In this document: positions 1 through 64,000 of the stretch, piece by piece | Layout of the letters: every line of letters starts with the position of its first letter | Numbering within the stretch: position 1 is the first letter of the stretch | Origin: an uncultured Prevotellaceae bacterium | GTDB lineage: Bacteria; Bacteroidota; Bacteroidia; Bacteroidales; Bacteroidaceae | Assembly: GCA_900318115.1 (NCBI GenBank) | Contig: ONJJ01000004.1 | Location: forward strand, 48,062-112,061 | Reading direction: 5' to 3' | DNA: 64,000 nt | The notes under the pieces: generated by a model | The model's database searches: none | What the model was told of the DNA's origin: nothing | What the model saw: only the letters and a program-made list of their open reading frames with translations | Position numbers and translations under genes: made by a program

Positions 1-1871
1 GCCATCCCCTCACTGCCGAATATGCCCGTTTCGGCAGTTTCGACCTCCTTGCCGAGAACAACCGCACCCAACTGCGCGAGCTCATCGAAGGTGTTGCAGC
101 CCAAAAGAACGAACCCGGCAGCATCGCCGATAAGATTGCGCAGATGTACAACTCCGCTATGGACTCCGTCAGCCTCAATGCACAAGGCTACGAGCCCATC
201 CGCAAAGACCTCCAGCGCATAGAGGAATGCTACGACAAGAAAGAGCTCTTCCACCTCTACGCCGGCTTGCAAGCTGAAGGCATCGGGGGACTCTTCGGAT
301 TCTACATCGACGCCGACATCAAGAACAGCGTCATGAACCTCCTGCAAATCTGGCAGTCTGGACTCGTCATGGGGCAGAAAGAATACTACCTCGACACAGA
401 CTCCGCCACCACCGCCATCCGCGAAGCCTACAAGAAATACATGCAGAACCTCTTCCTCTACTGCAAAGTCGCCGACAGCGCAGAGGATGCCGCCGCACGC
501 GTTGACAAGGTCCTCGCCTTCGAGACGGAGTTGGCAAAAGCCTCCCGCACACGCACTGAGCTGCGCGATGACGAGCTCAACTACAACAAGATGTCCTACG
601 ACTCGCTGCGAGTGGCCTACCCCGGCATCGACTGGAATTACTTCTTCTCCATCCACGGCGCCAAAGGCATCAAGGAAGTCAGCGTGGGACAGCCCGAGTT
701 CATCCAAGCTGTAGAGAAGCTTTGGGCAGAAGCTGAGGTGCCGACCCTGAAGGACTACATCCGATGGCAGCTCATCAACGGCGCCTCCAGCTACCTCGAT
801 GACCAGATGCGCGCAGAGAACTTCGCCTTCTTCGGCACCGTGATGTCCGGACGCCAGGAAGATCGTCCGCGCTGGAAGCGCGCCGTCAGTTCCACAGAAG
901 GAGCACTCGGCGAAGCCGTCGGCCAGCTCTATGTCGAGAAATATTTCCCTGCCGAAGCCAAGGAACGCATGACACAGCTCGTGCGCAACCTGCAAGTGGC
1001 TCTGGGCGAGCGCATCGACGCACAGGAATGGATGTCCGATTCCACCAAGGCCGTTGCCCACGAGAAGCTCGAAGCCTTCATTGTCAAAGTAGGCTATCCC
1101 GACAAGTGGCGCGACTACTCCACCCTCAAGATTGGCAAGAACTATTGGGAGAACGTCAAGGCGACCTCCATCTGGGCTATCAAAGATATGATCGAGAAGA
1201 AGCTCAACAAACCCGTTGACAACACCGTCTGGTACATGACTCCCCAGACCGTGAACGCCTACTACAACCCCACCACCAACGAAATCTGCTTCCCCGCCGG
1301 CATCCTGCAGCCCCCCTTCTTCGACATGCAGGCTGACGACGCCTTCAACTACGGCGCCATCGGCGTGGTCATCGGTCATGAGATGACCCACGGATTTGAT
1401 GACCAAGGTGCCAAGTTCGACAAGGACGGCAACCTCCGCCAGTGGTGGACGGCAGAGGACACCAAGAATTTCGAGGAGCGCACCCACGTCATGCGCGACT
1501 TCTTCAATGGCATCGAAGTCCTCCCAGGCCTCATGGCCAACGGTCAGCTCACACTCGGCGAGAACATGGCAGACCACGGTGGCCTTCAAGTCGCCTTCCA
1601 GGCATTCAAGAATGCCACCAAGGATGCTCCCCTGGAAGAGCGCGACGGCTTCACGCCCGAACAGCGTTTCTTCCTCGCCTACGCTGGCGTCTGGGCTGCC
1701 AACATCCGCGATGAGGAGATCCGCAACCGCACCAAGTCCGACCCCCATGCCCTCGGTCGCTGGCGCGTCAATGGCGCCCTGCCTCACATCGACGCATGGT
1801 ACGAAGCCTTTGGCATCACAGAGTCCGACCCCATGTTTGTTCCCAAGGAACAGCGCGTAAACATCTGGTAA
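1..1871 (+). CDS. M13-family metallopeptidase (neprilysin/PepO-like), C-terminal part
   Basis: The frame is open from the left edge of the window, so the N-terminus lies outside; what is present is about 622 codons of a protein usually near 670-680 aa. The zinc-binding HEMTH motif lies near 1378-1392, and the third-ligand motif GENMADHGG follows near 1558-1581. The family's NAYYNPTTNEI substrate-binding strand precedes the HEMTH. These are diagnostic of M13 endopeptidases, which in Bacteroidales are usually exported and act on short peptides. An export signal cannot be seen because the start is missing. The stop codon TAA is at 1869-1871 and a hairpin follows directly. Family assignment is very secure; substrate and location are inferred from the family. 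Confidence 0.95.
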   Translation, partial: HPLTAEYARFGSFDLLAENNRTQLRELIEGVAAQKNEPGSIADKIAQMYNSAMDSVSLNAQGYEPIRKDLQRIEECYDKKELFHLYAGLQAEGIGGLFGFYIDADIKNSVMNLLQIWQSGLVMGQKEYYLDTDSATTAIREAYKKYMQNLFLYCKVADSAEDAAARVDKVLAFETELAKASRTRTELRDDELNYNKMSYDSLRVAYPGIDWNYFFSIHGAKGIKEVSVGQPEFIQAVEKLWAEAEVPTLKDYIRWQLINGASSYLDDQMRAENFAFFGTVMSGRQEDRPRWKRAVSSTEGALGEAVGQLYVEKYFPAEAKERMTQLVRNLQVALGERIDAQEWMSDSTKAVAHEKLEAFIVKVGYPDKWRDYSTLKIGKNYWENVKATSIWAIKDMIEKKLNKPVDNTVWYMTPQTVNAYYNPTTNEICFPAGILQPPFFDMQADDAFNYGAIGVVIGHEMTHGFDDQGAKFDKDGNLRQWWTAEDTKNFEERTHVMRDFFNGIEVLPGLMANGQLTLGENMADHGGLQVAFQAFKNATKDAPLEERDGFTPEQRFFLAYAGVWAANIRDEEIRNRTKSDPHALGRWRVNGALPHIDAWYEAFGITESDPMFVPKEQRVNIW

Positions 1872-1883
1872 AAAAACATCATA

Positions 1884-1920
1884 GCTGTGCGCAGCCATCA
1901 TCGCTGCGCACAGCCTACTT
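1884..1920 (+). terminator. Hairpin after the M13 peptidase
   Basis: An 11-bp perfect stem (GCTGTGCGCAG at 1884-1894 with its complement at 1904-1914) and a 9-nt loop lie 12 bases after the stop codon. The following T-run is poor (CTACTTT), so this is a weak intrinsic terminator or a 3' stabilising hairpin. Confidence 0.6.
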
Positions 1921-1947
1921 TCAACTCATAAATTTCAGCCCACTCCC

Positions 1948-2865
1948 GTGCCCCTAACCCTTCCCGACCGACTTCCAGCCATCGACCTCCTGAAGCAGGA
2001 GAACATCTTCGTGATGGGAACCTCACGCGCCACGTCGCAGGACATCCGTCCTCTGCGCATCGTGGTGCTGAATCTCATGCCCATCAAAATCACGACCGAG
2101 ACAGACCTCATCCGCGTGCTATCCAACACGCCGCTGCAGCTCGAGCTCTCGTTCATGAAAATCAAGAGTCATACCTCCAAGAACACCCCCGTGGAGCACA
2201 TGCGGGCATTCTATCATGACTTCGAGCTGCTGCGCCATCAGAAGTTCGACGGCATGATCATCACCGGAGCACCCGTGGAGCACCTCGCCTTCGAGGATGT
2301 CAACTATTGGGAAGAGATGCAGGAAATCTTCTCCTGGGCACGCACCCATGTGACCTCCACCCTCTACATCTGCTGGGCAGCGCAGGCAGGTCTCTATTAT
2401 CACTACGGAGTGCCCAAGTATCCACTGCCCGAGAAGAAATTCGGCATCTTCGCCCAGCGCATCGCCAATCCCCTGCTTCCCATCTTCCGTGGATTCGATG
2501 ACATCTTCCAGATGCCCCACAGCCGCCATACCGAAGTGCGTCGCGAGGACATCGCAGCAGTAGATGGGCTGAGCATCATCGCCGAGTCAGACGAGTCGGG
2601 TGTCAGCATCGTCATGGCACGTGGCGGACGCGAGTTCTTCATCACCGGACATCTCGAATACTCGCCGCTCACCCTCGACACCGAGTACCGCCGCGACCTC
2701 GCCAAGGGACTGCCCATCCAGATGCCGCAGCACTACTACCGCAACGACAATCCGGAAGAAGGTCCCCTCGTCACTTGGCGCGCGCACGCCAACCTCCTCT
2801 TCACCAACTGGCTGAACTACTACGTCTATCAGGAAACACCCTACGATATCGATGAGATCCATTGA
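1948..2865 (+). CDS. metA: Homoserine O-acyltransferase MetA, predicted acetyl-CoA type
   Basis: A 305-aa protein of normal MetA length (E. coli 309 aa), first committed enzyme of methionine synthesis, acylating L-homoserine. The catalytic Cys142 (YICWAAQ) and the His235/Glu237 pair (TGHLEYSP) are in the expected places. Residue 111, which follows GAPV, is Glu. In studied MetA proteins Glu111 goes with acetyl-CoA use and Gly111 with succinyl-CoA, so the product is predicted to be O-acetylhomoserine. The start is a GTG at 1948; the first residues MPLTLPDRLPA match the family N-terminus, and no in-frame ATG would keep it. The last 14 bases overlap the start of the U32 gene, suggesting translational coupling. 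Confidence 0.95.
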   Translation: MPLTLPDRLPAIDLLKQENIFVMGTSRATSQDIRPLRIVVLNLMPIKITTETDLIRVLSNTPLQLELSFMKIKSHTSKNTPVEHMRAFYHDFELLRHQKFDGMIITGAPVEHLAFEDVNYWEEMQEIFSWARTHVTSTLYICWAAQAGLYYHYGVPKYPLPEKKFGIFAQRIANPLLPIFRGFDDIFQMPHSRHTEVRREDIAAVDGLSIIAESDESGVSIVMARGGREFFITGHLEYSPLTLDTEYRRDLAKGLPIQMPQHYYRNDNPEEGPLVTWRAHANLLFTNWLNYYVYQETPYDIDEIH

Positions 2866-5836
2866 GCTCCTTGCCCCCGCCCGCAACCTGGAATGCGGTC
2901 TCGAAGCCATCCGCCACGGAGCAGACGCCGTGTACATCGGCGCACCCCGCTTCGGAGCACGTGCTGCTGCCGGCAACAGCATCGGGGACATCGCTCAACT
3001 CGTGGACTACGCCCACCTCTTCGGCGCACGCATCTACGTCACCCTCAACACCCTCCTCTACGACGAGGAACTGCCCGCCGCGCAAGCACTCATCGACGAC
3101 CTCGCCGCCATCCACGTGGACGCTCTCATCACCCAGGATCCACGCATCCTCCCCCCATCTGCTCCCTCCTCTCCCTCCTCCTCTTTCCCCTCCTCTTCCT
3201 CTTCCCCCTCTGAGGCTTCCTCTTCCTCCTCCTCCTCTTTCCCCTCCAAGGCCTGCGGTCGGGTGGCGCACATATTTGTGCGCTCTCCTCTCCCCCTCCA
3301 CTCCTCCACACAGATGGACAACCGCACCCTCGCCGACGTCCTTGCCCGTCAGGCCGCAGGCTACGAGCAAGTGGTCCTGGCTCGCGAGCTCTCGCTGGAC
3401 GACATTCGCGCCATCCATGCCGCCGTGCCCTCCATGCCGCTCGAGGCCTTTGTCCACGGCGCCCTCTGCGTCAGCTACAGCGGACGCTGCTATGCCTCGG
3501 AGTATTGTTTCGGACGCAGTGCCAACCGTGGAGAGTGCGCCCAGTTCTGCCGCCTGCCCTTCGACCTCCTCGACGAGGATGGCCGCGTGGTCACCGTGCC
3601 CGAGAACGCCTCGCCTGGAGTTCCGCACGTTGCCCGCTCCCTGCGCCAGCGCCACCTCCTCTCGCTCCGCGACATGAATCGCTCTGCTGACCTCGAGGCG
3701 ATGATGGATGCCGGCATCAGCAGTTTCAAGATCGAAGGACGCCTCAAGGACGTCAGCTACGTCAAGAACCTCACCGCCTACTACCGCCAGCGCATCGACG
3801 CCATCCTCGCCCGCCGCCCGGAGGACTACTGCCGCTCGAGTTTCGGAAGAAGCGTCATCACCTTCACCCCCAATCCCGCCAAATCCTTCAACCGCGGATT
3901 CACCTCCTACTTCCTCCACGAGCGCACCACCGACCTCGCCTGCCATGCCACTCCCAAGTCCATCGGCGAACCAGTGGGCATCGTCAAGGATATCATCCGC
4001 AGCAATCACCCCGCTCGCAGCCAGAACGCCGCCTCCATCACCGTCGCCGGCAGCGCCTCCTTCTCCAACGGCGATGGTCTCTGCTTCTTCGACTCCAGCG
4101 GCCACCTCGTCGGCTTCCGCGTGAACCGCGTCGATCAGCAAGGTCGCCTCTATCCCTCCACCTTGCCCGAAGGACTGCACAAGGGCACCCGCCTCTATCG
4201 CAACTACGATGCAGCCTTCGAGCGCGAACTCTCCCGCCCCACCGCCGATCGCCGTCTGGCCGTCCGCTGGCTCTTGGAGGAAGTGCCTGCGCCCTCTCCC
4301 ACAGCCATGGAGTCTGCGCCGTCCGATGAGCGTTTCCTCCCCGGTTTCCGCCTCACACTCACCTCGGAATCCGGGTGCACCATATCCCGCTTCTTCCCCC
4401 ATCCCCACGAGGCAGCTCGCACTCCGCAGGCTGAGCCCATCCGCCGCCAGCTCCTCCGTCTGGGCGACACCCCCCTCACGTGTAGCGAGGATGACATCGA
4501 CATCCGCCTCTCTGCCGACTACTTCATTCCTGCCTCCACTCTTGCCGACTGGCGCCGCCAGCTCACGGAGGAACTGGGAGAAAGAGGCAGCAGAGCCACC
4601 ACCATCCACTCCCATCAGGAAGCGGAGCTCACCAATTCAATAGAAAAAGATCGCACCGCGCAGCCAACTCCCCTCCCTGACGGAAGGGATATGGGGGTGG
4701 GTCTTTCTCCCCTCCCTGACGAGAGAGGCACGAAGGAGGGTCTCCTTCCCTCCTCCCTCATGACTTGCCGCTACTGCCTGCGCCACGCCATCGGTCAGTG
4801 CCTCCGCGAGCACCCTTCGCTGCGCGGCCCCCTCTCTCTGCGGCTTGCCGACGGACGCCGTTTCCCCTTGCGCTTCGACTGCCAGCGCTGCGAGATGCAC
4901 GTGTTGCGCACGCTGCTCCTGTGCCTCCTTTTCCTCTTTGGCGTCCACGCCTCCCCCCTGCATGCTGCCGAGACAGACCGCCCCTACAGCGTGGGTTACA
5001 ACTTCCGCGTCCATGCAGACAGCCTCCTGCTGCAGGAAGACCGCCCCATGCACTGGTGCCAAGGCGTAGCCCAGAGCAGCGACAGCCTCTGGGTCTTCGG
5101 CGACGACCACCTCGTCGTTGCTGCCATCACCATCATCCCCGAGGACTGCGTGGATAGCGTCTGGGTGAAGGTGGCCCGCGACCAAGCCACCATGGGCTGG
5201 ACCCACGAGAGTGACCTCCTCGCCGCCGTATCGCCCGACGACCCCATCAGTCAGTTCATCCGCATCTTCTCTGCCCACCATCTGCCGTGGTTCCTGGCAT
5301 TCATCACTGTCGCCAGCCTCGCCATCGGCGTGCGCCACCTGCGTCGCCGCCACCTCCCCCGGTTCTACGACCTCCCCAGCGCCTACCCCACCCTGCTCAG
5401 TTCTACGCTTGCCGTGGCCACCACCACCTACGCCCACATCCAGCACTACCTGCCCGAGCAGTGGGTCCACTTCTACTTCCATCCCACGCTGAACCCTCTG
5501 GCCCAGCCAGGCGAGCTCTGTCTGTTTCTCCTCTGCGTGTGGTTGCTGCTGCTGCTCTCCATCGCCGTGGCCGATGCCGCTTTCAGCCAGCTGCGCAGCA
5601 TTGCCGCCGTAGCCTACCTGGCGACGTTGCTTGCCGTCTGCATCCTCATCTATCTCCTGCTCAGTCTGGCTTCGCAGCTGAGCATCTACCTCGCCTACGC
5701 ACTTTGTGCGCTCTACATTCTCTCCACCCTCATCTATTACTTCACCCACGTCCGTGCCCACTACCTCTGCGGCCGCTGCGGAGCCAAGATGCGGCAGAAA
5801 GGCGTATGCCCCCGCTGCGGAGCAGTCAATGATTGA
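2852..5836 (+). CDS. U32-family peptidase/hydroxylase fused to a membrane zinc-ribbon module
   Basis: 994 aa. Residues 1 to about 680 are a U32 protein: LLAPARN start, HSSTQMDNRT, and the Cys-rich signature GRCYASEYC...GECAQFCR, ending with a second Cys cluster (TCRYCLRHAIGQCLR and DCQRCEMH). Relatives include TrhP/YegQ and RlhA, which modify tRNA or rRNA; which reaction this one performs is not evident. Residues ~101-148 are a Ser-rich insert carrying a palindromic repeat, and ~605-640 carry a second repeat-like insert. From Met682 (ATG at 4895) the protein restarts with a signal-peptide-like stretch (LRTLLLCLLFLFGVHA), then an extracytoplasmic part, about four membrane segments and a C-terminal CxxC...CxxC zinc ribbon. 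This second part looks like a separate gene (4895-5836, 313 aa) joined in frame, and it may be translated independently. Confidence 0.85.
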   Translation: MRSIELLAPARNLECGLEAIRHGADAVYIGAPRFGARAAAGNSIGDIAQLVDYAHLFGARIYVTLNTLLYDEELPAAQALIDDLAAIHVDALITQDPRILPPSAPSSPSSSFPSSSSSPSEASSSSSSSFPSKACGRVAHIFVRSPLPLHSSTQMDNRTLADVLARQAAGYEQVVLARELSLDDIRAIHAAVPSMPLEAFVHGALCVSYSGRCYASEYCFGRSANRGECAQFCRLPFDLLDEDGRVVTVPENASPGVPHVARSLRQRHLLSLRDMNRSADLEAMMDAGISSFKIEGRLKDVSYVKNLTAYYRQRIDAILARRPEDYCRSSFGRSVITFTPNPAKSFNRGFTSYFLHERTTDLACHATPKSIGEPVGIVKDIIRSNHPARSQNAASITVAGSASFSNGDGLCFFDSSGHLVGFRVNRVDQQGRLYPSTLPEGLHKGTRLYRNYDAAFERELSRPTADRRLAVRWLLEEVPAPSPTAMESAPSDERFLPGFRLTLTSESGCTISRFFPHPHEAARTPQAEPIRRQLLRLGDTPLTCSEDDIDIRLSADYFIPASTLADWRRQLTEELGERGSRATTIHSHQEAELTNSIEKDRTAQPTPLPDGRDMGVGLSPLPDERGTKEGLLPSSLMTCRYCLRHAIGQCLREHPSLRGPLSLRLADGRRFPLRFDCQRCEMHVLRTLLLCLLFLFGVHASPLHAAETDRPYSVGYNFRVHADSLLLQEDRPMHWCQGVAQSSDSLWVFGDDHLVVAAITIIPEDCVDSVWVKVARDQATMGWTHESDLLAAVSPDDPISQFIRIFSAHHLPWFLAFITVASLAIGVRHLRRRHLPRFYDLPSAYPTLLSSTLAVATTTYAHIQHYLPEQWVHFYFHPTLNPLAQPGELCLFLLCVWLLLLLSIAVADAAFSQLRSIAAVAYLATLLAVCILIYLLLSLASQLSIYLAYALCALYILSTLIYYFTHVRAHYLCGRCGAKMRQKGVCPRCGAVND
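3253..3283. repeat. Palindromic element B, copy in the U32 gene
   Basis: TGCGGTCGGGTG is followed by a 7-bp stem (GCGCACA/TGTGCGC, loop TATT, 3266-3283), inside the Ser-rich insert of the U32 protein. Related copies lie at 11359-11390 and, as an inverted pair, at 22684-22715 and 22755-22788. Confidence 0.7.
4660..4770. repeat. C-rich repeat inside the U32 gene
   Basis: The string CTCCCCTCCCTGACG occurs twice (about 4669 and 4708), separated by a G-rich stretch, and reads through as PLPDGRDMG and PLPDERGTK. It sits in the U32 part just before the conserved TCRYCLRH cluster, where other family members have no such segment to my knowledge. It looks like intergenic-type repeat DNA carried in frame. 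Confidence 0.5.
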
Positions 5837-5852
5837 TTGCAAGTCGAATTTT

Positions 5853-5882
5853 CCAATTGTAAGATTGTAAGATTGTAAGATT
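5853..5882 (-). repeat. Octamer array (AATCTTAC)n
   Basis: Three tandem copies of the octamer AATCTTAC (read on the minus strand) ending in AATTGG lie between the U32 and MBOAT genes. The same array occurs at 13567-13612 and 16200-16245. Confidence 0.8.
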
Positions 5883-5912
5883 AGCAAATCCATAAATCCG
5901 TAAATACCCCTC

Positions 5913-7382
5913 ATGTCCTTCACCTCCCTTCAGTTTCTGTTCTTTCTCCCGCTGGTCTTCAGCCTCTACTGGATGCTTCGTCGCAGTGTGCGGTGGCAGA
6001 ATCTGCTGTTGGTGGTCGCCAGCTATGTCTTCTATGGCTGGTGGGACTGGCGCTTCCTGGGCCTGATAGCGCTGACCACCGCCGCCAGCTTTGCCAGCGG
6101 TCTGCTGCTGGAATCCTACGAAGGGCATGAGCGGCGTCGCCGCTGGATCACGTCCTCCAACATCGCTCTGAACCTGGGCATCCTCGCCCTCTTCAAGTAC
6201 TACAATTTCTTCGCCGACAACTTCGCCGCGCTACTGCTGGCGCTGGGACTCCACGCGGACCTGCCCACGCTGCGCCTCATCCTTCCCGTGGGCATCTCGT
6301 TCTACACGTTCCAAGCCCTCAGCTACACCATCGACGTCCATCGTCGGCAGTTGCGCGCCACGCGCGATGCCGTGGCCTTCTTCGCCTACATCTCCTTCTT
6401 CCCACAGCTGGTGGCTGGTCCCATCGAGCGCGCCACGCACCTGTTGCCGCAGATGTTGCGCGCGCGTACCTTTAAATATGAAGCTGCCGTCGATGGTCTG
6501 CGCCAGATGCTTTGGGGCTTCGCCAAGAAGATGCTGGTGGCGGACAGCTGCGCCCTGGCCGTGGACATCATCTGGCAGTCGCCCGCCGAGCAGAGCGCGC
6601 TGGTGCTGGCCGTGGGTGCCGTGCTCTTCAGCATCCAGATCTACGGCGACTTCTCGGGCTACAGCGACATCGCCGTGGGCTGCGCCCGCCTCTTCGGCAT
6701 CCAGCTGATGCAGAATTTCCGCACTCCCTACTTCGCCACCTCCGTCCGCGACTTCTGGCGCCGCTGGCACATCTCGCTGATGACATGGCTTCGGGACTAC
6801 GTCTATATCCCCCTCGGCGGCAACCGCTGTTCTCCTCTGCGCCACACGCTGAACACCCTCACCACCTTCCTCCTGAGCGGACTCTGGCACGGTGCCGCCT
6901 GGACCTACGTCCTCTGGGGCCTGTACCACGGAGTCCTCGTCAGCATCGAGAAAGCCCTAAACTCTAAACTCTCCGCTCGACTTCTAGTCGCTCATTCGAG
7001 CTTGCGAGTCTTGAGAACTCCAAACTACTCTAAACTCTACACTCTAAACTCTACACTCCTCACCTTCCCGCTCGTCACGTTCGGCTGGATCCTCTTCCGC
7101 GCACCCGACCTCAGCTCGTTCTGCGCCTACGCCAGCGGCCTCACACACCTCTCCACCCTCGCCGCCTTCTCCACCCTGACCATGGGCAAGACCGCCCTGC
7201 TCTGGAGTGCGGCGCTGATGGTTATCGAGTGGCTGCAGCGCCACCGCACCCACGCGCTCGACCTCCCCGCCTGCGGCATCCTGCGCCTGCGCGCCGTCCG
7301 CTGGACTATCTACTACGCGCTGCTGGCGCTGCTGCTCTTCTGCCACGCCGACGCCCACAACTTCATCTACTTCCAATTCTGA
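5913..7382 (+). CDS. MBOAT-family O-acyltransferase (AlgI/DltB-like)
   Basis: 489 aa, a polytopic membrane protein of the family that moves acyl groups across the membrane onto exported polysaccharides or other polymers. The family core FWRRWHISLMTWLRDYVYIP is followed by SGLWHGAAWTYVLWG, which holds the conserved membrane His. Between IEK and FPLVTFGWILF (about residues 348-382) the protein carries a segment encoded by CTAAACTCT-type repeats that looks inserted. The next gene, an SGNH-like protein, starts six bases later; MBOAT-SGNH pairs commonly act together in polymer acetylation. The target polymer cannot be told from the window. Confidence 0.9.
   Translation: MSFTSLQFLFFLPLVFSLYWMLRRSVRWQNLLLVVASYVFYGWWDWRFLGLIALTTAASFASGLLLESYEGHERRRRWITSSNIALNLGILALFKYYNFFADNFAALLLALGLHADLPTLRLILPVGISFYTFQALSYTIDVHRRQLRATRDAVAFFAYISFFPQLVAGPIERATHLLPQMLRARTFKYEAAVDGLRQMLWGFAKKMLVADSCALAVDIIWQSPAEQSALVLAVGAVLFSIQIYGDFSGYSDIAVGCARLFGIQLMQNFRTPYFATSVRDFWRRWHISLMTWLRDYVYIPLGGNRCSPLRHTLNTLTTFLLSGLWHGAAWTYVLWGLYHGVLVSIEKALNSKLSARLLVAHSSLRVLRTPNYSKLYTLNSTLLTFPLVTFGWILFRAPDLSSFCAYASGLTHLSTLAAFSTLTMGKTALLWSAALMVIEWLQRHRTHALDLPACGILRLRAVRWTIYYALLALLLFCHADAHNFIYFQF
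6955..7062. repeat. CTAAACTCT-type repeat insert in the MBOAT gene
   Basis: Copies of CTCTAAACT / CTCTACACT flank a central part with a short hairpin (CGACT-TCT-AGTCG). The stretch reads in frame as about 33 residues rich in Leu, Ser and Asn in a loop before the last membrane segments. Its composition resembles intergenic DNA, not coding DNA. Confidence 0.6.
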
Positions 7383-7387
7383 AAGCC

Positions 7388-8356
7388 ATGAGCCCCACAG
7401 ACATACATCCGCAGTCCGAGCTGTCGTCGCAGGCGGCCTCCACCCTCAAAGTCAGGGAGTCGGCATGGCGCCTCTTCCTCCGCCGCCTCGCGCTCTTCCT
7501 GCTGCCGCTGCTGCTGCTTGCCGCCGCGACGGAACTCTATGTGCGCAGCCTCCCCAACAGCTACCGCATGAAAGCCGAGATGATGCAGCGCATGGAAGAC
7601 AGCGTGGAGGTGATGATCCTCGGCAACAGCCACGCCTACAGCGGCATCCGCCCCGAGCTCATCCCCGGCTGCGCCGTCAACCTCGCCAACGTCTCGCAGA
7701 CGCTGGACCTCGACCTGCTGCTGCTGGAGCACTATGCTCCACGCAGCCCGCGTCTGCGCGTTGTCGTCCTGCCGCTGGACAACAGCAACCTCTTCGACCA
7801 GCCCATGCAGCAGACCGACGAGTGGTTCCGCTGCGCCTACTACCGCCGCTACATGCACCTTGGCGCCTACTACCGCCCGCGCTACTGGCTGGAGCTCTTC
7901 CACTTCCAGAGCATGCGCGGCAAGATCCGGAAATGGCGACAGCAGCGCCAGCCCGACTGCACCGCGCTGGGATGGGACACCGACAACAGCCTCCGCCATC
8001 GCGCCGCAGACTGGAACACAGGCCAAGTCGATCGCGTGCTGCAGCGCCACATCTGCCACGACTGGGAACAAGCCTCCGCCAATCAGGCAACGCTACTGCA
8101 CATCGCCCGCTACTGCCGCGAGCACCACCTGCGCCTCATGCTCGTGGCCACCCCCGTCTATCCCGCCTACGCCGCAGGCATCCCAGCCTCGCAGCGCCGT
8201 TTCCTCGCTGCCACGCGCCTTGCTGCCAGGCAGGCGGGTGCCACCGTCCTCGACTTCTCCGCGGACACCACTTTCTGCGACCCCGACTTCTTCGACCCCG
8301 ACCATCTCTCGCACGAAGGAGCTGCGAAGTTCACCCGTCTGCTGCCAATCAAGTGA
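7388..8356 (+). CDS. SGNH/GDSL-like protein, MBOAT partner
   Basis: About 322 aa from ATG 7388, six bases after the MBOAT stop. An N-terminal membrane anchor (residues ~28-46, LALFLLPLLLLAAATELYV) precedes a periplasmic domain with GNSHAYSG, the first SGNH block with its Ser, and near the C-terminus DPDFFDPDHLSHEG, which supplies the usual Asp-x-x-His pair. Proteins of this kind (AlgJ/AlgX or DltD-like) complete the acyl transfer begun by an MBOAT protein or deacylate polymers. A longer reading frame exists upstream, but it would overlap the MBOAT gene by over 150 bases and adds only low-complexity Arg/Pro sequence, so I chose 7388. Confidence 0.8.
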   Translation: MSPTDIHPQSELSSQAASTLKVRESAWRLFLRRLALFLLPLLLLAAATELYVRSLPNSYRMKAEMMQRMEDSVEVMILGNSHAYSGIRPELIPGCAVNLANVSQTLDLDLLLLEHYAPRSPRLRVVVLPLDNSNLFDQPMQQTDEWFRCAYYRRYMHLGAYYRPRYWLELFHFQSMRGKIRKWRQQRQPDCTALGWDTDNSLRHRAADWNTGQVDRVLQRHICHDWEQASANQATLLHIARYCREHHLRLMLVATPVYPAYAAGIPASQRRFLAATRLAARQAGATVLDFSADTTFCDPDFFDPDHLSHEGAAKFTRLLPIK

Positions 8357-8420
8357 TTATCTCAGAACGATCCTCCGGATTGAGGTCTATCTCGGCATGA
8401 GATTCGCCCTCCCCCCCCGA

Positions 8421-8459
8421 ACAAAAAAATTGCGACTCGCATCACTGCGACTCGCAATT
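8421..8459 (-). terminator. Terminator of the nucleotidyltransferase gene
   Basis: Read on the minus strand, an 8-bp stem (AATTGCGA/TCGCAATT, 8428-8459) with a second inner stem (CGCA/TGCG) runs into a run of seven T. It lies about 130 bases after the stop of the minus-strand nucleotidyltransferase. Confidence 0.7.
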
Positions 8460-8588
8460 CAATTTGGAATTCCAGGAATCTCACTCCCCTTTACTGCGGG
8501 AAGAGGATTCCACCTATCTATCAAACTATGTTAATATTTGGTATGGATAAAGGATCCAAAATTTGCATTTTTTCTCTCGCACACGGCA

Positions 8589-9500
8589 TCAGAAGAGAGG
8601 CGAGGGATACACGCCCTCGTCCACCAGCTGCTGGATGCGCTCCACGGTGCCGGGACGGTCGGCGGCATAGGTCACGCCGAACCACTTCGACGTCGTATCG
8701 AGCACCTTCACGGTGGCCGTGCCCTCGTTGATGAGCTTGTCCACCATCAGGGGGATGAAGAACTCAGCCTTCAGGTTCTCCATGTTCTTGGGATTGGAGA
8801 GGAACTCCTTGAAGTACTCCTCGCTGTACTTGAAGTAGTCGGGAGTGAAGCCCCACATGTTCATGCTCACGGGGACGTTCTCGCCGCCCACGGGCTTCCA
8901 TTCGCCGTCTTCCTTGTAGCAGATCTCGCCGTCGATGCGCTCGATTTCGGTGCGCTCCACCACGTCGGTGAGGTTGCCCTGGGCATCCTTGCCGCATACG
9001 CCGCGGGCCACGCTGCCGTTCTCCGAGAGGGTGTTGCCCACGCGGAAGCCCACCATGGCGTACTTACCCGTGCTGCCCTCGGGCAGCTCAGAGAGGAACT
9101 TGCCGATGGTCATGAAGGCGTCGCGGTTGTAGAAGTCGTCGCAGTTGATGACGCAGAAGGGCTCCTTGATGACGTCCTTGCCCATCAGCACGGCGTGGTT
9201 CGTGCCCCAGGGCTTCACACGTCCTTCGGGAACGCTGAATCCTTCGGGCAGGTCGTCCAGGGCCTGGAAGCAGAGTTCGCAGGGGATGTGGCCCTCGTAT
9301 TTCTTCAGTATCTGATTGCGGAACTGGTCTTCGAAGTCGCGGCGGATGACCCAGACGATCTTGCCGAAGCCAGCCTGGATGGCATCGTAGATGGAGTAGT
9401 CCATGATGGTTTCACCATTGGGGCCCAGCGCATCGAGCTGCTTCAGCCCACCGTAACGGCTGCCCATACCGGCAGCAAGGAGGAATAGAGTAGGTTTCAT
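8589..9500 (-). CDS. Sugar-phosphate nucleotidyltransferase family protein
   Basis: 303 aa. The N-terminal LAAGMGSRYGGLKQL is the nucleotide-binding loop of GT-A-fold nucleotidyltransferases, and INCDDFYN gives the metal-binding Asp. Such enzymes make NDP-sugars from a sugar 1-phosphate and NTP; the sugar and nucleotide cannot be read from the sequence. It stands alone with its own promoter (TAACTTTG, minus strand, 9542-9549) and terminator (8421-8459), so it is a single-gene transcription unit. Family assignment is firm and substrate is open. Confidence 0.85.
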   Translation of the reverse strand: MKPTLFLLAAGMGSRYGGLKQLDALGPNGETIMDYSIYDAIQAGFGKIVWVIRRDFEDQFRNQILKKYEGHIPCELCFQALDDLPEGFSVPEGRVKPWGTNHAVLMGKDVIKEPFCVINCDDFYNRDAFMTIGKFLSELPEGSTGKYAMVGFRVGNTLSENGSVARGVCGKDAQGNLTDVVERTEIERIDGEICYKEDGEWKPVGGENVPVSMNMWGFTPDYFKYSEEYFKEFLSNPKNMENLKAEFFIPLMVDKLINEGTATVKVLDTTSKWFGVTYAADRPGTVERIQQLVDEGVYPSPLF

Positions 9501-9541
9501 TTCTGGATTGTTTCTTGGGGTTATTTAGTTAATTCGTGCCG

Positions 9542-9549
9542 CAAAGTTA
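9542..9549 (-). promoter_or_regulatory. -7 box of the nucleotidyltransferase
   Basis: TAACTTTG on the minus strand, the Bacteroidetes TAnnTTTG box, 42 bases before the ATG at 9500. The rest of the 9501-9854 gap is AT-rich with no further gene that I can support. Confidence 0.65.
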
Positions 9550-9854
9550 CGTATTATTTTTCATTCGCGCACTATAAAAGGCACAAAAAATCACCTGCTG
9601 TGCATAAAAAGCATACTTTTCGGCATCCTTTCCGCTCATAAAAGCCAAACGGCCCAATGAAGGGAAGCCTGTTAAGGAAGTCTGTTGCAAATCCTAATGG
9701 AGATAGCCGCGAGGAAGTGAGGAGAACGCTTCTCACGAATAATCAGACATCATAACCTCACTCATGATATGCAAAGCGGTATCTTTGCAATGCAAAAGAA
9801 CCATTGGCGGTCGGCAGAGGGGATGTTTTAGTCGGAAGTAGGCAGGTGCTCTAT

Positions 9855-11483
9855 TTATTTCAGGGCTTCCTGCTGGCGGTTTTCTTGGTAGTGGTCGCCT
9901 ACGAGCTGGAGGAAGCGGCGGCGGAATTTGCGGAGGAGACGGGGATGGGTGGCGGTGATGTCGAGGTGCTGGGAGGGGTCTGCCTGGAGGTCGTAGAGGG
10001 TGTAGTCGGAGACTACTCCGAGCTCGTTGCCTGTGGCGTTGCGCCGGGCTCCTCGATAGGGAGGGATGAGGGCGTAGCGGCCGCATCGGTAGGCGAGTCG
10101 TCCGGCGGCCTCGACGATCATCTCGCGGCGCGCACGGCGGCTCTTGCCGAGGAAGGTGGAGAGGAGGTTCTCGGAGTCGAGTCCTGCGGGCACGGGCTGG
10201 CGGAGCATGGCGGCGAGGGAGGCGAGGAGGTCTTGCTGGGAGACGAGGGCGTCGGAGACGAGCGGGCGGATGTGGCCGCGCCAGTAGATGAAGAAAGGCA
10301 CGCGCGTGCCGGCGTCGAAGAGGCTGTACTTGCCTCCGCGGAGGCCTCCCATGGGGTCGTGGAGGGGTGCGGATTCGCGGGCTCCGTCCTGGTAGCCGTC
10401 GTCGAGGACGGGTCCGTTGTCGGAGCTGAAGATGATGATGGTGTTGTCGAGGAGTCCTTCGCGCTCGAGTTTCTGGATGAGCTGTCCCACGCACCAGTCT
10501 GCCTCGAGGATGACGTCGCCGCGCGGTCCGAGGGCTGTCCTGCCGGCGAAGCGCGGGTCAGGGACGCGTGGCACGTGGGGCTGGTGGAGTCCGTAGTAGA
10601 GGAAGAAGGGCTGGTGCTTGTTGGCGTCGATGAAGGCGTTGCAACGGTCGAGGAAATACTGCGCCATCTGGTCGTCCTGCCATCGTGCGGCGTGGCCTCC
10701 TCGCATGAATCCTATGCGTCCGATGCCGTTGATGACGGTGTTGTCGTGGCCGTGGGAGGAGGGCATGCGTACGAGCTCGGGATTGTCGCGCAGGGTGGGT
10801 TCTCCGGGGAAGTTGTGTTCGTAGCTGACTTCGATGGGGTCGTCGGGGTCGAGTCCTACGACGCGTCCGTTCTCGACATATACGGTGGGCACTCGGTCCA
10901 CGGTGGCCGCGATGATGCACGAGTAGTCGAATCCTATCTCTCGCGCTCCGGGGCGGATGACGTCGTTCCAGTTGATCTTGCCGCGGCCCATGCCGAGGTG
11001 CCACTTGCCGACGGCGGCGGTGGCGTAGCCTGCGTGCTGGAACATGCGCGGGAGGGTGAACTGCTGTGGATCGACGATGAGTGGTGCGTCGCCAGGTAGG
11101 ATGTGGGCGTCCTTGTTCTTCCAGGGGTACATGCCGGTGAAGAGTCCGTAGCGGCTGGGTGTGCTGGTGGCAGAGGTGGCGTGGCCGTCGGTGAAGCAAA
11201 CGCCTCCGCGGGCGAGGCGGTCGATGTTGGGTGTGCGGATGGTGGTCTGGCCGTAGGCGCTGACGTCGCCGTAGCCGAGGTCATCGGCGAGGATGAGTAC
11301 GACGTTCGGGCGCTGGGAGTCCTGCGCGGCAGCGGCTGCGGCGGGGGAGGAGGGAGTTTCGCGCAAATATGCGCGACACCCAACCGAAGGTGAGAGGGGG
11401 CAGCCGGCGGCGAGTGCGAGTGCCGGGGGGCAGCCGGCGGCGAGTGCGAGTGCCGCGAGGGTCAATGTTTTCTGGTGTTCCAT
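9855..11483 (-). CDS. Secreted sulfatase, Ser-type (S-x-P-S-R)
   Basis: 542 aa. The core starts with NVVLILADDLGYGD (metal Asp residues), and STPSRYGLFTG holds Ser107, the residue converted to formylglycine. A Ser-type site needs an anaerobic sulfatase-maturating radical-SAM enzyme; none is in the window. GKWHLG and FSSDNGP are also family blocks. The first ~55 residues are odd: a 10-residue unit ALALAAGCPP/L is doubled (a 30-bp tandem repeat), followed by RAYLRETPSSP, which translates palindromic element B. The start overlaps the upstream sialidase-like gene by 22 bases, so the two are probably translated together and act on the same sulfated glycan. Confidence 0.9.
   Translation of the reverse strand: MEHQKTLTLAALALAAGCPPALALAAGCPLSPSVGCRAYLRETPSSPAAAAAAQDSQRPNVVLILADDLGYGDVSAYGQTTIRTPNIDRLARGGVCFTDGHATSATSTPSRYGLFTGMYPWKNKDAHILPGDAPLIVDPQQFTLPRMFQHAGYATAAVGKWHLGMGRGKINWNDVIRPGAREIGFDYSCIIAATVDRVPTVYVENGRVVGLDPDDPIEVSYEHNFPGEPTLRDNPELVRMPSSHGHDNTVINGIGRIGFMRGGHAARWQDDQMAQYFLDRCNAFIDANKHQPFFLYYGLHQPHVPRVPDPRFAGRTALGPRGDVILEADWCVGQLIQKLEREGLLDNTIIIFSSDNGPVLDDGYQDGARESAPLHDPMGGLRGGKYSLFDAGTRVPFFIYWRGHIRPLVSDALVSQQDLLASLAAMLRQPVPAGLDSENLLSTFLGKSRRARREMIVEAAGRLAYRCGRYALIPPYRGARRNATGNELGVVSDYTLYDLQADPSQHLDITATHPRLLRKFRRRFLQLVGDHYQENRQQEALK
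11359..11390. repeat. Palindromic element B, copy in the sulfatase gene
   Basis: A 7-bp stem (TCGCGCA/TGCGCGA, loop AATA, 11359-11376) is followed by CACCCAACCGAAGG, the reverse complement of the flank seen in the U32 copy. It lies between the signal peptide and the catalytic domain. Confidence 0.7.
11398..11457. repeat. 30-bp tandem duplication in the sulfatase signal peptide
   Basis: Two adjacent copies of a 30-bp unit beginning GGCAGCCGGCGGCGAGTGCG encode the doubled ALALAAGCPP/ALALAAGCPL. Confidence 0.8.
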
Positions 11484-13399
11484 AGTTTGTGGATTGTGCC
11501 GTCGGGGCGGCGGGTGATGACGATGCCTGCGGACAGGGATACCACGGGTCGTCCGCTGAGGTCAAAGGACGTTGAGGATGCCTGGATGGGAGGATTGGAG
11601 GAGGAGCGGGATGGGTTGTTGAGGGATTTGTAGTCGTGGAGTGTGCCGGGGGACTTGACGTCGTGAATGCCGTCGGGCAGGGGCTGCAGGCGGAGTTCCA
11701 TCCATGTCCATGGCCGCAGTTGGTCCACGTCGGGGATGGTCTCGTGGAGGACTGTGCCGTCGCGGTTGTCGGTGACGTCGATGGCGGCTGCCATGCGCGC
11801 TCCTATGGGTGGCTGCTGGCATCCGAGTGCGCTCCACGGTATGGCGGCCTCGATGACGTAGTTGGAGCTGAATGTTCCGGCGACGAAGTGGATGGCAAAG
11901 TCTTCTCCTGTGATGCGCCTCCATGCGCGGCTCTGTCCTCGCTGTGCGAGGTGGGTGCCAGCAGCCCGGAGTTGTAGTTTGTAGCTGGTGGGCTGCGGCG
12001 CTGTCTCGGTGGAGCCTTCGACGTCGAGGAGCAGGGTGACGAGGTCGGGGTTGTTGTTGCCTGTGGCGAGGGTCTTGTCATAGACTCGCGCGAGAAAGTA
12101 AAGGGAGTCGAGGTCATAGGCGAAGTCGGCGATGACGCGTGTGCCGCAGTCGGTGCCGAGCAGGATCTGTGCGGCGTCGTTGCGGGTGTAGCCCTCGCCG
12201 TTGGTCAGTCGTCCGTCCACAGCGGGATGTCCGTAAGCAGCTTGCAGGAGTCGTGTGGGGTATCCCTTGATCATCTCTATCTTCCCGTTGATGCCCGACA
12301 CGGCGACGACGACTCCTGTGTCGATGACAGCGAGTGAGTTCCAGAGTCCCTGGGGGTTGTGCTGCGCCTCGCCGAAGGGCGTGCTGACGGCGCGGAAGTC
12401 GCGTGCCTCGTCGTTGCCCACGGCCACTCGCATCTGTATCTTGCCGTCGTTGCCGTAGGGCGACTGGTGGCTGATGACGGTCTCTCCTGTGGGCAGCTGT
12501 CGGAGGTAGGGTGCTCCTCCAGTGGCGACGGGGCAGAAGTCGAAGTTGAGCGAGCAGTCGCGGTTCTTGTCTGTGGCATTGACCCAGTAGTTCTGCCAGT
12601 TGTTCTGGAGTGTGGTGCGTACGGTGGTGGGGAGGAAGTCGTTGTATCCCCAACCGTTGTCCTCGATGGCGACAACTATCTCCTGGGTGCGCTGGAGGAG
12701 TATGGGCACGGGCATGCCGTCGCGGTAGCCTTTCCGGTAGCTTATTTTCTGTGCCTTGGTCCATGTCTGTCCGCCGTCGAAGCTGCGGCAGAGGGAAATC
12801 TGTTGGTCGCCGTTGGTGGTGTAGGGTCCTTCGTCGGCGAAGTAGAGGTGGAGTTCGCCGGAGGGCAGTTGCAGGAAGCTGGGTTCCCAGCAGCCGTCGT
12901 GGAAGGTGTAGCTGGCGTCGTTGACGAAGATCTCGTCGCTCCAGGAGCGCCCGTTGTCGGTGCTGCGCTTGCAGCGGATGCCGAAGCGGCGGTCCTCGGT
13001 GTAGGGCTCGGAGGGGCGTGGATTGTAGCCCACGACGATGGTGCCGTCGTGGAGCTGGATGAGGTCGGGCACGCAGTTGGGGGTGTTGTTGGTGTTGGTG
13101 ACGATGCGCTTGGCGGCGGTCCAGGTCTTGCCGAGGTTGGAGCTGAAGGCGATGTCGATGCCGCTGTGCTCGCAGGCGGCCATCAGGCGCCCGTCCTGCA
13201 GCTGGATGATGCGCGCGTAGCCGCCGCTGGCGAAGACGGTGCGCCGGGTGGTGGTGTCCCAGAAGATGCGGGGATAGGGATAGGGGGACACGGAGGCGGC
13301 GCGCAGGGGGAAGGAGGAGAAGAGGAAGAGGAGGAAGAAGAGGGGGAGGTGCCGCAATAAAATTGCGGCGGAAAAAACGGGACGGAGGGAGGTTTTCAT
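11462..13399 (-). CDS. Sialidase-superfamily exoenzyme with CBM9-like C-terminal domain
   Basis: 645 aa, secreted. A signal peptide (residues 1-34) is followed by a six-bladed propeller with BNR/Asp-box-like motifs (SSNLGKTWTAA, STDNGRSWSD, SFDGGQTWTKA). Residues ~400-580 resemble a CBM9/DOMON-like sandwich (ADFAYDLDSLYFLARVYD, EAAIPWSALG). The end, FDLSGRPVVSLSAGIVITRR, is a short T9SS-like tail. The superfamily includes true sialidases and exo-enzymes of other specificity; the full Arg triad was not verified, so sialic acid as substrate is only one possibility. The signal peptide (LRPVFSAAILLRHLPL) is encoded by palindromic element A. The stop overlaps the sulfatase start. Confidence 0.8.
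   Translation of the reverse strand: MKTSLRPVFSAAILLRHLPLFFLLFLFSSFPLRAASVSPYPYPRIFWDTTTRRTVFASGGYARIIQLQDGRLMAACEHSGIDIAFSSNLGKTWTAAKRIVTNTNNTPNCVPDLIQLHDGTIVVGYNPRPSEPYTEDRRFGIRCKRSTDNGRSWSDEIFVNDASYTFHDGCWEPSFLQLPSGELHLYFADEGPYTTNGDQQISLCRSFDGGQTWTKAQKISYRKGYRDGMPVPILLQRTQEIVVAIEDNGWGYNDFLPTTVRTTLQNNWQNYWVNATDKNRDCSLNFDFCPVATGGAPYLRQLPTGETVISHQSPYGNDGKIQMRVAVGNDEARDFRAVSTPFGEAQHNPQGLWNSLAVIDTGVVVAVSGINGKIEMIKGYPTRLLQAAYGHPAVDGRLTNGEGYTRNDAAQILLGTDCGTRVIADFAYDLDSLYFLARVYDKTLATGNNNPDLVTLLLDVEGSTETAPQPTSYKLQLRAAGTHLAQRGQSRAWRRITGEDFAIHFVAGTFSSNYVIEAAIPWSALGCQQPPIGARMAAAIDVTDNRDGTVLHETIPDVDQLRPWTWMELRLQPLPDGIHDVKSPGTLHDYKSLNNPSRSSSNPPIQASSTSFDLSGRPVVSLSAGIVITRRPDGTIHKLWNTRKH
13341..13387. repeat. 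Palindromic element A, copy 1 (in a signal peptide)
   Basis: A stem GCCGCAAT/ATTGCGGC with loop AAA (13351-13369) is followed by A-rich DNA and ACGGGACGGAGG. It encodes residues ~4-20 of the sialidase-like protein. A near-identical copy lies at 13460-13507 and a diverged one at 37381-37424. Confidence 0.85.
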
Positions 13400-13459
13400 A
13401 AATTTAGGGAATTAGGATTTTTAAAGTTCGAGGATTAAGAGGGAGGGGAAAGAAGCGGG

Positions 13460-13507
13460 AGGGGGAGGTGCCGCAATAAAATTGCGGCGAAAAAAACGGG
13501 ACGGAGG
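13460..13507. repeat. Palindromic element A, copy 2 (leader region)
   Basis: This copy matches copy 1 over about 47 bases with one difference. It lies in the gap before the sialidase-like gene, 119 bases from copy 1, and not inside a gene. Confidence 0.85.
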
Positions 13508-13566
13508 AAGAGGGGGGACATAGGAGGGGACTTTTTAGGGGGGGATTTGAGGGAGAGAGAGGGCTG

Positions 13567-13612
13567 CAATCTTACAATCTTACAATCTTACAATTGGTTT
13601 TTTCAGAAGGGA
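13567..13612. repeat. 46-bp direct repeat with octamer array, downstream of tamA
   Basis: Three AATCTTAC octamers, then AATTGG, TTTTTT and CAGAAGGGA. The right end includes the tamA stop codon and its last residues. It differs at one base from 16200-16245, in the same orientation. Confidence 0.85.
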
Positions 13613-16182
13613 TAGCCTACGGCGAGGTGGAATCCTACGGAGTCCCAGAAGCGGCGGAGGTTGTAGTATCCGCTGCGTCCGGTGTCGTAGGGAGCGTGGA
13701 TGCCGATGCCGACGTCGAATCGGAGGACGAGGAAGTCGAGGTCATAGCGGAGTCCGGCACCTGTTCCAAGCGCTATGTCGCGGAAGAAGTGGCTGGCATC
13801 GATGGCGGCGCCGGGGCGGTCGGCATCGGGCTGCATGAGCCATACGTTGCCGGCATCGAGGAAGACGGCTCCGGAGAGGGCTCCGACGACGGGGAAACGG
13901 TACTCGGCATTGAGTTCGAGCTTGAGGTTGCCGACCTGGTCCACGTAGCTCCATCCGGAAGCCGAGGGGTGGTAGCGTCCGGGACCAATGGTGCGTACGC
14001 CGAAGGCTCGGATGCTGTTGGCTCCGCCGACGTTGAAGAGGTCGGTGTAGGGTGCCATGGTGCTGTTGCCGTAGCTCCACACGGCTCCGAGGAATGCGCG
14101 GGCAGCGATGGCGGTGCGGGCCGTCACGGGAAAGGTCTCGCGCCACTCGGCGGTGAGCTTGAGGAACTGGGCGTAGGGCACTCCGAGGAGGTTCTTGTTG
14201 CGCTCGCGCACGGGGCGCCCGCAGAGGCTGTAGATGGTGTTGGTGATGTTGCCTGCCTGCTTGGCGTTGAGGATTATGGCGCGGGAGTGGCCGTCGCGAG
14301 CGCGGGGAGCGTAGGTGAAGGTGTAGGACATGGAGGGCACGAGCTGGTTGCGCATGCTGACGTAGAGCGCCTGGTTGGAATTCATGATGGAATCGAAGCG
14401 GGCAGAGCGGTGGGAGAGCATGTTGTAGTCCAGGCGCAGCGGCACGAACTCGTGCTTGATGTCGCGGCGTCGCTGGTAGGTGTAGGTGAGGCGTGCTCCG
14501 AAGCTGATGAGTTGGAAGTAGGAGGCGCGGTTCATCCAGTCGATGTCCAGCTTATAGACGGTGGAGGCCTGCGCGCGCCGGTTGAGTTTGCGTGCGAGTC
14601 CGAAGAACTTCAGGCGCGGATAGGTCAGCGTGAGCGACGAGCCCAGCTCGAAGGAGTTGAGCAGGCTGCGGTCGGTGTCCTCGGAGGGGATGCCCGTCTG
14701 CCACTCGTAGGAGCCATAGACCTTGAAGTTCAGGGTCTCGGCGCCTCGGAAGACGTTGCGCTTGGTCATCCCCCATCCTATTCCGGGTCCCAGCAGTCCG
14801 TTGGTCTTGTTGGTGAACTTGGCTTCGAGCTCGCTGTCGTAGGGCTTGTCGAGGACGGCGAAGATGTTGACGTCGAGGGTGTCACAGGCGGCGGTGGTAT
14901 CGCGCGGTACGTAGTTCATCTGCACGTTGGAGAAGATGCCCATGCCGCCGACCTTGGTCTGAATGAGTTCGTGGATTCGCTGCCGGTAGAGCGCTCCGCG
15001 CTCGTAGAAGAGGTTATGGCGTATGGCTCCGTAGCGTAGGGGCGGCTTTTGGGTGTTGCCGTTCCAGCGGAGGATGTTTCCGTCGCGTGTGAGCATGCTG
15101 TCGGTGACGGCGAAGTCTCCCTGCGAGAGCACGGTGATGCTGGTTCGTCCCATGTAGTAGCGGTTGCGCTCCTGCGGCTTCATGTCGGGCCGTGGCCGCA
15201 CCTGCAGGTGTGCGGTGAGTGGTTTCCGGAGCGTGTCGGCGCGGAAGGTGATGTGCTCTGGGCGATAGAAGTAGAATCCATTGTTGCGGAAGAGTGTGGA
15301 GAGTCGCCGTCGCTCGGCATCGAGCTGTATGGCCGTGAAGGGGTCGCCGGTGTGGAGTGTGCTCTCGTCAGCGGTGGCGCGTATGAGGCTGTCGGTTGTG
15401 TGTCCGAAGCGCTGATATTCGATATTTCCCAGTCGGTAGAGGGGTCCGGGGAAAACGGAGTATCCGATGCGCGCCTTCAGCGAGTCGCGCCGCTCGGGCT
15501 GCACCTCATATTCCACTCGTCCGTGGAAGAATCCGTAGTTGCGGAGGGTGTTGCGCGCAATTTGTGTGCGCAGGCGCGGATTGGCGGTGGAGATGGTGCG
15601 CGGGCGGGCGGCAAAGGAGTCGAACACCCATCGTCCGAAGCGTGTGGTGTCGTTGACGAAGCCGCTGTAGAACCACAATCCCACGGGGAAGGGCCACCGC
15701 GCCGAGGTGCTGCCGAAGACGCTGTTGTTGGGCGCGTAGGCGAGCGCGGCATTCACCTCCTCCTGCGCGGTGCGCATGGCGCCTTGGTAGATGGCTATTT
15801 CGCGGCGCAGGCTGTCGCGCTCCTGACGGCTGAGTTCGTGGTCCTTGGCGCGCTGGCTCATGTGGTGGATCAGGGTGGAGGCATCGACGTTGCCGCTGAG
15901 CAGTCCCTCGACGGTGTTGTAGGCATCGGCGATGGCTGTGATGACGCCTGTGCTGTCCTGCTGCTCCTGGTGTCGGCGTCCGTAGTGGCGCGCGCGGCGT
16001 CCGTAGGCAATTTCGGTGATGCCGGTGTAGAGCACCTCGCCCTCCGGCAGCTTTGCGGTGGTGGAGCAGGAGACGAGCAGCAGCGGGGAGCAGGGAACGA
16101 GGAGCGACAGGCACACAGCAATCCAGAAGGTTGTCCTCCGGACAGCCTCCCGACAATTCTTATTTCCCATCATCTTCTTCAT
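13603..16182 (-). CDS. tamA: Omp85-family outer-membrane protein, TamA-like
   Basis: 859 aa. The N-terminus has a membrane-spanning signal and a possible lipobox (LLLVSCSTT), then KLPEGEVLYTGI, typical of Bacteroidetes BamA/TamA-like lipoproteins. The middle carries POTRA-like repeats, and the C-terminal half is a D15/bacterial surface antigen barrel ending with an aromatic residue (LAVGYPF), the barrel assembly signal. The tamB homologue lies upstream in the same direction, so the pair probably forms a TAM-type assembly or lipid-transport complex across the periplasm. The gap between them (16183-16394) holds repeats but no terminator that I can see. Assignment as TamA and not another Omp85 paralogue rests on the neighbour. 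Confidence 0.85.
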   Translation of the reverse strand: MKKMMGNKNCREAVRRTTFWIAVCLSLLVPCSPLLLVSCSTTAKLPEGEVLYTGITEIAYGRRARHYGRRHQEQQDSTGVITAIADAYNTVEGLLSGNVDASTLIHHMSQRAKDHELSRQERDSLRREIAIYQGAMRTAQEEVNAALAYAPNNSVFGSTSARWPFPVGLWFYSGFVNDTTRFGRWVFDSFAARPRTISTANPRLRTQIARNTLRNYGFFHGRVEYEVQPERRDSLKARIGYSVFPGPLYRLGNIEYQRFGHTTDSLIRATADESTLHTGDPFTAIQLDAERRRLSTLFRNNGFYFYRPEHITFRADTLRKPLTAHLQVRPRPDMKPQERNRYYMGRTSITVLSQGDFAVTDSMLTRDGNILRWNGNTQKPPLRYGAIRHNLFYERGALYRQRIHELIQTKVGGMGIFSNVQMNYVPRDTTAACDTLDVNIFAVLDKPYDSELEAKFTNKTNGLLGPGIGWGMTKRNVFRGAETLNFKVYGSYEWQTGIPSEDTDRSLLNSFELGSSLTLTYPRLKFFGLARKLNRRAQASTVYKLDIDWMNRASYFQLISFGARLTYTYQRRRDIKHEFVPLRLDYNMLSHRSARFDSIMNSNQALYVSMRNQLVPSMSYTFTYAPRARDGHSRAIILNAKQAGNITNTIYSLCGRPVRERNKNLLGVPYAQFLKLTAEWRETFPVTARTAIAARAFLGAVWSYGNSTMAPYTDLFNVGGANSIRAFGVRTIGPGRYHPSASGWSYVDQVGNLKLELNAEYRFPVVGALSGAVFLDAGNVWLMQPDADRPGAAIDASHFFRDIALGTGAGLRYDLDFLVLRFDVGIGIHAPYDTGRSGYYNLRRFWDSVGFHLAVGYPF

Positions 16183-16199
16183 TGCACGCTATCAGCTTT

Positions 16200-16245
16200 C
16201 AATCTTACAATCTTACAATCTTACAATTGGTATTTTCAGAAGGGA
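16200..16245. repeat. 46-bp direct repeat with octamer array, upstream of tamA
   Basis: Same as 13567-13612 apart from one base, in the same orientation, just upstream of the tamA start. A further partial octamer copy follows at 16245-16258. Together the two copies bracket the whole tamA gene. Confidence 0.85.
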
Positions 16246-16274
16246 ATCTTACAATCTTTTTGGTGGTATTCGAC

Positions 16275-16296
16275 GGGCATACACGGGGGTATGCCC
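16275..16296. repeat. REP-like hairpin
   Basis: GGGCATAC - ACGGGG - GTATGCCC followed by CTACGG, between tamB and tamA. An 8-bp perfect stem of the kind found as dispersed extragenic palindromes in many bacteria. Confidence 0.6.
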
Positions 16297-16394
16297 CTAC
16301 GGTGGGTACGCACCCTAAAATGTGAACTAATTGTGCTCATCTGCTTATCTTTTTTACTTTTTATTTCTTTTTTCTCTTATTCTCTTTTCCTTTT

Positions 16395-19300
16395 TTACTT
16401 TTCTTTTTTCGGTTCCTTTCTGAAGAGGAAGAGTTCGCCGAGTTTGTTGGTCTTGCGGCGGAGCACGAGTCCGCCTCCCATCTCGATGACTTCTCCGTCG
16501 AGCAGCGACTCGTTGTTCTTGTCGTAGAAGAGTTTGACGTAGCGCGTGGCGCTCTTGTCGAGGCGGTACTCCACGCTGAGGTTGTCGATGAGAGTCTCGC
16601 CCGTGTTCTCCACGTTCGCTCCTGAGCTGACGCGGCCTCCGACGATGACGCTGACGCGGTTGCCCCAGAAGCGCTTGGCAAAGCGGAAGCTGTAGTCGGT
16701 CTGAGTGGACCCCGTGGCGCTGGTGCCCTGCTCCACGCCGATGCTGAGGTCCACGCTCTTCAGGGCCTTGCCGGTGATGTTGGAGATCTGGCTCTGAAGG
16801 AAGGCGTTGAGCGCGTTCTGTCCGGAGAGTCCGTTGCTGCCGTTTTCGTTGAAATACATCCCCGTGGCGAGCATGGTCACCGCCACGCGTCCGCGCTGCT
16901 CGGCGGACATCGTCAGGAGCTCGGTCTGCAACGAGAGGTCGTCGGGGGCATCGAGCGTGAACTCCAGTCCCAGGTTCTCCAGCGTCTGTGTGATATTCAT
17001 CCCGACATCGAAGTTCACGCTGCGCGGATGGTCGTTCTCCGTGATGGTGGTGCGCAGGCGCTCGGTGGCGGAGAGGTTCAGGGTGGGATTCGTCAGCGGT
17101 CCACGGAACTCCACGTAGCTGCCGTTCTTGATGGTGAACTCCTTCAGGGGGATGACCATCATGGTGTACTTCAGGGTTCCGCTGTTGATGGTGTAGCGTC
17201 CGTTGAGCTGGAGGTTCTTCTCGGGAGAGTAGGTCATGGTGAGGTCTCCGCCGCCTTCAAGGTCCACGTAGCTGGTGGCATCGGGGCTGAGGAGGCAATG
17301 GATCTGTGCGGCATTGTCGATGCTGACGCTCATGGTGACGTTCATGTTCATCGGGCGGCTGCGCTCCTCGTTGAGCACGCGGGTGCTGTCCTCGAAGTCC
17401 ACGAACTCCACGAGGTCTGCCAGCTCGTCCTCCACGGAGAGCGGCGAGTCGGAGAGCACATAGGTCATGTCCGTGTTGCCCAGGACATTCAGGCGTCCGA
17501 ACATGCGCAGGTTGTCCAGCGTGCCGCGCAGCATGGCGTTGAAGTCCACGAACACCTTGCCGTAGGCCACCGAGTTCTTCGACTTCTTGGCATTGATGAG
17601 CTCGAAGTCGGAGGCGCTGAGGTTGGCATTGACGTTGATGCGGTCGAGGTCGGCGAAGTCGATGCCGCCGTCGAGGATGAAGGGGTTGCTCCCCGTGGAG
17701 AACACGCGGAGGTGGTCGAGGCGGAGGTTGCTGCGCTCTACGCGGATGGTATCGTCCTCGAAGCGGAGGTTCAGGCTGTAGGGTTCCGAGACCAGTCGCA
17801 GTCCGCTGGTACTCATCTGTCCATCGACGAGAGGCCGCGAGGTGGAGCCTCCGACGTGTATGTCGCCGATGGCCACGCCCTCCAGCCGCGCCACGGCGTC
17901 GGGGAAGAATCCGTTCGCCATCGAGAAGGGCAGGCGGTCCAGTGTGGCTGCCACGTCCAGCAAGCCATCGGTCTCGCGCGGAGTGTAGGAACCTGTGAAG
18001 GTGGCCACGGGCACTCCCGTCTGCATCAGCGTGCCATCGACGAAATGGCTGCCGTCGGCCTCCGGCAGATACACAGCCTGCAGGCCAATCTGTCCCAGCG
18101 GTGCGCCTTCGAAGGTCATGTCATTCACCGTCAGGTCTGCAGAGACGCTGAGGTTCTCCGGCGTCTGGATGAGGTGGGCGTCGCCGTGGAGGTAGCCTGT
18201 CAGGCGCGGAGCATAGGGCAGCACGGTCATCAGCTCGCCCAGGTTGAAGCGGTTGAGCGAGACGGAGAGATCCTGCAGCGCATCCTCGTTGGGCGTGGAG
18301 TAGAGCTTCAGACCTGTGCCGTCGTCAGCCAGCAGATCCAGGTCTGCCGAGACGCGGTTGCCGCGGCCGAGCATGACATAGTTGTTGTCGTTGAGGTGGA
18401 ACGTGCGATAGGCGAGGATGGGATTCAGCGGGTCCAGATGCAGGCGGAAGCCTTCCTCCTCGATGGTTGCCAGGAGTCCGAGATCCACTCCCTTGCGTCC
18501 TCGCTCGTCGAAGTAAGTGAGGGTGGCGCCTGCGCCGGTGGGTAGCAGGTAGGCATTCATGCGCGCATCGAAAGTGATCTGGGGATTGCGCTTGCCGTTG
18601 CGCACGCGGGCATCCATCTTCACTCCCGTGCTGTCCTGATAGACATGCATCCGCAGGGTGTCCAGCTGGATGGCACCAGGGGTGAGGTTGAAAACATGGC
18701 CGCCGCCATTGATGCCCACCAAGGGGTCGAGGTTCAAGTCCAGATGCGCCGTCTGGAAGCCGTAGCCCATGGACTTCAGGATGTCATGCACGGGGTTGTG
18801 CTCGCCGGAGCGCATGTGGAAGTCGATTTGCGGCAGTCGGGCGGTGAGCTCGTGAGTGTTGACGCGGCGATCCGTCATCTGGCGGCTGAACTCATCGGTG
18901 AAGTGCGAGAGTTGCTCCAGCAGCTGGTCGTAGCCTGTGCGTCCGTTGGCACTCAGCAGCAGGTCGCCGCTGGTGAGATAGACGTGGGTGGTGTCTGGCG
19001 TCAGCTCCGCTTCGAGCTCGATGTCTTCGGGGCGGAACAGGGTGTCGCCAGGCTGGAGGATAATATCTGTGACGGTGCCGAACAGGCGATGGTGTTTGTT
19101 GAGGTCGGTGGTGCCGTCAAGATGCAGGCACATGGAGGTGCGCAACGGCTCCTCCGTCACTCCCAGCGCCTGCAGGTCGGCATGACTGAGATCCAGTCCG
19201 AAGGTGAGCTCCGTCAGCTTGTGGGCCAGCAGCGCATCGACCTCTGCCGTGGCTGCCAGTTGTTCCGTGTCGCTGTGCAGGCGGGCGTAGCCGTGGCCGC

Positions 19301-20942
19301 CAGCCACTCGCGCCGCGAGCTGAATGCCGCTGAGGTCTATGTGCTTGTATTGGAAGCGCGTCAGCTGCGCCTTGGCATCCATGCGTGTGGCATGTGCCAG
19401 GAGGTCTGTCCCATGGCCCTGGGCTGCTGCGGTGAAGCTGATGGTGCCCAGGCTGTCGGCTGGCAGGAAGTGGTTCAGGTTCAATGCACTGCCACGCAGA
19501 CGGACGTCATACCCGAGGTCGCCGCGCGTGTCTATGCCGCCTTGCACATTCAGCGTGCCAGATGCCTCGCGCAGCTGGGCGTCGATGTCGTAGCGCGTGC
19601 CTTCGGCGGAAGCACTCCCCTGAAGCGTCATCGGCGGCAGGCGCAGGCCACGGATGTCCAGCCAGGCTGCCACCCAGCGCAGGTCCTGCGTGTGGACGTC
19701 ATAGGTCAGGCTGCCACCTTGCGAGAAGGAAGTTTCGGAGGTGTCGGAGTACTCAGAATAATCGGAGTTTTCGGGATACTCGGATTTCTCTGATTTTTCT
19801 GACCTCTCGCTGCCGAGGAGCGCAGTGAGGTCGCCAGAGGCATCCAGGTGGAAGCTGCCAGGCAGGGTGGCGTTGATGCGGCTGAGCTGCAAGTAATCTA
19901 TGTTGCCGCTGGCAGCAAGGCTGACGGACAGCGGGAGGTCGGGATAGTGGCGGAAGAATTCGTCGAGGAAGTCTTTCGGAAGCCACGGACGCAGCAGGCG
20001 CAGCAGGTCGCCGCGGCTCCATCGGGTGTCCAGACGCACATCCAGTCCCCCACCCTGCCCCGCCGCCAGCGCACGGAAGTCCATGTCCACGCCGCCGCGC
20101 AAGTCGGAACTCGGAGTGTGTAGCGCCAGCGAGGGCACTGCCAGATGGCTGCGCTCGTCGTCGTAGGCGATGCTGTCTGCCTTCAGCGAGAGCGAATCCA
20201 GAGCCATCAGCGCGGCCTCTCTGCCTGAGGGCCAAAGGCGCACGCTGTCCGCCTGCAGCTGAGCCTGTTGCGCTCCATAGAGCTGGCGTCCGAGGTCCAC
20301 ATATCCATCGGTGGCGACAAGCGAACGGACACCCGCCTGCACCTCCAGCGCCGAGTCGCCGTCCATCACAAAGCGCACACGGGCATCTTCGATGGCGGCG
20401 CGCTCCACGTCAATCGTCCATTCCAAAGGAGCACTGGCAGTGGTGTCCTCCTCCGTGGTGGTGTCGCGCAGCGCGATATCCAAATCCAGCCCGCGCGCCT
20501 CCACATCGCTGAGTGCCACGTGGCGGGACTTCAGGTCCACATCGTCGTGCAGCGTCAGTTCCTCCAGACGCCCACGAATCAAGGTGGAGGCTATCCACTC
20601 CCGCGTGTCCACCTGCGCTCGCTGCAACGTCACGGCATCCAATCCCACACGCCCGCGCACAAAAGAACTAAGGTCAAGGTCCACCAGCGCATGGTCGGCA
20701 GCCACGAGCGTGTCGCCGCCAGCATTGCACATCGCTAACTGCTGAACGTCCAAATCCAGCGGGAAGCGCAGGCGCAAGCGGCCGACGCTGACGTCCATGC
20801 CCGTCTGCGCAGAGACATACGCAGCCACCTTCCGCACAGCATAGTCCTGCACGGGAGGCACATACAGCAACGTGCCTGCGACGAGAATCAGCAGCAAGGG
20901 CACAGCCAAGGCGATTCCCAGCCACTTCAGAAGACGTTTCAT
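16395..20942 (-). CDS. tamB: AsmA/TamB-like translocation and assembly module protein
   Basis: About 1515 aa from ATG 20942; the start is set by the inner-membrane anchor MKRLLKWLGIALAVPLLLIL, and the 20968 promoter lies just upstream. An open frame continues further upstream but would run through that promoter. Long beta-rich repeats follow, with the conserved TamB/DUF490 domain at the C-terminus. These proteins bridge inner and outer membranes and work with a TamA partner, which is the next gene. Around residues 378-405 an insert rich in SEKSEY/SDYSEYS is encoded by 9-base repeats and is unlike the rest of the protein. Confidence 0.9.
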   Translation of the reverse strand: MKRLLKWLGIALAVPLLLILVAGTLLYVPPVQDYAVRKVAAYVSAQTGMDVSVGRLRLRFPLDLDVQQLAMCNAGGDTLVAADHALVDLDLSSFVRGRVGLDAVTLQRAQVDTREWIASTLIRGRLEELTLHDDVDLKSRHVALSDVEARGLDLDIALRDTTTEEDTTASAPLEWTIDVERAAIEDARVRFVMDGDSALEVQAGVRSLVATDGYVDLGRQLYGAQQAQLQADSVRLWPSGREAALMALDSLSLKADSIAYDDERSHLAVPSLALHTPSSDLRGGVDMDFRALAAGQGGGLDVRLDTRWSRGDLLRLLRPWLPKDFLDEFFRHYPDLPLSVSLAASGNIDYLQLSRINATLPGSFHLDASGDLTALLGSERSEKSEKSEYPENSDYSEYSDTSETSFSQGGSLTYDVHTQDLRWVAAWLDIRGLRLPPMTLQGSASAEGTRYDIDAQLREASGTLNVQGGIDTRGDLGYDVRLRGSALNLNHFLPADSLGTISFTAAAQGHGTDLLAHATRMDAKAQLTRFQYKHIDLSGIQLAARVAGGHGYARLHSDTEQLAATAEVDALLAHKLTELTFGLDLSHADLQALGVTEEPLRTSMCLHLDGTTDLNKHHRLFGTVTDIILQPGDTLFRPEDIELEAELTPDTTHVYLTSGDLLLSANGRTGYDQLLEQLSHFTDEFSRQMTDRRVNTHELTARLPQIDFHMRSGEHNPVHDILKSMGYGFQTAHLDLNLDPLVGINGGGHVFNLTPGAIQLDTLRMHVYQDSTGVKMDARVRNGKRNPQITFDARMNAYLLPTGAGATLTYFDERGRKGVDLGLLATIEEEGFRLHLDPLNPILAYRTFHLNDNNYVMLGRGNRVSADLDLLADDGTGLKLYSTPNEDALQDLSVSLNRFNLGELMTVLPYAPRLTGYLHGDAHLIQTPENLSVSADLTVNDMTFEGAPLGQIGLQAVYLPEADGSHFVDGTLMQTGVPVATFTGSYTPRETDGLLDVAATLDRLPFSMANGFFPDAVARLEGVAIGDIHVGGSTSRPLVDGQMSTSGLRLVSEPYSLNLRFEDDTIRVERSNLRLDHLRVFSTGSNPFILDGGIDFADLDRINVNANLSASDFELINAKKSKNSVAYGKVFVDFNAMLRGTLDNLRMFGRLNVLGNTDMTYVLSDSPLSVEDELADLVEFVDFEDSTRVLNEERSRPMNMNVTMSVSIDNAAQIHCLLSPDATSYVDLEGGGDLTMTYSPEKNLQLNGRYTINSGTLKYTMMVIPLKEFTIKNGSYVEFRGPLTNPTLNLSATERLRTTITENDHPRSVNFDVGMNITQTLENLGLEFTLDAPDDLSLQTELLTMSAEQRGRVAVTMLATGMYFNENGSNGLSGQNALNAFLQSQISNITGKALKSVDLSIGVEQGTSATGSTQTDYSFRFAKRFWGNRVSVIVGGRVSSGANVENTGETLIDNLSVEYRLDKSATRYVKLFYDKNNESLLDGEVIEMGGGLVLRRKTNKLGELFLFRKEPKKEK
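19735..19812. repeat. TCGGAxTxx-type repeat insert in tamB
   Basis: Nine-base units resembling CTCGGATTT and CTCAGAATA encode alternating Ser, Glu and aromatic or Lys residues, in frame inside tamB. Confidence 0.65.
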
Positions 20943-20967
20943 AGGCGTTAGCGAACGTTTTTCGGCA

Positions 20968-20975
20968 CAAAGATA
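20968..20975 (-). promoter_or_regulatory. -7 box of tamB
   Basis: TATCTTTG on the minus strand, 26 bases before the chosen tamB start at 20942. With 21052-21059 it forms a divergent promoter pair. Confidence 0.65.
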
Positions 20976-21051
20976 GACAAAAAAGACCATTCTGCGCTTT
21001 CCCTGATGGAAAAACTCTACGAACAAGGCACGAAACTTAATTCTTTTTCCG

Positions 21052-21059
21052 TAACTTTG
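21052..21059 (+). promoter_or_regulatory. -7 box of the PPIase gene
   Basis: TAACTTTG, 24 bases before the ATG at 21084. Confidence 0.65.
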
Positions 21060-21083
21060 CGCCAAAATAACGTTATTTAAACA

Positions 21084-21965
21084 ATGAAACATCTCTTTCC
21101 TGCTTGCTTCGCACTGATTCTGGTGCTCACCGCCTGCCACGACAGCCGACGCGATGCCATCGGACAGACGGAGGTACTCATCGAGACGACTGAAGGCGAC
21201 ATCGTCGTGCGACTCTACGACGACACACCCATCCACCGCGACAACTTCATCCGCAATGTCCAAGCGGGAGTCTACGACGGAATCCTATTCAATCGGATTG
21301 TGCCCGACATGGTTATCCAGACGGGTGACACGACGCTCAGACTGGGGAATGTGGAAGGCAAACAGGGGAGCGAGAAAGGCAGCGAGGAAGACAGAAAGAA
21401 AGTGGGAAAGCACACGCAGGACGCAGAAAGCAAGGAGGCCCCTGGACTCCTGCCTGCCGAGATCGTCTATCCGCGCCATTTCCACAAACAAGGCGCACTG
21501 GCAGCCGCTCGCGAGCCAGACAGCATCAACCCCGGACGGCAATCCAGCGCACTACAGTGGTACATCGTGACAGGAAAAAAATACACCTCCGGCGAACTGG
21601 CAGAACTGCAAGCCACACTCTACGACGCCAAAGTGGCTGCTCGATTCGAGCTGCTGCAACGTCAGCATGCTGAAGAACTGGCACGGCTCAAGGCTACCAA
21701 TCACGATGCCCACCAGCAGCTCCTCAATGATCTGCAAGTCCAGGCAGAGGAAGAACTGGCTGCCACGCCGCCACCACCTTTCAACGACGCACAGAAACAA
21801 GCCTACAGCCGCAACGGAGGAGCGCCTCATCTGGACAACGAGTACACGATCTTCGGCGAAGTCGTTGACGGCTTGCCCATTGCACTGCGCATCGGGCGAA
21901 CGCCTGTGGATGCACGCGAGCATCCGCGAAGAGCCGTGGGTATAAAGCGAGTCGTTGTCAGATAA
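21084..21965 (+). CDS. Cyclophilin-type peptidyl-prolyl isomerase, lipoprotein
   Basis: 293 aa with a lipoprotein signal (LILVLTACHD, Cys18), so it is probably anchored in the periplasm. The cyclophilin fold starts at ETTEGDIVVRLYDDTPIHRDNF and ends with NEYTIFGEVVDGLPI. Between the two halves lies a long insert (residues ~90-240) with a charged stretch (KGSEEDRKKVGKH) and a probable helical hairpin rich in Glu, Ala and Leu. Such interrupted cyclophilins are known from Bacteroidales. The likely role is folding help for exported proteins. The downstream FAD gene starts within 20 bases, so the two are likely co-transcribed. Confidence 0.85.
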   Translation: MKHLFPACFALILVLTACHDSRRDAIGQTEVLIETTEGDIVVRLYDDTPIHRDNFIRNVQAGVYDGILFNRIVPDMVIQTGDTTLRLGNVEGKQGSEKGSEEDRKKVGKHTQDAESKEAPGLLPAEIVYPRHFHKQGALAAAREPDSINPGRQSSALQWYIVTGKKYTSGELAELQATLYDAKVAARFELLQRQHAEELARLKATNHDAHQQLLNDLQVQAEEELAATPPPPFNDAQKQAYSRNGGAPHLDNEYTIFGEVVDGLPIALRIGRTPVDAREHPRRAVGIKRVVVR

Positions 21966-21984
21966 TCCGACACATTACCTACGT

Positions 21985-23682
21985 ATGATACAAGACGTAC
22001 AACTGCGCGTGGTGCCCGAGGTGGCTGCCACGGAACGCAAGCTCACGGACACTGCTGCCGCTATGCTCGGAGTGGAGTCGAAGCGCATCAACGGAACACG
22101 CATCATCCGCCGAAGCATCGATGCACGCCAGCGCCAAGTCATGGTGAACCTGACGCTGCGATGCTGGGTGGATGAGCCGATGGCCACAGAAGCCTTTCAA
22201 CGCACGGAATATTCCAACGTGGAGGGGAGGCCACAGGTCATCGTCGTCGGAGCGGGACCTGGAGGACTGTTCGCGGCGCTGCGACTGATAGAACTCGGGC
22301 TGCGCCCCATCGTAGTGGAACGCGGCAAGGACGTCCACCAGCGAAAAAAAGACATCGCACGCATCTCCCGCGAACATCTCGTAGATCCCGAGAGTAACTA
22401 CTCCTTCGGCGAGGGAGGCGCCGGAGCCTACTCCGACGGAAAACTCTACACGCGCTCGAAGAAGCGCGGCTCGGTGGAGAAAATACTGAATGTTTTCTGC
22501 CAGCACGGTGCGCAGACCACCATCCTCGCCGATGCACATCCTCACATCGGCACAGACCGCCTGCCGCGCGTCATCGAGAACATGCGCAACACCATCCTCA
22601 ATTGCGGCGGCGAGGTACATTTCCAGACGCGCATGACAGACCTGCTGATCGAGAAGGACCGCGTGGTTGGATGCCGCTGCCTGTGCTGCGACATCGCTGC
22701 GGCACACCAAACCGCCACCTCCGGGAGCAACGTTACTTCCAGGAAGGAGCCTGGGTGCGGTTCGCTATGCCGCAACGATGTTGCGGCAAAAGAAATCGAG
22801 CTGCGAGGCCCCGTCATCCTCGCCACAGGCCACTCCGCGCGCGACGTTTACCGCCTGCTCGCCTCGCTCAACATCGAAATCGAAGCCAAGGGCATCGCCG
22901 TCGGTGTCCGACTGGAACATCCTTCGCACCTCATCGACCAGATTCAATACCACAATCGCAACGGACGAGGACGCTGGCTGCCTGCTGCCGAGTATGCCTT
23001 TGTCCAGCAGGTGCAGGACCGCGGCGTCTATTCCTTCTGCATGTGCCCTGGAGGATTCGTTGTGCCTGCCGCCACAGCAGCGGAGCAAGTCGTCGTCAAC
23101 GGCATGAGTCCCAGCAATCGCGCAGGCCGCTGGAGCAACTCCGGAATGGTCGTCGAAGTGCGACCAGAGGACGTGGAACAAGCATTCATGAACGAACAAA
23201 CTACCGACGAGCCTTCTCCGGCACTGAAGGTGATGGCCTTCCAAGAGCAATTGGAACGTCTGGCATGGCAGCAGGGAGGGCGCCGACAAACAGCGCCTGC
23301 ACAGCGCATGGCAGACTTCGTCAATGGCCGCCTCAGCTACGACCTTCCGCCTTCGAGCTACGCACCTGGACTCATCTCCTCGCCCCTCCATTTCTGGCTA
23401 CCGAAATCCATCGGAGCACGCCTGCAGGAAGGATTCCGCATCTTCGGCCGCAAGAGCCACGGTTTCCTCACGAACGAAGCCACCGTCATCGGCATCGAGA
23501 CACGCACCTCTGCTCCCGTGCGCATCATCCGCGATGGCGAGAGGCTCCACCACATCCGTCTCCTTGGACTCTATCCATGCGGAGAAGGAGCGGGCTACGC
23601 AGGAGGCATCGTCAGTGCAGCCATTGACGGCGAACGCTGCGCCGAAGCTGCAGCGGCAGAGATAAAGCAGAGCCCCTGGTAG
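21985..23682 (+). CDS. FAD-dependent oxidoreductase of the COG2509 type
   Basis: 565 aa from ATG 21985; an upstream TTG at 21955 is possible but overlaps the PPIase gene. The dinucleotide-binding motif VVGAGPGGLFAALRL is near residue 85, and the family blocks GEGGAGAYSDGKL, PVILATGHSARDVYR and GEGAGYAGGI are present. The family is widespread; its reaction is not established. Residues ~232-270, just before the PVILATGHS block, form a Cys/Ser-rich insert encoded by two copies of palindromic element B facing each other; the usual family member goes directly from the VVG strand to the LATGHS block. Confidence 0.85.
   Translation: MIQDVQLRVVPEVAATERKLTDTAAAMLGVESKRINGTRIIRRSIDARQRQVMVNLTLRCWVDEPMATEAFQRTEYSNVEGRPQVIVVGAGPGGLFAALRLIELGLRPIVVERGKDVHQRKKDIARISREHLVDPESNYSFGEGGAGAYSDGKLYTRSKKRGSVEKILNVFCQHGAQTTILADAHPHIGTDRLPRVIENMRNTILNCGGEVHFQTRMTDLLIEKDRVVGCRCLCCDIAAAHQTATSGSNVTSRKEPGCGSLCRNDVAAKEIELRGPVILATGHSARDVYRLLASLNIEIEAKGIAVGVRLEHPSHLIDQIQYHNRNGRGRWLPAAEYAFVQQVQDRGVYSFCMCPGGFVVPAATAAEQVVVNGMSPSNRAGRWSNSGMVVEVRPEDVEQAFMNEQTTDEPSPALKVMAFQEQLERLAWQQGGRRQTAPAQRMADFVNGRLSYDLPPSSYAPGLISSPLHFWLPKSIGARLQEGFRIFGRKSHGFLTNEATVIGIETRTSAPVRIIRDGERLHHIRLLGLYPCGEGAGYAGGIVSAAIDGERCAEAAAAEIKQSPW
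22684..22788. repeat. Palindromic element B, inverted pair in the FAD oxidoreductase gene
   Basis: The left copy (22684-22715) and the right copy (22755-22788) are imperfect reverse complements. The right copy holds a perfect 9-bp stem TGCCGCAAC/GTTGCGGCA with loop GAT, preceded by TGCGGTTCG as in the U32 copy. They enclose about 40 bases. Confidence 0.7.
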
Positions 23683-23710
23683 TCTCGACCACCAGAGGCT
23701 CTTATCTCCC

Positions 23711-23791
23711 TATTTCACAAGGGGGGAAGACTCTTATTATTTCACAAGGGGGGAAGACCCTTATTATTTCACAGGGGGGGAAGACTCTAAT
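23711..23791. repeat. 27-bp tandem repeat, three copies
   Basis: Three adjacent 27-bp units starting TATTTCACAAGGGGGGAAGA lie between the convergent FAD and OmpA-family genes. No stem or T-run is evident. Confidence 0.85.
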
Positions 23792-23799
23792 CGTTCACC

Positions 23800-24675
23800 T
23801 CACTCGCCTTCCTTCTCAGGTGCCTGCTCTATCAGTTCCATGAACTCATCGAGCTTAGGAGTGATGATGATCTGGGTGCGACGATTGCGCTGGCGCCCCA
23901 GTTCAGTGTCGTTGGTAGCGATGGGATTGTACTCACCACGGCTGCCTGCAGTCAGGCGCTTAGGATCCACGCCATAGCGGTTCTGCAGTTCCTGCACGAC
24001 GCTGGAAGCACGCAGAGCGGCGAGGTCCCAGTTGTTGCGGATGTTCTCACGACTGATGGGCACATTGTCCGTGTTGCCTTCGATGAGCACTTCGTAGTCC
24101 TTGTAGTCGTTGATGATCTTGGCGATCTTGGACAACGTCTCGGCTGCGCGCTCGTTGATTTGATAGGAACCGCTCTTGTAGAGCATGTTGTCTGCCAGGG
24201 AGATATAGACAACACCTTTCAGCACCTGCACGTCAACCTCTTTCATCTCTTCCTTCGAGAGGGAGCGCGTCAGGTTGTTCGTCAGCGTGATGTTCAGACT
24301 GTCGCTCTTGTCCTTGGCTTCCACGAGCTGCTTGATAAACTTGTTCGAGGCATTGATCTCATCCACGAGTTTAGAGATGCTGATGTTCCCTTCGGCACTC
24401 TGCTGCAGACTCTTGTCAAGGGAGCCTTGCAGAGCGGCATAGCTCGCCTTCAGTTGTTCGTTGTTGGACTTGGCTTCCTTCAGGCGGTCTTCCAGACTCT
24501 TGATGGTAGCGCGGTTCTCTGCCAATGTGACCTTGGCTGCCTGCAGGTCATCCAACGTCTGGCGTTGCTGGTCTTGCAAGGCGGCGTAGTTGTTCTGTAG
24601 CTCGTTGTACTTCTTCTTGCTGGCGCAGGAGGTGAGCAGCAGTCCTGCGGCAAGGATGATAAATAGCTTCTTCAT
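23800..24675 (-). CDS. OmpA-family lipoprotein with coiled coil
   Basis: 291 aa from ATG 24675, chosen because it begins a clear lipoprotein signal (MKKLFIILAAGLLLTSCASK, Cys17). Residues ~20-125 are a long coiled coil (ELQNNYAALQDQQRQTLDDL). The C-terminal OmpA domain has the peptidoglycan-binding pattern: EVLIEGNTDNVPI, NWDLAALRASSV and RRTQIIITP. It is probably outer-membrane anchored and holds peptidoglycan. A promoter with TTTG at 24779-24782 and a weaker TTCCTTTG box at 24751-24758, 20 bases apart, lies upstream. Confidence 0.9.
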   Translation of the reverse strand: MKKLFIILAAGLLLTSCASKKKYNELQNNYAALQDQQRQTLDDLQAAKVTLAENRATIKSLEDRLKEAKSNNEQLKASYAALQGSLDKSLQQSAEGNISISKLVDEINASNKFIKQLVEAKDKSDSLNITLTNNLTRSLSKEEMKEVDVQVLKGVVYISLADNMLYKSGSYQINERAAETLSKIAKIINDYKDYEVLIEGNTDNVPISRENIRNNWDLAALRASSVVQELQNRYGVDPKRLTAGSRGEYNPIATNDTELGRQRNRRTQIIITPKLDEFMELIEQAPEKEGE

Positions 24676-24750
24676 AATGAATGTCTTTTCGGGTTTACAA
24701 TTTACGTTTTTTCTACGACTCTTGGTCTGTTTAGGATTTGAAATCCTGTG

Positions 24751-24782
24751 CAAAGGAAGACTTTTTTGACCAAGCAGCCAAA
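24751..24782 (-). promoter_or_regulatory. Promoter of the OmpA-family gene
   Basis: Minus strand: TTTG (24779-24782), 20 bases, then TTCCTTTG (24751-24758). The spacing fits the Bacteroidetes consensus; the first two bases of the -7 box are off. Confidence 0.45.
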
Positions 24783-24853
24783 ATTTTCTACCTTATTTAT
24801 ATTAAATGTCGTTAAATACGGGCTAAGTGTTAACACTTTTCACCTATTTTCAC

Positions 24854-24861
24854 TACCTTTG
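24854..24861 (+). promoter_or_regulatory. -7 box of the GH43 gene
   Basis: TACCTTTG, 23 bases before the ATG at 24885. Confidence 0.65.
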
Positions 24862-24884
24862 ACGCCAAAATTAGCTTTCTAACG

Positions 24885-27854
24885 ATGTACACACACAAGA
24901 ATTTTATCGCTTTTGCGAAGGTGGTTGCTATTCTTTGCACCACCATACTGCCGCTTCAAGCTCAGGAAACCATCAACCTCACCCAGTCTGATGTCAGCGC
25001 TCTCTACAAAACTGTAAACCGCGACTGGGCCAGCGTACACGATCCCTCTGTAGTGCATACTACAGGAGGCACCTTCTACATCATAGGCTCCCATCGTGGA
25101 TGGGCACGCAGCACTGACAATATGATCAGCTGGCAGGGAGTGAACAACAGCAACCTCTTCGGCAAAACAGGTGCAAATGGGAACGTGGCAGTATGCGGAT
25201 TCGCTGATGCCTTCAGCACCAATGAGACTAAGAACGTGCGCGCGCTCGTGGACGGCAAGGTGCAGGAAGTGGCCTTCGGCAACTTCGACGCCAAGGCATG
25301 GGCTCACGGCGATCAGGCTAACTGGGACATCTCCGGAAATATGTGGGCACCCGACCTCATCTATAATCCCAACTCCGGCAAGTGGATGATGTACATGAGT
25401 ATCAACGGCGACAACTGGCACTCCGTCATCGTACTATTGACAGCAGACAAGGTTACGGGGCCTTACGTCTATCAAGGACCTGTGCACTACTCCGGATTCA
25501 TCAACACCACAACACCTGAGATTTCCTGGAAGAAGACGGATCTCGAAATCGTCATCGGGAAACAGTCCACTCTACCCTCGCGCTACAACAAAGGCCGCGA
25601 TTGGGGTACGTGGTGGACCAATGACATCGACCCCTGCACCTTCTTCGATGAAGAGGGCGAACTGTGGATGACATACGGCTCCTGGAGCGGGGGTATCTTC
25701 ATCCTCAAACTGGATAAAGAGACGGGACTCCGCGACTACACCTACACCTACGACCTGACGACAGACGGAGCTGGGCGCGCCCTCACCGACCCCTACTTCG
25801 GCAAGCGCATTGCCGGAGGATATTACAGCAGCGGCGAAGGCTCCTACATCCAGCACATCGGCGATTACTATTACCTCTTCATGAGCTACGGAGGCTTTGC
25901 ACCTGGTGGCTACGAGAAGAATGAGGACGGCACCTACAAGCTCGACCATAATGGGAACAAGATTCCCCAGGGAGGCTATGAGATGCGAACCTTCCGCAGC
26001 AAGACTCCGGACGGTCTCTACCTCGATGCCACCGACCACGATGCTTGCTACCACGATCGCTATTGGCTGAACTTTGGTCCCAATGCTCAGACCAACGGCG
26101 GCATGAAACTGATGGGTTCCTACAACAACTGGGGCTTCCAGACTGTGGGCGAATGCGCTCAAGGGCACAACAGCGCCACGCTCGATGACAAAGGTCGAGC
26201 CTTCGTGGTTTACCACACCAAGTTCAACAACGGCACTGCCGGACATCAGGTGCGCACCCACCAACTCTTCCTCAACCAAGATGGCTGGCTCTGCGCCGCT
26301 CCCTTCCAGTTCGACGGCGAGACGGAAAACGACGACAGCATCGCTCGCCGCTGCCTCTTCACCAAAGAACAGATCGCTGGCAACTTTGATGTGCTCATCC
26401 ATAAGTACAAGATGAACTACGCCGAGTATGAGGAAGTCACCCCCATCCACCTCACGCTGACCCCTAACGGACGCATCACTGGAGACCTAACAGGTTCGTG
26501 GTCTATGACAGAAGGCACGGGGTATATCAAGCTGACTGCCGGAGGAACTACGTACAACGGCGTAATCATCCAGCAGCAGATCGACGGCACATCCATGCAA
26601 GCTATCTGCTTCACCGCCACGGCCAAGAACGGCGTCAGCATCTGGGGCTACAAGGCACTGCCGCAGTACGCCGTCGCCTACACTGCCAAGCAGTATAACA
26701 TTCCCGTGCGTGCCGGACAAACCGTCAACAGTCACCTGCCACTGCATGGTGAAGGCGCCTTCGGAGCCACCATTGAATGGGAGTCCTCCGAGCCTTCCGT
26801 CATCTCCAACGTAGGACAGTTCTCCCCTGCCGACACCGCAACAGCCGTAACTCTCACCTGCCGCATCTCGGCGGAGAACTACGTTTACGAACGTTCCTTC
26901 AAGGTCTATGCACAGAAAGCGACCACTCCTTCGGGAGACTATCGCTCGGGAATCGTTGCTTACTACGATTTCAATGCTAAACCAACCACAAACCTCTACG
27001 ACGACTCTCAGAACATCTTCTACAGTCGCTCTGGACAGGGGACGGTTCCTACTTTGGAAGAGAATCCCGATCGCGACGGCAAGGTGATCCGCCTCTACAC
27101 GGGCACCCAGTCTGCCACCTCCTATGCTCGTATTCCCAATCCTCTGCTGGGGCGCGAGGATCTCGAAGGATTCACCATTTCAGCTTGGGTCCGCCGCGCC
27201 GACGAGAATCTTTGGGATGCGTTGTGGGCATTCACAGACAAGACCGTGACACAGGCTTCGCTTATCAAGCAGCGCCTCTACCTCACCGGCAATGCCTTCG
27301 TAGGATTTGACGACGGCACCAACTCCTTCGAGGCTAACCGTCCGAACGATGCCGGAACCAATGCCACCCAGTATATCCCAGTAGGAGAATGGGCACTGGT
27401 CACTTTGACCGTGGATGCCACCTACGGAGTTTGTATCTATGTCGATGGAACCAAGAAGATCCACAAGACATTCACCTCCACGGCTGGCAAAGCCGCTTCC
27501 GCCACCGCTGCTGCCAAGCTCTTTGACTACAACATCGTGCTCGCTTTCATCCGCGAGGCTCAGTACCTCAGTCTGGGTGCGGGTTCACCTTGGGGAACTC
27601 CCGATGTGCTCATCGACGACCTTCTCATCTACGACCGCTCGCTCAGTGCCACAGACGTCAAAGCCCTGTCCACGATGGCCAACCGCGTCACCGACTTCGG
27701 TCCCAATGGGGGCACTGGCATCGCAGGCCTCTCTTCCGACAAGACACAATTCACAGGAAAGCCTTCTATCCTCCTGGATCTCAGCGGACGCCGCACGACT
27801 CTTGGTAAGCCGGGGCTGTATATCATCAACGGCCGCAAAGTACTGGTGAAATAG
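24885..27854 (+). CDS. Secreted GH43 enzyme, endo-arabinanase-like, with LamG domain
   Basis: 989 aa. Signal peptide to about residue 27 (LPLQAQ). The five-bladed GH43 domain (~45-500) shows the probable base Asp53 (SVHDPSVV), the Asp of DIDPCTFFDEEG and the acid Glu of GEGSYIQHIGDYYYLF. It is followed by a small beta domain (~510-600) like the lipocalin-type domain of bacterial endo-arabinanases, a Big-like stretch, a LamG/concanavalin-like domain (~690-910) and a short T9SS-like tail (LDLSGRRTTL...GRKVLVK). The likely role is extracellular cleavage of arabinan; alternative GH43 specificities are possible. A PI-PLC-like gene follows after 27 bases. Confidence 0.85.
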   Translation: MYTHKNFIAFAKVVAILCTTILPLQAQETINLTQSDVSALYKTVNRDWASVHDPSVVHTTGGTFYIIGSHRGWARSTDNMISWQGVNNSNLFGKTGANGNVAVCGFADAFSTNETKNVRALVDGKVQEVAFGNFDAKAWAHGDQANWDISGNMWAPDLIYNPNSGKWMMYMSINGDNWHSVIVLLTADKVTGPYVYQGPVHYSGFINTTTPEISWKKTDLEIVIGKQSTLPSRYNKGRDWGTWWTNDIDPCTFFDEEGELWMTYGSWSGGIFILKLDKETGLRDYTYTYDLTTDGAGRALTDPYFGKRIAGGYYSSGEGSYIQHIGDYYYLFMSYGGFAPGGYEKNEDGTYKLDHNGNKIPQGGYEMRTFRSKTPDGLYLDATDHDACYHDRYWLNFGPNAQTNGGMKLMGSYNNWGFQTVGECAQGHNSATLDDKGRAFVVYHTKFNNGTAGHQVRTHQLFLNQDGWLCAAPFQFDGETENDDSIARRCLFTKEQIAGNFDVLIHKYKMNYAEYEEVTPIHLTLTPNGRITGDLTGSWSMTEGTGYIKLTAGGTTYNGVIIQQQIDGTSMQAICFTATAKNGVSIWGYKALPQYAVAYTAKQYNIPVRAGQTVNSHLPLHGEGAFGATIEWESSEPSVISNVGQFSPADTATAVTLTCRISAENYVYERSFKVYAQKATTPSGDYRSGIVAYYDFNAKPTTNLYDDSQNIFYSRSGQGTVPTLEENPDRDGKVIRLYTGTQSATSYARIPNPLLGREDLEGFTISAWVRRADENLWDALWAFTDKTVTQASLIKQRLYLTGNAFVGFDDGTNSFEANRPNDAGTNATQYIPVGEWALVTLTVDATYGVCIYVDGTKKIHKTFTSTAGKAASATAAAKLFDYNIVLAFIREAQYLSLGAGSPWGTPDVLIDDLLIYDRSLSATDVKALSTMANRVTDFGPNGGTGIAGLSSDKTQFTGKPSILLDLSGRRTTLGKPGLYIINGRKVLVK

Positions 27855-27881
27855 GTCACACGAAAAGAACAATGTCTGCCT

Positions 27882-29030
27882 ATGAAGTCAAAAATATACC
27901 GCCTGCTAACCTCTGCATGGCTGCTCGTTGTTTGCTTGTTGCCAGCTAATGCCGACGATTGGATGGGACGCTTACCCGATGATGCCTACGTCTGCCAGCT
28001 CTCCATTCCAGGCACCCACGACAGTGTCACAGGCCACGGATTCGACGGTTTTCTCGCTTCAATGGGTGATGATTATGCCCGCACCCAGGAAAAAACTCTT
28101 AGCGAGCAGTGGGAAAGTGGCATTCGCGCTTTCGACTTACGTCCTTGTGTCGATGGCACCACGCTGCGCATCAACCACGGCATCATCCAGACACAGTTAA
28201 CGTTGGAAGAAGCCTTGGGAACGTTGTGCGAACTGCTGGACGAACATCCCACCGAAGCAGCCATCGTCATTATCCGCCACGAGACGGACGGCGACGACGG
28301 CAGCGGCGAGTGGAACAAACTGATGAAAGCGCTGTTGGCGCGCGAGGATGTCAAGGAGCATGCCATCAATTTCTCGCCTGTCTTGAAAGTGCATCAAGTA
28401 CGTGGCAAATTGCTCATCCTCAGCCGCGACGAATATGCCTCCACACCCACGGGTGGTTTCATCCGTAACTGGGGCCATAGCTCCAAATTCGCAGATCAGA
28501 AAAACGGGCGCATCATAGGGCGCAGCGCACAAGCAGTGTGCTACATTCAGGACTTCTACGACCTCTCAGCCGAAGGTGCCAAGGAGGTTAAGCGCCAGAA
28601 TATCCTCACCCTGCTCGAACGAATGATGGGACTGAAGAACAACACTCGCATCTGGTGCATTAACCACACTTCGGGCTACTCTTTGACCACCTCTTTCTTC
28701 GGCAGCGACCTGTCCACCAGCGATGGTTATCGCGACAACGCTGCTACACAGAACCAGGCTGTCATCGACTATCTGGCAGAACACCAGGGTACCACAGGTA
28801 TCATCATGATGGACTTTGCCGCAGTAGATCGCTCCGGGGACTACGACGTGAAAGGGTTGGCGCTGACCAAGGCACTCATTGAGAACAATTTCAGCGTCTT
28901 TGCATCCGTTGGTTCCGTTTCTTCCCAGAAGTCATCTGCCCCCACCGCATATACCATCAGTGGCCGTCGGACGATTCCGACGACCACTGGTCTCTATATT
29001 ATTCAAGGACGTAAAGTCCTCGTGAAATAA
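27882..29030 (+). CDS. Secreted phosphatidylinositol-specific phospholipase C-like protein
   Basis: 382 aa with a signal peptide (LLVVCLLPANA). The PI-PLC X-box is clear: QLSIPGTHDSVTGHG with the first catalytic His, and TLRINHGI with the second; AIVIIRHE follows. Bacterial enzymes of this type cleave phosphatidylinositol or GPI anchors without metal. The C-terminus carries the same T9SS-like tail as the preceding GH43 (YTISGRRTI...LYIIQGRKVLVK). It is probably in one transcript with the GH43 gene; why a phospholipase goes with an arabinanase is not obvious. It converges on the GH97 gene with 16 bases between the stops. Confidence 0.85.
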   Translation: MKSKIYRLLTSAWLLVVCLLPANADDWMGRLPDDAYVCQLSIPGTHDSVTGHGFDGFLASMGDDYARTQEKTLSEQWESGIRAFDLRPCVDGTTLRINHGIIQTQLTLEEALGTLCELLDEHPTEAAIVIIRHETDGDDGSGEWNKLMKALLAREDVKEHAINFSPVLKVHQVRGKLLILSRDEYASTPTGGFIRNWGHSSKFADQKNGRIIGRSAQAVCYIQDFYDLSAEGAKEVKRQNILTLLERMMGLKNNTRIWCINHTSGYSLTTSFFGSDLSTSDGYRDNAATQNQAVIDYLAEHQGTTGIIMMDFAAVDRSGDYDVKGLALTKALIENNFSVFASVGSVSSQKSSAPTAYTISGRRTIPTTTGLYIIQGRKVLVK

Positions 29031-29046
29031 CAATCCTCAGTAAGCC

Positions 29047-30996
29047 TTACTCGATAACGGCCGCAAATCCGCCATTACGAGCCATGGTGATATTCACTTC
29101 AGAGGCACTGGTTACTTCCTGCTCAACGACATTGTAGTGCATGGCCTGGTAGCCTGCATTCACTCCATCGACGAAAGCCTTCATCTTGAAGGTGCGACCT
29201 GCGGGCAGGAAGTCCAATTTCACACGCACAGTTTTCTCCTCATTGGTACCCTGAATGGCACCTACGAACCATTTCTGACCAGTACGGCGAGCCATCACAG
29301 CATGACTGCCGACAACGGCATTCAGGCAACGGGTCTCATCCCAAATGACGGGCACACTGGCGATGTAACGGGCGCAGTCTTCATTCTGGTAGTAACGTGT
29401 GGGATTGTCTGCCAACATCTGTACGCCACTCTCCAGCACAACATAGAGTGCCATCTGGAAACAGCGAGTGCCCATGGCGGCAGAATTCGGACGACGGGAA
29501 GCATAGATACCAGGCTGAGCGTTGAACATTCCTCCAGGAGTAAAGTCGGCAGCCCCCACAGCATTGCGGATAAAGGGAATGAAAATGGTGTTGTCCGGCG
29601 GGCAGCCCCCCATTTGTTCCAGACCCTTTACTCCCTCGTAGCTGATGAAGTTCGGATAGCGATATTCAAGACCTGCGGGTGTGTAGGCTCCGTGGAGGTC
29701 TATGAGGAGGTGGTTGTCGGCTGCTGCCTTGACAATGCGCTCATAGAAATTCACCATCCACTGATCGAAGTGATCCATGAAGTCAATCTTCACGCCTGCC
29801 ACGCCCCATTCAGCGTATTTCTGGAAGAGATCCATGTGGAGTTCGGCAGTCAGCCAGGGCAGCCATAGGATGACACCTACACCCTTCTCCTTGCAGTAGG
29901 CAATCAAGTCATGCAGACGAAGGTTGTCGTTGCCCACAAAAGGATCGCGAGTGTCCTTAGCCCAGCCCTCATCCAGCAGGATGTATTCGATGCCGTACTT
30001 GGCAGCGAAGTCAGCAAAGTAGCAATAAGTTTCGTAGTTGCAGCCTGCTTTGAAAGTCACATCAGGGCCGAAAGGAGTTGCACCATTCCACCATTCCCAA
30101 ATGACTTTGCCGGGCTTGATCCAGCTTACGTCTGCAAGTTCGTTCTTGGCTGCGAGCTGGGTGGGAATGGTCTGGGTGAGCAGCCCCTTGGAATCGGTGA
30201 TAACGACATAGCGCCAAGCGAAGTCACGTGTTCCTTGAGTCTTGGCCAGATAGGGAGCTTCCTCCGTGACGTTGAAGCCACGGTCGCCCTGCCACTCGTA
30301 TTTCGCCGGGGCAGGTGGGAAGGTACTCTCTATAGCACCATCAGCCGTAGGACGCAGGCAGAGGTGGGGATAGTCGCGGAGATCTGTTTCAGCGATGAGC
30401 ATCTGCAGGTCATCCTTCCCCGAGAGCAGTGCCGGTGTGAGGCCAAACTTGCCAGTCTCCTTCCAGTCGGCGATACTCTGGTGGGCATAGCCTTCCTCGC
30501 AGGAGGTACGCCAACTATTGGGTTGCTGCACGTGTGCTGTCACTTGCACAGCAGGACGCAACACGAAGCGGTCTTCGGTGACCTCCACCTCGCCTTTCAC
30601 CTTCGTCTGGAAACGGTAGGCTACGGCATTGTCCATCACTCGCAGCAACAACGTGCCGTTCTGCACGGCAATGCTGGCCTCCGTATAGGCACTCTCGATA
30701 GCAGAGAACTTCAGGGGTACCACGGGGCGAAGGGTCTCCTTCATGGCTTTCTGCTTCACACTGCCGGCACTGACTCCCACGAGCTTTTCGCCTAATTTCA
30801 TGCCTACATTCTCCATCTGATAGAGCAACTGACCATTGCGACTGACACTCCATCCGAGTTGTCCCTTCTGAGTGTTCAGTTCAACGACAATCTGCCCATT
30901 GGGAGATTTGATCTGTACTACCTTCGCTGCTACGGCAGATGAACACGCCACCACGAGCAACAAGGTTGACATAAGCAAACTTCTGAATCTGTTCAT
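29047..30996 (-). CDS. GH97 alpha-glycosidase (probably retaining, alpha-galactosidase-like)
   Basis: 649 aa, signal peptide at residues 1-23 (LLLVVACSSAVAA). The N-terminal beta-sandwich begins SPNGQIVVELN. The catalytic barrel has WEWWNGATPFGPDVTF and GVKIDFMDHFDQWMVNFYE. An Asp in the VKIDFMD position is the nucleophile in the retaining GH97 subgroup, whereas SusB-type inverting members use Glu residues elsewhere, so a retaining alpha-galactosidase is the better guess. It has its own promoter (minus, 31059-31066). It is likely periplasmic. Confidence 0.85.
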   Translation of the reverse strand: MNRFRSLLMSTLLLVVACSSAVAAKVVQIKSPNGQIVVELNTQKGQLGWSVSRNGQLLYQMENVGMKLGEKLVGVSAGSVKQKAMKETLRPVVPLKFSAIESAYTEASIAVQNGTLLLRVMDNAVAYRFQTKVKGEVEVTEDRFVLRPAVQVTAHVQQPNSWRTSCEEGYAHQSIADWKETGKFGLTPALLSGKDDLQMLIAETDLRDYPHLCLRPTADGAIESTFPPAPAKYEWQGDRGFNVTEEAPYLAKTQGTRDFAWRYVVITDSKGLLTQTIPTQLAAKNELADVSWIKPGKVIWEWWNGATPFGPDVTFKAGCNYETYCYFADFAAKYGIEYILLDEGWAKDTRDPFVGNDNLRLHDLIAYCKEKGVGVILWLPWLTAELHMDLFQKYAEWGVAGVKIDFMDHFDQWMVNFYERIVKAAADNHLLIDLHGAYTPAGLEYRYPNFISYEGVKGLEQMGGCPPDNTIFIPFIRNAVGAADFTPGGMFNAQPGIYASRRPNSAAMGTRCFQMALYVVLESGVQMLADNPTRYYQNEDCARYIASVPVIWDETRCLNAVVGSHAVMARRTGQKWFVGAIQGTNEEKTVRVKLDFLPAGRTFKMKAFVDGVNAGYQAMHYNVVEQEVTSASEVNITMARNGGFAAVIE

Positions 30997-31058
30997 GTGT
31001 CTGATAAGTTTTAAAGTGTTGGATTTAACAAAGTGGTTTTGCTATACTTTTTCGGCGG

Positions 31059-31066
31059 CAAAGATA
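31059..31066 (-). promoter_or_regulatory. -7 box of the GH97 gene
   Basis: TATCTTTG on the minus strand, 62 bases before the ATG at 30996. Confidence 0.6.
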
Positions 31067-31235
31067 AGAAAATAAAAACAGAGTTGATGCATCCTGCACG
31101 GACAAAATTGTATGAATGCATTAAAACTCACCATTTCTCCCGTTTCTGTTTCCACTTTTGACCTATAGTTCTTGCATTCTGACAGTGGAGGAAATGGTTT
31201 TCAGCGAAAAATTTGGCTGATTCACGAAGATTCCG

Positions 31236-31243
31236 TACCTTTG
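31236..31243 (+). promoter_or_regulatory. -7 box of the B12 operon
   Basis: TACCTTTG just ahead of the cobalamin riboswitch; transcription should begin near 31250. Confidence 0.7.
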
Positions 31244-31277
31244 CGCCACCAAACGACAACTATCATAGGTACATACG

Positions 31278-31466
31278 CGTGAGGTGCGTCCGAACCTTCC
31301 ATCCTTCAGGAGGAAGACGGACCAAGAGGGAAGCAGGTGAGAGTCCTGCACAGTCCCGCTGCTGTGAGCTCCATCATCGGATAGGCCAGAGAAAGCCACT
31401 GGACACCTGCAAGACAGGCGACTGGGAAGGTGCCTATTTCCGGGAGCAAGTCAGAAGACCTGCCGC
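31278..31466 (+). ncRNA. Cobalamin (B12) riboswitch
   Basis: The conserved core is plain: AAGAGGGAAGCAGGTGAGAG and GTCCTGCACAGTCCCGCTGC, then TGTGA. The 3' half has GCCACTGG and ends with AAGTCAGAAGACCTGCC, the B12-box end of the aptamer. A short hairpin (AACTG/CAGTT, about 31496-31511) between the aptamer and the first gene may be part of the expression platform. Binding of cobalamin should switch off the six-gene operon that follows. Confidence 0.95.
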
Positions 31467-31560
31467 ACGATTTGCTGTAATAGATACTCCCAGATAACTG
31501 CGAGGACAGTTGGAAACAGATCAAAACCTAATGTATAACTCAAAACAAAATCAAAGCAAA

Positions 31561-32595
31561 ATGAAAAAGTATCTTTTGTCTTTTGCCGTACTCGCTATGA
31601 GTATGGCAATGTTCAACTCATGCAGCAAGGATAAGGATGAGCCCGTGCCGGAGCTGCCTGCCATCATCACCGAGGCTGCCGTGGAGAACATCACCATCAT
31701 CGATGGCGAGGGCGTAACCATTGCTCCCTCCTACAATTTTGTCGACGAAAAGACCACCTATGAGTGGAGTGTCAACGGCAAGGTTATTGGCACCGACCCC
31801 ACACTGAAGGACTACAAGCTCGAAGGCGACGGCGAATATACCATCGTGCTGCGTGTGACCAGCGCAGCCGGCACTTCCCGCAAGGAGTTCAAGGTCACGG
31901 TCATGGAGAACCTGAAGACGGTGGACTTCGAAGGTTCCTATTGGACCAAGCTGATTGACAGCAAGCAGTATAACGGTCCCCTGCTCTATGGCGAAAATGC
32001 CAAGGATTATGCTTGGACGGACGAGGCTACGCAACTCTCCGGAGGTCTGACTCTGGCGTGGGGTGGTGAATGGGGCTTTGCCGAGGGCGGCACAGCCATC
32101 TCCAACTACATCGACAACAACACCCTGGAGCATGCCACCTACGAGTATCAACTTGCAGTGCCAGAGGGCAACGGCAGCAAGAACTTCGCTGTCGTGTTCT
32201 GCGATGCCTACATACATTTCCCTGATGGCCAGAAGCACATCATCAAATCCATGGATATCTGCCCCACTACATACCAACTGGGCGTTACGAAATTTGGGAA
32301 TGAGAGTGCATCTGCACTCACGGAAAAAGGTTCTTATCTGACACTGGTCGTCAGCGCCTATGAAATGATTGCCAACGAGGATGGAGAACTGGAACCAATT
32401 ACCGTGGGCACTCCGTTGAACATTGACCTTGCACGTGATGGCAACATCATGGAAACGTGGACGAAAGTTGACTTCTCGGCACTCGGAGAAGTCTATGGCC
32501 TGAAATTCTCTATGACCGGTAGTGACGTCTCTGAATGGGGTGGCATAAATACTCCAGCCTACTTTGCCTTCGATAACGTCGTCGTGAAGTTCTAA
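31561..32595 (+). CDS. DUF4465 surface lipoprotein of the B12 locus
   Basis: 344 aa from ATG 31561, chosen because it starts a lipoprotein signal (MKKYLLSFAVLAMSMAMFNSCS, Cys21). Residues ~35-120 form a PKD/Ig-like domain (YEWSVNGKVIGTD, GEYTIVLRVTSAAGTSRKEF). The rest matches DUF4465 (FEGSYWTKLIDSKQYNG, WGGEWGFAEGGTAISNY, KSMDICPTTYQLG, PAYFAFDNVVVKF). It is the first gene behind the riboswitch, followed at once by the BtuG-like gene. DUF4465 proteins are often found in B12 loci of Bacteroidetes; a surface B12-binding role is inferred from this context. Confidence 0.8.
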   Translation: MKKYLLSFAVLAMSMAMFNSCSKDKDEPVPELPAIITEAAVENITIIDGEGVTIAPSYNFVDEKTTYEWSVNGKVIGTDPTLKDYKLEGDGEYTIVLRVTSAAGTSRKEFKVTVMENLKTVDFEGSYWTKLIDSKQYNGPLLYGENAKDYAWTDEATQLSGGLTLAWGGEWGFAEGGTAISNYIDNNTLEHATYEYQLAVPEGNGSKNFAVVFCDAYIHFPDGQKHIIKSMDICPTTYQLGVTKFGNESASALTEKGSYLTLVVSAYEMIANEDGELEPITVGTPLNIDLARDGNIMETWTKVDFSALGEVYGLKFSMTGSDVSEWGGINTPAYFAFDNVVVKF

Positions 32596-33717
32596 ATGCT
32601 ACCGACACGTAAACTTTTAAGGAACTTCAAGCTGCTGGCAGCCTTGGCGCTGCTGGCAGCTTGCTCCAATTCAGACCCCGGCACCGAGGAAGAGACATTC
32701 AATACCTCGGACCGAGGGGTCTTCGTGCTCTGCGAGGGTAACTTCAACGCAGGCAACGCCACACTCTCTTACTACAACCCCGACACTCGAGAGGTACAGA
32801 ATGCCGTATTCTACCGAGCCAACGACCGTCGTTTGGGCGACACAGGGCAGAGCATCTGCCTACATGGCCAAACGGCTTATATTGCCGTGGAGAACAGCGG
32901 AATCATCTGGGCCATAGATGCGTCCACGTTTCGCGTTCTCGGGCAGTTGACCACTGGCCAGACACAGCACATGACCAATCCTCGCTACATCCATTTCCTA
33001 TCGGACCACAAAGCGTATGTGACGGATCTTTATGCCCCCTATGTCACCGTCTTCGACCCACAGACGATGACCTACCTCGCCAGCATCAGCACAAAACAGC
33101 CCGAGGCCTATGGTTACAGTTCCACCGAACAGATGGTGCAGTACGGACGTGAAGTGTTCACCAACTGCTGGAGCTACAGCAACAAACTTCTCGTCCTTGA
33201 CAGTGAACATGACGTGCTGGCCGACAGCATCACCCTCTCCAGTTGGCAACCGAAGAGCATGGTGATCGATGCACGTGGCAAACTCTGGGTGGTCACCGAC
33301 GGAGGCTATGCCACTGATGAAGGCAGTTTCGGAGACAACATCCCGCACCTCTACCGCATCGATGCTACCACCCACCGCATCGAACTTGATCACACACTGG
33401 ATTCAGACGAGAGCAGCGTCCAGCTGGCCACAGATCCCAGCGGCACCATCCTATACCTTATTAATAATGATGTTTACAGGATGGGCATTGAGGACGCCCA
33501 CCTGCCCGTACGCCCGTTCATCACCGCCGAACGCAACGAACGCGGGCTCCGCCACAAGCTCTACGGCATCGGCATAGACCCACACAACGGAGAAATCTAT
33601 GTGGCAGACGCCGTGGACTTCAGCCAGTCGGGCGTGGTACTTCGCTACACCGCCGAAGGCATCCTCGTGGATCAGTTCCGCGTTGGAATCAACCCTAATG
33701 GATTTGCATTCAAATGA
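32596..33717 (+). CDS. btuG: BtuG-like surface B12-binding lipoprotein (YncE-type propeller)
   Basis: 373 aa with lipobox LALLAACSN (Cys23). The rest is a seven-bladed propeller of the YncE/DUF5074 family: GVFVLCEGNF start, repeated blade strands such as AYIAVENSGIIWAID and AYVTDLYAPYVTVFD, and NPNGFAF at the end. In Bacteroides thetaiotaomicron the BtuG propeller lipoprotein sits on BtuB and captures cobalamin with very high affinity. Position between the riboswitch and a BtuB-like receptor supports the same role. The start codon directly follows the previous stop, and the end overlaps the next gene by 4 bases (ATGA). Confidence 0.85.
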   Translation: MLPTRKLLRNFKLLAALALLAACSNSDPGTEEETFNTSDRGVFVLCEGNFNAGNATLSYYNPDTREVQNAVFYRANDRRLGDTGQSICLHGQTAYIAVENSGIIWAIDASTFRVLGQLTTGQTQHMTNPRYIHFLSDHKAYVTDLYAPYVTVFDPQTMTYLASISTKQPEAYGYSSTEQMVQYGREVFTNCWSYSNKLLVLDSEHDVLADSITLSSWQPKSMVIDARGKLWVVTDGGYATDEGSFGDNIPHLYRIDATTHRIELDHTLDSDESSVQLATDPSGTILYLINNDVYRMGIEDAHLPVRPFITAERNERGLRHKLYGIGIDPHNGEIYVADAVDFSQSGVVLRYTAEGILVDQFRVGINPNGFAFK

Positions 33718-35264
33718 AAGTGAAAGAATTTGTGCTTACTATGCTGCGCCAATCAGGAGGCATACTATGCTGCATGATGGTTGTATGGGGCTGTACGCTC
33801 TCCTGCTCCAAGGATTCCCCCGCCATTCCATCCCCGGGTCCAGGCGAAGAAGCTGACACGGTGGGAGTGCCACCCACCATCACGTGGGACGAGCCCTCGG
33901 CACGCTTTCGTATTTACACGGACGAGACATTGACACTCGTGCCCGTGCTTTCTGGCACAGATTCGACCTCCACCTACTGCTGGACCATGGATGGGCACGT
34001 GGTCAGTACCGAAGGCCATTATTCCTTCGTTTCCTCCACGCCGGGCGAGTACTTTGTCCAGTTAGTTGTCACCAACCGCTATGGAAGTGCACAGGATGAG
34101 GCCAAGATTACCGTTCTCGAGAACCTGACGACCGAACTACCCGAACTGCCAGCTATAGAGGGGCTATGCCTACGTGTCCCTTGGACGGACATCAACGTTG
34201 CACAAGGACGCACCATAAAGGTGAAAGCCTTCTTCTTCGGCGCCACGACCTTACCCGCCGCAACTTGGCAACTCGATGGTGCTCCTGTTGATGGCCTCGA
34301 GGACGAAGTCGCCTATGTTTTCGATGCCAAAGAACTGGGAGAACACATCCTCACGCTCAGTTGCACCGATGGCACCTCGCATGTGGAGCAGACCTTCCAC
34401 CTGCATGTCTGCCCTCCCGCCGGCTCTTTCCGACGCTCCTTCGACGGACAGGCTATGGTCAACAAGGTGTATGCCTACCAGCCTGCTCCGGGACATCAGG
34501 TCAACGGCTACATCATAGTGGGTGATTCCTACCCCGAACACTGCAGCCACGAGCAAGCTTGCGACAGTGTGCTCGCACACTTCCAACGGCGCTGGTCCAT
34601 CAGTTTGGGCGCACAAGGAGGTTATCTTATTGCAGGCTTTGACCATAGTGTGCGCAACTCCGACGGGGGCTACGACCTCTGTGTACTCGGCAACCCCTTC
34701 AGCTATCAATCCGAGCCCGGCATCATCTGGGTTAGTCAGGACGATAATGGCGACGGGCTACCCAACGACCAATGGTTCGAGCTGGCAGGGTCAGAATATG
34801 GCACCAACAACCACCTCACAGACTACGCCATCACCTACTATCGTCCCGAAGCACGCAAGTCCGCCACCGCCTGGCGCGATTGTCTCGGTGCCACAGGCTA
34901 TGTGCCCTACCTCAGCTACTGGAATCCCCATGATTACTATTGGCAGCCATGGATGCAGGGCACAGAGCACACCTACTTCGGCTCAAGGTTGGAAGATCGC
35001 AGTACTTACGAACATGGCATCTCCGACATACCGCCTTATGATTGGGGCTACGTGGACAATCTCGGCAGCGATTACTTCAATGGTCCCGCAGGCAAGATGA
35101 ACTACTTCCGACTCAGCAATGCCCGCACCTGGGACGGACAACCAGCCCAACTCGAGTACATCGATTTCATCCGCATTCAGACAGCACAAATTGGCAGCAC
35201 ACCCAACTTGGGTGACATAAGCACAGAAGTGTATTACATCAGCGACTATCACATGGAGCAATGA
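33714..35264 (+). CDS. PKD-type cell-surface lipoprotein of the B12 locus
   Basis: 516 aa. The N-terminus has a signal region with Cys residues (VVWGCTLSCSKD), fitting a lipoprotein. Residues ~55-140 and ~150-240 are two Ig/PKD-like domains (YCWTMDGHVVSTEGHYSF; TWQLDGAPVDG). The C-terminal ~270 residues form an uncharacterised globular domain (GGYLIAGFDHSV, GDGLPNDQWFELAGSEY, YIDFIRIQTAQ) seen in other Bacteroidetes surface proteins. It overlaps both neighbours by 4 bases, so it is firmly in the operon. A role in B12 capture is inferred only from position. Confidence 0.75.
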   Translation: MKVKEFVLTMLRQSGGILCCMMVVWGCTLSCSKDSPAIPSPGPGEEADTVGVPPTITWDEPSARFRIYTDETLTLVPVLSGTDSTSTYCWTMDGHVVSTEGHYSFVSSTPGEYFVQLVVTNRYGSAQDEAKITVLENLTTELPELPAIEGLCLRVPWTDINVAQGRTIKVKAFFFGATTLPAATWQLDGAPVDGLEDEVAYVFDAKELGEHILTLSCTDGTSHVEQTFHLHVCPPAGSFRRSFDGQAMVNKVYAYQPAPGHQVNGYIIVGDSYPEHCSHEQACDSVLAHFQRRWSISLGAQGGYLIAGFDHSVRNSDGGYDLCVLGNPFSYQSEPGIIWVSQDDNGDGLPNDQWFELAGSEYGTNNHLTDYAITYYRPEARKSATAWRDCLGATGYVPYLSYWNPHDYYWQPWMQGTEHTYFGSRLEDRSTYEHGISDIPPYDWGYVDNLGSDYFNGPAGKMNYFRLSNARTWDGQPAQLEYIDFIRIQTAQIGSTPNLGDISTEVYYISDYHMEQ

Positions 35265-37366
35265 GAGGGATTAGCACACTGATAACCTTTCTTCTTAGCT
35301 GTGCACTTTATGCACAGACCGATAGCCTATTGCACGAAGTGCGCATCACGGCACAGCGCCGCCTCAGCGAAACAGGTGTGCAACGTACCACACTCGACAC
35401 CACCATTCTGCACCAGAACGTCTCCCTCTCCATGTCCGACGTCCTCACCCAGCACTCTTCACTCTTCATCAAGAGCTATGGCCGCGCCACGGAGTCCACA
35501 GCAGAGTTCCGTGGCACCTCACCCAGCCACACTCAAGTGCTCTGGAATGGACTGAAGATCAATTCTCCGATGCTCGGCACTGTGGATTTCAGCACCATCC
35601 CATCCTATTTCGTCGACGAAGCCAACCTACTGCATGGCGCTTCGTCGCTCACCCTGACGGGAGGAGGCTTGGGAGGTGCCGTGGACCTTTGCACTCAACC
35701 TGTTCGCAAGCGAGGTTGGGGAGTGCAGTACATCCAGGGCATTGGCTCCTACGACACCTACGACCAATTCCTGCGCCTCACCTATGGCGGTCAGTGCTGG
35801 ACCAGCAGTACACGTGTAGTCTATGCCACCAGCAACAACAGATTTCATTACACCAACTACGATAAGAAAATCGACGAACGCGACGATGCTGGCAACATCA
35901 TCCGCTCCTATCATCCCAGAGAGTTGAATCGCAGCGGCTACTTCCATGACTTCCATGCCCTTCAGGAATTCTCCCTCCGCCCGGCCAGCATTCCAGGTGC
36001 TCTTGCCACAGCCGCCGTGTGGTTCACCCACAGCCTCCGCGGCCTGCCCTTCCTGAGCGTAGACTACCGCGACGACAGCGATTTCCGCAACGAACAGCTG
36101 CAGGATGCCGTCCGCAGCGTCATCTCTTGGCAGCAGCCTCTGGGTTCCTCCGCTTCACTCGATGCACGCGCAGGCTACACCTACCAGTCCATCGCCTACG
36201 ACTACGCCACCAAATCCCACACACCCTCCTCCTCTTCTTCCACCCCTGTTGACGGCGCTTCGTCCGCCGTCTCCTCCCCATCCTTCACCACCATCACCGA
36301 CTCCCACACCTACAGCCAGCAGGCCTACCTTCAAGGCAAAATCGACTACTCCCCTGCCGCCAACTGGCTCCTCACGGCCAATCTCAGCCTCACCTACAAC
36401 CATGTTCGCAGCCGCGACCAAAGCCCCTTTCACATCGGTGACAACTACAACGAAGGGCGTTTGGAATCCTCCCTCAGCCTCTCTGCGAAATACCGCCCTA
36501 CTTCTCGTCTGGCGCTCTCTGCAATCTTGCGCGAGGAATTGTATCGCCGCGACTTCGTGCCCTTAATTCCTGCCCTCTTTGGTGAATATACCTTGCTGAC
36601 AACCGCTACCCACTCTGGCCGCACCGCAGGACTCTACCTCAAGGCCTCCATCGCACGCAACTACCGCTACCCCACCATGGACGACCTCTACTTCAAGCCT
36701 GGCGGAAATCCCGACCTGCGTCCTGAACGAGGGTTCACCTATGATGGCGGTCTGGAGGGACATCTGCAGCTCCCTCTTGGCCGACGGGACCTATCCCTCG
36801 TCATCCGTGGCAATCTATCAGCCTTCGACTCCTACATCACAGACTGGATTCTATGGACGCCTAATGCCAAAGGTTATTGGCAGCCATCGAACCTCAAGAA
36901 GGTACACAACTACGGCACGGAACTATCCCTCACTTCAGAACTTCATCTGCCGCACGACTGGCACTTCGCCCTTACCGCTAACTACGCCTACACACCCTCT
37001 CTAAATCAGAGCGAAGACCTCGATGCAGCCGATGCCTCCTACGGCAAGCAACTCGTTTACGTGCCCCTGCACTCCGCCAACCTCAGCGCCCGCCTCCGTT
37101 GGCGCACATGGGGTCTCGCTTATCAGTGGTATTCCTACAGCGAACGCTTCACCACCACCAGCAACGAAGTAGGCTATATCACAGGACGTCTCAAGCCTTA
37201 CTACATGAGCGACCTCACCTTCGAGAAACAGTTCCGATGGCGCCGCTTTCAGGCATCCATCAAGGCAGCCATCTACAACCTCTTCGACTCCGAGTACGTC
37301 ACCGTCCTCTCCCGCCCCATGGCCGGCCGCCATTTCGAAATCTTCCTGGAAATATGCCCCCTCTGA
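35261..37366 (+). CDS. btuB: TonB-dependent receptor, BtuB-like
   Basis: 701 aa, signal peptide to about residue 19 (CALYAQ). The plug domain is recognisable (SMSDVLTQHSSLFIKSYGR, TEFRGTSPSHTQVLWNGL, GGGLGGAVDL), and the beta barrel ends with an aromatic-containing strand (GRHFEIFLEICPL). Behind a cobalamin riboswitch and next to BtuG, BtuF and BtuC homologues it should be the outer-membrane cobalamin transporter. Residues ~323-348 form a Ser/Thr/Pro-rich loop that contains a DNA hairpin (36251-36271) and looks inserted. Adjacent genes overlap or nearly touch. Confidence 0.9.
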   Translation: MRGISTLITFLLSCALYAQTDSLLHEVRITAQRRLSETGVQRTTLDTTILHQNVSLSMSDVLTQHSSLFIKSYGRATESTAEFRGTSPSHTQVLWNGLKINSPMLGTVDFSTIPSYFVDEANLLHGASSLTLTGGGLGGAVDLCTQPVRKRGWGVQYIQGIGSYDTYDQFLRLTYGGQCWTSSTRVVYATSNNRFHYTNYDKKIDERDDAGNIIRSYHPRELNRSGYFHDFHALQEFSLRPASIPGALATAAVWFTHSLRGLPFLSVDYRDDSDFRNEQLQDAVRSVISWQQPLGSSASLDARAGYTYQSIAYDYATKSHTPSSSSSTPVDGASSAVSSPSFTTITDSHTYSQQAYLQGKIDYSPAANWLLTANLSLTYNHVRSRDQSPFHIGDNYNEGRLESSLSLSAKYRPTSRLALSAILREELYRRDFVPLIPALFGEYTLLTTATHSGRTAGLYLKASIARNYRYPTMDDLYFKPGGNPDLRPERGFTYDGGLEGHLQLPLGRRDLSLVIRGNLSAFDSYITDWILWTPNAKGYWQPSNLKKVHNYGTELSLTSELHLPHDWHFALTANYAYTPSLNQSEDLDAADASYGKQLVYVPLHSANLSARLRWRTWGLAYQWYSYSERFTTTSNEVGYITGRLKPYYMSDLTFEKQFRWRRFQASIKAAIYNLFDSEYVTVLSRPMAGRHFEIFLEICPL
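36251..36271. repeat. Hairpin in a Ser-rich loop of the BtuB-like gene
   Basis: GACGGCG - CTTCGTC - CGCCGTC, a 7-bp stem inside a low-complexity stretch of TCC/TCT codons. Confidence 0.5.
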
Positions 37367-37368
37367 AA

Positions 37369-38517
37369 ATGAATCACCCTCTTCGTCCCGTTTTTTATGT
37401 TGCAATTTTATTGCAACTCTCCCTCCTCCTCGCCTCCTGCGCCCAAGGACGGAAGCCCGCTTCCTCCCTCGCACCCTCCCCCCTGCGCTACGCTTCCAAC
37501 CTCACCTGTGAACGTGGCGAGGGCTACAGCCTTTGGACCCTGCGCAACCCCTGGGACACCACTGCTGTGCTCCACCGCTACCTCCTCCATCCGGACACCC
37601 TCTCTGAGCCCGACCTGTCCACCTTCCAGTTCGCCTTTTCCATCATCAGGACCCCTGTCCGATCCGCGGGCGTTGCCACAGCTGTCCACTGCGGACTACT
37701 GGATGAGTTGGGCGTTGCAGACCGCATCGCAGGCGTCTGCGAGAAGGAATACATCGACTTACCGGCAGTAAATGAGGGACTGTCAGCCGGACGCATTGCC
37801 GACTTCGGCAACGGTATGAACCCCAACATCGAGCGCATCATGGATGTGGCACCAGACGTACTGCTACTGACGCCCTTCGAACACAGCGGTGGCTATGGCC
37901 GTGTGGAACGTCTGGGAATACCCATCATCGAATGCGCCGAATACATGGAAGTTTCCCCTTTGGCACGTGCGGAATGGATCCGATTCTATGCAGAACTTTT
38001 TGGAACCGAACTGCGCGCCGATAGTATCTTCCGTGCCGTGGAACAGAATTACCTCACTCTCAAGGCCAAGGCTTCTACGGCCTCTTCCTGTCCCACCCTG
38101 CTGACCGAACAGCTCTACGGTGGTCAGTGGTTCGTACCCTGCGGTCAGAGCACCATGGGCATCATGTTCTCCGACGCTGGCGCCGATTACCTCTTCCATG
38201 ACCGTCCCGGCAGTGGCAGCACAGCTCTCTCCTTTGAGACCGTGCTCGATGAGGCACAAGATGCAGACGTTTGGCTTCTGAAGTTCAACAGTCAGCAACC
38301 ACTGACCTACCGCCAGTTGGCTGCCGATTACCAACCCTACACCCGCTTCCGCGCCTTCCGTGAGCATCAAATCTTCGGTTGCGACCTGGCCCACAACCAC
38401 TTCTACGAGGAGACTCCCTTCCATCCCGACCGTCTCCTCCGCGATTTCATTATCCTCTTCCACCCGGAGCTCCTGCCGGGCGAGCAGAGCATCTACTACA
38501 AACCTCTTGCAGAATAG
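37369..38517 (+). CDS. btuF: BtuF-like ABC-transporter substrate-binding lipoprotein
   Basis: 382 aa from ATG 37369, two bases after the receptor stop. The signal peptide MNHPLRPVFYVAILLQLSLL ends at lipobox LASC and is encoded by palindromic element A. The remainder fits the FecB/BtuF periplasmic-binding fold: AVHCGLLDELGVADRIAG, MNPNIERIMDVAPDVLLLTPFE and WLLKFNSQ. It should deliver cobalamin (less likely an iron complex) to the permease encoded next. An alternative in-frame ATG at 37354 overlaps the receptor gene. Confidence 0.85.
   Translation: MNHPLRPVFYVAILLQLSLLLASCAQGRKPASSLAPSPLRYASNLTCERGEGYSLWTLRNPWDTTAVLHRYLLHPDTLSEPDLSTFQFAFSIIRTPVRSAGVATAVHCGLLDELGVADRIAGVCEKEYIDLPAVNEGLSAGRIADFGNGMNPNIERIMDVAPDVLLLTPFEHSGGYGRVERLGIPIIECAEYMEVSPLARAEWIRFYAELFGTELRADSIFRAVEQNYLTLKAKASTASSCPTLLTEQLYGGQWFVPCGQSTMGIMFSDAGADYLFHDRPGSGSTALSFETVLDEAQDADVWLLKFNSQQPLTYRQLAADYQPYTRFRAFREHQIFGCDLAHNHFYEETPFHPDRLLRDFIILFHPELLPGEQSIYYKPLAE
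37381..37424. repeat. Palindromic element A, copy 3 (in the BtuF-like signal peptide)
   Basis: Opposite orientation to copies 1 and 2. The stem is GTTGCAAT/ATTGCAAC with loop TTT (37399-37417), preceded by CGTCCCGTTTTTTA. Compared with copies 1 and 2, two stem pairs changed from C-G to T-A on both sides. Confidence 0.8.
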
Positions 38518-38531
38518 CCCTTCCCCCGACA

Positions 38532-39545
38532 ATGAAAGCCCGACTGAATCTCATTCTCATGTCTCTGGCCCTGATTGCCCTGTTTCTGGCCAACCTCTAC
38601 TTCGGTGCCGTCCACATCCCCGCTCATGCGGTGACACAACTGCTGCTTGGTTCGCCTGCAGAACGTGCCTCGTGGAGCTTCATCCTCTGGGAAAACCGCA
38701 TCCCGCAAGCCATCACTGCCACACTCTCTGGAGCCGGGCTTGCAGCCTCCGGTCTGCTGCTGCAGACGGTGTTCCGCAACCCTCTGGCTGGCCCCAGCAT
38801 CCTGGGAATAGATGGCGGAGCCAATCTGGGGGTCGCCGTGGCAATGTTGCTGTGGGGCGGCACGTTCATGGCTGGGGCTTTTTCTCTCAGCGGTTTCATG
38901 TTGGTGATTGTGGCGGCCATGGTAGGTGCCTGGGCCGTGATGACCTTGCTCATCACCTTCTCCCATCTGTTGCGTTCGAGCACCATGCTTCTCATCGCCG
39001 GTGTGATGATAGGCTACCTTACCTCCTCATTCATCTCGCTGCTGAACTACGGAGCCACGGAAGAGGGCGTGCGATCACTGATGGTGTGGGGACTGGGTAG
39101 CTTTGCCAACGTCACCATCGACCGTCTGCCAGCCTTCTGTCTCACCATGGGCGTAGGCATCTTCGCATCACTGCTGCTCATCAAACCTCTGAATGCCCTC
39201 CTGCTTGGCGAGAATTACGCCGCCAACCTGGGCATTCACGTGCGTCGCACCCGTACCTTATTACTCTGCTGCACGGGATTACTCACCGCCACCAGCACCG
39301 CCTTTTGCGGTCCCATCGCATTCATCGGACTGGCAGTTCCACACATCGCACGCCTTCTGCTGGGCACGTCTGACCACCGCACCCTATTGCCCGCCACCTT
39401 GCTCACAGGCGGCTGTCTGGCACTACTCTGCAACTGGTTGTCCACCCTGCCCTCCGACAGTCTCATCCCAATCAATGTCATCACCCCCGTCATGGGGGCT
39501 CCCGTCGTCATCTGGGTCATCCTCAAGAACAAGATAGACAACTGA
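38532..39545 (+). CDS. btuC: BtuC-like ABC-transporter permease (FecCD family)
   Basis: 337 aa, with the start at ATG 38532 giving the first membrane segment directly. Typical FecCD motifs: LWENRIPQAITATLSGAGLA, LLQTVFRNPLAGPSILGIDG and FCGPIAFIGLAVPHIARLL (the ATPase-contact loop region). About nine to ten membrane segments. It should move cobalamin across the inner membrane. The expected ATPase gene (btuD) does not follow; the next gene is a convergent peptidase, so the ATPase must come from elsewhere in the genome. Confidence 0.9.
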   Translation: MKARLNLILMSLALIALFLANLYFGAVHIPAHAVTQLLLGSPAERASWSFILWENRIPQAITATLSGAGLAASGLLLQTVFRNPLAGPSILGIDGGANLGVAVAMLLWGGTFMAGAFSLSGFMLVIVAAMVGAWAVMTLLITFSHLLRSSTMLLIAGVMIGYLTSSFISLLNYGATEEGVRSLMVWGLGSFANVTIDRLPAFCLTMGVGIFASLLLIKPLNALLLGENYAANLGIHVRRTRTLLLCCTGLLTATSTAFCGPIAFIGLAVPHIARLLLGTSDHRTLLPATLLTGGCLALLCNWLSTLPSDSLIPINVITPVMGAPVVIWVILKNKIDN

Positions 39546-39549
39546 CAGC

Positions 39550-40851
39550 TCACTCGCTGTAGAACTGCGTGAATGCCCTCACGCAATACTCATGGTCTGT
39601 CACGCTACCCGTCTCCCGACAACTGTGCATGGCCAGAATGGGATTACCCATATCCACTCCTCGCAGGGGGATGGATGATGCCAGAATATTGCCCAATGTG
39701 CTGCCGCCCGCCACGTCGCTGTGGTTGACGAATCGCTGGCAGGGTACACCCGCCTTGCGGCATATCTCAGCAAAGACCGCTGCCGAAGCGGCGTCGCTGG
39801 CATATTTCTGAGCAGCATTGAACTTGATGACTGGGCCACCACCGAGCACGGGATGGTTTGTGGGGTCGTATTTCTCGCTGTAATTGGGATGCCAGGCATG
39901 AGCATTGTCTGCCGAAACCATGAAGGCACGCTCCACCGCCTGGTAGAACGCCTCCACGGTTCCACTCTGTGCCAGGGCCATACGCTGAAGCATGGAAGCC
40001 AGGAAGGGACTGCCTGCTCCCTGCTTCGTCTGCGAACCGGTCTCTTCGTTGTCGAAGATGGCCAACACTCGCGTTACCTCAGACCCGGCGGGCGCTGCCA
40101 GCAGGGCTTCCAGTCCCGCAAAGCACATCGAGAGGTCATCCAGCCGTCCGGAGGAGATCAGTTCATTCCGCAAGCCAAAAGTGCACGAGGGCGTGGCATC
40201 GGCCAGATAGAGGTCGAAGTCCAGGATGTCCTGGGGGCTCACACGCGTTTCCTTGCTGAGTTCTTCAGAGATTAGGGACAGTAACTGGTTGCCGCGCTCC
40301 AGTTCTTCCGTGACGATGCCCAGCAGGGGCAGCATATCCTTCTGCTTGCTCAGCTTCACACCATCATTGACCTGACGATTGAAGTGGATGGCCAGGTTAC
40401 TGATCTGCAGCAGGGGACGCTGGATGTGCAGCAGGCGTGTCTGCGGATGCAGCGCATCTTCTCCGCGCAGGATGACACGCCCCGCCAGCGTCAGCGGGCG
40501 ATCGAACCAGGTGGACATAATAGGACCACCATAGACCTCCGTGTTCAGTTTCACGATGCCACCTTCGCAGGTCATCTCTGCATGGGGCTTGATGCGGAAG
40601 GTTGGCGAGTCGCAGTGGGCACAGATCATGTGGAATCCAGCATCGGCCAACGTTCTCGTCCCCACCTCAAAGGCATACACTGACGAATCGTTCTTGGTGA
40701 CATACAGGCGGTCGCCCCCATGGATCGTTCCCAATGGCTGGGTCGGATCCACCCTGCGGTAGCCCGCACGCTCAAGTTCATTACAAATGTTACGCACCGC
40801 CAGGAAGTTCACTGGCGATGCATTCAGGAAGTTCAGTAGTCGTTGAATCAT
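39550..40851 (-). CDS. M18-family aminopeptidase
   Basis: 433 aa, normal for the family. Zinc ligands and active-site blocks are visible: ICAHCDSPTFRIKP, VNDGVKLSKQKD, DNEETGSQTKQGAGS and SADNAHAWHPNYSEKYD, and near the end NHSDVAGGSTLGN. M18 enzymes are cytosolic, large multimers that release N-terminal residues, often acidic ones, in peptide turnover. No signal peptide is present. It converges on the btuC gene with only 4 bases between stops. Confidence 0.92.
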   Translation of the reverse strand: MIQRLLNFLNASPVNFLAVRNICNELERAGYRRVDPTQPLGTIHGGDRLYVTKNDSSVYAFEVGTRTLADAGFHMICAHCDSPTFRIKPHAEMTCEGGIVKLNTEVYGGPIMSTWFDRPLTLAGRVILRGEDALHPQTRLLHIQRPLLQISNLAIHFNRQVNDGVKLSKQKDMLPLLGIVTEELERGNQLLSLISEELSKETRVSPQDILDFDLYLADATPSCTFGLRNELISSGRLDDLSMCFAGLEALLAAPAGSEVTRVLAIFDNEETGSQTKQGAGSPFLASMLQRMALAQSGTVEAFYQAVERAFMVSADNAHAWHPNYSEKYDPTNHPVLGGGPVIKFNAAQKYASDAASAAVFAEICRKAGVPCQRFVNHSDVAGGSTLGNILASSIPLRGVDMGNPILAMHSCRETGSVTDHEYCVRAFTQFYSE

Positions 40852-40893
40852 GAGACTTTTGTTTTTTTATCGTTAAGGACGAGAAGGGTAGGA

Positions 40894-41637
40894 TTAGAAC
40901 GACCACTTCAAGGCCAATGTAGGATTGACAAAGAAGGTGGTGCTGCTGTTCGGATTTTGGTTATAGACGAAGTTGTTGCTGATCTCCCACTCAGTACCGA
41001 TGCTGAGGTTGATGCCATGCATGCGAGGCAGAGTGTTGAAGTTGTACCACAGCTGAGGCTCGGCCAGGATGACCAGCTGTCCGTTGTGGTTCGCTTTCTC
41101 GCCGCGCCAGAAATCGATGAATCCACTGAAGGTGAGCGCCTTATTGCAGAACATCATGCTCCACACACCCGTCAACTGAACACTGGCATAGGAACGGGTG
41201 CCGACATAGCTGTGGAAGTAATGCTTGTACATCAGCTGCACGGAGTAGGTGGTGGTGAAGTCCGCATTGTGACCATTCCAGGCAGCACCCAAGAGGGCAG
41301 CGTGCTGGAAGCTGCCGCCGAGGTTCAGACCACCGTCATATTCCAGATGAGCAGCAAAAGGCGAGTCCTTGCCCAGGTTGAACTCACGCGAAATCTCGGC
41401 ATAGGCTCCCTTGAAAAATTTACTGCTCAGATCCAGGTCGCAAAAGTAGAACCACGAGCCCAGACGGTCTGCCTTGAACTGTTCCAGCGTGACGGTCACC
41501 TTCTGGCGTCCAGCTTCATCGTTGGGATACATGTTGCGACCGAAGTCATAGTGAATCTGAATATCCTGTGCATGGACGGCGATGCCCCCAATCAGCAGCA
41601 AGGCCAGAGTAAGAATCTTTTTCATTTCTGTTTTCAT
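40894..41637 (-). CDS. DUF5020 outer-membrane protein (Tsx-like)
   Basis: 247 aa with a signal peptide (ALLLIGGIAVHAQD); translation may start at 41637 or at the second Met at 41625. The mature part is rich in alternating beta-strands (DIQIHYDFGRNMYP, WFYFCDLDLSS, PTLALKWSF) and resembles small nucleoside-channel-like barrels grouped as DUF5020. Transport function is not proven. Its promoter is TATTTTTG on the minus strand at 41720-41727. Confidence 0.75.
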   Translation of the reverse strand: MKTEMKKILTLALLLIGGIAVHAQDIQIHYDFGRNMYPNDEAGRQKVTVTLEQFKADRLGSWFYFCDLDLSSKFFKGAYAEISREFNLGKDSPFAAHLEYDGGLNLGGSFQHAALLGAAWNGHNADFTTTYSVQLMYKHYFHSYVGTRSYASVQLTGVWSMMFCNKALTFSGFIDFWRGEKANHNGQLVILAEPQLWYNFNTLPRMHGINLSIGTEWEISNNFVYNQNPNSSTTFFVNPTLALKWSF

Positions 41638-41719
41638 ATATAAGTTTTTTGTTTAATAGATGATTGTATTTGCCTGCAGGCAGGCGTTTGTTGGAAGGGA
41701 TTTTTAGTTTAGGAGGGGA

Positions 41720-41727
41720 CAAAAATA
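41720..41727 (-). promoter_or_regulatory. -7 box of the DUF5020 gene
   Basis: TATTTTTG on the minus strand, 82 bases before the first Met. Confidence 0.5.
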
Positions 41728-41801
41728 CAAAATAAGTCTTTATTCTCGTGCCCTTTTTGGTATTTTTTCAAAAAAAAGGCGATTATTCATGCCAAAATAC
41801 G

Positions 41802-41809
41802 TACTTTTG
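41802..41809 (+). promoter_or_regulatory. -7 box of the aldo/keto reductase gene
   Basis: TACTTTTG, 62 bases before the ATG at 41872. Confidence 0.6.
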
Positions 41810-41871
41810 CACCCGATATATTGCATAAACCTACGCAGAAGTAGTTTCAAACCCTCAAAAACAGGAACACA

Positions 41872-43230
41872 ATGTCACAGAAAGAACGCCAAGACATCAG
41901 TCGCCGCCAATTCCTCAAATCCCTCGGTTTTGGTTCCGCACTCATGGCCATGGGGCCACTCTGTTCCATGACCGCAGCCGTGCGCCGGCCTGATGAAATC
42001 CCCACCTCCGACCAGCGTATGACTTACCGCGTGCAGAATGGCACGGGCGAGGCTATCTCCCTTCTGGGCTTCGGCATGATGCGCCTGCCGCGCGAGCAGG
42101 AAGATGTCGACCGCCTCGTGGACTATGCCATCGCCCATGGCATCAACTACTTCGACACCGCGCCCATGTACGGTGGAGGACGCAACGAGGAAGTCACGGG
42201 TCTCACCCTCAGCCGCTATCCTCGCGACAAATACTACGTAGCCACGAAGATGTCCAACCAGAATCCCTCCCTCTGGCCCTTCGAGAAATCCAAGGAGATG
42301 TATGAGAACAGCTTCCGCAAGCTGCGCGTGGACTACATCGACTACTACCTCCTCCACTCCATTGGCGGCGGAGGCGTGGAGAACCTCAAGGGGCGCTTCA
42401 TCGACAACGGGCTTCTCGACTTCCTGCTCAAGGAGCGTGAGGCCGGTCGCATCCGCCACCTGGGCTTCAGCTACCACGGCAACGTCGCTGCCTTCGACTA
42501 TCTCCTCGATCACAACGATGAGTACCACTGGGACTTCGTGCAGATCCAGATGAACTACCTCGATTGGCGCCATGCCGGAAGGCGCGGTCGCCGCGGAGGC
42601 GATGCAGATGCTGAATACCTCTATGGCCGGCTGGAGAAACTGGGCATCCAGTGCGTTATTATGGAACCCATCCGCGGCGGAGGACTTGCCAACGTCAACG
42701 AGGACATCAAGGCACAGCTCGCCGCCGTACACCCCGACGACAGCCCTGCCCGCTGGGCATTCCGCTGGGTGGGCTCCCACCCCAACGTGCTCACAGCCCT
42801 CAGTGGCATGAATCGCATGGAACACCTGGAGGAGAACGTCCAGACCTTCTCGCCGCTGCAGCCATGTACCCCCGCTGAGGACGAACTGCTCGCACGCATC
42901 GCAGACCAGATGGCCGGTTTCCCCACCATCGGTTGCACCACCTGTGCCTACTGCATGCCCTGCCCCTACGGCGTGGACATCCCCGGCAACTTCGCCTTCT
43001 ACAACGATGCCGTCACCAAGGGTATGCTACCCCTGCCGGAGAGCACCTCACCTGATTTTGCTGAGCGGCAGCGAGCCTACACCGAGGCCTACCGCCAGGC
43101 CATTCCGGAGCTCAAGCGCGCCACGGCCTGTCAGGACTGCGGCGAATGCCTCAGCAAGTGCCCCCAGCAAATCCGCATCCCCAACCAGATGACACGCCTC
43201 GTAGAACTCACCCGCAAGCGCCGCCGTTAA
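41872..43230 (+). CDS. Tat-exported aldo/keto reductase with two C-terminal Fe-S clusters
   Basis: 452 aa. A twin-arginine signal (SRRQFLKSLGFGSALMAMG) predicts export of the folded protein. The aldo/keto reductase barrel carries Asp and Tyr of YFDTAPMYGGG, Lys of VATKMS and His of YYLLHSIGG. The C-terminus has two ferredoxin-like clusters, CTTCAYCMPCPYGVDIP and CQDCGECLSKCPQQIRIP. The family is common in anaerobic Bacteroidales; the substrate is unknown. A small FMN-binding protein follows after 28 bases, which suggests that electrons pass between flavin, Fe-S and the barrel outside the cytoplasm. Confidence 0.9.
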   Translation: MSQKERQDISRRQFLKSLGFGSALMAMGPLCSMTAAVRRPDEIPTSDQRMTYRVQNGTGEAISLLGFGMMRLPREQEDVDRLVDYAIAHGINYFDTAPMYGGGRNEEVTGLTLSRYPRDKYYVATKMSNQNPSLWPFEKSKEMYENSFRKLRVDYIDYYLLHSIGGGGVENLKGRFIDNGLLDFLLKEREAGRIRHLGFSYHGNVAAFDYLLDHNDEYHWDFVQIQMNYLDWRHAGRRGRRGGDADAEYLYGRLEKLGIQCVIMEPIRGGGLANVNEDIKAQLAAVHPDDSPARWAFRWVGSHPNVLTALSGMNRMEHLEENVQTFSPLQPCTPAEDELLARIADQMAGFPTIGCTTCAYCMPCPYGVDIPGNFAFYNDAVTKGMLPLPESTSPDFAERQRAYTEAYRQAIPELKRATACQDCGECLSKCPQQIRIPNQMTRLVELTRKRRR

Positions 43231-43258
43231 ACCTTCGACCGCTGTGTGGGTCTAACCA

Positions 43259-43678
43259 ATGAACCAAGTAATAATAACAATGAATCATAAAGGAATTTTC
43301 ATGCTGCTCGCAGCAGCACTGGCAAGTGTCACGCTGATGAGCCTGCGCCCCGCCGAGGACATCATCACCAAGGAAAACGGTATGACCGTCGTCAACACCA
43401 CCTCCCTCGCCGAGGATGTTGAAGGCTATGCCGGAACCACCCCTCTGAAGATTTACATCAAAGGCAACAAAATCGACCACATCGAGGCTCTGAAGAACCT
43501 CGAGACCCCCAAGTATTTCGCACTCATCAAGCGCGACCTCCTCACCAAGTGGAACGGACTTGTCGTGAAGAAAGCTGCCGCCCAGGAAGTGGATGTCATC
43601 ACCGGTGCCACCTACTCCTCCGAATCCGTCATCGAGAACGTTAAGCGCGGACTGGACTATTACAACAAGAAGAAATAA
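43259..43678 (+). CDS. Small exported FMN-binding domain protein
   Basis: 139 aa (132 if translation starts at Met 43280, where a signal-like segment begins). The C-terminal half is the FMN-binding domain of NqrC/RnfG; DVITGATYSSES is the motif whose Thr receives covalent FMN through ApbE. No ApbE gene is present here. The gene follows the Tat-exported aldo/keto reductase and shares its terminator, so it is a probable electron carrier for it. Confidence 0.85.
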   Translation: MNQVIITMNHKGIFMLLAAALASVTLMSLRPAEDIITKENGMTVVNTTSLAEDVEGYAGTTPLKIYIKGNKIDHIEALKNLETPKYFALIKRDLLTKWNGLVVKKAAAQEVDVITGATYSSESVIENVKRGLDYYNKKK

Positions 43679-43710
43679 ACCCTTGTCGTCCCCGACGTCC
43701 ATATCCCATA

Positions 43711-43755
43711 AACAGCGAAGGGCTCCTCTCGTTTGAGGAACCCTTCGCTGTTTCT
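43711..43755 (+). terminator. Strong intrinsic terminator
   Basis: A 12-bp stem (AACAGCGAAGGG at 43711-43722 with its complement at 43741-43752) and a T-rich tail follow the FMN-binding gene by about 30 bases. Confidence 0.8.
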
Positions 43756-43894
43756 TCAGATCAGGAGCAATAAAAGATTACGACTCCCAGACCCAACGCT
43801 TGCGGAAGGAGAGGAATTCGCGCTCGGCCGAAGGACGCTTTCACGGAGATGAAAGAACCCCCACGGGGGTGAGGGTTCCTTGACTGAAGCGAAG

Positions 43895-43979
43895 CGGAAG
43901 GAGAGGGATTCGAACCCCCGGCACGTCTCCGTGCGCCGGTTTTCAAGACCGGTGTAATCGACCACTCTACCATCCTTCC
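43895..43979 (-). tRNA. tRNA-Ser (anticodon UGA)
   Basis: The minus strand gives acceptor stem GGAAGGA paired with TCCTTCC, a D-arm (GTAGAGTGGTCGAT), anticodon loop CTTGAAA with anticodon TGA, a long variable arm (GCACGGAGACGTGC) typical of serine tRNAs and the T-arm GGGTTCGAATCCC. The discriminator is G and CCA is not encoded. The minus-strand box TACTTTTG at 43996-44003 is its likely promoter. The rest of the 43679-44168 gap has no gene. Confidence 0.95.
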
Positions 43980-43995
43980 AATGGTTTTGCGGGTG

Positions 43996-44003
43996 CAAAA
44001 GTA
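43996..44003 (-). promoter_or_regulatory. -7 box of tRNA-Ser
   Basis: TACTTTTG on the minus strand, 17 bases before the tRNA 5' end. Confidence 0.6.
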
Positions 44004-44077
44004 TAAAAAAGTTAGGTGAAACGTGTTGAATTTCGAAAGTTTTTTGGTTTCACAGCTACTTTTACCTCTATTTTCCC

Positions 44078-44085
44078 TAATTTTG
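44078..44085 (+). promoter_or_regulatory. -7 box of the HAD phosphatase gene
   Basis: TAATTTTG, about 84 bases before the ATG at 44169. Confidence 0.5.
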
Positions 44086-44168
44086 CGCTCGATTTTCTCA
44101 AAACCCACTTATTCTCATATTCTCTTATCCCCTAATTTTTCACTTTTCATTTTTCACTTTTCACTTCC

Positions 44169-44810
44169 ATGTACACCACCCTCCTCTTCGACCTCGACGG
44201 CACACTGACAGACAGCGGGCTCGGGATTATGCGTTGCGCGCAGTATGCACTGGCTCACTTTGGCATTCACGTGGACGATGCCTCCACGCTGCGTTTCTTC
44301 GTGGGTCCTCCGTTGGAGGATTCGTTCATCGACTTCTACGGCTTCACGCCAGAGCAGGCCGACGAGGCAGTGAGAATCTATCGTGAGCGATACTTCACCA
44401 CGGGGGTGTATGAGAATGAGGTGTACCCTGGGACAGCAGAGGCGCTGACGGAGTTGCAGCGGCGTGGCTACCGCATGGGCATCGGTTCGAGCAAGAACCT
44501 GCCGATGGTGCGCGAGGTGCTGCGCTATTTCAACCTCGCCCGGTTCTTCGACTTCGCAGCGGCGCGAGACGAGGAGGGTACGCTGCACAGCAAGGCAGAC
44601 GTGCTGCGCCACGCCATAGAGACCTATGGGTTGGACCGCGAGCAAACGCTGATGATCGGCGACCGATACCACGACATAGAGGGAGCTCATGCCGTGGGGC
44701 TGCCCGCAGCAGGAATCCTGTGGGGCGGCTACGGTACGCGCGAAGAGATGGAGCAGTACGGAGCGGAATATATCGTGGAGACGTGGGAGGAACTGCTCGC
44801 CATTGTATAG
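44169..44810 (+). CDS. HAD-family hydrolase, phosphoglycolate phosphatase-like
   Basis: 213 aa. The four HAD motifs are visible: FDLDGTLTDSG with the nucleophile Asp, MGIGSSK with Ser, the Lys of LHSKADVL, and MIGDRYHDIEGA with the acidic pair. The alpha-helical cap inserted after motif I (residues ~15-85) is the C1 type of the Gph/PGP group. It probably dephosphorylates a small metabolite such as phosphoglycolate; specificity cannot be deduced. No signal peptide is seen. Confidence 0.88.
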   Translation: MYTTLLFDLDGTLTDSGLGIMRCAQYALAHFGIHVDDASTLRFFVGPPLEDSFIDFYGFTPEQADEAVRIYRERYFTTGVYENEVYPGTAEALTELQRRGYRMGIGSSKNLPMVREVLRYFNLARFFDFAAARDEEGTLHSKADVLRHAIETYGLDREQTLMIGDRYHDIEGAHAVGLPAAGILWGGYGTREEMEQYGAEYIVETWEELLAIV

Positions 44811-44832
44811 GAGACCGCAGTCATAAAAAAGA

Positions 44833-44856
44833 CCACGGATTACACGGATTACACGG
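44833..44856. repeat. CACGGATTA tandem repeat
   Basis: CACGGATTA repeated with 10-base spacing in the gap between convergent genes; a simple short repeat. Confidence 0.6.
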
Positions 44857-44906
44857 CTTTTAATTTTACTGGCGGAAACGACAAGAGGAATCCGCGATCT
44901 AACTTT

Positions 44907-47900
44907 TTACTTGACGAGGAGCTTTGTGACCTTGCCGTCAGGCAGGCGAAGGATGTTCACACCATGGCGGAGGGAGGTCAGGGGACGTCCGGAGAGGTCG
45001 TAGATGGTCGTAGCGCCGGGAGCGACAGAGGGCGCGACGATGCCGTCTTGTCCGCCGAAGAGCTGGCGCAGGGCATCGTTGGACTCACGGACGCGATCGG
45101 CACTGACCTTGACAACCTCACGGTCGTAGGTGAGGAGTCCATTGACTTCCTTGCCCACATCGTAGAGCTGACGATAAACAGCAGCGGAGAAGGCGGCCGG
45201 CTGGTCATCGGAGGACGTGGCAGCGGTGGCAAGGGCCAGGACGGCGGCGGCAGTGTTGGCATAGCCATTGGTCAGTCGCAACTCCGTGCTGTAGGCCGCG
45301 GAGACGTTGGCGTTGGTATCGTACCAACGATGATCATCTATACTGCGCTCGAAGCCACCGCAGGCACCCAGCACAACGGGACGCTCGGGGTCGTAGAGGA
45401 AGATCGTGGGTTTGGTGGTGTCGTCGTGGAGGTCCACGAAGTCACCGAGCCCCTCCTTGTGGTTACCACCGCTGGCGGCATCAATCAGACGAGTAGCATC
45501 TGCATTGCGCGTGAGCTCCACGTTGGCAGAGGTCTGGAACTGACCAATAGCCTCATCGAAGGGTGTCCACACGATGATGGAGGGATGCGAATAGAGCTGG
45601 GCGATGATCTCTCTCCACTCCCGCTGGAAGGCGGTGCGGACGGAGGTGCTGGGACGGGCATTGGTAGTCGTCCAGGCCGTGGGCACCCAGGGTTCATCGG
45701 TCCGGCCGAGGGCGGGCATATCCTGCCAGACGAGGAGTCCGAGGCTGTCGGCATAATAGTACCAACGGTCCGGCTCCACCTTCTGATGTTTGCGAATGAG
45801 GTTGAAACCCAGTTCCTTGGCCGTCAGCAGGTCGAAGAGCAGGGCGGAGTCCGTGGGAGCGGTGTAGAGGCCATCGGGCCAGTAGCCTTGGTCGATGACA
45901 CCAATCTGGAAGAGGTCACTGTTGTTCAGCTGGATGCGATGAATGCCATCGGTGCCCTGGGCCGTGGAGATCTTGCGGAGGGCTGCATAGCTGGTGACGT
46001 GATCCACGATCTTGCCGCCCGACTGCAGGGTGACATCCAGATCATAGAGGGCGGGATTGGAGGGGGACCAGAGCTTGGGCGAAGCAACGGTGAGGACCAC
46101 GGGCTGACCAACGACGGCCGTGCCCTGGGCCACGGACTGTCCGCCGAAGCTGAGGTTGACGGCGACCTGTGCACCCTCCTCGCCATTGGTGACCTCGGCG
46201 AGGATGCTGAACTGGCGCTGGTCCACATCGGGTGTGATGCGCAGGCGGGTGATATACTGATGTTCCACGGGTTCCATCCACACGGTCTGCCAGATGCCCG
46301 AAACGGCATTGTTCCAGGAGGTGGCGCCGTCCAGGCCGGGTGCCAGACGCTGCTTGCCCACGGGCTGATAGCTGGGATCGGTCTTGTCCACGACCTTCAC
46401 GACAAGGGTGTTGGTGCCCTCGATGAGTTTGTCGGTGATATTGACGGAGAAGGAACCGAAGCCGCCGGAATGGGTAGCAGCCTGCTGACCATTGACGTAA
46501 ACGGTGGCGTTGTAGTCCACGGCACCGAAGTTCAGGATGACGTCCTTACCCTGCCAGTCGGCGGGAATGGTGAACTCACGCGAATACCATAGTGTCTGGG
46601 AGGCATCCAGGGGATGGTTGACACCCGAGAGGCTGCTCTCGATGGCGAAGGGCACGAGAATCTGTCCATCGTACTTTTCGGGCTGACGGCCGGTGGTGTT
46701 GACGGCATAGTTCCAGAGGCCATTGAGGTTCTGCCACTGCTGACGAACCAGCTGCGGGCGGGGGTATTCGGGCAGGGGAGCTGCGGGATTGACCTGTGCG
46801 GCCCAGCGTGTCCGGATCTGATTGCCACGGGGTGCCCAGGTGCTGTGGTCGGGCTTGGCGGGAGCATACTTGTCCATGAGGACCTTCATCCAGAAGCCAC
46901 CGATGACGGAGCGAGCCCGGAAGCCGCAGAAGCGCTTGCTGTCGGTGTAGTACCAGTCGCTGAGCGGGATGCGGTCTGTGGTCTCATTGACCCACTTCCA
47001 GATGGGATCGGAGAACTTCAGGAAAGTCTCGGTGTCGTCAGCCATGGATGCGGTCCAGATGATCCAGTCGCTCTTGGAATATTTCTTGCGGCTGTCGAGA
47101 GGCAGGCCCCAGGCGTTCTGCCGGGTGAGGTAGTAAGCTATTTCGCGGTCGATGACTCCGTTGGGGAAGATGTAAGTGCCCCAGAGCTTGTCCCAGACGA
47201 GGTTGTACTTCTGGCCCCAGGTGTTGGCGCGGTCGTAGGCAAGGCGGTAGTGATCGCCCTCGCAGGCATCCTGCTCCCAGATCTGAGCCATCTTGGTGGC
47301 AGTTTCCATGTAGCGATTGTAGGTACCTTCGCTGCCACGCATCCGCGCCATCTGTGCATAGGCGGCCACGGCCATGATGGCCTTGATGGAGAGGTTGGCG
47401 TTGTGTGCCCAGTGACCTGCGAAGTCATCGGTGCAGAGCTGCTCGGCGGGGTCCTGTCCGTTCTTGACGAGGTATGCCACCCAGGTGGTGCAGATGTTCC
47501 AGTACTTCTCAATCCACTCCGTGTTGCCGTCGATCATGCAGATCATGGCAGCCAGGGTGAGCATGTTGCCCGATTCCTCCAGCGGCATATCGCCTCCGTA
47601 GACCTGTCCGTTGGCGTGGGGATAGGTGCCGAGGTCGTGGGCTGCGAACTGCTTGTTCCAGCGCCCCGTGCGGCTGTACTCAAAGATGGAGGTCATCATG
47701 CCTTTCTGCAGATCGGTGTTGTACATGAGGAAGAGGGGTGCGGAGGGATAGGTGAGGTCCACGGTGTTGACACATCCGTTGGAGTTATTCTCCTTGGAGA
47801 AATAGAGCAGACGTCCTCCGTCGTCCTCAAAGAGTTTGTGGGCAGCCAGGACCTGACGGTAGGATCCCGAGAGGAGTTCGGCATACTTCACGTTGCCGGC

Positions 47901-49379
47901 GGCCAGGGCGTCGTCATAGATGGTCTTGTCCTGCTGGCGGCTGAGCTGCATGAGTTCGTCGTAGCGGGCATGGAAATCGTCGAAGGCCTGGGTGATGGTC
48001 TTGCCATTGCGCGCCCAGTAGCCCTTGTAGTCCTTGCCGAAGTATCGGATATCATATACCTCGTCGTAGCCAATCATCATGTAGCTGGCGCCCTGCTGCA
48101 CGCTGCCGAAGTCGTGGCTGTAGGCCAGCGTGGTCATGTTGGCGGGAGCCTGGTTGGTGATCTTGCTCTCGCAGGCGGGCAGCTTGCCCGTGGCGGCGAA
48201 GGTGTTCTCCATGATGCCCGTGCCCGCAAAGCTTACCTCGCCGTTCACGTTGGGGATGTAGAGATAGCCCCAGTCGATGGTGATGAGGTCGCCCGCGCGG
48301 CCCAGCACAGGCTGTGCGGTGGAACCCGCCTTGAGGTACTGCACGCCGTTCTCCGTGATGCGCTCGACATCCACGGCCTGCATGGCTTCGTTGATGGTCA
48401 GCACGGGGGTGGTGGCGAAGTAGAACTGCACGTCGTGCTTGGCGCCATCCGTGGAACGCACCTGGTAGGAGATGAAGTTGATGGGGGTGGAGACGAGGTC
48501 CAGGTCGGTGATAATCATCGGCGCCGTGAAGACCAGGTCGAGTTCCACGGGTCCGCAGGCGAAGGTGTAGTAGGTGTTGGTGGCGAGCACGTCCACGGAC
48601 TTCTGGGTGGCGGTCTTGATGCCCTCGGCCGAGTTGTAGGTGTTCTCGAAGAGACCGAAGTCCACGTACGCTCCGCCGTTGGTATTGTGGCAGTGGGCCG
48701 CGATGACGTTTTCGCCGGTGCGGAGCTTGCGCTTCTCATCGGTGGAGAGCTGGTGGGTCTCGCCCTGAATCCAAGTCTCGCCCGTGCCTACCACGCGCGT
48801 ACCATTAATATATAGTTCGAACACATCATCGTGTGAGAACTGAATCCAGAGGTCTTTCTTCAGGTCCTCGGCGGTGAGGTTGACGGTGCGACGGATATAG
48901 ATATCGGAGTTGGTAGCCGTCCAGGGGTTCTTCACATTGGGATATTCGTTGGGCGTACCCCAGGCAGCCTGCTGTGTCTCCCAGCTGCTGTCGTCGAAGT
49001 TGGCAGCAGCCCAGGCGGTGCCGTCCTGTCTCTCGTAGCTGACGCGTCCTTCCCACGCCACCTCATTGGCCATGGGTGCAATGGAGGTGAGGAGGTAACT
49101 GCGTCCGGAGCCCATGAATCGATAGCTGACGCCATCCACGCGCAGCAGTCCGTCCATGGGTTTCTCGATGTCGGTCCAGTGGCGGGTGGTGCCGTCGGTG
49201 AGTTTGTCGTGGGGCGACCAAAGGGAGAAGTAGGGGTCGTTCAGGAGCAGGGGAACGGACGGCAGTCGCAGTTCCGTCTGCTTGTAGGGTTCAAAGATCT
49301 CTGCCGTCTGTGCGTGGACGGAGGTGGCGGCGCCCAGCAGGAGTGCCGCGGCGAAGAGGATTTGTTGCAGTCTTCTCAT
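44907..49379 (-). CDS. Giant secreted DUF4965/GtaA-like - GH2 fusion protein
   Basis: 1490 aa, signal peptide to about residue 23 (ATSVHAQ). Residues ~25-840 resemble the glutaminase-like DUF4964/DUF5127/DUF4965/DUF1793 assembly (PLLLNDPYFSLWS at the start; LTYPSAPLFLMYN, FAAHDLGTYPHANGQVYGGD and the six-hairpin core), with an inserted sandwich domain (~105-225, WIQFSHDDVFELYINGTRVV). Residues ~870-1430 are a GH2 enzyme (LNGLWNYAV, GVDYN-type sandwich, RKHQKVEPDRWYYYADSLG). Its acid/base region reads WTPFDEAIG (Glu1276), with Asp where GH2 enzymes normally have Asn. The expected nucleophile block reads VVLGACGG, with Ala1339 where a Glu is expected. A T9SS-like tail ends the protein. Confidence 0.8.
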   Translation of the reverse strand: MRRLQQILFAAALLLGAATSVHAQTAEIFEPYKQTELRLPSVPLLLNDPYFSLWSPHDKLTDGTTRHWTDIEKPMDGLLRVDGVSYRFMGSGRSYLLTSIAPMANEVAWEGRVSYERQDGTAWAAANFDDSSWETQQAAWGTPNEYPNVKNPWTATNSDIYIRRTVNLTAEDLKKDLWIQFSHDDVFELYINGTRVVGTGETWIQGETHQLSTDEKRKLRTGENVIAAHCHNTNGGAYVDFGLFENTYNSAEGIKTATQKSVDVLATNTYYTFACGPVELDLVFTAPMIITDLDLVSTPINFISYQVRSTDGAKHDVQFYFATTPVLTINEAMQAVDVERITENGVQYLKAGSTAQPVLGRAGDLITIDWGYLYIPNVNGEVSFAGTGIMENTFAATGKLPACESKITNQAPANMTTLAYSHDFGSVQQGASYMMIGYDEVYDIRYFGKDYKGYWARNGKTITQAFDDFHARYDELMQLSRQQDKTIYDDALAAGNVKYAELLSGSYRQVLAAHKLFEDDGGRLLYFSKENNSNGCVNTVDLTYPSAPLFLMYNTDLQKGMMTSIFEYSRTGRWNKQFAAHDLGTYPHANGQVYGGDMPLEESGNMLTLAAMICMIDGNTEWIEKYWNICTTWVAYLVKNGQDPAEQLCTDDFAGHWAHNANLSIKAIMAVAAYAQMARMRGSEGTYNRYMETATKMAQIWEQDACEGDHYRLAYDRANTWGQKYNLVWDKLWGTYIFPNGVIDREIAYYLTRQNAWGLPLDSRKKYSKSDWIIWTASMADDTETFLKFSDPIWKWVNETTDRIPLSDWYYTDSKRFCGFRARSVIGGFWMKVLMDKYAPAKPDHSTWAPRGNQIRTRWAAQVNPAAPLPEYPRPQLVRQQWQNLNGLWNYAVNTTGRQPEKYDGQILVPFAIESSLSGVNHPLDASQTLWYSREFTIPADWQGKDVILNFGAVDYNATVYVNGQQAATHSGGFGSFSVNITDKLIEGTNTLVVKVVDKTDPSYQPVGKQRLAPGLDGATSWNNAVSGIWQTVWMEPVEHQYITRLRITPDVDQRQFSILAEVTNGEEGAQVAVNLSFGGQSVAQGTAVVGQPVVLTVASPKLWSPSNPALYDLDVTLQSGGKIVDHVTSYAALRKISTAQGTDGIHRIQLNNSDLFQIGVIDQGYWPDGLYTAPTDSALLFDLLTAKELGFNLIRKHQKVEPDRWYYYADSLGLLVWQDMPALGRTDEPWVPTAWTTTNARPSTSVRTAFQREWREIIAQLYSHPSIIVWTPFDEAIGQFQTSANVELTRNADATRLIDAASGGNHKEGLGDFVDLHDDTTKPTIFLYDPERPVVLGACGGFERSIDDHRWYDTNANVSAAYSTELRLTNGYANTAAAVLALATAATSSDDQPAAFSAAVYRQLYDVGKEVNGLLTYDREVVKVSADRVRESNDALRQLFGGQDGIVAPSVAPGATTIYDLSGRPLTSLRHGVNILRLPDGKVTKLLVK

Positions 49380-49415
49380 TTACGGTTTATTGTTTTGTTG
49401 TGGTATTCTATTCTA

Positions 49416-50468
49416 TCAGCGGAGGGCCACCTTACGGCCGTCAGTGATGTAGAGCCCGCCCTTCAGGGGGAGGGTGCGACGTCCCGTGAGATCATAGTAG
49501 CAGGGAATCTGGTTCTGCGCCGTAGGAGCCTCCACGGCGGAAGACACCTTCTGGGGCGAGATGAAGGGTTCGGAGGAAATCTTGATGGTGGAGGCGGAGG
49601 CCTCGGCGCGGCCGATGTACATCAGTCGGGGTGCCACGGTCTCTGTGGAGTTGTGGGCGTGGAAGACGATGCGCAGCTGGCCTTCCTTGTCGGTGAAGAA
49701 GGAATGGTGGCCTGTGCCCACCAGTCCCTGTGCCCGCTGAAGGATGGGTTTCGGAGTCTTGGTCCAGGTGCCGTTGGCACGCGTACCACGGGCGCAGCCC
49801 ACGCCATAGTCCTGACTGCGGTAGTCATTGGCGGAGTAGGTGAAGAGGTAAACGCGTCCGTGCTTGACGACGAAGGGTCCCTCGCAGACACGGCCGAGCT
49901 TGTTCTCCCAGTCGAGGCTGACGCTGATGCAGTGCTTGAGGGTGCCAGGCAGGGGCGTGATGTAGTCGCTGTCGAGCTCGCAGCGCCAGATGCAGTTGCC
50001 GTCGGTGAAGCGGACAAAGAAGCAGTAGGCCTTGCCGTCTTCGTCGAAGAACACGCTGGAGTCGATGCACTTCTCATCGCCGATGAGGTTCTCCATCATA
50101 TAGCTGCCCACCTGCTTGAAGGGACCGCGCGGAGAGCTGGCGGTGGCGACGAAGAGGTGTTCGTTGGCGGAGAAGTACATGTAGTACTGTCCGTTCTTGA
50201 AATAGACCTCAGGAGCCCAGAACCACTGCTTCTCCGTGGTGCTGTTCTTGCTGAGGGCCAGACCGCCATAGACCCAGTTCTGCAGGTCGCGCGACCGCCA
50301 GTACTCGATGCCATTGGCATTGTTGGTGCCGTAGGCGTAGTAGGTGTCGCCGTCGAGCAGGATATAGGGGTCGGCCAGCGGCACCTGGCTGACTGGCAGT
50401 TGGGCATGAATCGCCAAGGTGGCGAAGAGGGCGAGGATCGTGAGAAGGGGGAATCTTTTAAGTGGCAT
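49416..50468 (-). CDS. Secreted GH43-family glycosidase
   Basis: 350 aa, signal peptide to about residue 23 (ATLAIHAQ). One five-bladed propeller domain: base Asp33 in PLADPYILLDGDTYYAYG, the middle Asp in CIDSSVFFDEDGKAYCFF and the acid Glu in CEGPFVVKHGRVYLF. The end has the T9SS-like tail (YYDLTGRRTLPLKGGLYI). It lies 36 bases upstream of the DUF4965-GH2 gene in the same direction and probably shares its transcript. GH43 members cut arabinose-, xylose- or galactose-containing chains; which one is open. Confidence 0.85.
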   Translation of the reverse strand: MPLKRFPLLTILALFATLAIHAQLPVSQVPLADPYILLDGDTYYAYGTNNANGIEYWRSRDLQNWVYGGLALSKNSTTEKQWFWAPEVYFKNGQYYMYFSANEHLFVATASSPRGPFKQVGSYMMENLIGDEKCIDSSVFFDEDGKAYCFFVRFTDGNCIWRCELDSDYITPLPGTLKHCISVSLDWENKLGRVCEGPFVVKHGRVYLFTYSANDYRSQDYGVGCARGTRANGTWTKTPKPILQRAQGLVGTGHHSFFTDKEGQLRIVFHAHNSTETVAPRLMYIGRAEASASTIKISSEPFISPQKVSSAVEAPTAQNQIPCYYDLTGRRTLPLKGGLYITDGRKVALR

Positions 50469-50592
50469 ATTTTCTGGATTTCGTTATTTTGTTATTTCGG
50501 GATGTCGGGAAGTCGAGATGTCGGGATTTCGATATTTCGAGTCCTTCTTCATTCTTTTATTTTTCACTTTTCATTTTTAATTCTTCTCCCTT

Positions 50593-53500
50593 TCACTTTC
50601 TTATCTTCACCTCCCGGCTTCTGCCTTCCGCATCAGCGGCGCGGGCGATATAGATGCCGGCAGGCAGGTTGGCGAGAGAGAAGGTGGCGCGGCCGCCTTG
50701 GAGGCGAAGGTGAGCGGAGCGGAGGGCACGTCCGTCGAGGCTGTAGAGCTCAGCGTGGACATCGGTGGCGGTGGATGAGGTAATGACGAGGTCGTCGCCC
50801 CTGCGCTGGAGGGTCAGGTCGCAGGCCAGGTCGATGGCATCCTCCACGCCCAGTGCCTTCTGGTCCGTCGGTACCAGATAGCTGGTGCGGCGATTGGTGT
50901 AGCCGATGGTGGGGATATTGGTGACGCAGATCTCCGTGGCGCCATCGGGGAAGCGGGCCACGCTCTCCATGCCCGTGTGGGGCGGATAGTAGAGGACGCT
51001 GCTGGAGACGGCATCCGGCGAGGTCAGTGACACCATGCCTCCCTCGGCAGCCAGTTTGAAGTCGGCATGGAGCTCGGTCAGCGGCTGGCGGTTGTCGCAC
51101 CAGACGAGCAGGTGGCCGTAGGGGGCGATGCGCGTGGTGGCCTGAGATCCGGCAGCGGTGATCTGGTATTTCTGCGGCTGTGCGGGGTCATCGCTGAGAT
51201 ACCAGCCCTCGAGGTCGATGGTGTCCCCCGTGGCGTTGTAGAGTTCCAGCCAGTCGCTGCGCTTGAAGTAGTCGTTCTGGTAGATATCGTTGGTCGCCAT
51301 GACCTCATTGATGCTCACTTCGGCGATGCCCTTGCGGCGTCGTTCACTGCGGGTCATGCGCCCGAAGCAGGCCTCGATGTCGAGATTCGTGCCGGCAGGC
51401 AGGTCGAGCTCCAGGTTGCCGGTAATGTACTGCGTGTCGCCTGCGTAGCGCCATCCGATGAAGCGGTTGCCGCCACGGGGTTCTGCCTTCAGGCGTACGG
51501 GAGCAAAGAGCTCGCCCGTGTACTCGCCGTAGGGCACGAGGACGTCGTTCACGTAGATGTTGCAGCCCTCAGTGTCGCTGCGGAGGTGCACCTTCTGGGG
51601 CGTCACATCGGTCAGCTGCATTCGCTCGTACTGCCTCATCTGCTTGGTCATGGAGGCTCCGCGGTTCTTGAGTTTGCTGCGTATCTCATCCAGCGAGCCG
51701 TCGGGGCTGGACCACTCCTGAGCCATGGTGGGACGCACGCGGGCTCCCAGTTCATCGAGGATGGCACCCGCGCGCACGGGGTCGAAGACGCTGCCCATCA
51801 GGCAGAAGGTGGCGGCGAACTTGCGGCGGAAGTCGGCATTCTGCATCAGGTTCATGAAGAAGGTGCAGAACTTGATCTCGCCGTAGCGCCGCTCGGCGGT
51901 GTCGTAGATGTAGTCATAGCGGTGCCACTGCATACCGTCGATCCAGCGGAAGGTGTTGCCGCCGACGGAGATCTCGCCCTCCTCGTCCATGCCCCGGCCA
52001 TCCGTGCCGAAAGCGGCGTCGAGGTCGAAGAAGGTGACGCGGAAGCGCCCGTCGGGAGCCTTGCGGTAGGCCTTCAGGTTGTTGTCGGGCCAGTCCCAGG
52101 AGCCGAGGTACAGCTCTGCGGCCATGTAGTTCATGAACTCGTCCATGTCCACCAGCGAGCAGATCTCGTCGTACACGGCAGCATCGGCACAGTCGGCAGA
52201 GAGGTCATAGAGGTGCAACAGCGTCTGGCTGGAGCCCAGCATCATATAGGCGCCGGAGTCGGGGCTCTGCTCATATATTTCCATTGCGTCCTTCGAGATG
52301 CCGAAGTTGGCGAAGCCGAAGTCCTTGTTGTTCGGCTCGCGCAGGTTGATGAGGCCCATGTAGCGCCCGTTGATGTAGTGGACCACGGGTTGGTAGGACA
52401 TCACGTCGAGGTCGATGCCCGAGCGGCGTATGATCTCATGCAGGGCAGCATCCTTGATGCGGGCGCCGCTGTCGTTGCCGCCGCGGCGCACCTGCAGCGC
52501 CTTGTTGCGGATGTAGGGTTTGTTCGGGAAGAAGGGATAGTCCATGGTGTTCTTGCCCTCATAGACGCGGTCAGCCTTGAGCTTGAAGGACTTGGGGTTG
52601 TTAGCGCGGGTCCAGCCGCCGCTGATGCGGAAGTCCACGTCTTGGTTGAAGACCATGTCGTCCTGCCCGGGCACCATGTACTGGAAGTTGACGGGCCGGT
52701 TCCAGTCCATGTTCCAGTTGACGGGCGAGGACTGGCCGTTGCCCGTGCGGCCGTTCACGCCGCGGACATAGACGCCGATGCTGTCGTCGTAGAGGTATTC
52801 ATCTGGACAGGAGACATAGACGATGGGCAACAAATGCTCGCGTTCGCGTTTTAAATAGGTACGCGCGACGACCTCCGAGGGCAGTTTGCCGTCCTCGTAG
52901 GCCCGGAAGCGGTAGGTGGTGGTCTCAGTGACGTGCAGCATGTGGGTGCGCAGGAGCTCGCCCTGCTGCGGGGTGGGCGTGGTGCCGTCGGTGGTGTAGT
53001 AGATGGCGGCTCCCTGGGCAGCACGTACCACCACGCGCCGTTCGTCGTCGAAGAGGCCGCCGTCGGTGACCGTGGGGGCCTCGGAACGCTCCGTGCAGAA
53101 CGTGGACGTGGCGTTCGAGGCATCGGGCGTGGGCTCTGCCGTCCATCCCCATTCGCTGCCGCCATCTGTGGTGCGGGCGTAGGCCGTGCGGCTGATGGCC
53201 GCCGGATAGTGGAAGGCGAAGAGCTGGCGCCCCGAGGAGTCGGAGAAGTAGAGCTCGCCGCCCTCGCAGTCCAGGCTGAAGGGGGCGTGCTGGGAGTTGA
53301 TCTCATTGCTGCCGCACCAGATGCGGCGGCAGCCGTGGGCCGGTATGGTGCCGAAGCCTGCGGGCAGCGCCCACTTCAGCGGGCGGGCGGCATCGTCGCT
53401 CAGGTAGCAACCACCCAGGGTCAGCTGCTTGTCCGAGGCATTGTAGAGCTCCACCCAGCCGTCGAAGTTGAAGGCGGGACTCATCTCCACGTCCGTGTTG

Positions 53501-54183
53501 GCCGCCATGACCTCGTTCACGCAGAGGTCACCCTCGGCCGGCTCGTTGAACTCCGTCAGGTATTCAATCTTGATGTTGTCCACCACCAGCCAGTTGTCCG
53601 AGTGGGTCATCTCGCTGTCGTTGTACACGCCGATGTCGAGCACGCCGTCGCTCACCTCCGTCTCAATGGAGAGTCGGTAGGCTCCCTCTTCGAAGGCCAG
53701 TCCGGCCGCTTCCATGGAATTGGGGAACCAGTGTTCGTCATCGGGGTTGTAGCAGGCGAAGCCCGGGTCGCTGTCGAACCAATAGACGTACTCGCTGGGC
53801 ACCTCCACCTCCATGTCGCCCGCATAGAAGAACGCGCTGCGCTCGTCCGTTCCTTCGAGAAAGGCGGGGTACGCCCACTGGTGGCGACGGAAGCGGAACA
53901 GCGACTGCACGCTGACGCGGTAGCGGCCGTTGGGCAGCGCCAGCTGACGCGACATGTGCATCCAGCCCTGCCACATCTCGATGCACCCCACACGAATCAG
54001 GGCAAAGCTGCCGGCTTCGCCGTCAATAGTCCAGTCGGACTTGTCGCCGGTCTGGAACGACGGATTCTTGAAATACTGACTGGTGACATCCACCCAGCGG
54101 GTCTCGGCCTGCACGCTCCAGCAGACAAATGTGGCAGCGAGCAGGACGGACAACCGGCGGAAGAATATAGTGTTCTTTTTCAT
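50593..54183 (-). CDS. CotH-kinase-domain surface protein with two LTD domains
   Basis: 1196 aa from ATG 54183, where the signal peptide starts (RRLSVLLAATFVCWSVQAET). Order: a sandwich domain (~30-210), a lamin-tail domain (LCVNEVMAANTDVEMSPAF, WVELYNASDKQLTLGGCYL), a CHB-HEX-like domain (AAIYYTTDGTTPTPQQGELL), a CotH-type kinase fold (~450-790, VYVRGVNGRTGNG, KSFKLKADRVYEGKNTMDYP, FFDLDAAFG), a second lamin-tail domain (VSINEVMATNDIYQNDYF) and a full T9SS-type sorting tail (GIYIARAADAEGRSREVKI). CotH proteins phosphorylate spore-coat proteins in Bacillus; the role in non-sporing Bacteroidetes is unknown. It is divergent from the six-hairpin gene. Confidence 0.82.
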   Translation of the reverse strand: MKKNTIFFRRLSVLLAATFVCWSVQAETRWVDVTSQYFKNPSFQTGDKSDWTIDGEAGSFALIRVGCIEMWQGWMHMSRQLALPNGRYRVSVQSLFRFRRHQWAYPAFLEGTDERSAFFYAGDMEVEVPSEYVYWFDSDPGFACYNPDDEHWFPNSMEAAGLAFEEGAYRLSIETEVSDGVLDIGVYNDSEMTHSDNWLVVDNIKIEYLTEFNEPAEGDLCVNEVMAANTDVEMSPAFNFDGWVELYNASDKQLTLGGCYLSDDAARPLKWALPAGFGTIPAHGCRRIWCGSNEINSQHAPFSLDCEGGELYFSDSSGRQLFAFHYPAAISRTAYARTTDGGSEWGWTAEPTPDASNATSTFCTERSEAPTVTDGGLFDDERRVVVRAAQGAAIYYTTDGTTPTPQQGELLRTHMLHVTETTTYRFRAYEDGKLPSEVVARTYLKREREHLLPIVYVSCPDEYLYDDSIGVYVRGVNGRTGNGQSSPVNWNMDWNRPVNFQYMVPGQDDMVFNQDVDFRISGGWTRANNPKSFKLKADRVYEGKNTMDYPFFPNKPYIRNKALQVRRGGNDSGARIKDAALHEIIRRSGIDLDVMSYQPVVHYINGRYMGLINLREPNNKDFGFANFGISKDAMEIYEQSPDSGAYMMLGSSQTLLHLYDLSADCADAAVYDEICSLVDMDEFMNYMAAELYLGSWDWPDNNLKAYRKAPDGRFRVTFFDLDAAFGTDGRGMDEEGEISVGGNTFRWIDGMQWHRYDYIYDTAERRYGEIKFCTFFMNLMQNADFRRKFAATFCLMGSVFDPVRAGAILDELGARVRPTMAQEWSSPDGSLDEIRSKLKNRGASMTKQMRQYERMQLTDVTPQKVHLRSDTEGCNIYVNDVLVPYGEYTGELFAPVRLKAEPRGGNRFIGWRYAGDTQYITGNLELDLPAGTNLDIEACFGRMTRSERRRKGIAEVSINEVMATNDIYQNDYFKRSDWLELYNATGDTIDLEGWYLSDDPAQPQKYQITAAGSQATTRIAPYGHLLVWCDNRQPLTELHADFKLAAEGGMVSLTSPDAVSSSVLYYPPHTGMESVARFPDGATEICVTNIPTIGYTNRRTSYLVPTDQKALGVEDAIDLACDLTLQRRGDDLVITSSTATDVHAELYSLDGRALRSAHLRLQGGRATFSLANLPAGIYIARAADAEGRSREVKIRK

Positions 54184-54224
54184 TGCGGAATCATTTAGCA
54201 CACCTTATGGCGGCATTTGCACTA

Positions 54225-54232
54225 CAAAAGTA
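54225..54232 (-). promoter_or_regulatory. -7 box of the CotH/LTD gene
   Basis: TACTTTTG on the minus strand, 41 bases before the ATG at 54183; half of a divergent pair. Confidence 0.6.
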
Positions 54233-54350
54233 CAATAATTAATGTACACGGACAAGCCTTTCTTGGTCAAATTGCTTTTTTGACGAGTTTTGCGCCTTTT
54301 TTTGAACAGATTTTAGCGCGCGAGGTCTTGCACAGGTCAAAAAAATGCCG

Positions 54351-54358
54351 TACCTTTG
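54351..54358 (+). promoter_or_regulatory. -7 box of the six-hairpin protein gene
   Basis: TACCTTTG, 32 bases before the ATG at 54391. Confidence 0.65.
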
Positions 54359-54390
54359 CGGCGAATTTCAAGAAAGAACAAACCCGAACT

Positions 54391-56397
54391 ATGAAAAAGC
54401 TGCTCTTCATCCTCTGCACACTGTGTACCCTCCCCGCCGCCGCCCAGACCTTCAGCCTCAGCCTGAAGCAGCCTGGCAACGATGCCAGTGCCATCGAGCT
54501 CAAGGCCGACGGTCAGCACCTCGTGGCCGCCGACGGACAGAAGCTGCCCCTGGACATCACCATCGCACGCACGGAGCTGCAAGGCGGATTCAGCCAGCTG
54601 ACACTGACCCTCCACGCCCGAGAGCGCGCGTACTATCATATAGGAGTCAGCCTGCCCACCGAGTTCCGCACGGACGACTGCGACTTCTACCTCCCGGGCT
54701 TCTGGTACCACAAGAACCTGCGTTCGCCCCGCGAGGCACCCTCCTTCCACACCTCGCGCAGCTGGAACGTCCGTGAGGACCGACTGAGCTCGCCACTGAC
54801 CGCCGTCTACGACGCCACCACCAAGCGGGGCATCAGCGTGCTCCGACAGCTGCCGGCCCAGGGCGAGGACTGCCTGACCACCCACAGCGAGGGCGAAGTC
54901 ATCCTCGCCGGACGTACCACCGTGGGATTTGTGGGCTTCGACGGCGAGAGCGGCAAGGCCAAGCTGACCTTCGGCTTCCCCTACGAGGAGACGCCCCGCC
55001 GATACATCCGCAAACTCACCCTCGCGCCCGCCATCACCGCCTTCGCCCGTATGGATGACGGCGAGACACAGATCCTCAGCTGGCTCGTACGCACCTGCGA
55101 GGCAGAGGACTTCGGAACCTTCGTCAGCTCCACCTGGCAGCACTGCGTGGACCGCCTGGCCCCCAAGCCCCTGAAGCCCCGCTACACCCCCAGCCAGGTG
55201 AAAGAGCAGCTCGCCAACTACTTCCGCATGGCCTACGTGGACCGCTACGACATCAAATACCACTCCGGCCACACCCTCCGCTGCGACGACTGCAAACCCT
55301 TCCCCTCGGCACAGCTGGGATTCTGCGGACGCACTATCCTCAATGCCTTCAACGCCCTCGAGTGGGGCGAGCAGACCGGCGAAAAGCTCTTCGTGGACCA
55401 GGCACATGCCATCCTCGCCAGCTACCTCGCACACGGACTCACCGAAGGCGGATACTTCAAGGACGAACTGCGACTGGATCAGCCCCTGCCCGCCGACCGC
55501 GACATCGTCCACAGCATACGCCAGCAGAGCGAAGGCGTCTACGCCGTGTTCCACTACCTCAACTACGAACGCCGCCACGGACGCCAGCACCGTGACTGGG
55601 AACAGGCCCTGCGCCGACTCCTGGACCGCATGCTCCAGCTGCAGAAACCCGACGGCAGCTTCCCCCGCAAGTACCGCGACGACCACACCGACGTCGATGC
55701 CTCAGGAGGCAGCACACCCAGCGCCACATCCACACTCGTAATGGCCTATAAGTACTTCAAGGACAAACGCTACCTCGAGGCTGCCAAGCGCACCGTGGAC
55801 TACCTCGAAACCCACATCATCGCGCCCTCGGACTATTTCTCCAGCACCCTCGATGCCAACTGCGAGGACAAGGAAGCGGCCATCAGCGCCGTCACGGCCA
55901 CCTACTACCTGGCCATGGTCACCAAGAAAGCCGAGCGCCAGCACTACGTAGACCTCTGCCGGCGAGCCACCTACTTCGCCTGCACCTGGTACTACCTCTG
56001 GGACGTCCCCTTCGCACAGGGACAGATGCTCGGCGACCTCGGATTCCAGAGCCGCGGATGGGGCAACGTCAGTGTGGAGAACAACCACGTCGACGTCTTC
56101 ATCTTCGAACTCGCACACATCGCACGCTGGCTGTCCGCGCAGACAGGAGAACAGCGCTTCGCACTACTCGCCGAACTCGCCGAATCCAGCATGAACCAGC
56201 TGCTGCCCACACCCCAGCGACTCTGCGGCATCGGAGTGCCAGGATTCTACCCCGAAGTCGTTCAGCACACCACCTGGGACTACGGGCGCAACGGCAAGGG
56301 ATTCTACAACGACATCTTCGCTCCAGGATGGACCATCGCATCGCTCTGGGAACTCTACTCCCCGCGTCGCACCGCCGACTTCCTGGAAATGAAATAA
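54391..56397 (+). CDS. Secreted six-hairpin (alpha/alpha) glycosidase-like protein
   Basis: 668 aa from ATG 54391, where the signal peptide starts (KLLFILCTLCTLPAAAQ). An N-terminal beta-rich part (~20-290) is followed by an all-helical part with Trp/Tyr/His-rich hairpins (YFRMAYVDRYDIKYHSGH, LQKPDGSFPRKYRD, HTDVDASGGSTPSATSTL, YYLWDVPFAQGQM, NNHVDVFIFELAHIARW). This arrangement is seen in six-hairpin glycosidases and polysaccharide lyases. I do not recognise the family or substrate. Its position near GH43 and DUF4965-GH2 genes suggests plant or host glycan breakdown. Confidence 0.7.
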   Translation: MKKLLFILCTLCTLPAAAQTFSLSLKQPGNDASAIELKADGQHLVAADGQKLPLDITIARTELQGGFSQLTLTLHARERAYYHIGVSLPTEFRTDDCDFYLPGFWYHKNLRSPREAPSFHTSRSWNVREDRLSSPLTAVYDATTKRGISVLRQLPAQGEDCLTTHSEGEVILAGRTTVGFVGFDGESGKAKLTFGFPYEETPRRYIRKLTLAPAITAFARMDDGETQILSWLVRTCEAEDFGTFVSSTWQHCVDRLAPKPLKPRYTPSQVKEQLANYFRMAYVDRYDIKYHSGHTLRCDDCKPFPSAQLGFCGRTILNAFNALEWGEQTGEKLFVDQAHAILASYLAHGLTEGGYFKDELRLDQPLPADRDIVHSIRQQSEGVYAVFHYLNYERRHGRQHRDWEQALRRLLDRMLQLQKPDGSFPRKYRDDHTDVDASGGSTPSATSTLVMAYKYFKDKRYLEAAKRTVDYLETHIIAPSDYFSSTLDANCEDKEAAISAVTATYYLAMVTKKAERQHYVDLCRRATYFACTWYYLWDVPFAQGQMLGDLGFQSRGWGNVSVENNHVDVFIFELAHIARWLSAQTGEQRFALLAELAESSMNQLLPTPQRLCGIGVPGFYPEVVQHTTWDYGRNGKGFYNDIFAPGWTIASLWELYSPRRTADFLEMK

Positions 56398-56398
56398 C

Positions 56399-56510
56399 CC
56401 CCATACAGAACCACAAATCATCAGATGCTCCAGCGCAGAAAACCCCATACAGAACCACAAATCATCAGAAGCTTCAGCGTAGCAATCCCCATACAGAACC
56501 ACAAATCATA
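56399..56510. repeat. 44-bp direct repeat, three copies
   Basis: Units start at 56399, 56443 and 56487 with CCCCATACAGAACCACAAAT. The 20-odd bases between these cores resemble each other (CAGATGCTCCAGCGC versus CAGAAGCTTCAGCGT), so this is a degenerate tandem repeat and not an array with unique spacers. Confidence 0.8.
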
Positions 56511-56642
56511 TGTTGTTTTAGTTAGTTAGTAATAATGTAATCGGTTGCCTTTAGAAAGAGACTAAGGAACCACAAACACAGAGATTAACCTTTATAAGCG
56601 GGCCATCAATCCCGCAGAAAACCAGACATGCCATGAGCAAAG

Positions 56643-56680
56643 GACACGGACTCCGCGAGGAATCCGTGTCTTTATTTTAT
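56643..56680 (+). terminator. Hairpin with T-rich tail
   Basis: GACACGGA at 56643-56650 pairs with TCCGTGTC at 56663-56670, followed by TTTATTTTA. Probable end of the six-hairpin gene transcript. Confidence 0.6.
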
Positions 56681-56741
56681 CACCTCCGCTTCTCTTTGCC
56701 ATCCACCGCATCTTTTCGCAATCACGTCCGCATGTATAGCC

Positions 56742-56781
56742 GTGTACCACTGCTGGTACACAAAAGTACCACCGCTGGTAC
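56742..56781. repeat. Two tandem GTACCA palindromes
   Basis: GTACCA-CTGC-TGGTAC (56744-56759) and GTACCA-CCGC-TGGTAC (56766-56781), nearly identical hairpins 22 bases apart. Confidence 0.65.
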
Positions 56782-56833
56782 TCGCCCACACACCCTGCTG
56801 CATCGCCCCACGAAGCAAGGTGTATGAGGCGAA

Positions 56834-56899
56834 ACACCGTGATGTATGGGGCGATACACCTTGGTGTATGGAGCTATACACCTTGATGTATGAATAGCC
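56834..56899. repeat. 22-bp tandem hairpin repeats
   Basis: Units at 56834, 56856 and 56878 with the core ACACCTTGATGTATG or ACACCTTGGTGTATG; the middle copy holds the small palindrome ACACC-TT-GGTGT. The period equals that of the GTACCA palindromes just upstream. Confidence 0.7.
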
Positions 56900-56938
56900 C
56901 CTGAACCACCTCCCCTACCCTCCTCGCCCCCTTTGCAT

Positions 56939-57057
56939 GCAAAACAGAATTTCAAAAACCTTGCTAACCTTGCTATTTTTGTTAAAAAACCATAATTCTT
57001 TTTACATAAATTAACTTTATTAGCAAGGTTAGCAAGGTTTTTGAAATTCTGTTTTGC
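56939..57057. repeat. Perfect 37-bp inverted repeat
   Basis: The left arm (56939-56975, starting GCAAAACAGAATTTC) and the right arm (57021-57057) are exact reverse complements, 45 bases apart. Each arm holds a 9-base tandem (GCAAGGTTA GCAAGGTTT). The enclosed 45 bases are very AT-rich and hold no gene. Confidence 0.95.
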
Positions 57058-57214
57058 AAAATCATGCCGAAGACTTCTTGGACGACCAAGCGGCAAAGCC
57101 GAGCGAGCAATGTTTTCGGAGAAAAAAGGGAAACAAACAAATGTTTTTTGCTCTATTTTTGCCCCTACCCAAACTTTTTTCCTTGCATTTTACGTCAGAA
57201 TCAGAACTTTTGCA

Positions 57215-57222
57215 TATCTTTG
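57215..57222 (+). promoter_or_regulatory. -7 box ahead of the structured leader
   Basis: TATCTTTG just upstream of a run of hairpins; transcription would start near 57229, inside or just after the first hairpin. Confidence 0.55.
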
Positions 57223-57517
57223 TGCCCGAAAGGGCACGAAACGGCTCTGATGCGAGCCGCAGGAAACCTTAGCGAAGGAGCCCGATCTACTTATCGGTTA
57301 AACAAATAATAAGGCAACATTAGCTTTATTCGGAAACCTTGAAACCTGAGAAATTTCAAAGAGTGAATATCCGATGAAAGAGTTGATGTCTGCGCTTGAT
57401 AGCGTGGACGTGACTTTATCTGGATATTCGGGTTTTCTCAGGACCTCAAGGTTAGATAAGCGTCAAAGGTCGCGCTATTTCTATGCCTTGAGGTTCTGTC
57501 TTGCAAGCCCGAACCTC
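57222..57517 (+). ncRNA. Candidate structured RNA / long leader of the methyltransferase gene
   Basis: Four small hairpins in a row: GTGCCC-GAAA-GGGCAC (57222-57237), CGGCTC/GAGCCG (57242-57259), CCTT-AGCG-AAGG (57267-57278), CCGAT/ATCGG (57282-57297). Then a nested long stem: ACCTTGA (57336) with TCAAGGT (57452), CCTGAGAAA (57345-57353) with TTTCTCAGG (57434-57442), GAATATCC (57365-57372) with GGATATTC (57422-57429), and an 8-bp closing hairpin at 57388-57409. A last stem GAGGTTC/GAACCTC spans 57490-57517. No reading frame of its own is convincing, and the methyltransferase starts at 57556. I do not recognise a known RNA class. Confidence 0.55.
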
Positions 57518-57555
57518 CCGAAGAAAAGCCAAACGAGCCAATTAATGCTATCAGT

Positions 57556-58575
57556 ATGGCAAACAAAAACCTCAATGCAGCTAAAGAGGCAAAGAAGGAT
57601 GAGTTCTACACGCAGTTGGAGGACATCAACAACGAGTTGCGGCACTACCGCGAGCACTTTCGCGGAAAGACTGTGCTGTGCAACTGCGATGATCCACGGG
57701 TGTCGAACTTCTTTACGTACTTTGCTTACAACTTTGAATTCCTCGGATTAAAACGACTAATTACCACTTGCTACAAGAACCAAGACATAGACCTCTTTAG
57801 CCAGAACCAAAGTGAGCAAGCAGTCTATCTTATCTATGAGGGCGACAAGAACGGCAACAACGTTCCCGACCCAGAGGAGATTGGCATCCACCCGCTTAAA
57901 GGAGATGGAGATTTCCGCAGTCCAGAGTGCATTGAGTTGCTGAAGCAGGCTGATATTGTGGTGACGAATCCACCATTCTCGCTATTCAGAGAGTATGTGG
58001 CACAGTTGATGGAGTACGATAAGAAATTTTTGATTATCGGCCATCAAAACGCGATTCATTACAAAGAAATCTTCCCATTAATAAAAGAGAATATGATTTG
58101 GCTAGGGTATGGTTTTAAAGGTGGAGCCGGCCATTTTATTTCAAACTACGAGGATAGAGCAACAGCTGGTGACCATCGTGAAGGTATGATTAGGGTTTCC
58201 GGAGTACATTGGTTTACAAACCTAGAAACCAAGAAACGCCATGAGAATTTAATTCTTTACAAACGCTATACACCGGAAGAATACCCACACTACGAAAACT
58301 ATGATGCCATAGAGGTTAGTAAGACGGCAGATATCCCCTACGACTATGAAGGGGCAATGGGAGTTCCCACCACTTTCCTCGATAAGTATAACCCTGATCA
58401 GTTCGAGATAATTGGATTGGCAGAAGGAGATTTGGGAAAAGAACTTGGTTTAAAGCCATTCAATAGAGAACTGAAAAAATTAAATAAGAGTTTACGTGAC
58501 GGCCAACTCTTCTTTATGGCAGATGGCTATCCTCAGAAACCTTATTCGAGAATTCTCATCCGCAAGAAACAATAA
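57556..58575 (+). CDS. EcoRI-family adenine-specific DNA methyltransferase
   Basis: 339 aa. The N-terminus KDEFYTQLEDINNELRHY and the catalytic motif IV ADIVVTNPPFSLF are those of the EcoRI-family N6-adenine methyltransferases; WLGYGFKGGAG and the C-terminal part complete the family pattern. It should methylate adenine in a short recognition site; the site cannot be predicted. The next gene, a DUF262-HNH nuclease, follows after 3 bases, so methylation may mark self DNA against that nuclease. It sits in the AT-rich island and behind the structured leader. Confidence 0.88.
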   Translation: MANKNLNAAKEAKKDEFYTQLEDINNELRHYREHFRGKTVLCNCDDPRVSNFFTYFAYNFEFLGLKRLITTCYKNQDIDLFSQNQSEQAVYLIYEGDKNGNNVPDPEEIGIHPLKGDGDFRSPECIELLKQADIVVTNPPFSLFREYVAQLMEYDKKFLIIGHQNAIHYKEIFPLIKENMIWLGYGFKGGAGHFISNYEDRATAGDHREGMIRVSGVHWFTNLETKKRHENLILYKRYTPEEYPHYENYDAIEVSKTADIPYDYEGAMGVPTTFLDKYNPDQFEIIGLAEGDLGKELGLKPFNRELKKLNKSLRDGQLFFMADGYPQKPYSRILIRKKQ

Positions 58576-58578
58576 ATC

Positions 58579-59688
58579 ATGGACATACAACTTCATTCTA
58601 TCAAAGTACGCGACCTGATAGATGGTTACGTGAACGACCCAGATCATGGTGTGCGTGGTTACGGTGGACGACTTGATATCCGACCGCCATATCAACGAGA
58701 GTTTCGCTATGACGTGAAACAGAAGCAGGCTGTGGTTAACACCATCCTGAAAGGCTTTCCTTTAAATATAATGTATTGGAGTGTGGTGGGCGATGACATG
58801 TACGAAATGATAGATGGTCAGCAGCGTACACTCTCCATTTGCGAGTTCCGCTATCATGAGTTTAACATCACTGATCCTGAGCGAGGTGTGCTGTTCTTCT
58901 CATCGCTGACGGAAGCAGAGCGAGATGCATTTCTCAACTACGAGTTGACGATTTATTTCTGCACAGGTACAGACAAGGAGAAACTGGACTGGTTTCGCGT
59001 TATCAATATCGCTGGTGAACGATTGCTGGAGCAGGAACTGCTGAATGCTGTCTATGTAGGACCATTCGTTAGTGATGCACGCCGTTATTTTTCGAAAAAC
59101 GGCTGCCCTGCTTACAAGATGGCCAGCGACTTATTGAATGGCAATGCCATTGAACAAGCCTATCTATCCACCATACTTCACTGGGCTGCTCGCCACGAGG
59201 GTATTAAAGAAGTGAGCGAATACATGGCCAAGCACAAATACGATACCAATGCTAATCAACTATGGGCATATTTCTCGGCTATCGTAACATGGATACGCTC
59301 CACATTCATCAAATACCGCAAAGAAATGAAAGGTCTGGATTGGGGATGGCTCTACGATACATTCCACGAACACATTTACGATACCACTGAATTGGAACAG
59401 CGCATCCATGACCTGATGGAGGACGACGAAATTGTGAAGAAATCAGGCATTTACAGCTACGTCCTCAGCGGCGATTTGCGTGACCTCAGTTTCCGCACTT
59501 TCGACAAGAAACAGAAGCGTGAAGCCTACGAGCGTCAAGGTGGCATCTGCCCCCTTTGTGGTAGACACTTTGAACTGGAAGAGATGGAGGGTGACCACAT
59601 CACCCCATGGGCTGAAGGCGGCGTGACGACAGCCGAGAACTGCCAGATGCTGTGCAGGGAATGTAATCGAAGAAAAGGAGCTAAATAG
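58579..59688 (+). CDS. DUF262 - HNH endonuclease
   Basis: 369 aa. The N-terminal DUF262 domain shows PPYQREFRYD and MIDGQQRTLSI, the latter matching the NTP-handling DGQQR motif of GmrS/ParB-like proteins. The C-terminus is an HNH nuclease with a zinc knuckle: CPLCGRHF, GDHITPWAEGG and CRECNRRKG, with His in GDHI as the probable catalytic residue. DUF262/HNH proteins act in modification-dependent restriction and other phage defence. Start three bases after the methyltransferase stop. Whether it cuts unmodified or modified DNA is unknown. Confidence 0.88.
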   Translation: MDIQLHSIKVRDLIDGYVNDPDHGVRGYGGRLDIRPPYQREFRYDVKQKQAVVNTILKGFPLNIMYWSVVGDDMYEMIDGQQRTLSICEFRYHEFNITDPERGVLFFSSLTEAERDAFLNYELTIYFCTGTDKEKLDWFRVINIAGERLLEQELLNAVYVGPFVSDARRYFSKNGCPAYKMASDLLNGNAIEQAYLSTILHWAARHEGIKEVSEYMAKHKYDTNANQLWAYFSAIVTWIRSTFIKYRKEMKGLDWGWLYDTFHEHIYDTTELEQRIHDLMEDDEIVKKSGIYSYVLSGDLRDLSFRTFDKKQKREAYERQGGICPLCGRHFELEEMEGDHITPWAEGGVTTAENCQMLCRECNRRKGAK

Positions 59689-59691
59689 AAT

Positions 59692-59976
59692 GTGTCCAAC
59701 ACACAGCAGGACTTCGTCGGTGTGAAGTTGTATATCAGAAAGCCGGTGGTGGAGAAGTACTACCCTGCACTGGTGGCCAGGCAGAAGGAGATCAACGAGG
59801 CATTAGGCAGCGAACCGGAATGGGACGCCAACCCCACAGCCCAAGACAAGACCATCGCCCTGTTCCACAAGACGGATCTGTCAGACCCACAAAACGTGGA
59901 GGAGGCGCTGGACTGGATGGTTCGCCAGACGGTCGTCTTCTACGAAGTATTCTCAAAGGAGGTGGAGGGGCTTTGA
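59692..59976 (+). CDS. DUF4268-like small protein
   Basis: 94 aa, GTG start three bases after the DUF262-HNH stop, ending before a strong terminator. VKLYIRKPVVEKYYPALVAR and the end TDLSDPQNVEEALDWMVRQT resemble the C-terminal part of DUF4268 proteins, which are often longer and tied to restriction or defence loci. It could be a stand-alone partner or a remnant of a larger gene; the clean operon position favours a real gene. The function is unknown. Confidence 0.65.
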   Translation: MSNTQQDFVGVKLYIRKPVVEKYYPALVARQKEINEALGSEPEWDANPTAQDKTIALFHKTDLSDPQNVEEALDWMVRQTVVFYEVFSKEVEGL

Positions 59977-60026
59977 AAAAAGATTGCCACAAGGCTCCGT
60001 GTGTCCTTGTGGCAATCGTTTTTTTA
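59977..60026. terminator. Bidirectional terminator
   Basis: A 13-bp stem (GATTGCCACAAGG at 59982-59994 with its complement at 60005-60017), preceded by A-run and followed by T-run, between two convergent operons. Confidence 0.85.
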
Positions 60027-60040
60027 GATGATGCTGAACG

Positions 60041-60796
60041 TTACACTTCCTCTTTTTGGTGCTGAACAGCGACTATTTCGCCAATAGAAAGCGATTTACT
60101 ACTGATTTTCAAATAAACGGAATCGAATTCCACATAGATAAAGCCATTCAGCAAATAGATTCGACTTGTCCAAATATAGTCGTTATAGGCATCCAAATCA
60201 CACTCGATATTAACGCTATCCGAGAAGTGGAAGGGGACGAGATAGGTCTCGTTCCCATTTGCAGACCATGTGCTACAATAAGTATCAACAACCACTGTTA
60301 ATTCGTCCTTTTCTCGGTCGTAATGCATGCTGTGGATGACTCCATCGTGCAGATTCCAATCGTCATCTCCCATCAATCCGTCCAGACGTTCAACGTTTTG
60401 TATATACTTACGGGCTTGTGGCTGAATACCTTTAACATTTTCCGCTTCTCGGATTTCACAAAAGACCTCATAGTTCAATTGGGCATATTCAAGAATTGCT
60501 GGATTATTCAAGTGTTTGAGAGCTTCCTCATAGAGTTCTCTTTTCATGACAAAATTCTTATAAAGGCAAAAACAAAGTTTGATACAGAGTAGGCCATAGA
60601 AAGGTAGTTCGTCCTTGTAAGGTTGAGCAAGTTCATAAGCCAAAGTCATCTTGGCGACAGAATCGGAGGTTTTTCTATTCAAAAACTCTTCCCATTTGTC
60701 TTCCATTGACTCTGTTGGTTTTCCAACAGCGTCTTCAAACAGGGCTTTCACGTAACCTTTGACATCGGTAATAAAGGATGTTGCAGATGATTTCAT
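60041..60796 (-). CDS. Putative immunity protein
   Basis: 251 aa, no signal peptide or membrane segment. The N-terminal half is helical (ALFEDAVGKPTESMEDKWEEF, LCIKLCFCLYKN), and the C-terminal half is beta-rich and acidic (LTVVVDTYCSTWSANGNETY, IYVEFDSVYLKISSKSL). I do not recognise a named family. It begins 10 bases after the stop of a toxin-domain-like gene in the same operon, the usual place of an immunity gene, and the acidic, cytosolic character fits. The function is inferred from position only. Confidence 0.5.
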   Translation of the reverse strand: MKSSATSFITDVKGYVKALFEDAVGKPTESMEDKWEEFLNRKTSDSVAKMTLAYELAQPYKDELPFYGLLCIKLCFCLYKNFVMKRELYEEALKHLNNPAILEYAQLNYEVFCEIREAENVKGIQPQARKYIQNVERLDGLMGDDDWNLHDGVIHSMHYDREKDELTVVVDTYCSTWSANGNETYLVPFHFSDSVNIECDLDAYNDYIWTSRIYLLNGFIYVEFDSVYLKISSKSLSIGEIVAVQHQKEEV

Positions 60797-60806
60797 AGAG
60801 AATTAT

Positions 60807-61262
60807 TTATTTAAATTTCACATTAGGATTGAAGTATTTGATGATTGGTCCATACTTCGCAATTTCGGCGTCAGTCATGAGTCTCGCGTTATCGGATAAG
60901 CGCTGAGGTTTGCCATTCTTGCCAACGATATACACCTGAACATGTATAGTTCCTTTTTGAAATACAGTTCCATCGGAGTTCGTGTGAGAATGATTCCAAT
61001 CAAGGTCCATGTATGAATAACGATCTTTATAGATCCTTGCTTGTGTAGCAAGTCCATCTTCTCCTTTTTTGAAATAGACTTCCGAAGTGTTGCCGTAGTA
61101 GGGCAAACCACTATGAGTACCCGTAGGGTCTGTAATTTTACTCACCATTTTACCAGTCACACCATTAATAGTGACTTTTGTACTCTCGTCTTTGTACAAG
61201 TATTGGCTGAAGCCTCCACTTGCTAAATATTCTCTTTGATTTCCCATATCACATATATGCAT
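60807..61262 (-). CDS. Toxin-domain-like protein without delivery module
   Basis: 151 aa (146 if starting at the second Met, MGNQREYL). The central part (GNTSEVYFKKGEDGLATQA, MDLDWNHSHTNSDGTVFQ, GTIHVQVYI) and the end (YGPIIKYFNPNVKF) look like the C-terminal domain of polymorphic toxins of Rhs/CdiA-type proteins, with His and Asn residues clustered in WNHSHTN as in nuclease-like tips. Here it is a stand-alone gene with no long N-terminal carrier. It overlaps the upstream gene by 14 bases and is followed by a candidate immunity gene. It may be a left-over cassette or an internally acting toxin. Confidence 0.5.
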   Translation of the reverse strand: MHICDMGNQREYLASGGFSQYLYKDESTKVTINGVTGKMVSKITDPTGTHSGLPYYGNTSEVYFKKGEDGLATQARIYKDRYSYMDLDWNHSHTNSDGTVFQKGTIHVQVYIVGKNGKPQRLSDNARLMTDAEIAKYGPIIKYFNPNVKFK

Positions 61263-61641
61263 AATTATGGTTATACTTTATTCCTTGATAGTCTCTTTCA
61301 TGCAGCCATTCGAGAAGCGTGATATCCCGATCCAGATACCCTCTTTCTTTTAAGTTCGTATTCAGGGCTTCAGACAGATTCATTACGTGACATTCCTCAT
61401 CGTAGTGTCCTACTGTTCCGTGTCCTACAATGAACTCGTCATAGTCAACGCGAACTAGATAAATCTGCTCTTCATTGTCTATTTCTGAAAGGAGTAAATC
61501 GTTGGAAGGAGCAAGTTCGAACTCCATCTTGTATCGTACTTTCTCGAAGAAAGTCTTTTCATTCTCAGATGTATAGTGACCTTCCATGCTGGCGAAGAGC
61601 TCATAGTCCTCGGGCCATAACTTATTTGCTTTTATTTCCAT
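61249..61641 (-). CDS. Hypothetical protein in the toxin operon
   Basis: 130 aa, acidic, no signal peptide. LWPEDYELFASMEGHYTSEN and QIYLVRVDYDEFIVGHGTVG suggest a small alpha/beta protein. Overlaps DUF4417 by 10 bases and the toxin-like gene by 14 bases, so it is translated as part of one operon. I do not recognise a family; it could be a second immunity protein. Confidence 0.6.
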   Translation of the reverse strand: MEIKANKLWPEDYELFASMEGHYTSENEKTFFEKVRYKMEFELAPSNDLLLSEIDNEEQIYLVRVDYDEFIVGHGTVGHYDEECHVMNLSEALNTNLKERGYLDRDITLLEWLHERDYQGIKYNHNYAYM

Positions 61642-62357
61642 TTTCTAAATGTTTTGGAGATATGGTCAGGAATGAACTTCAGGGGAGTGTGGATTCCTGA
61701 CACCTCCACGGGCTCTCCATATACGAGGATAACAATTGGCAACAATTCAGCTTCAATACGTCGAATGGCGTATTTCCACAGTTCAAAACTGCTGGCACAT
61801 CGTTTGTTGCCTGTTCCGCAAACCGCCAGGACACTTCCTTTTGGTAATCCTTCGAGCGAATAGGAAAACGAATTGGCGTTTCCCCAACTTGCTGTAGGGA
61901 TGACGTTGAAACCACATTGTTGCCAGTATGCTCCTGCAAAGCGGGTGCGATAGGTGAATTCGATGTTCTGATGCGTCAGCTGTTCATCGACATAGAGCGA
62001 ATAGTCTGGCGTAAACAAGTAATCAAAGTTGCGCACGTTATATGTGGTTGATTCCAGATTGCGCCAGACCGCATTGTCAAACATGCAGTCGTAAGCGAAG
62101 AAATGCAAGGCTTGATTCTCACCACTCAGCCCCTTTCTACGGGAATATGCGTAGACTTCGAAGTCTACGCTACCCGTATAGGGCTCAAGTATGGGAAAAT
62201 GATGCGTAGGGGTGAAGGTCATGCCCGCAGTTAGGTGCATGTTATTGAATGTCAGCATCCGTTCGCGCGCTGAATTCCTGCGCTTTGGGATTTGATTGTA
62301 TTCTCGCTTCTGACATTCCATCAAGTAGAGTTGTTTCTTGCTAAAAATGCTGTCCAT
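61632..62357 (-). CDS. DUF4417 protein
   Basis: 241 aa. The DUF4417 pattern is clear: FFAYDCMFDNAVWRN, FDYLFTPDYSLYVDEQLTHQ, YRTRFAGAYWQQCGFNVIPT and GLPKGSVLAVCGTG, with PIVILVYGEPVE near the end. The family is common on phages and mobile elements; its function is not established. About residues 63-76 are encoded by a DNA palindrome (62138-62177). It is the first gene of the minus-strand operon, ahead of the 130-aa protein. Confidence 0.75.
   Translation of the reverse strand: MDSIFSKKQLYLMECQKREYNQIPKRRNSARERMLTFNNMHLTAGMTFTPTHHFPILEPYTGSVDFEVYAYSRRKGLSGENQALHFFAYDCMFDNAVWRNLESTTYNVRNFDYLFTPDYSLYVDEQLTHQNIEFTYRTRFAGAYWQQCGFNVIPTASWGNANSFSYSLEGLPKGSVLAVCGTGNKRCASSFELWKYAIRRIEAELLPIVILVYGEPVEVSGIHTPLKFIPDHISKTFRKWK
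62138..62177. repeat. Long palindrome within the DUF4417 gene
   Basis: A perfect 22-bp palindrome (GCGTAGACTTC and its complement, 62149-62170) is enclosed by further matching bases ACGGG...CCCGT. Read in frame it encodes GSVDFEVYAYSRR. Confidence 0.8.
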
Positions 62358-62431
62358 ATCTATCTTTCACGCGATAAATTAAAGAAATTAACTTAATATT
62401 TCCTAATTCTCACGGCGGATAGGAGCAGAAG

Positions 62432-62463
62432 TTTGGTGAAAAACAATTTTTGATATACTTTTG
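62432..62463 (+). promoter_or_regulatory. Full Bacteroidetes promoter without a gene
   Basis: TTTG (62432-62435), exactly 20 bases, then TACTTTTG (62456-62463). Both boxes and the spacing match the consensus. No coding region follows on this strand before the terminator at 62555. Confidence 0.65.
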
Positions 62464-62469
62464 CACCAT

Positions 62470-62587
62470 CAAAACTTCCAGCTCCAATTCCACCGTTGGA
62501 CTCGAAGTCCCGCCGGTCTCATTCAGCCGTCACACTATCAGAGACCAGCTCCCCGCCCTGCTCAACTCCCTGAACAGGGCTTTTTTG
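62470..62587 (+). ncRNA. Candidate small RNA
   Basis: The stretch between a consensus promoter and an intrinsic terminator (GCCCTG/CAGGGC at 62555-62580, then TTTTTTG) would give a transcript of about 115 bases. It holds a short stem (GGACT-CGA-AGTCC, about 62499-62511) and the pair GGTCTC/GAGACC (about 62515-62545). A reading frame exists only by running through the terminator. The host class is not recognised. Confidence 0.5.
62555..62587 (+). terminator. Intrinsic terminator
   Basis: A six-bp stem GCCCTG/CAGGGC with a 14-base loop, followed by six T. It points right, against the direction of the flanking genes. Confidence 0.65.
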
Positions 62588-62588
62588 T

Positions 62589-62990
62589 TTAATCTCTATT
62601 TATATCATCTTTATTCTCCTTTCTTTTTTTACGAGGTTTCATCATGTAGGCCTCTCCACCCAACTGCTCATCAAGATTATCTTGTCGGATGAGGTCAAAC
62701 ATGATGTTTCCTTTACTATAGTCGTAGCCGAGGTAGTCAAACAACCGGCTGGTTTCTGTGAAATAATAGCCACCAGAACTACGGAGCTCAAAGGCATCCT
62801 CGCTGGGGGTGTCTATTATTATAAGGTATAGGACGTCCTTTTCATCGTCCTTGGCAAATTTCACACCAGCTCTTTCTGACAGATGCAGATGATTGCCTGT
62901 CTCGCCAGTGAATCCGAGTCTGCCAGAAGACTGAATGGTTGCTTTCAGCTTCAGCACAAATTGTTTTGCACTAATTATTGATATTGCCAT
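62589..62990 (-). CDS. Hypothetical protein
   Basis: 133 aa, no signal peptide. FVLKLKATIQSSGRLGFTGE and YLIIIDTPSEDAFELRSSGG suggest a small alpha/beta protein; the last ~20 residues are a charged Lys/Arg/Glu/Asp tail (MKPRKKRKENKDD). I do not recognise a family. It stands alone in the AT-rich island, separated from DUF4417 by the candidate small RNA. Confidence 0.6.
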   Translation of the reverse strand: MAISIISAKQFVLKLKATIQSSGRLGFTGETGNHLHLSERAGVKFAKDDEKDVLYLIIIDTPSEDAFELRSSGGYYFTETSRLFDYLGYDYSKGNIMFDLIRQDNLDEQLGGEAYMMKPRKKRKENKDDINRD

Positions 62991-63518
62991 TTGATTTATT
63001 ATTTATATCAATTCTGAGTGCAAAATTAAAATTATTCTTTGAAACAACCAAATAATTTGGCAAAAATATTTGGTTTACTGATGATTTACGCCATATTATT
63101 ATCATATAACAGTATTGAATCACGAATAACAATAGACAAAGAATTCAAAAAGAGATGAACAAGAGATAAAAAACGAGATAAAAGTATTGATGATAAATGA
63201 AATTAAGCAATCACAGCAGATTTAGGTTCTGGAAAGTGTAAAAAGGACCCAAGAGATGATTTGGATATAAAAATTGAACTATACATAGGCGTTAAATTTA
63301 GTATATAGCGTACTGACATCTCCTCTAAAAGAAATAATCCTTGACTATCAGCCACAGTCACCGGAGACTTGGCAAACTTATTCGACCAAAGTGATAAAAA
63401 ATGCCCTGTTTTCTTCGGCCGTTCATGCTGTTTTCATATTCATCCGACAGCAGAGTGGAGCGTACGCCCCTCCCAGTAGTCTTTCGTCCCTTCGGAACTT
63501 CTTGAAGTGGACTCATTG

Positions 63519-63640
63519 CTAATCTTTCAGACAGCCTATTGGAACGACAAATACACCATCTTTTCGTCTGTAGGCAAACTCTCCACACATCACAATCATA
63601 AGGAATGCCGGTTCTCCAACTCTTGAAGAATCAACCTTCT
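63519..63640 (-). pseudogene. Possible C-terminal gene remnant
   Basis: The minus-strand frame reads GEPAFLMIVMCGEFAYRRKD and then GVFVVPIGCLKD before the stop. This has the look of a conserved protein C-terminus (my impression is of a Bacteroidales ATP-binding protein), but nothing recognisable precedes it; upstream the frame runs into the direct repeat. Treat as a fragment of unknown parent. Confidence 0.3.
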
Positions 63641-63660
63641 CTCTTAAATCACTGCAAATT

Positions 63661-63725
63661 TTTGAGGAAGTTGGCGCATTTTTTTGAGGAAGTTGGCGCG
63701 TTTTTATTGAGGAAGTTGGCAAACA
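63661..63725. repeat. GAGGAAGTTGGCGC direct repeat, three copies
   Basis: Copies at 63664, 63686 and 63709, each preceded by T-rich DNA. On the minus strand the repeat reads as QLPQKNAPTSSK-like peptide. Confidence 0.75.
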
Positions 63726-64000
63726 GTCCAACATTTGCAACCGTTCCAACACCAAGAACCTCTAAATCACCTCCAATTACAGACACTTGAAATTAAAGTG
63801 AGATTGAGGGTTGTTTCAGATAGCCTTCATAAAGATATCTACGAGCTGGCAGACCGCATATTCTTTGTTGGTGTAACGGAGCAAAGCAGTCTTTTCCCTC
63901 TTAAACCTAAAATCCGCAACTATCATCCAATACACGATTAAGGGTAGATTTATGAGTCGTTAGTAGCAGCTTTCAGTAAAAAGCAACAGCACAACATCAA

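Follow-up and report, generated by a model that had tools for sequence, protein, structure and literature searches.

The 64,000-nt stretch of DNA analyzed here (the window), from an uncultured Prevotellaceae bacterium, encodes a sialidase-like protein and a BtuF-like periplasmic-binding lipoprotein that belong to different Pfam families (BNR_2 and Peripla_BP_2, respectively) and begin with MKTSLRPVFSAAILLRHL and MNHPLRPVFYVAILLQL. An initial annotation placed one hairpin unit at three sites, in the signal peptides of these two proteins and in the leader of the first gene, and all three copies are present, beyond chance expectation. The relevant features are the following.

11462..13399, minus strand: sialidase-like protein, 645 aa, Pfam BNR_2, start MKTSLRPVFSAAILLRHLPLFFLLFLF
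13351..13384, minus strand: element copy 1 (34-bp core), within the signal peptide of the sialidase-like protein, composed of CGTCCCGTTTTTTCC and the stem GCCGCAAT/ATTGCGGC with the loop TTT
13470..13503, minus strand: element copy 2, in the leader of the sialidase-like gene, 70 nt upstream of the start
37369..38517, plus strand: BtuF-like periplasmic-binding lipoprotein, 382 aa, Pfam Peripla_BP_2, start MNHPLRPVFYVAILLQLSLLLASC
37384..37417, plus strand: element copy 3, within the lipoprotein signal peptide of the BtuF-like protein, stem GTTGCAAT/ATTGCAAC

For both GCAATTTTATTGC and CGTCCCGTTTTTT, the window holds three occurrences if one mismatch is tolerated, against expectations of 0.02 and 0.05, and none of 100 shuffles reached three. 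Copy 3 differs from the other two by the change of two stem pairs from C-G to T-A on both arms, as had been annotated. It was also described as inverted, which is true relative to the window, although all three copies lie on the sense strand of their own genes. The resemblance between the two encoded peptides, LRPVFSAAILL and LRPVFYVAILL, is real as well, with the correction that two residues, not one, separate the common parts (LRPVF-x-x-AILL). Copies 1 and 2, which are 119 bp apart, head to tail, and match at 96% over 52 nt, thus beyond the 34-nt unit, look like a local duplication; copy 3 pairs with these two as inverted repeats (73% over 63 nt, 78% over 49 nt). A cobalamin riboswitch at 31265-31481 on the plus strand precedes the region containing the BtuF-like lipoprotein gene.

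The repeat unit is shorter than the roughly 45 nt first proposed: between unrelated loci, it spans about 34 bp and consists of CGTCCCGT, a short pyrimidine run, an 8-bp stem and a 3-nt loop. The consensus layout is 5'-CGTCCCGTYTYTTYY-[8-bp stem]-TYT-[8-bp stem]-3', in which the tag CGTC is followed by CCGT, a pyrimidine-rich run and the 8-bp hairpin, with a gap of 11 nt between CGTC and the stem. In a 6-copy alignment, the tag is CGTC in five copies and TGTC in one. Two unrelated loci of one genome (L094 and L095 of G011) are identical at 34 of 34 nt, a stretch that starts with CGTC and ends where the stem ends; on the right, their flanks diverge immediately, and on the left, a partial match (CGCGA, one mismatch, T) precedes the tag, so that this pair does not define a sharp left end. 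Another pair, from two genomes (L031 and L124), shows one mismatch in 34 nt and differs in both flanks, and the bases 3' of the stem differ within each pair. A shorter form, e.g., GTCCTGTTTGTTGCGACTCTGTCGCAAC, is found in other genera and in some copies from the home genus. The sense frames of the consensus are free of stop codons, and one of them reads as the hydrophobic peptide RPVLFVAILSQL.

RNA folding of three copies yields the same hairpin with a 3-nt loop, at -6.8 to -11 kcal/mol and a z-score of about -3. In a plain MAFFT alignment of six copies, both arms have changed at four of the eight pairs. Among 53 copies, 7 of the 8 pairs are double-changed, with 75 double-change cells and 97.6% of the cells paired, a level reached by none of 500 shuffles, in an alignment that was fitted to the structure, which favors this result. 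Stem pair 1 is G-C in 39 of the 51 cells with letters, and stem pair 2 is C-G in 26 and U-A in 23 of the 53 copies.

The initial annotation named a lack of further copies as contrary evidence; there are many more copies elsewhere, recovered with both covariance models and patterns. A DNA search of the own genome adds three copies at E<0.01 to those in the window. Across 139 genomes of the genus, an exact pattern finds six copies in the own genome and two in a relative (G088), and the reversed control pattern has no match. We built one covariance model from six copies (R1) and a second one from 53 copies (R2); copy 1, a training copy of both, scores 72.2 and 68.1 bits, respectively, and another window match, at 28907-28943 (R2, 13.4 bits), is taken as chance. 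R1 has matches in 60 of the 139 genomes at E<=0.1, where about 14 genomes are expected by chance, and in 32 at E<=1e-3. At least 20 R1 matches each are found in the own genome (G000), G088 and G106, and at least 17 of those in G000 have E<1e-3 among the matches listed; the copy numbers per genome given here for the genus (R1) and the family (R2) are lower bounds, and the genomes are incomplete drafts with crude gene calls. At the level of the family, counting the own genome and genus, R2 matches 109 of 399 genomes from 19 of 30 genera at E<=1e-3, mostly by single and weak matches, many of which lie near E 1e-3 and may be due to chance; some genomes of other genera contain several copies, e.g., at least 11 in G273 and at least 7 in G284. 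At the level of the order, 13 of 393 genomes are matched at E<=1e-5, the own genome included, with 13 matches in G856.

In the collections genome_contigs and viral_contigs, the first exact pattern, with GCAATTTTATTGC, has no match. A degenerate pattern finds four stretches in genome_contigs, all in Bacteroidales or Bacteroidaceae MAGs, one of them from goat omasum, and a slightly wider pattern finds one stretch in viral_contigs. A 96-kb IMG/VR contig matches the element pattern on the minus strand at L174:1812-1844, with the LRPVLFVAILSQ frame.

A copy was counted as a signal-peptide copy if the start codon preceded the hairpin by 4 to 30 codons and the encoded protein had 200 aa or more; in-gene rows, three of which were restored by hand, and two second-frame readings were left out. 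This gives 41 rows that represent 39 distinct copies, and the mature parts of the proteins fall into 19 BLASTP groups, two of them doubtful (L038 and L116). The hosts thus amount to 17 groups by BLASTP and about 15 kinds by Pfam, and are not all unrelated to each other, because GH43 and alpha-galactosidase each account for two of the BLASTP groups. The enzymes among them include rhamnogalacturonan (RG) lyase, DPP4, GH88, GH43, GH2, alpha-galactosidases, arabinofuranosidase and 3-keto-disaccharide hydrolase; the other hosts include PorV, the BtuF-like protein, several lipoproteins and a CobD-like protein, in which the element forms the first membrane segment rather than a signal peptide, this being a membrane protein. 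The frame (R)PVLxVAILSQL, with the peptide body RPVLxVAILSQL, is used in 37 of the 41 rows and other frames in 4. Stem pairs 2 and 3 are both T-A, encoding Val and Gln, in 33 of the 39 signal-peptide copies vs 16 of 51 non-coding copies (Fisher p 5e-7, with orthologous copies counted separately); since the C-G form would bring arginine into the hydrophobic stretch, this preference points to selection on the peptide.

We consider it highly probable that the element is a dispersed palindromic repeat, similar to REPs and Rickettsia palindromic elements (RPEs), that has been copied between loci and repeatedly exapted as a signal peptide. The original idea of a copied palindrome that can be read as an export signal is thus supported: we infer movement between loci from the copies themselves, and an export function of the element peptides from their sequence, their Sec- or lipobox-like character having been judged by eye. 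Copies could arise by transposition, strand switching or gene conversion at single-stranded hairpins, and most of them would be lost, with survivors mainly where the gene tolerates them, namely, in leaders, signal peptides and variable loops. A signal peptide requires no more than a charged start, a hydrophobic stretch and a cleavage site, and because these requirements are so few, the frame RPVLFVAILSQL can assume the role of the hydrophobic core. A copy located after the start codon in the hydrophobic frame could then provide a Sec or lipoprotein signal peptide with its core, replacing the old one. Two reasons for the persistence of the paired arms are conceivable: copying may proceed through the hairpin form, or the hairpin may have a role in the mRNA. 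Much of the spread is old, given that non-homologous copies within a genome differ on average at 9.7 of 34 positions; between genomes, the corresponding value for the 88 copies compared is 10.4, and the greater likeness within genomes (permutation p 0.006) speaks for copying.

Comparison of orthologues reveals a patchy distribution of the element. A homologue of the BtuF-like protein is encoded in 131 of the 139 genomes; in the 24 N-termini viewed, from 30 loci, the element is present in three (G000, G088 and, with one stem pair lost, G028), 20 look unrelated by eye, and one (G035) possibly contains a decayed copy. Among 16 sialidase-like N-termini viewed, two contain the element (G000 and G088), 12 do not and two are unreadable. 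The pattern named at the outset as contrary evidence, residues retained in orthologues while the DNA diverges, is therefore mostly absent, most of the BtuF-like and sialidase N-termini looking unrelated. For DPP4, 14 N-termini were found in 30 loci, of which 8 carry the element or its short form and 6, including that of the near relative G088, lack a recognizable copy. In the DPP4 of L205, a Ser/Ala/Lys-rich linker at residues about 360-405 splits the alignments with many orthologues and may be another site filled by a repeat.

The lipoprotein encoded beside DPP4 provides the clearest case. Among 30 orthologues, 8 have the hairpin with at least 7 of 8 pairs, 2 have a similar peptide with 4 or 5 pairs, 5 have a plain transmembrane start, and about 11 have a different repeat, PSLTGGVWGW or PSLIGRAGG (by eye), with an intact 8-bp palindrome in only one of these. 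Within this one family, the element is read in two frames, as VAILSQ (G006 and others) vs CRDSIAT or CRDFIAT (G025 and G019, more distant homologues at 59% identity), and hence a single inherited string of residues cannot explain the family. That a second repeat occupies the same signal peptides in other species goes beyond the initial annotation: CCCTCCCT..AGGGAGGG was seen by eye in signal peptides of this lipoprotein and of DPP4 (N-termini L274, L275, L278, L280-L282, L285, L293 and L294; also L211 and L218).

A search for clean empty sites at the GltD, BtuF-like and DPP4 loci viewed yielded no insertion ends and no target duplication. A 34-bp insertion would shift the reading frame unless compensated. 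In a loop of GltD, read in 23 of 33 loci, the long or short element is present in 12 of the 23, three of these 12 loci having been chosen as element matches; elsewhere, the loop holds other short repeats, and plain sequence of equal length in G020 corresponds to the element in G088. Because the element stands for a loop of the same length, the GltD case looks like replacement rather than insertion. GltD here is a glutamate-synthase-like small subunit, the loop comprises residues about 212-230 (L239-L268, L041, L044 and L050), and its fillers differ by species: the element, TTCAATG runs, GAAAATTG runs or a CCGCCGG palindrome.

Beyond what had been annotated, copies also occupy leaders and, read in other frames, the interior of proteins, mostly in the sense orientation. 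We classified 129 of 151 matches (stem >=7, duplicates removed) with a simple codon-bias gene caller, and 88 of these 129 entered the pairwise comparison given above. The signal peptide or N-terminus accounts for 39 sense copies and 0 antisense, positions deeper in genes for 31 and 2, and the space between codirectional genes for 30 and 10; the remaining copies lie between convergent genes (7), between divergent genes (5) or at an edge (5). When each gene family contributes a single count, sense and antisense copies stand at 20:0 for N-terminal, 15:2 for deep and 25:6 for codirectional intergenic copies (binomial p 2e-6, 0.002 and 0.0009, respectively), the first ratio being partly built in because a signal peptide has to be read in sense. 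In-protein copies are read in three sense frames, AAILSQ, RDSIAT and LPFYG. Leader copies are located at a median of 28 nt from the start codon and 94 nt from the upstream stop, and 18 of 25 lie closer to the downstream start than to the upstream stop, with p 0.04 by the sign test and 0.08 by the Wilcoxon test. The close pairs noted each lie on one strand (the window pair, L116 7419/7525, L099 2450/2546, G094:C16 and G090:C92; no systematic count).

Our tentative suggestion is that the element might be a dual-use module, acting in leaders as an mRNA hairpin close to the start and, where it directly follows the start codon, as a hairpin and a signal peptide at once. If so, selection at both levels would keep the arms paired and the peptide hydrophobic, genes of this genus would gain or swap export signals by receiving the repeat, and there would be competition among several palindromic repeats for the same signal-peptide sites. 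Another explanation, which we consider unlikely, is that the element is a cis-acting RNA element, that is, an mRNA hairpin near the start to which a protein or an sRNA perhaps binds, with the signal-peptide reading being a by-product of the position next to the start codon. The sense bias among intergenic and deep copies and the proximity of leader copies to start codons are compatible with such a role, as is the preservation of pairing while the peptide changes, e.g., in DPP4, where ATT to ACT (I to T) is accompanied by CTA to CTG. However, the sense bias could be caused solely by the GGAGG-like runs that antisense copies would bring into C/T-rich leaders, and the genes downstream of leader copies, which we take to be SmpB-, Dxr-, MBL-hydrolase- and ABC-F-like, have no common function by eye. 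The uneven occurrence of the element between orthologues also argues against an RNA element, and so does Rfam, where, at the curated score, no family matches the window copies or nine other copy-bearing loci. It is possible that the element is an operator for a transcription factor, although the asymmetry of the conserved tag and the copies deep in genes argue against this.

Shuffling of signal peptides between genes by recombination, with the palindrome as a passenger, would account for pairs such as L092/L087 that are alike beyond the stem, into the leucine run. This explanation is very improbable because the same unit is found in leaders and, in three frames, inside proteins, which largely refutes it, and in the pairs L094/L095 and L031/L124, the common block stops at the foot of the stem. 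Chance or convergence of hydrophobic codons, which could be invoked given that leucine-rich signal peptides in C/T-rich DNA resemble each other, is scarcely credible in the face of the shuffle controls, the reversed-pattern control, the covariation of the arms and the 34/34 identity at unrelated loci. By inspection, an intrinsic terminator does not fit, the T-run preceding the hairpin in the sense orientation and an A-run following it in the other orientation; DUS, DGR hairpins and HIP1 were set aside as identities of the element on general knowledge.

The dispersed, exapted repeat that we favor resembles several known systems, in particular, the CGTC-tagged REPs (Di Nocera et al. 2013, PMC3733652), a class that counts Rickettsia RPE-4 and RPE-6 among its members and is reported from several phyla, Bacteroidetes being one of them. 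Judging from the parts of that report available to us, the element has in common with these REPs a CGTC/TGTC tag at one unpaired end (CCTC is also allowed there), a stem of 8 pairs (8 or 9 bp in the REPs), a small size (34 bp vs 20-40), copies inside ORFs and no associated transposase. Unlike those REPs, the element lacks A-T in the first and second stem pairs and the CCA tail after the stem, its loop has 3 nt rather than 4-5 nt, and its close pairs noted, which were not counted systematically, are head to tail, whereas the REPs mainly form head-to-head dimers. Furthermore, REPs of P. entomophila and S. wittichi are described in the same source as located near the ends of upstream genes, in contrast to the leader copies of the element, which lie near gene starts. 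With two features shared (tag and stem length) and four not, we do not file the element as a CGTC-tagged REP, although it works like them.

The comparison with Rickettsia palindromic elements made in the initial annotation is right in kind: as far as the consulted parts of the sources go, these are also palindromic repeats found in frame inside many unrelated proteins and between genes (PMC3733652, PMC2229807, PMC10969869). Compared by description, the element is shorter than the 105-146 bp of the Rickettsia elements (PMC2229807) and is concentrated in signal peptides and leaders. A 2024 review of MITEs discusses RPE fusions, and the term signal peptide is absent from it. In enterobacteria, the relevant cases in the consulted parts of two papers are YPO1552 and, more weakly, YPO2495 for the 168-bp YPAL/RU-2, and YE2643 for RU-1f (Delihas 2007, PMC2759123; PMC2229807); for YPAL/RU-2 and RU-1, the idea thus applies to one or a few proteins, compared with 17 BLASTP groups for the element. 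A literature search, with most subscription papers outside its scope, found no report of this element family or of repeat-built signal peptides at such scale. As far as the consulted parts of these papers go, the occurrence of palindromes in coding DNA and the derivation of a signal peptide from a repeat are already in print.

The GTAG REPs and REPINs mobilized by RAYTs are similarly short palindromic repeats with an unpaired tag; relative to the portions of the sources consulted (PMC3116915, PMC2817692), the element differs in that its tag is CGTC rather than GTAG and that no tie to a Y1 transposase was found. A RAYT is unsupported as the mover: of 10 element-rich genomes, 4 have a clear Y1_Tnp (E<1e-8), genomes with and without Y1 do not differ in copy number (30 vs 109 genomes, p 0.19), and none of four Y1 loci, one of them from an element-rich genome, has a copy within 1.5 kb on each side. 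These negative results are weakened by the incompleteness of the genomes.

Signal peptides diverge fast, and their origin is rarely traceable. Here, one identifiable DNA repeat appears to have supplied signal peptides to glycosidases, a lyase, a peptidase, PorV and binding lipoproteins. Because orthologues with and without the element can be compared, the birth and replacement of export signals become directly testable, and copied palindromes are linked to the secretome of polysaccharide-degrading gut bacteria.

Several further repeats were observed. In a subgroup of copies (L081, L086, L138, L099, L047 and L046), the stem is mostly TCGCGGAT/ATCCGCGA and the DNA on the 3' side is alike, resembling by eye, in several genomes, the 3' end of a single gene in antisense, so that this subgroup is possibly a conserved end element. 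The window itself contains tandem CAATCTTA repeats that end in CAATTGG, at 5847-5882, 13567-13597 and 16200-16245, one of them inverted, as well as a 44-nt tandem repeat in three copies (56396-56527), a 48-bp inverted repeat (56938-57058), an exact 30-bp duplication (11396-11455) and a 27-bp tandem repeat (23711-23791).
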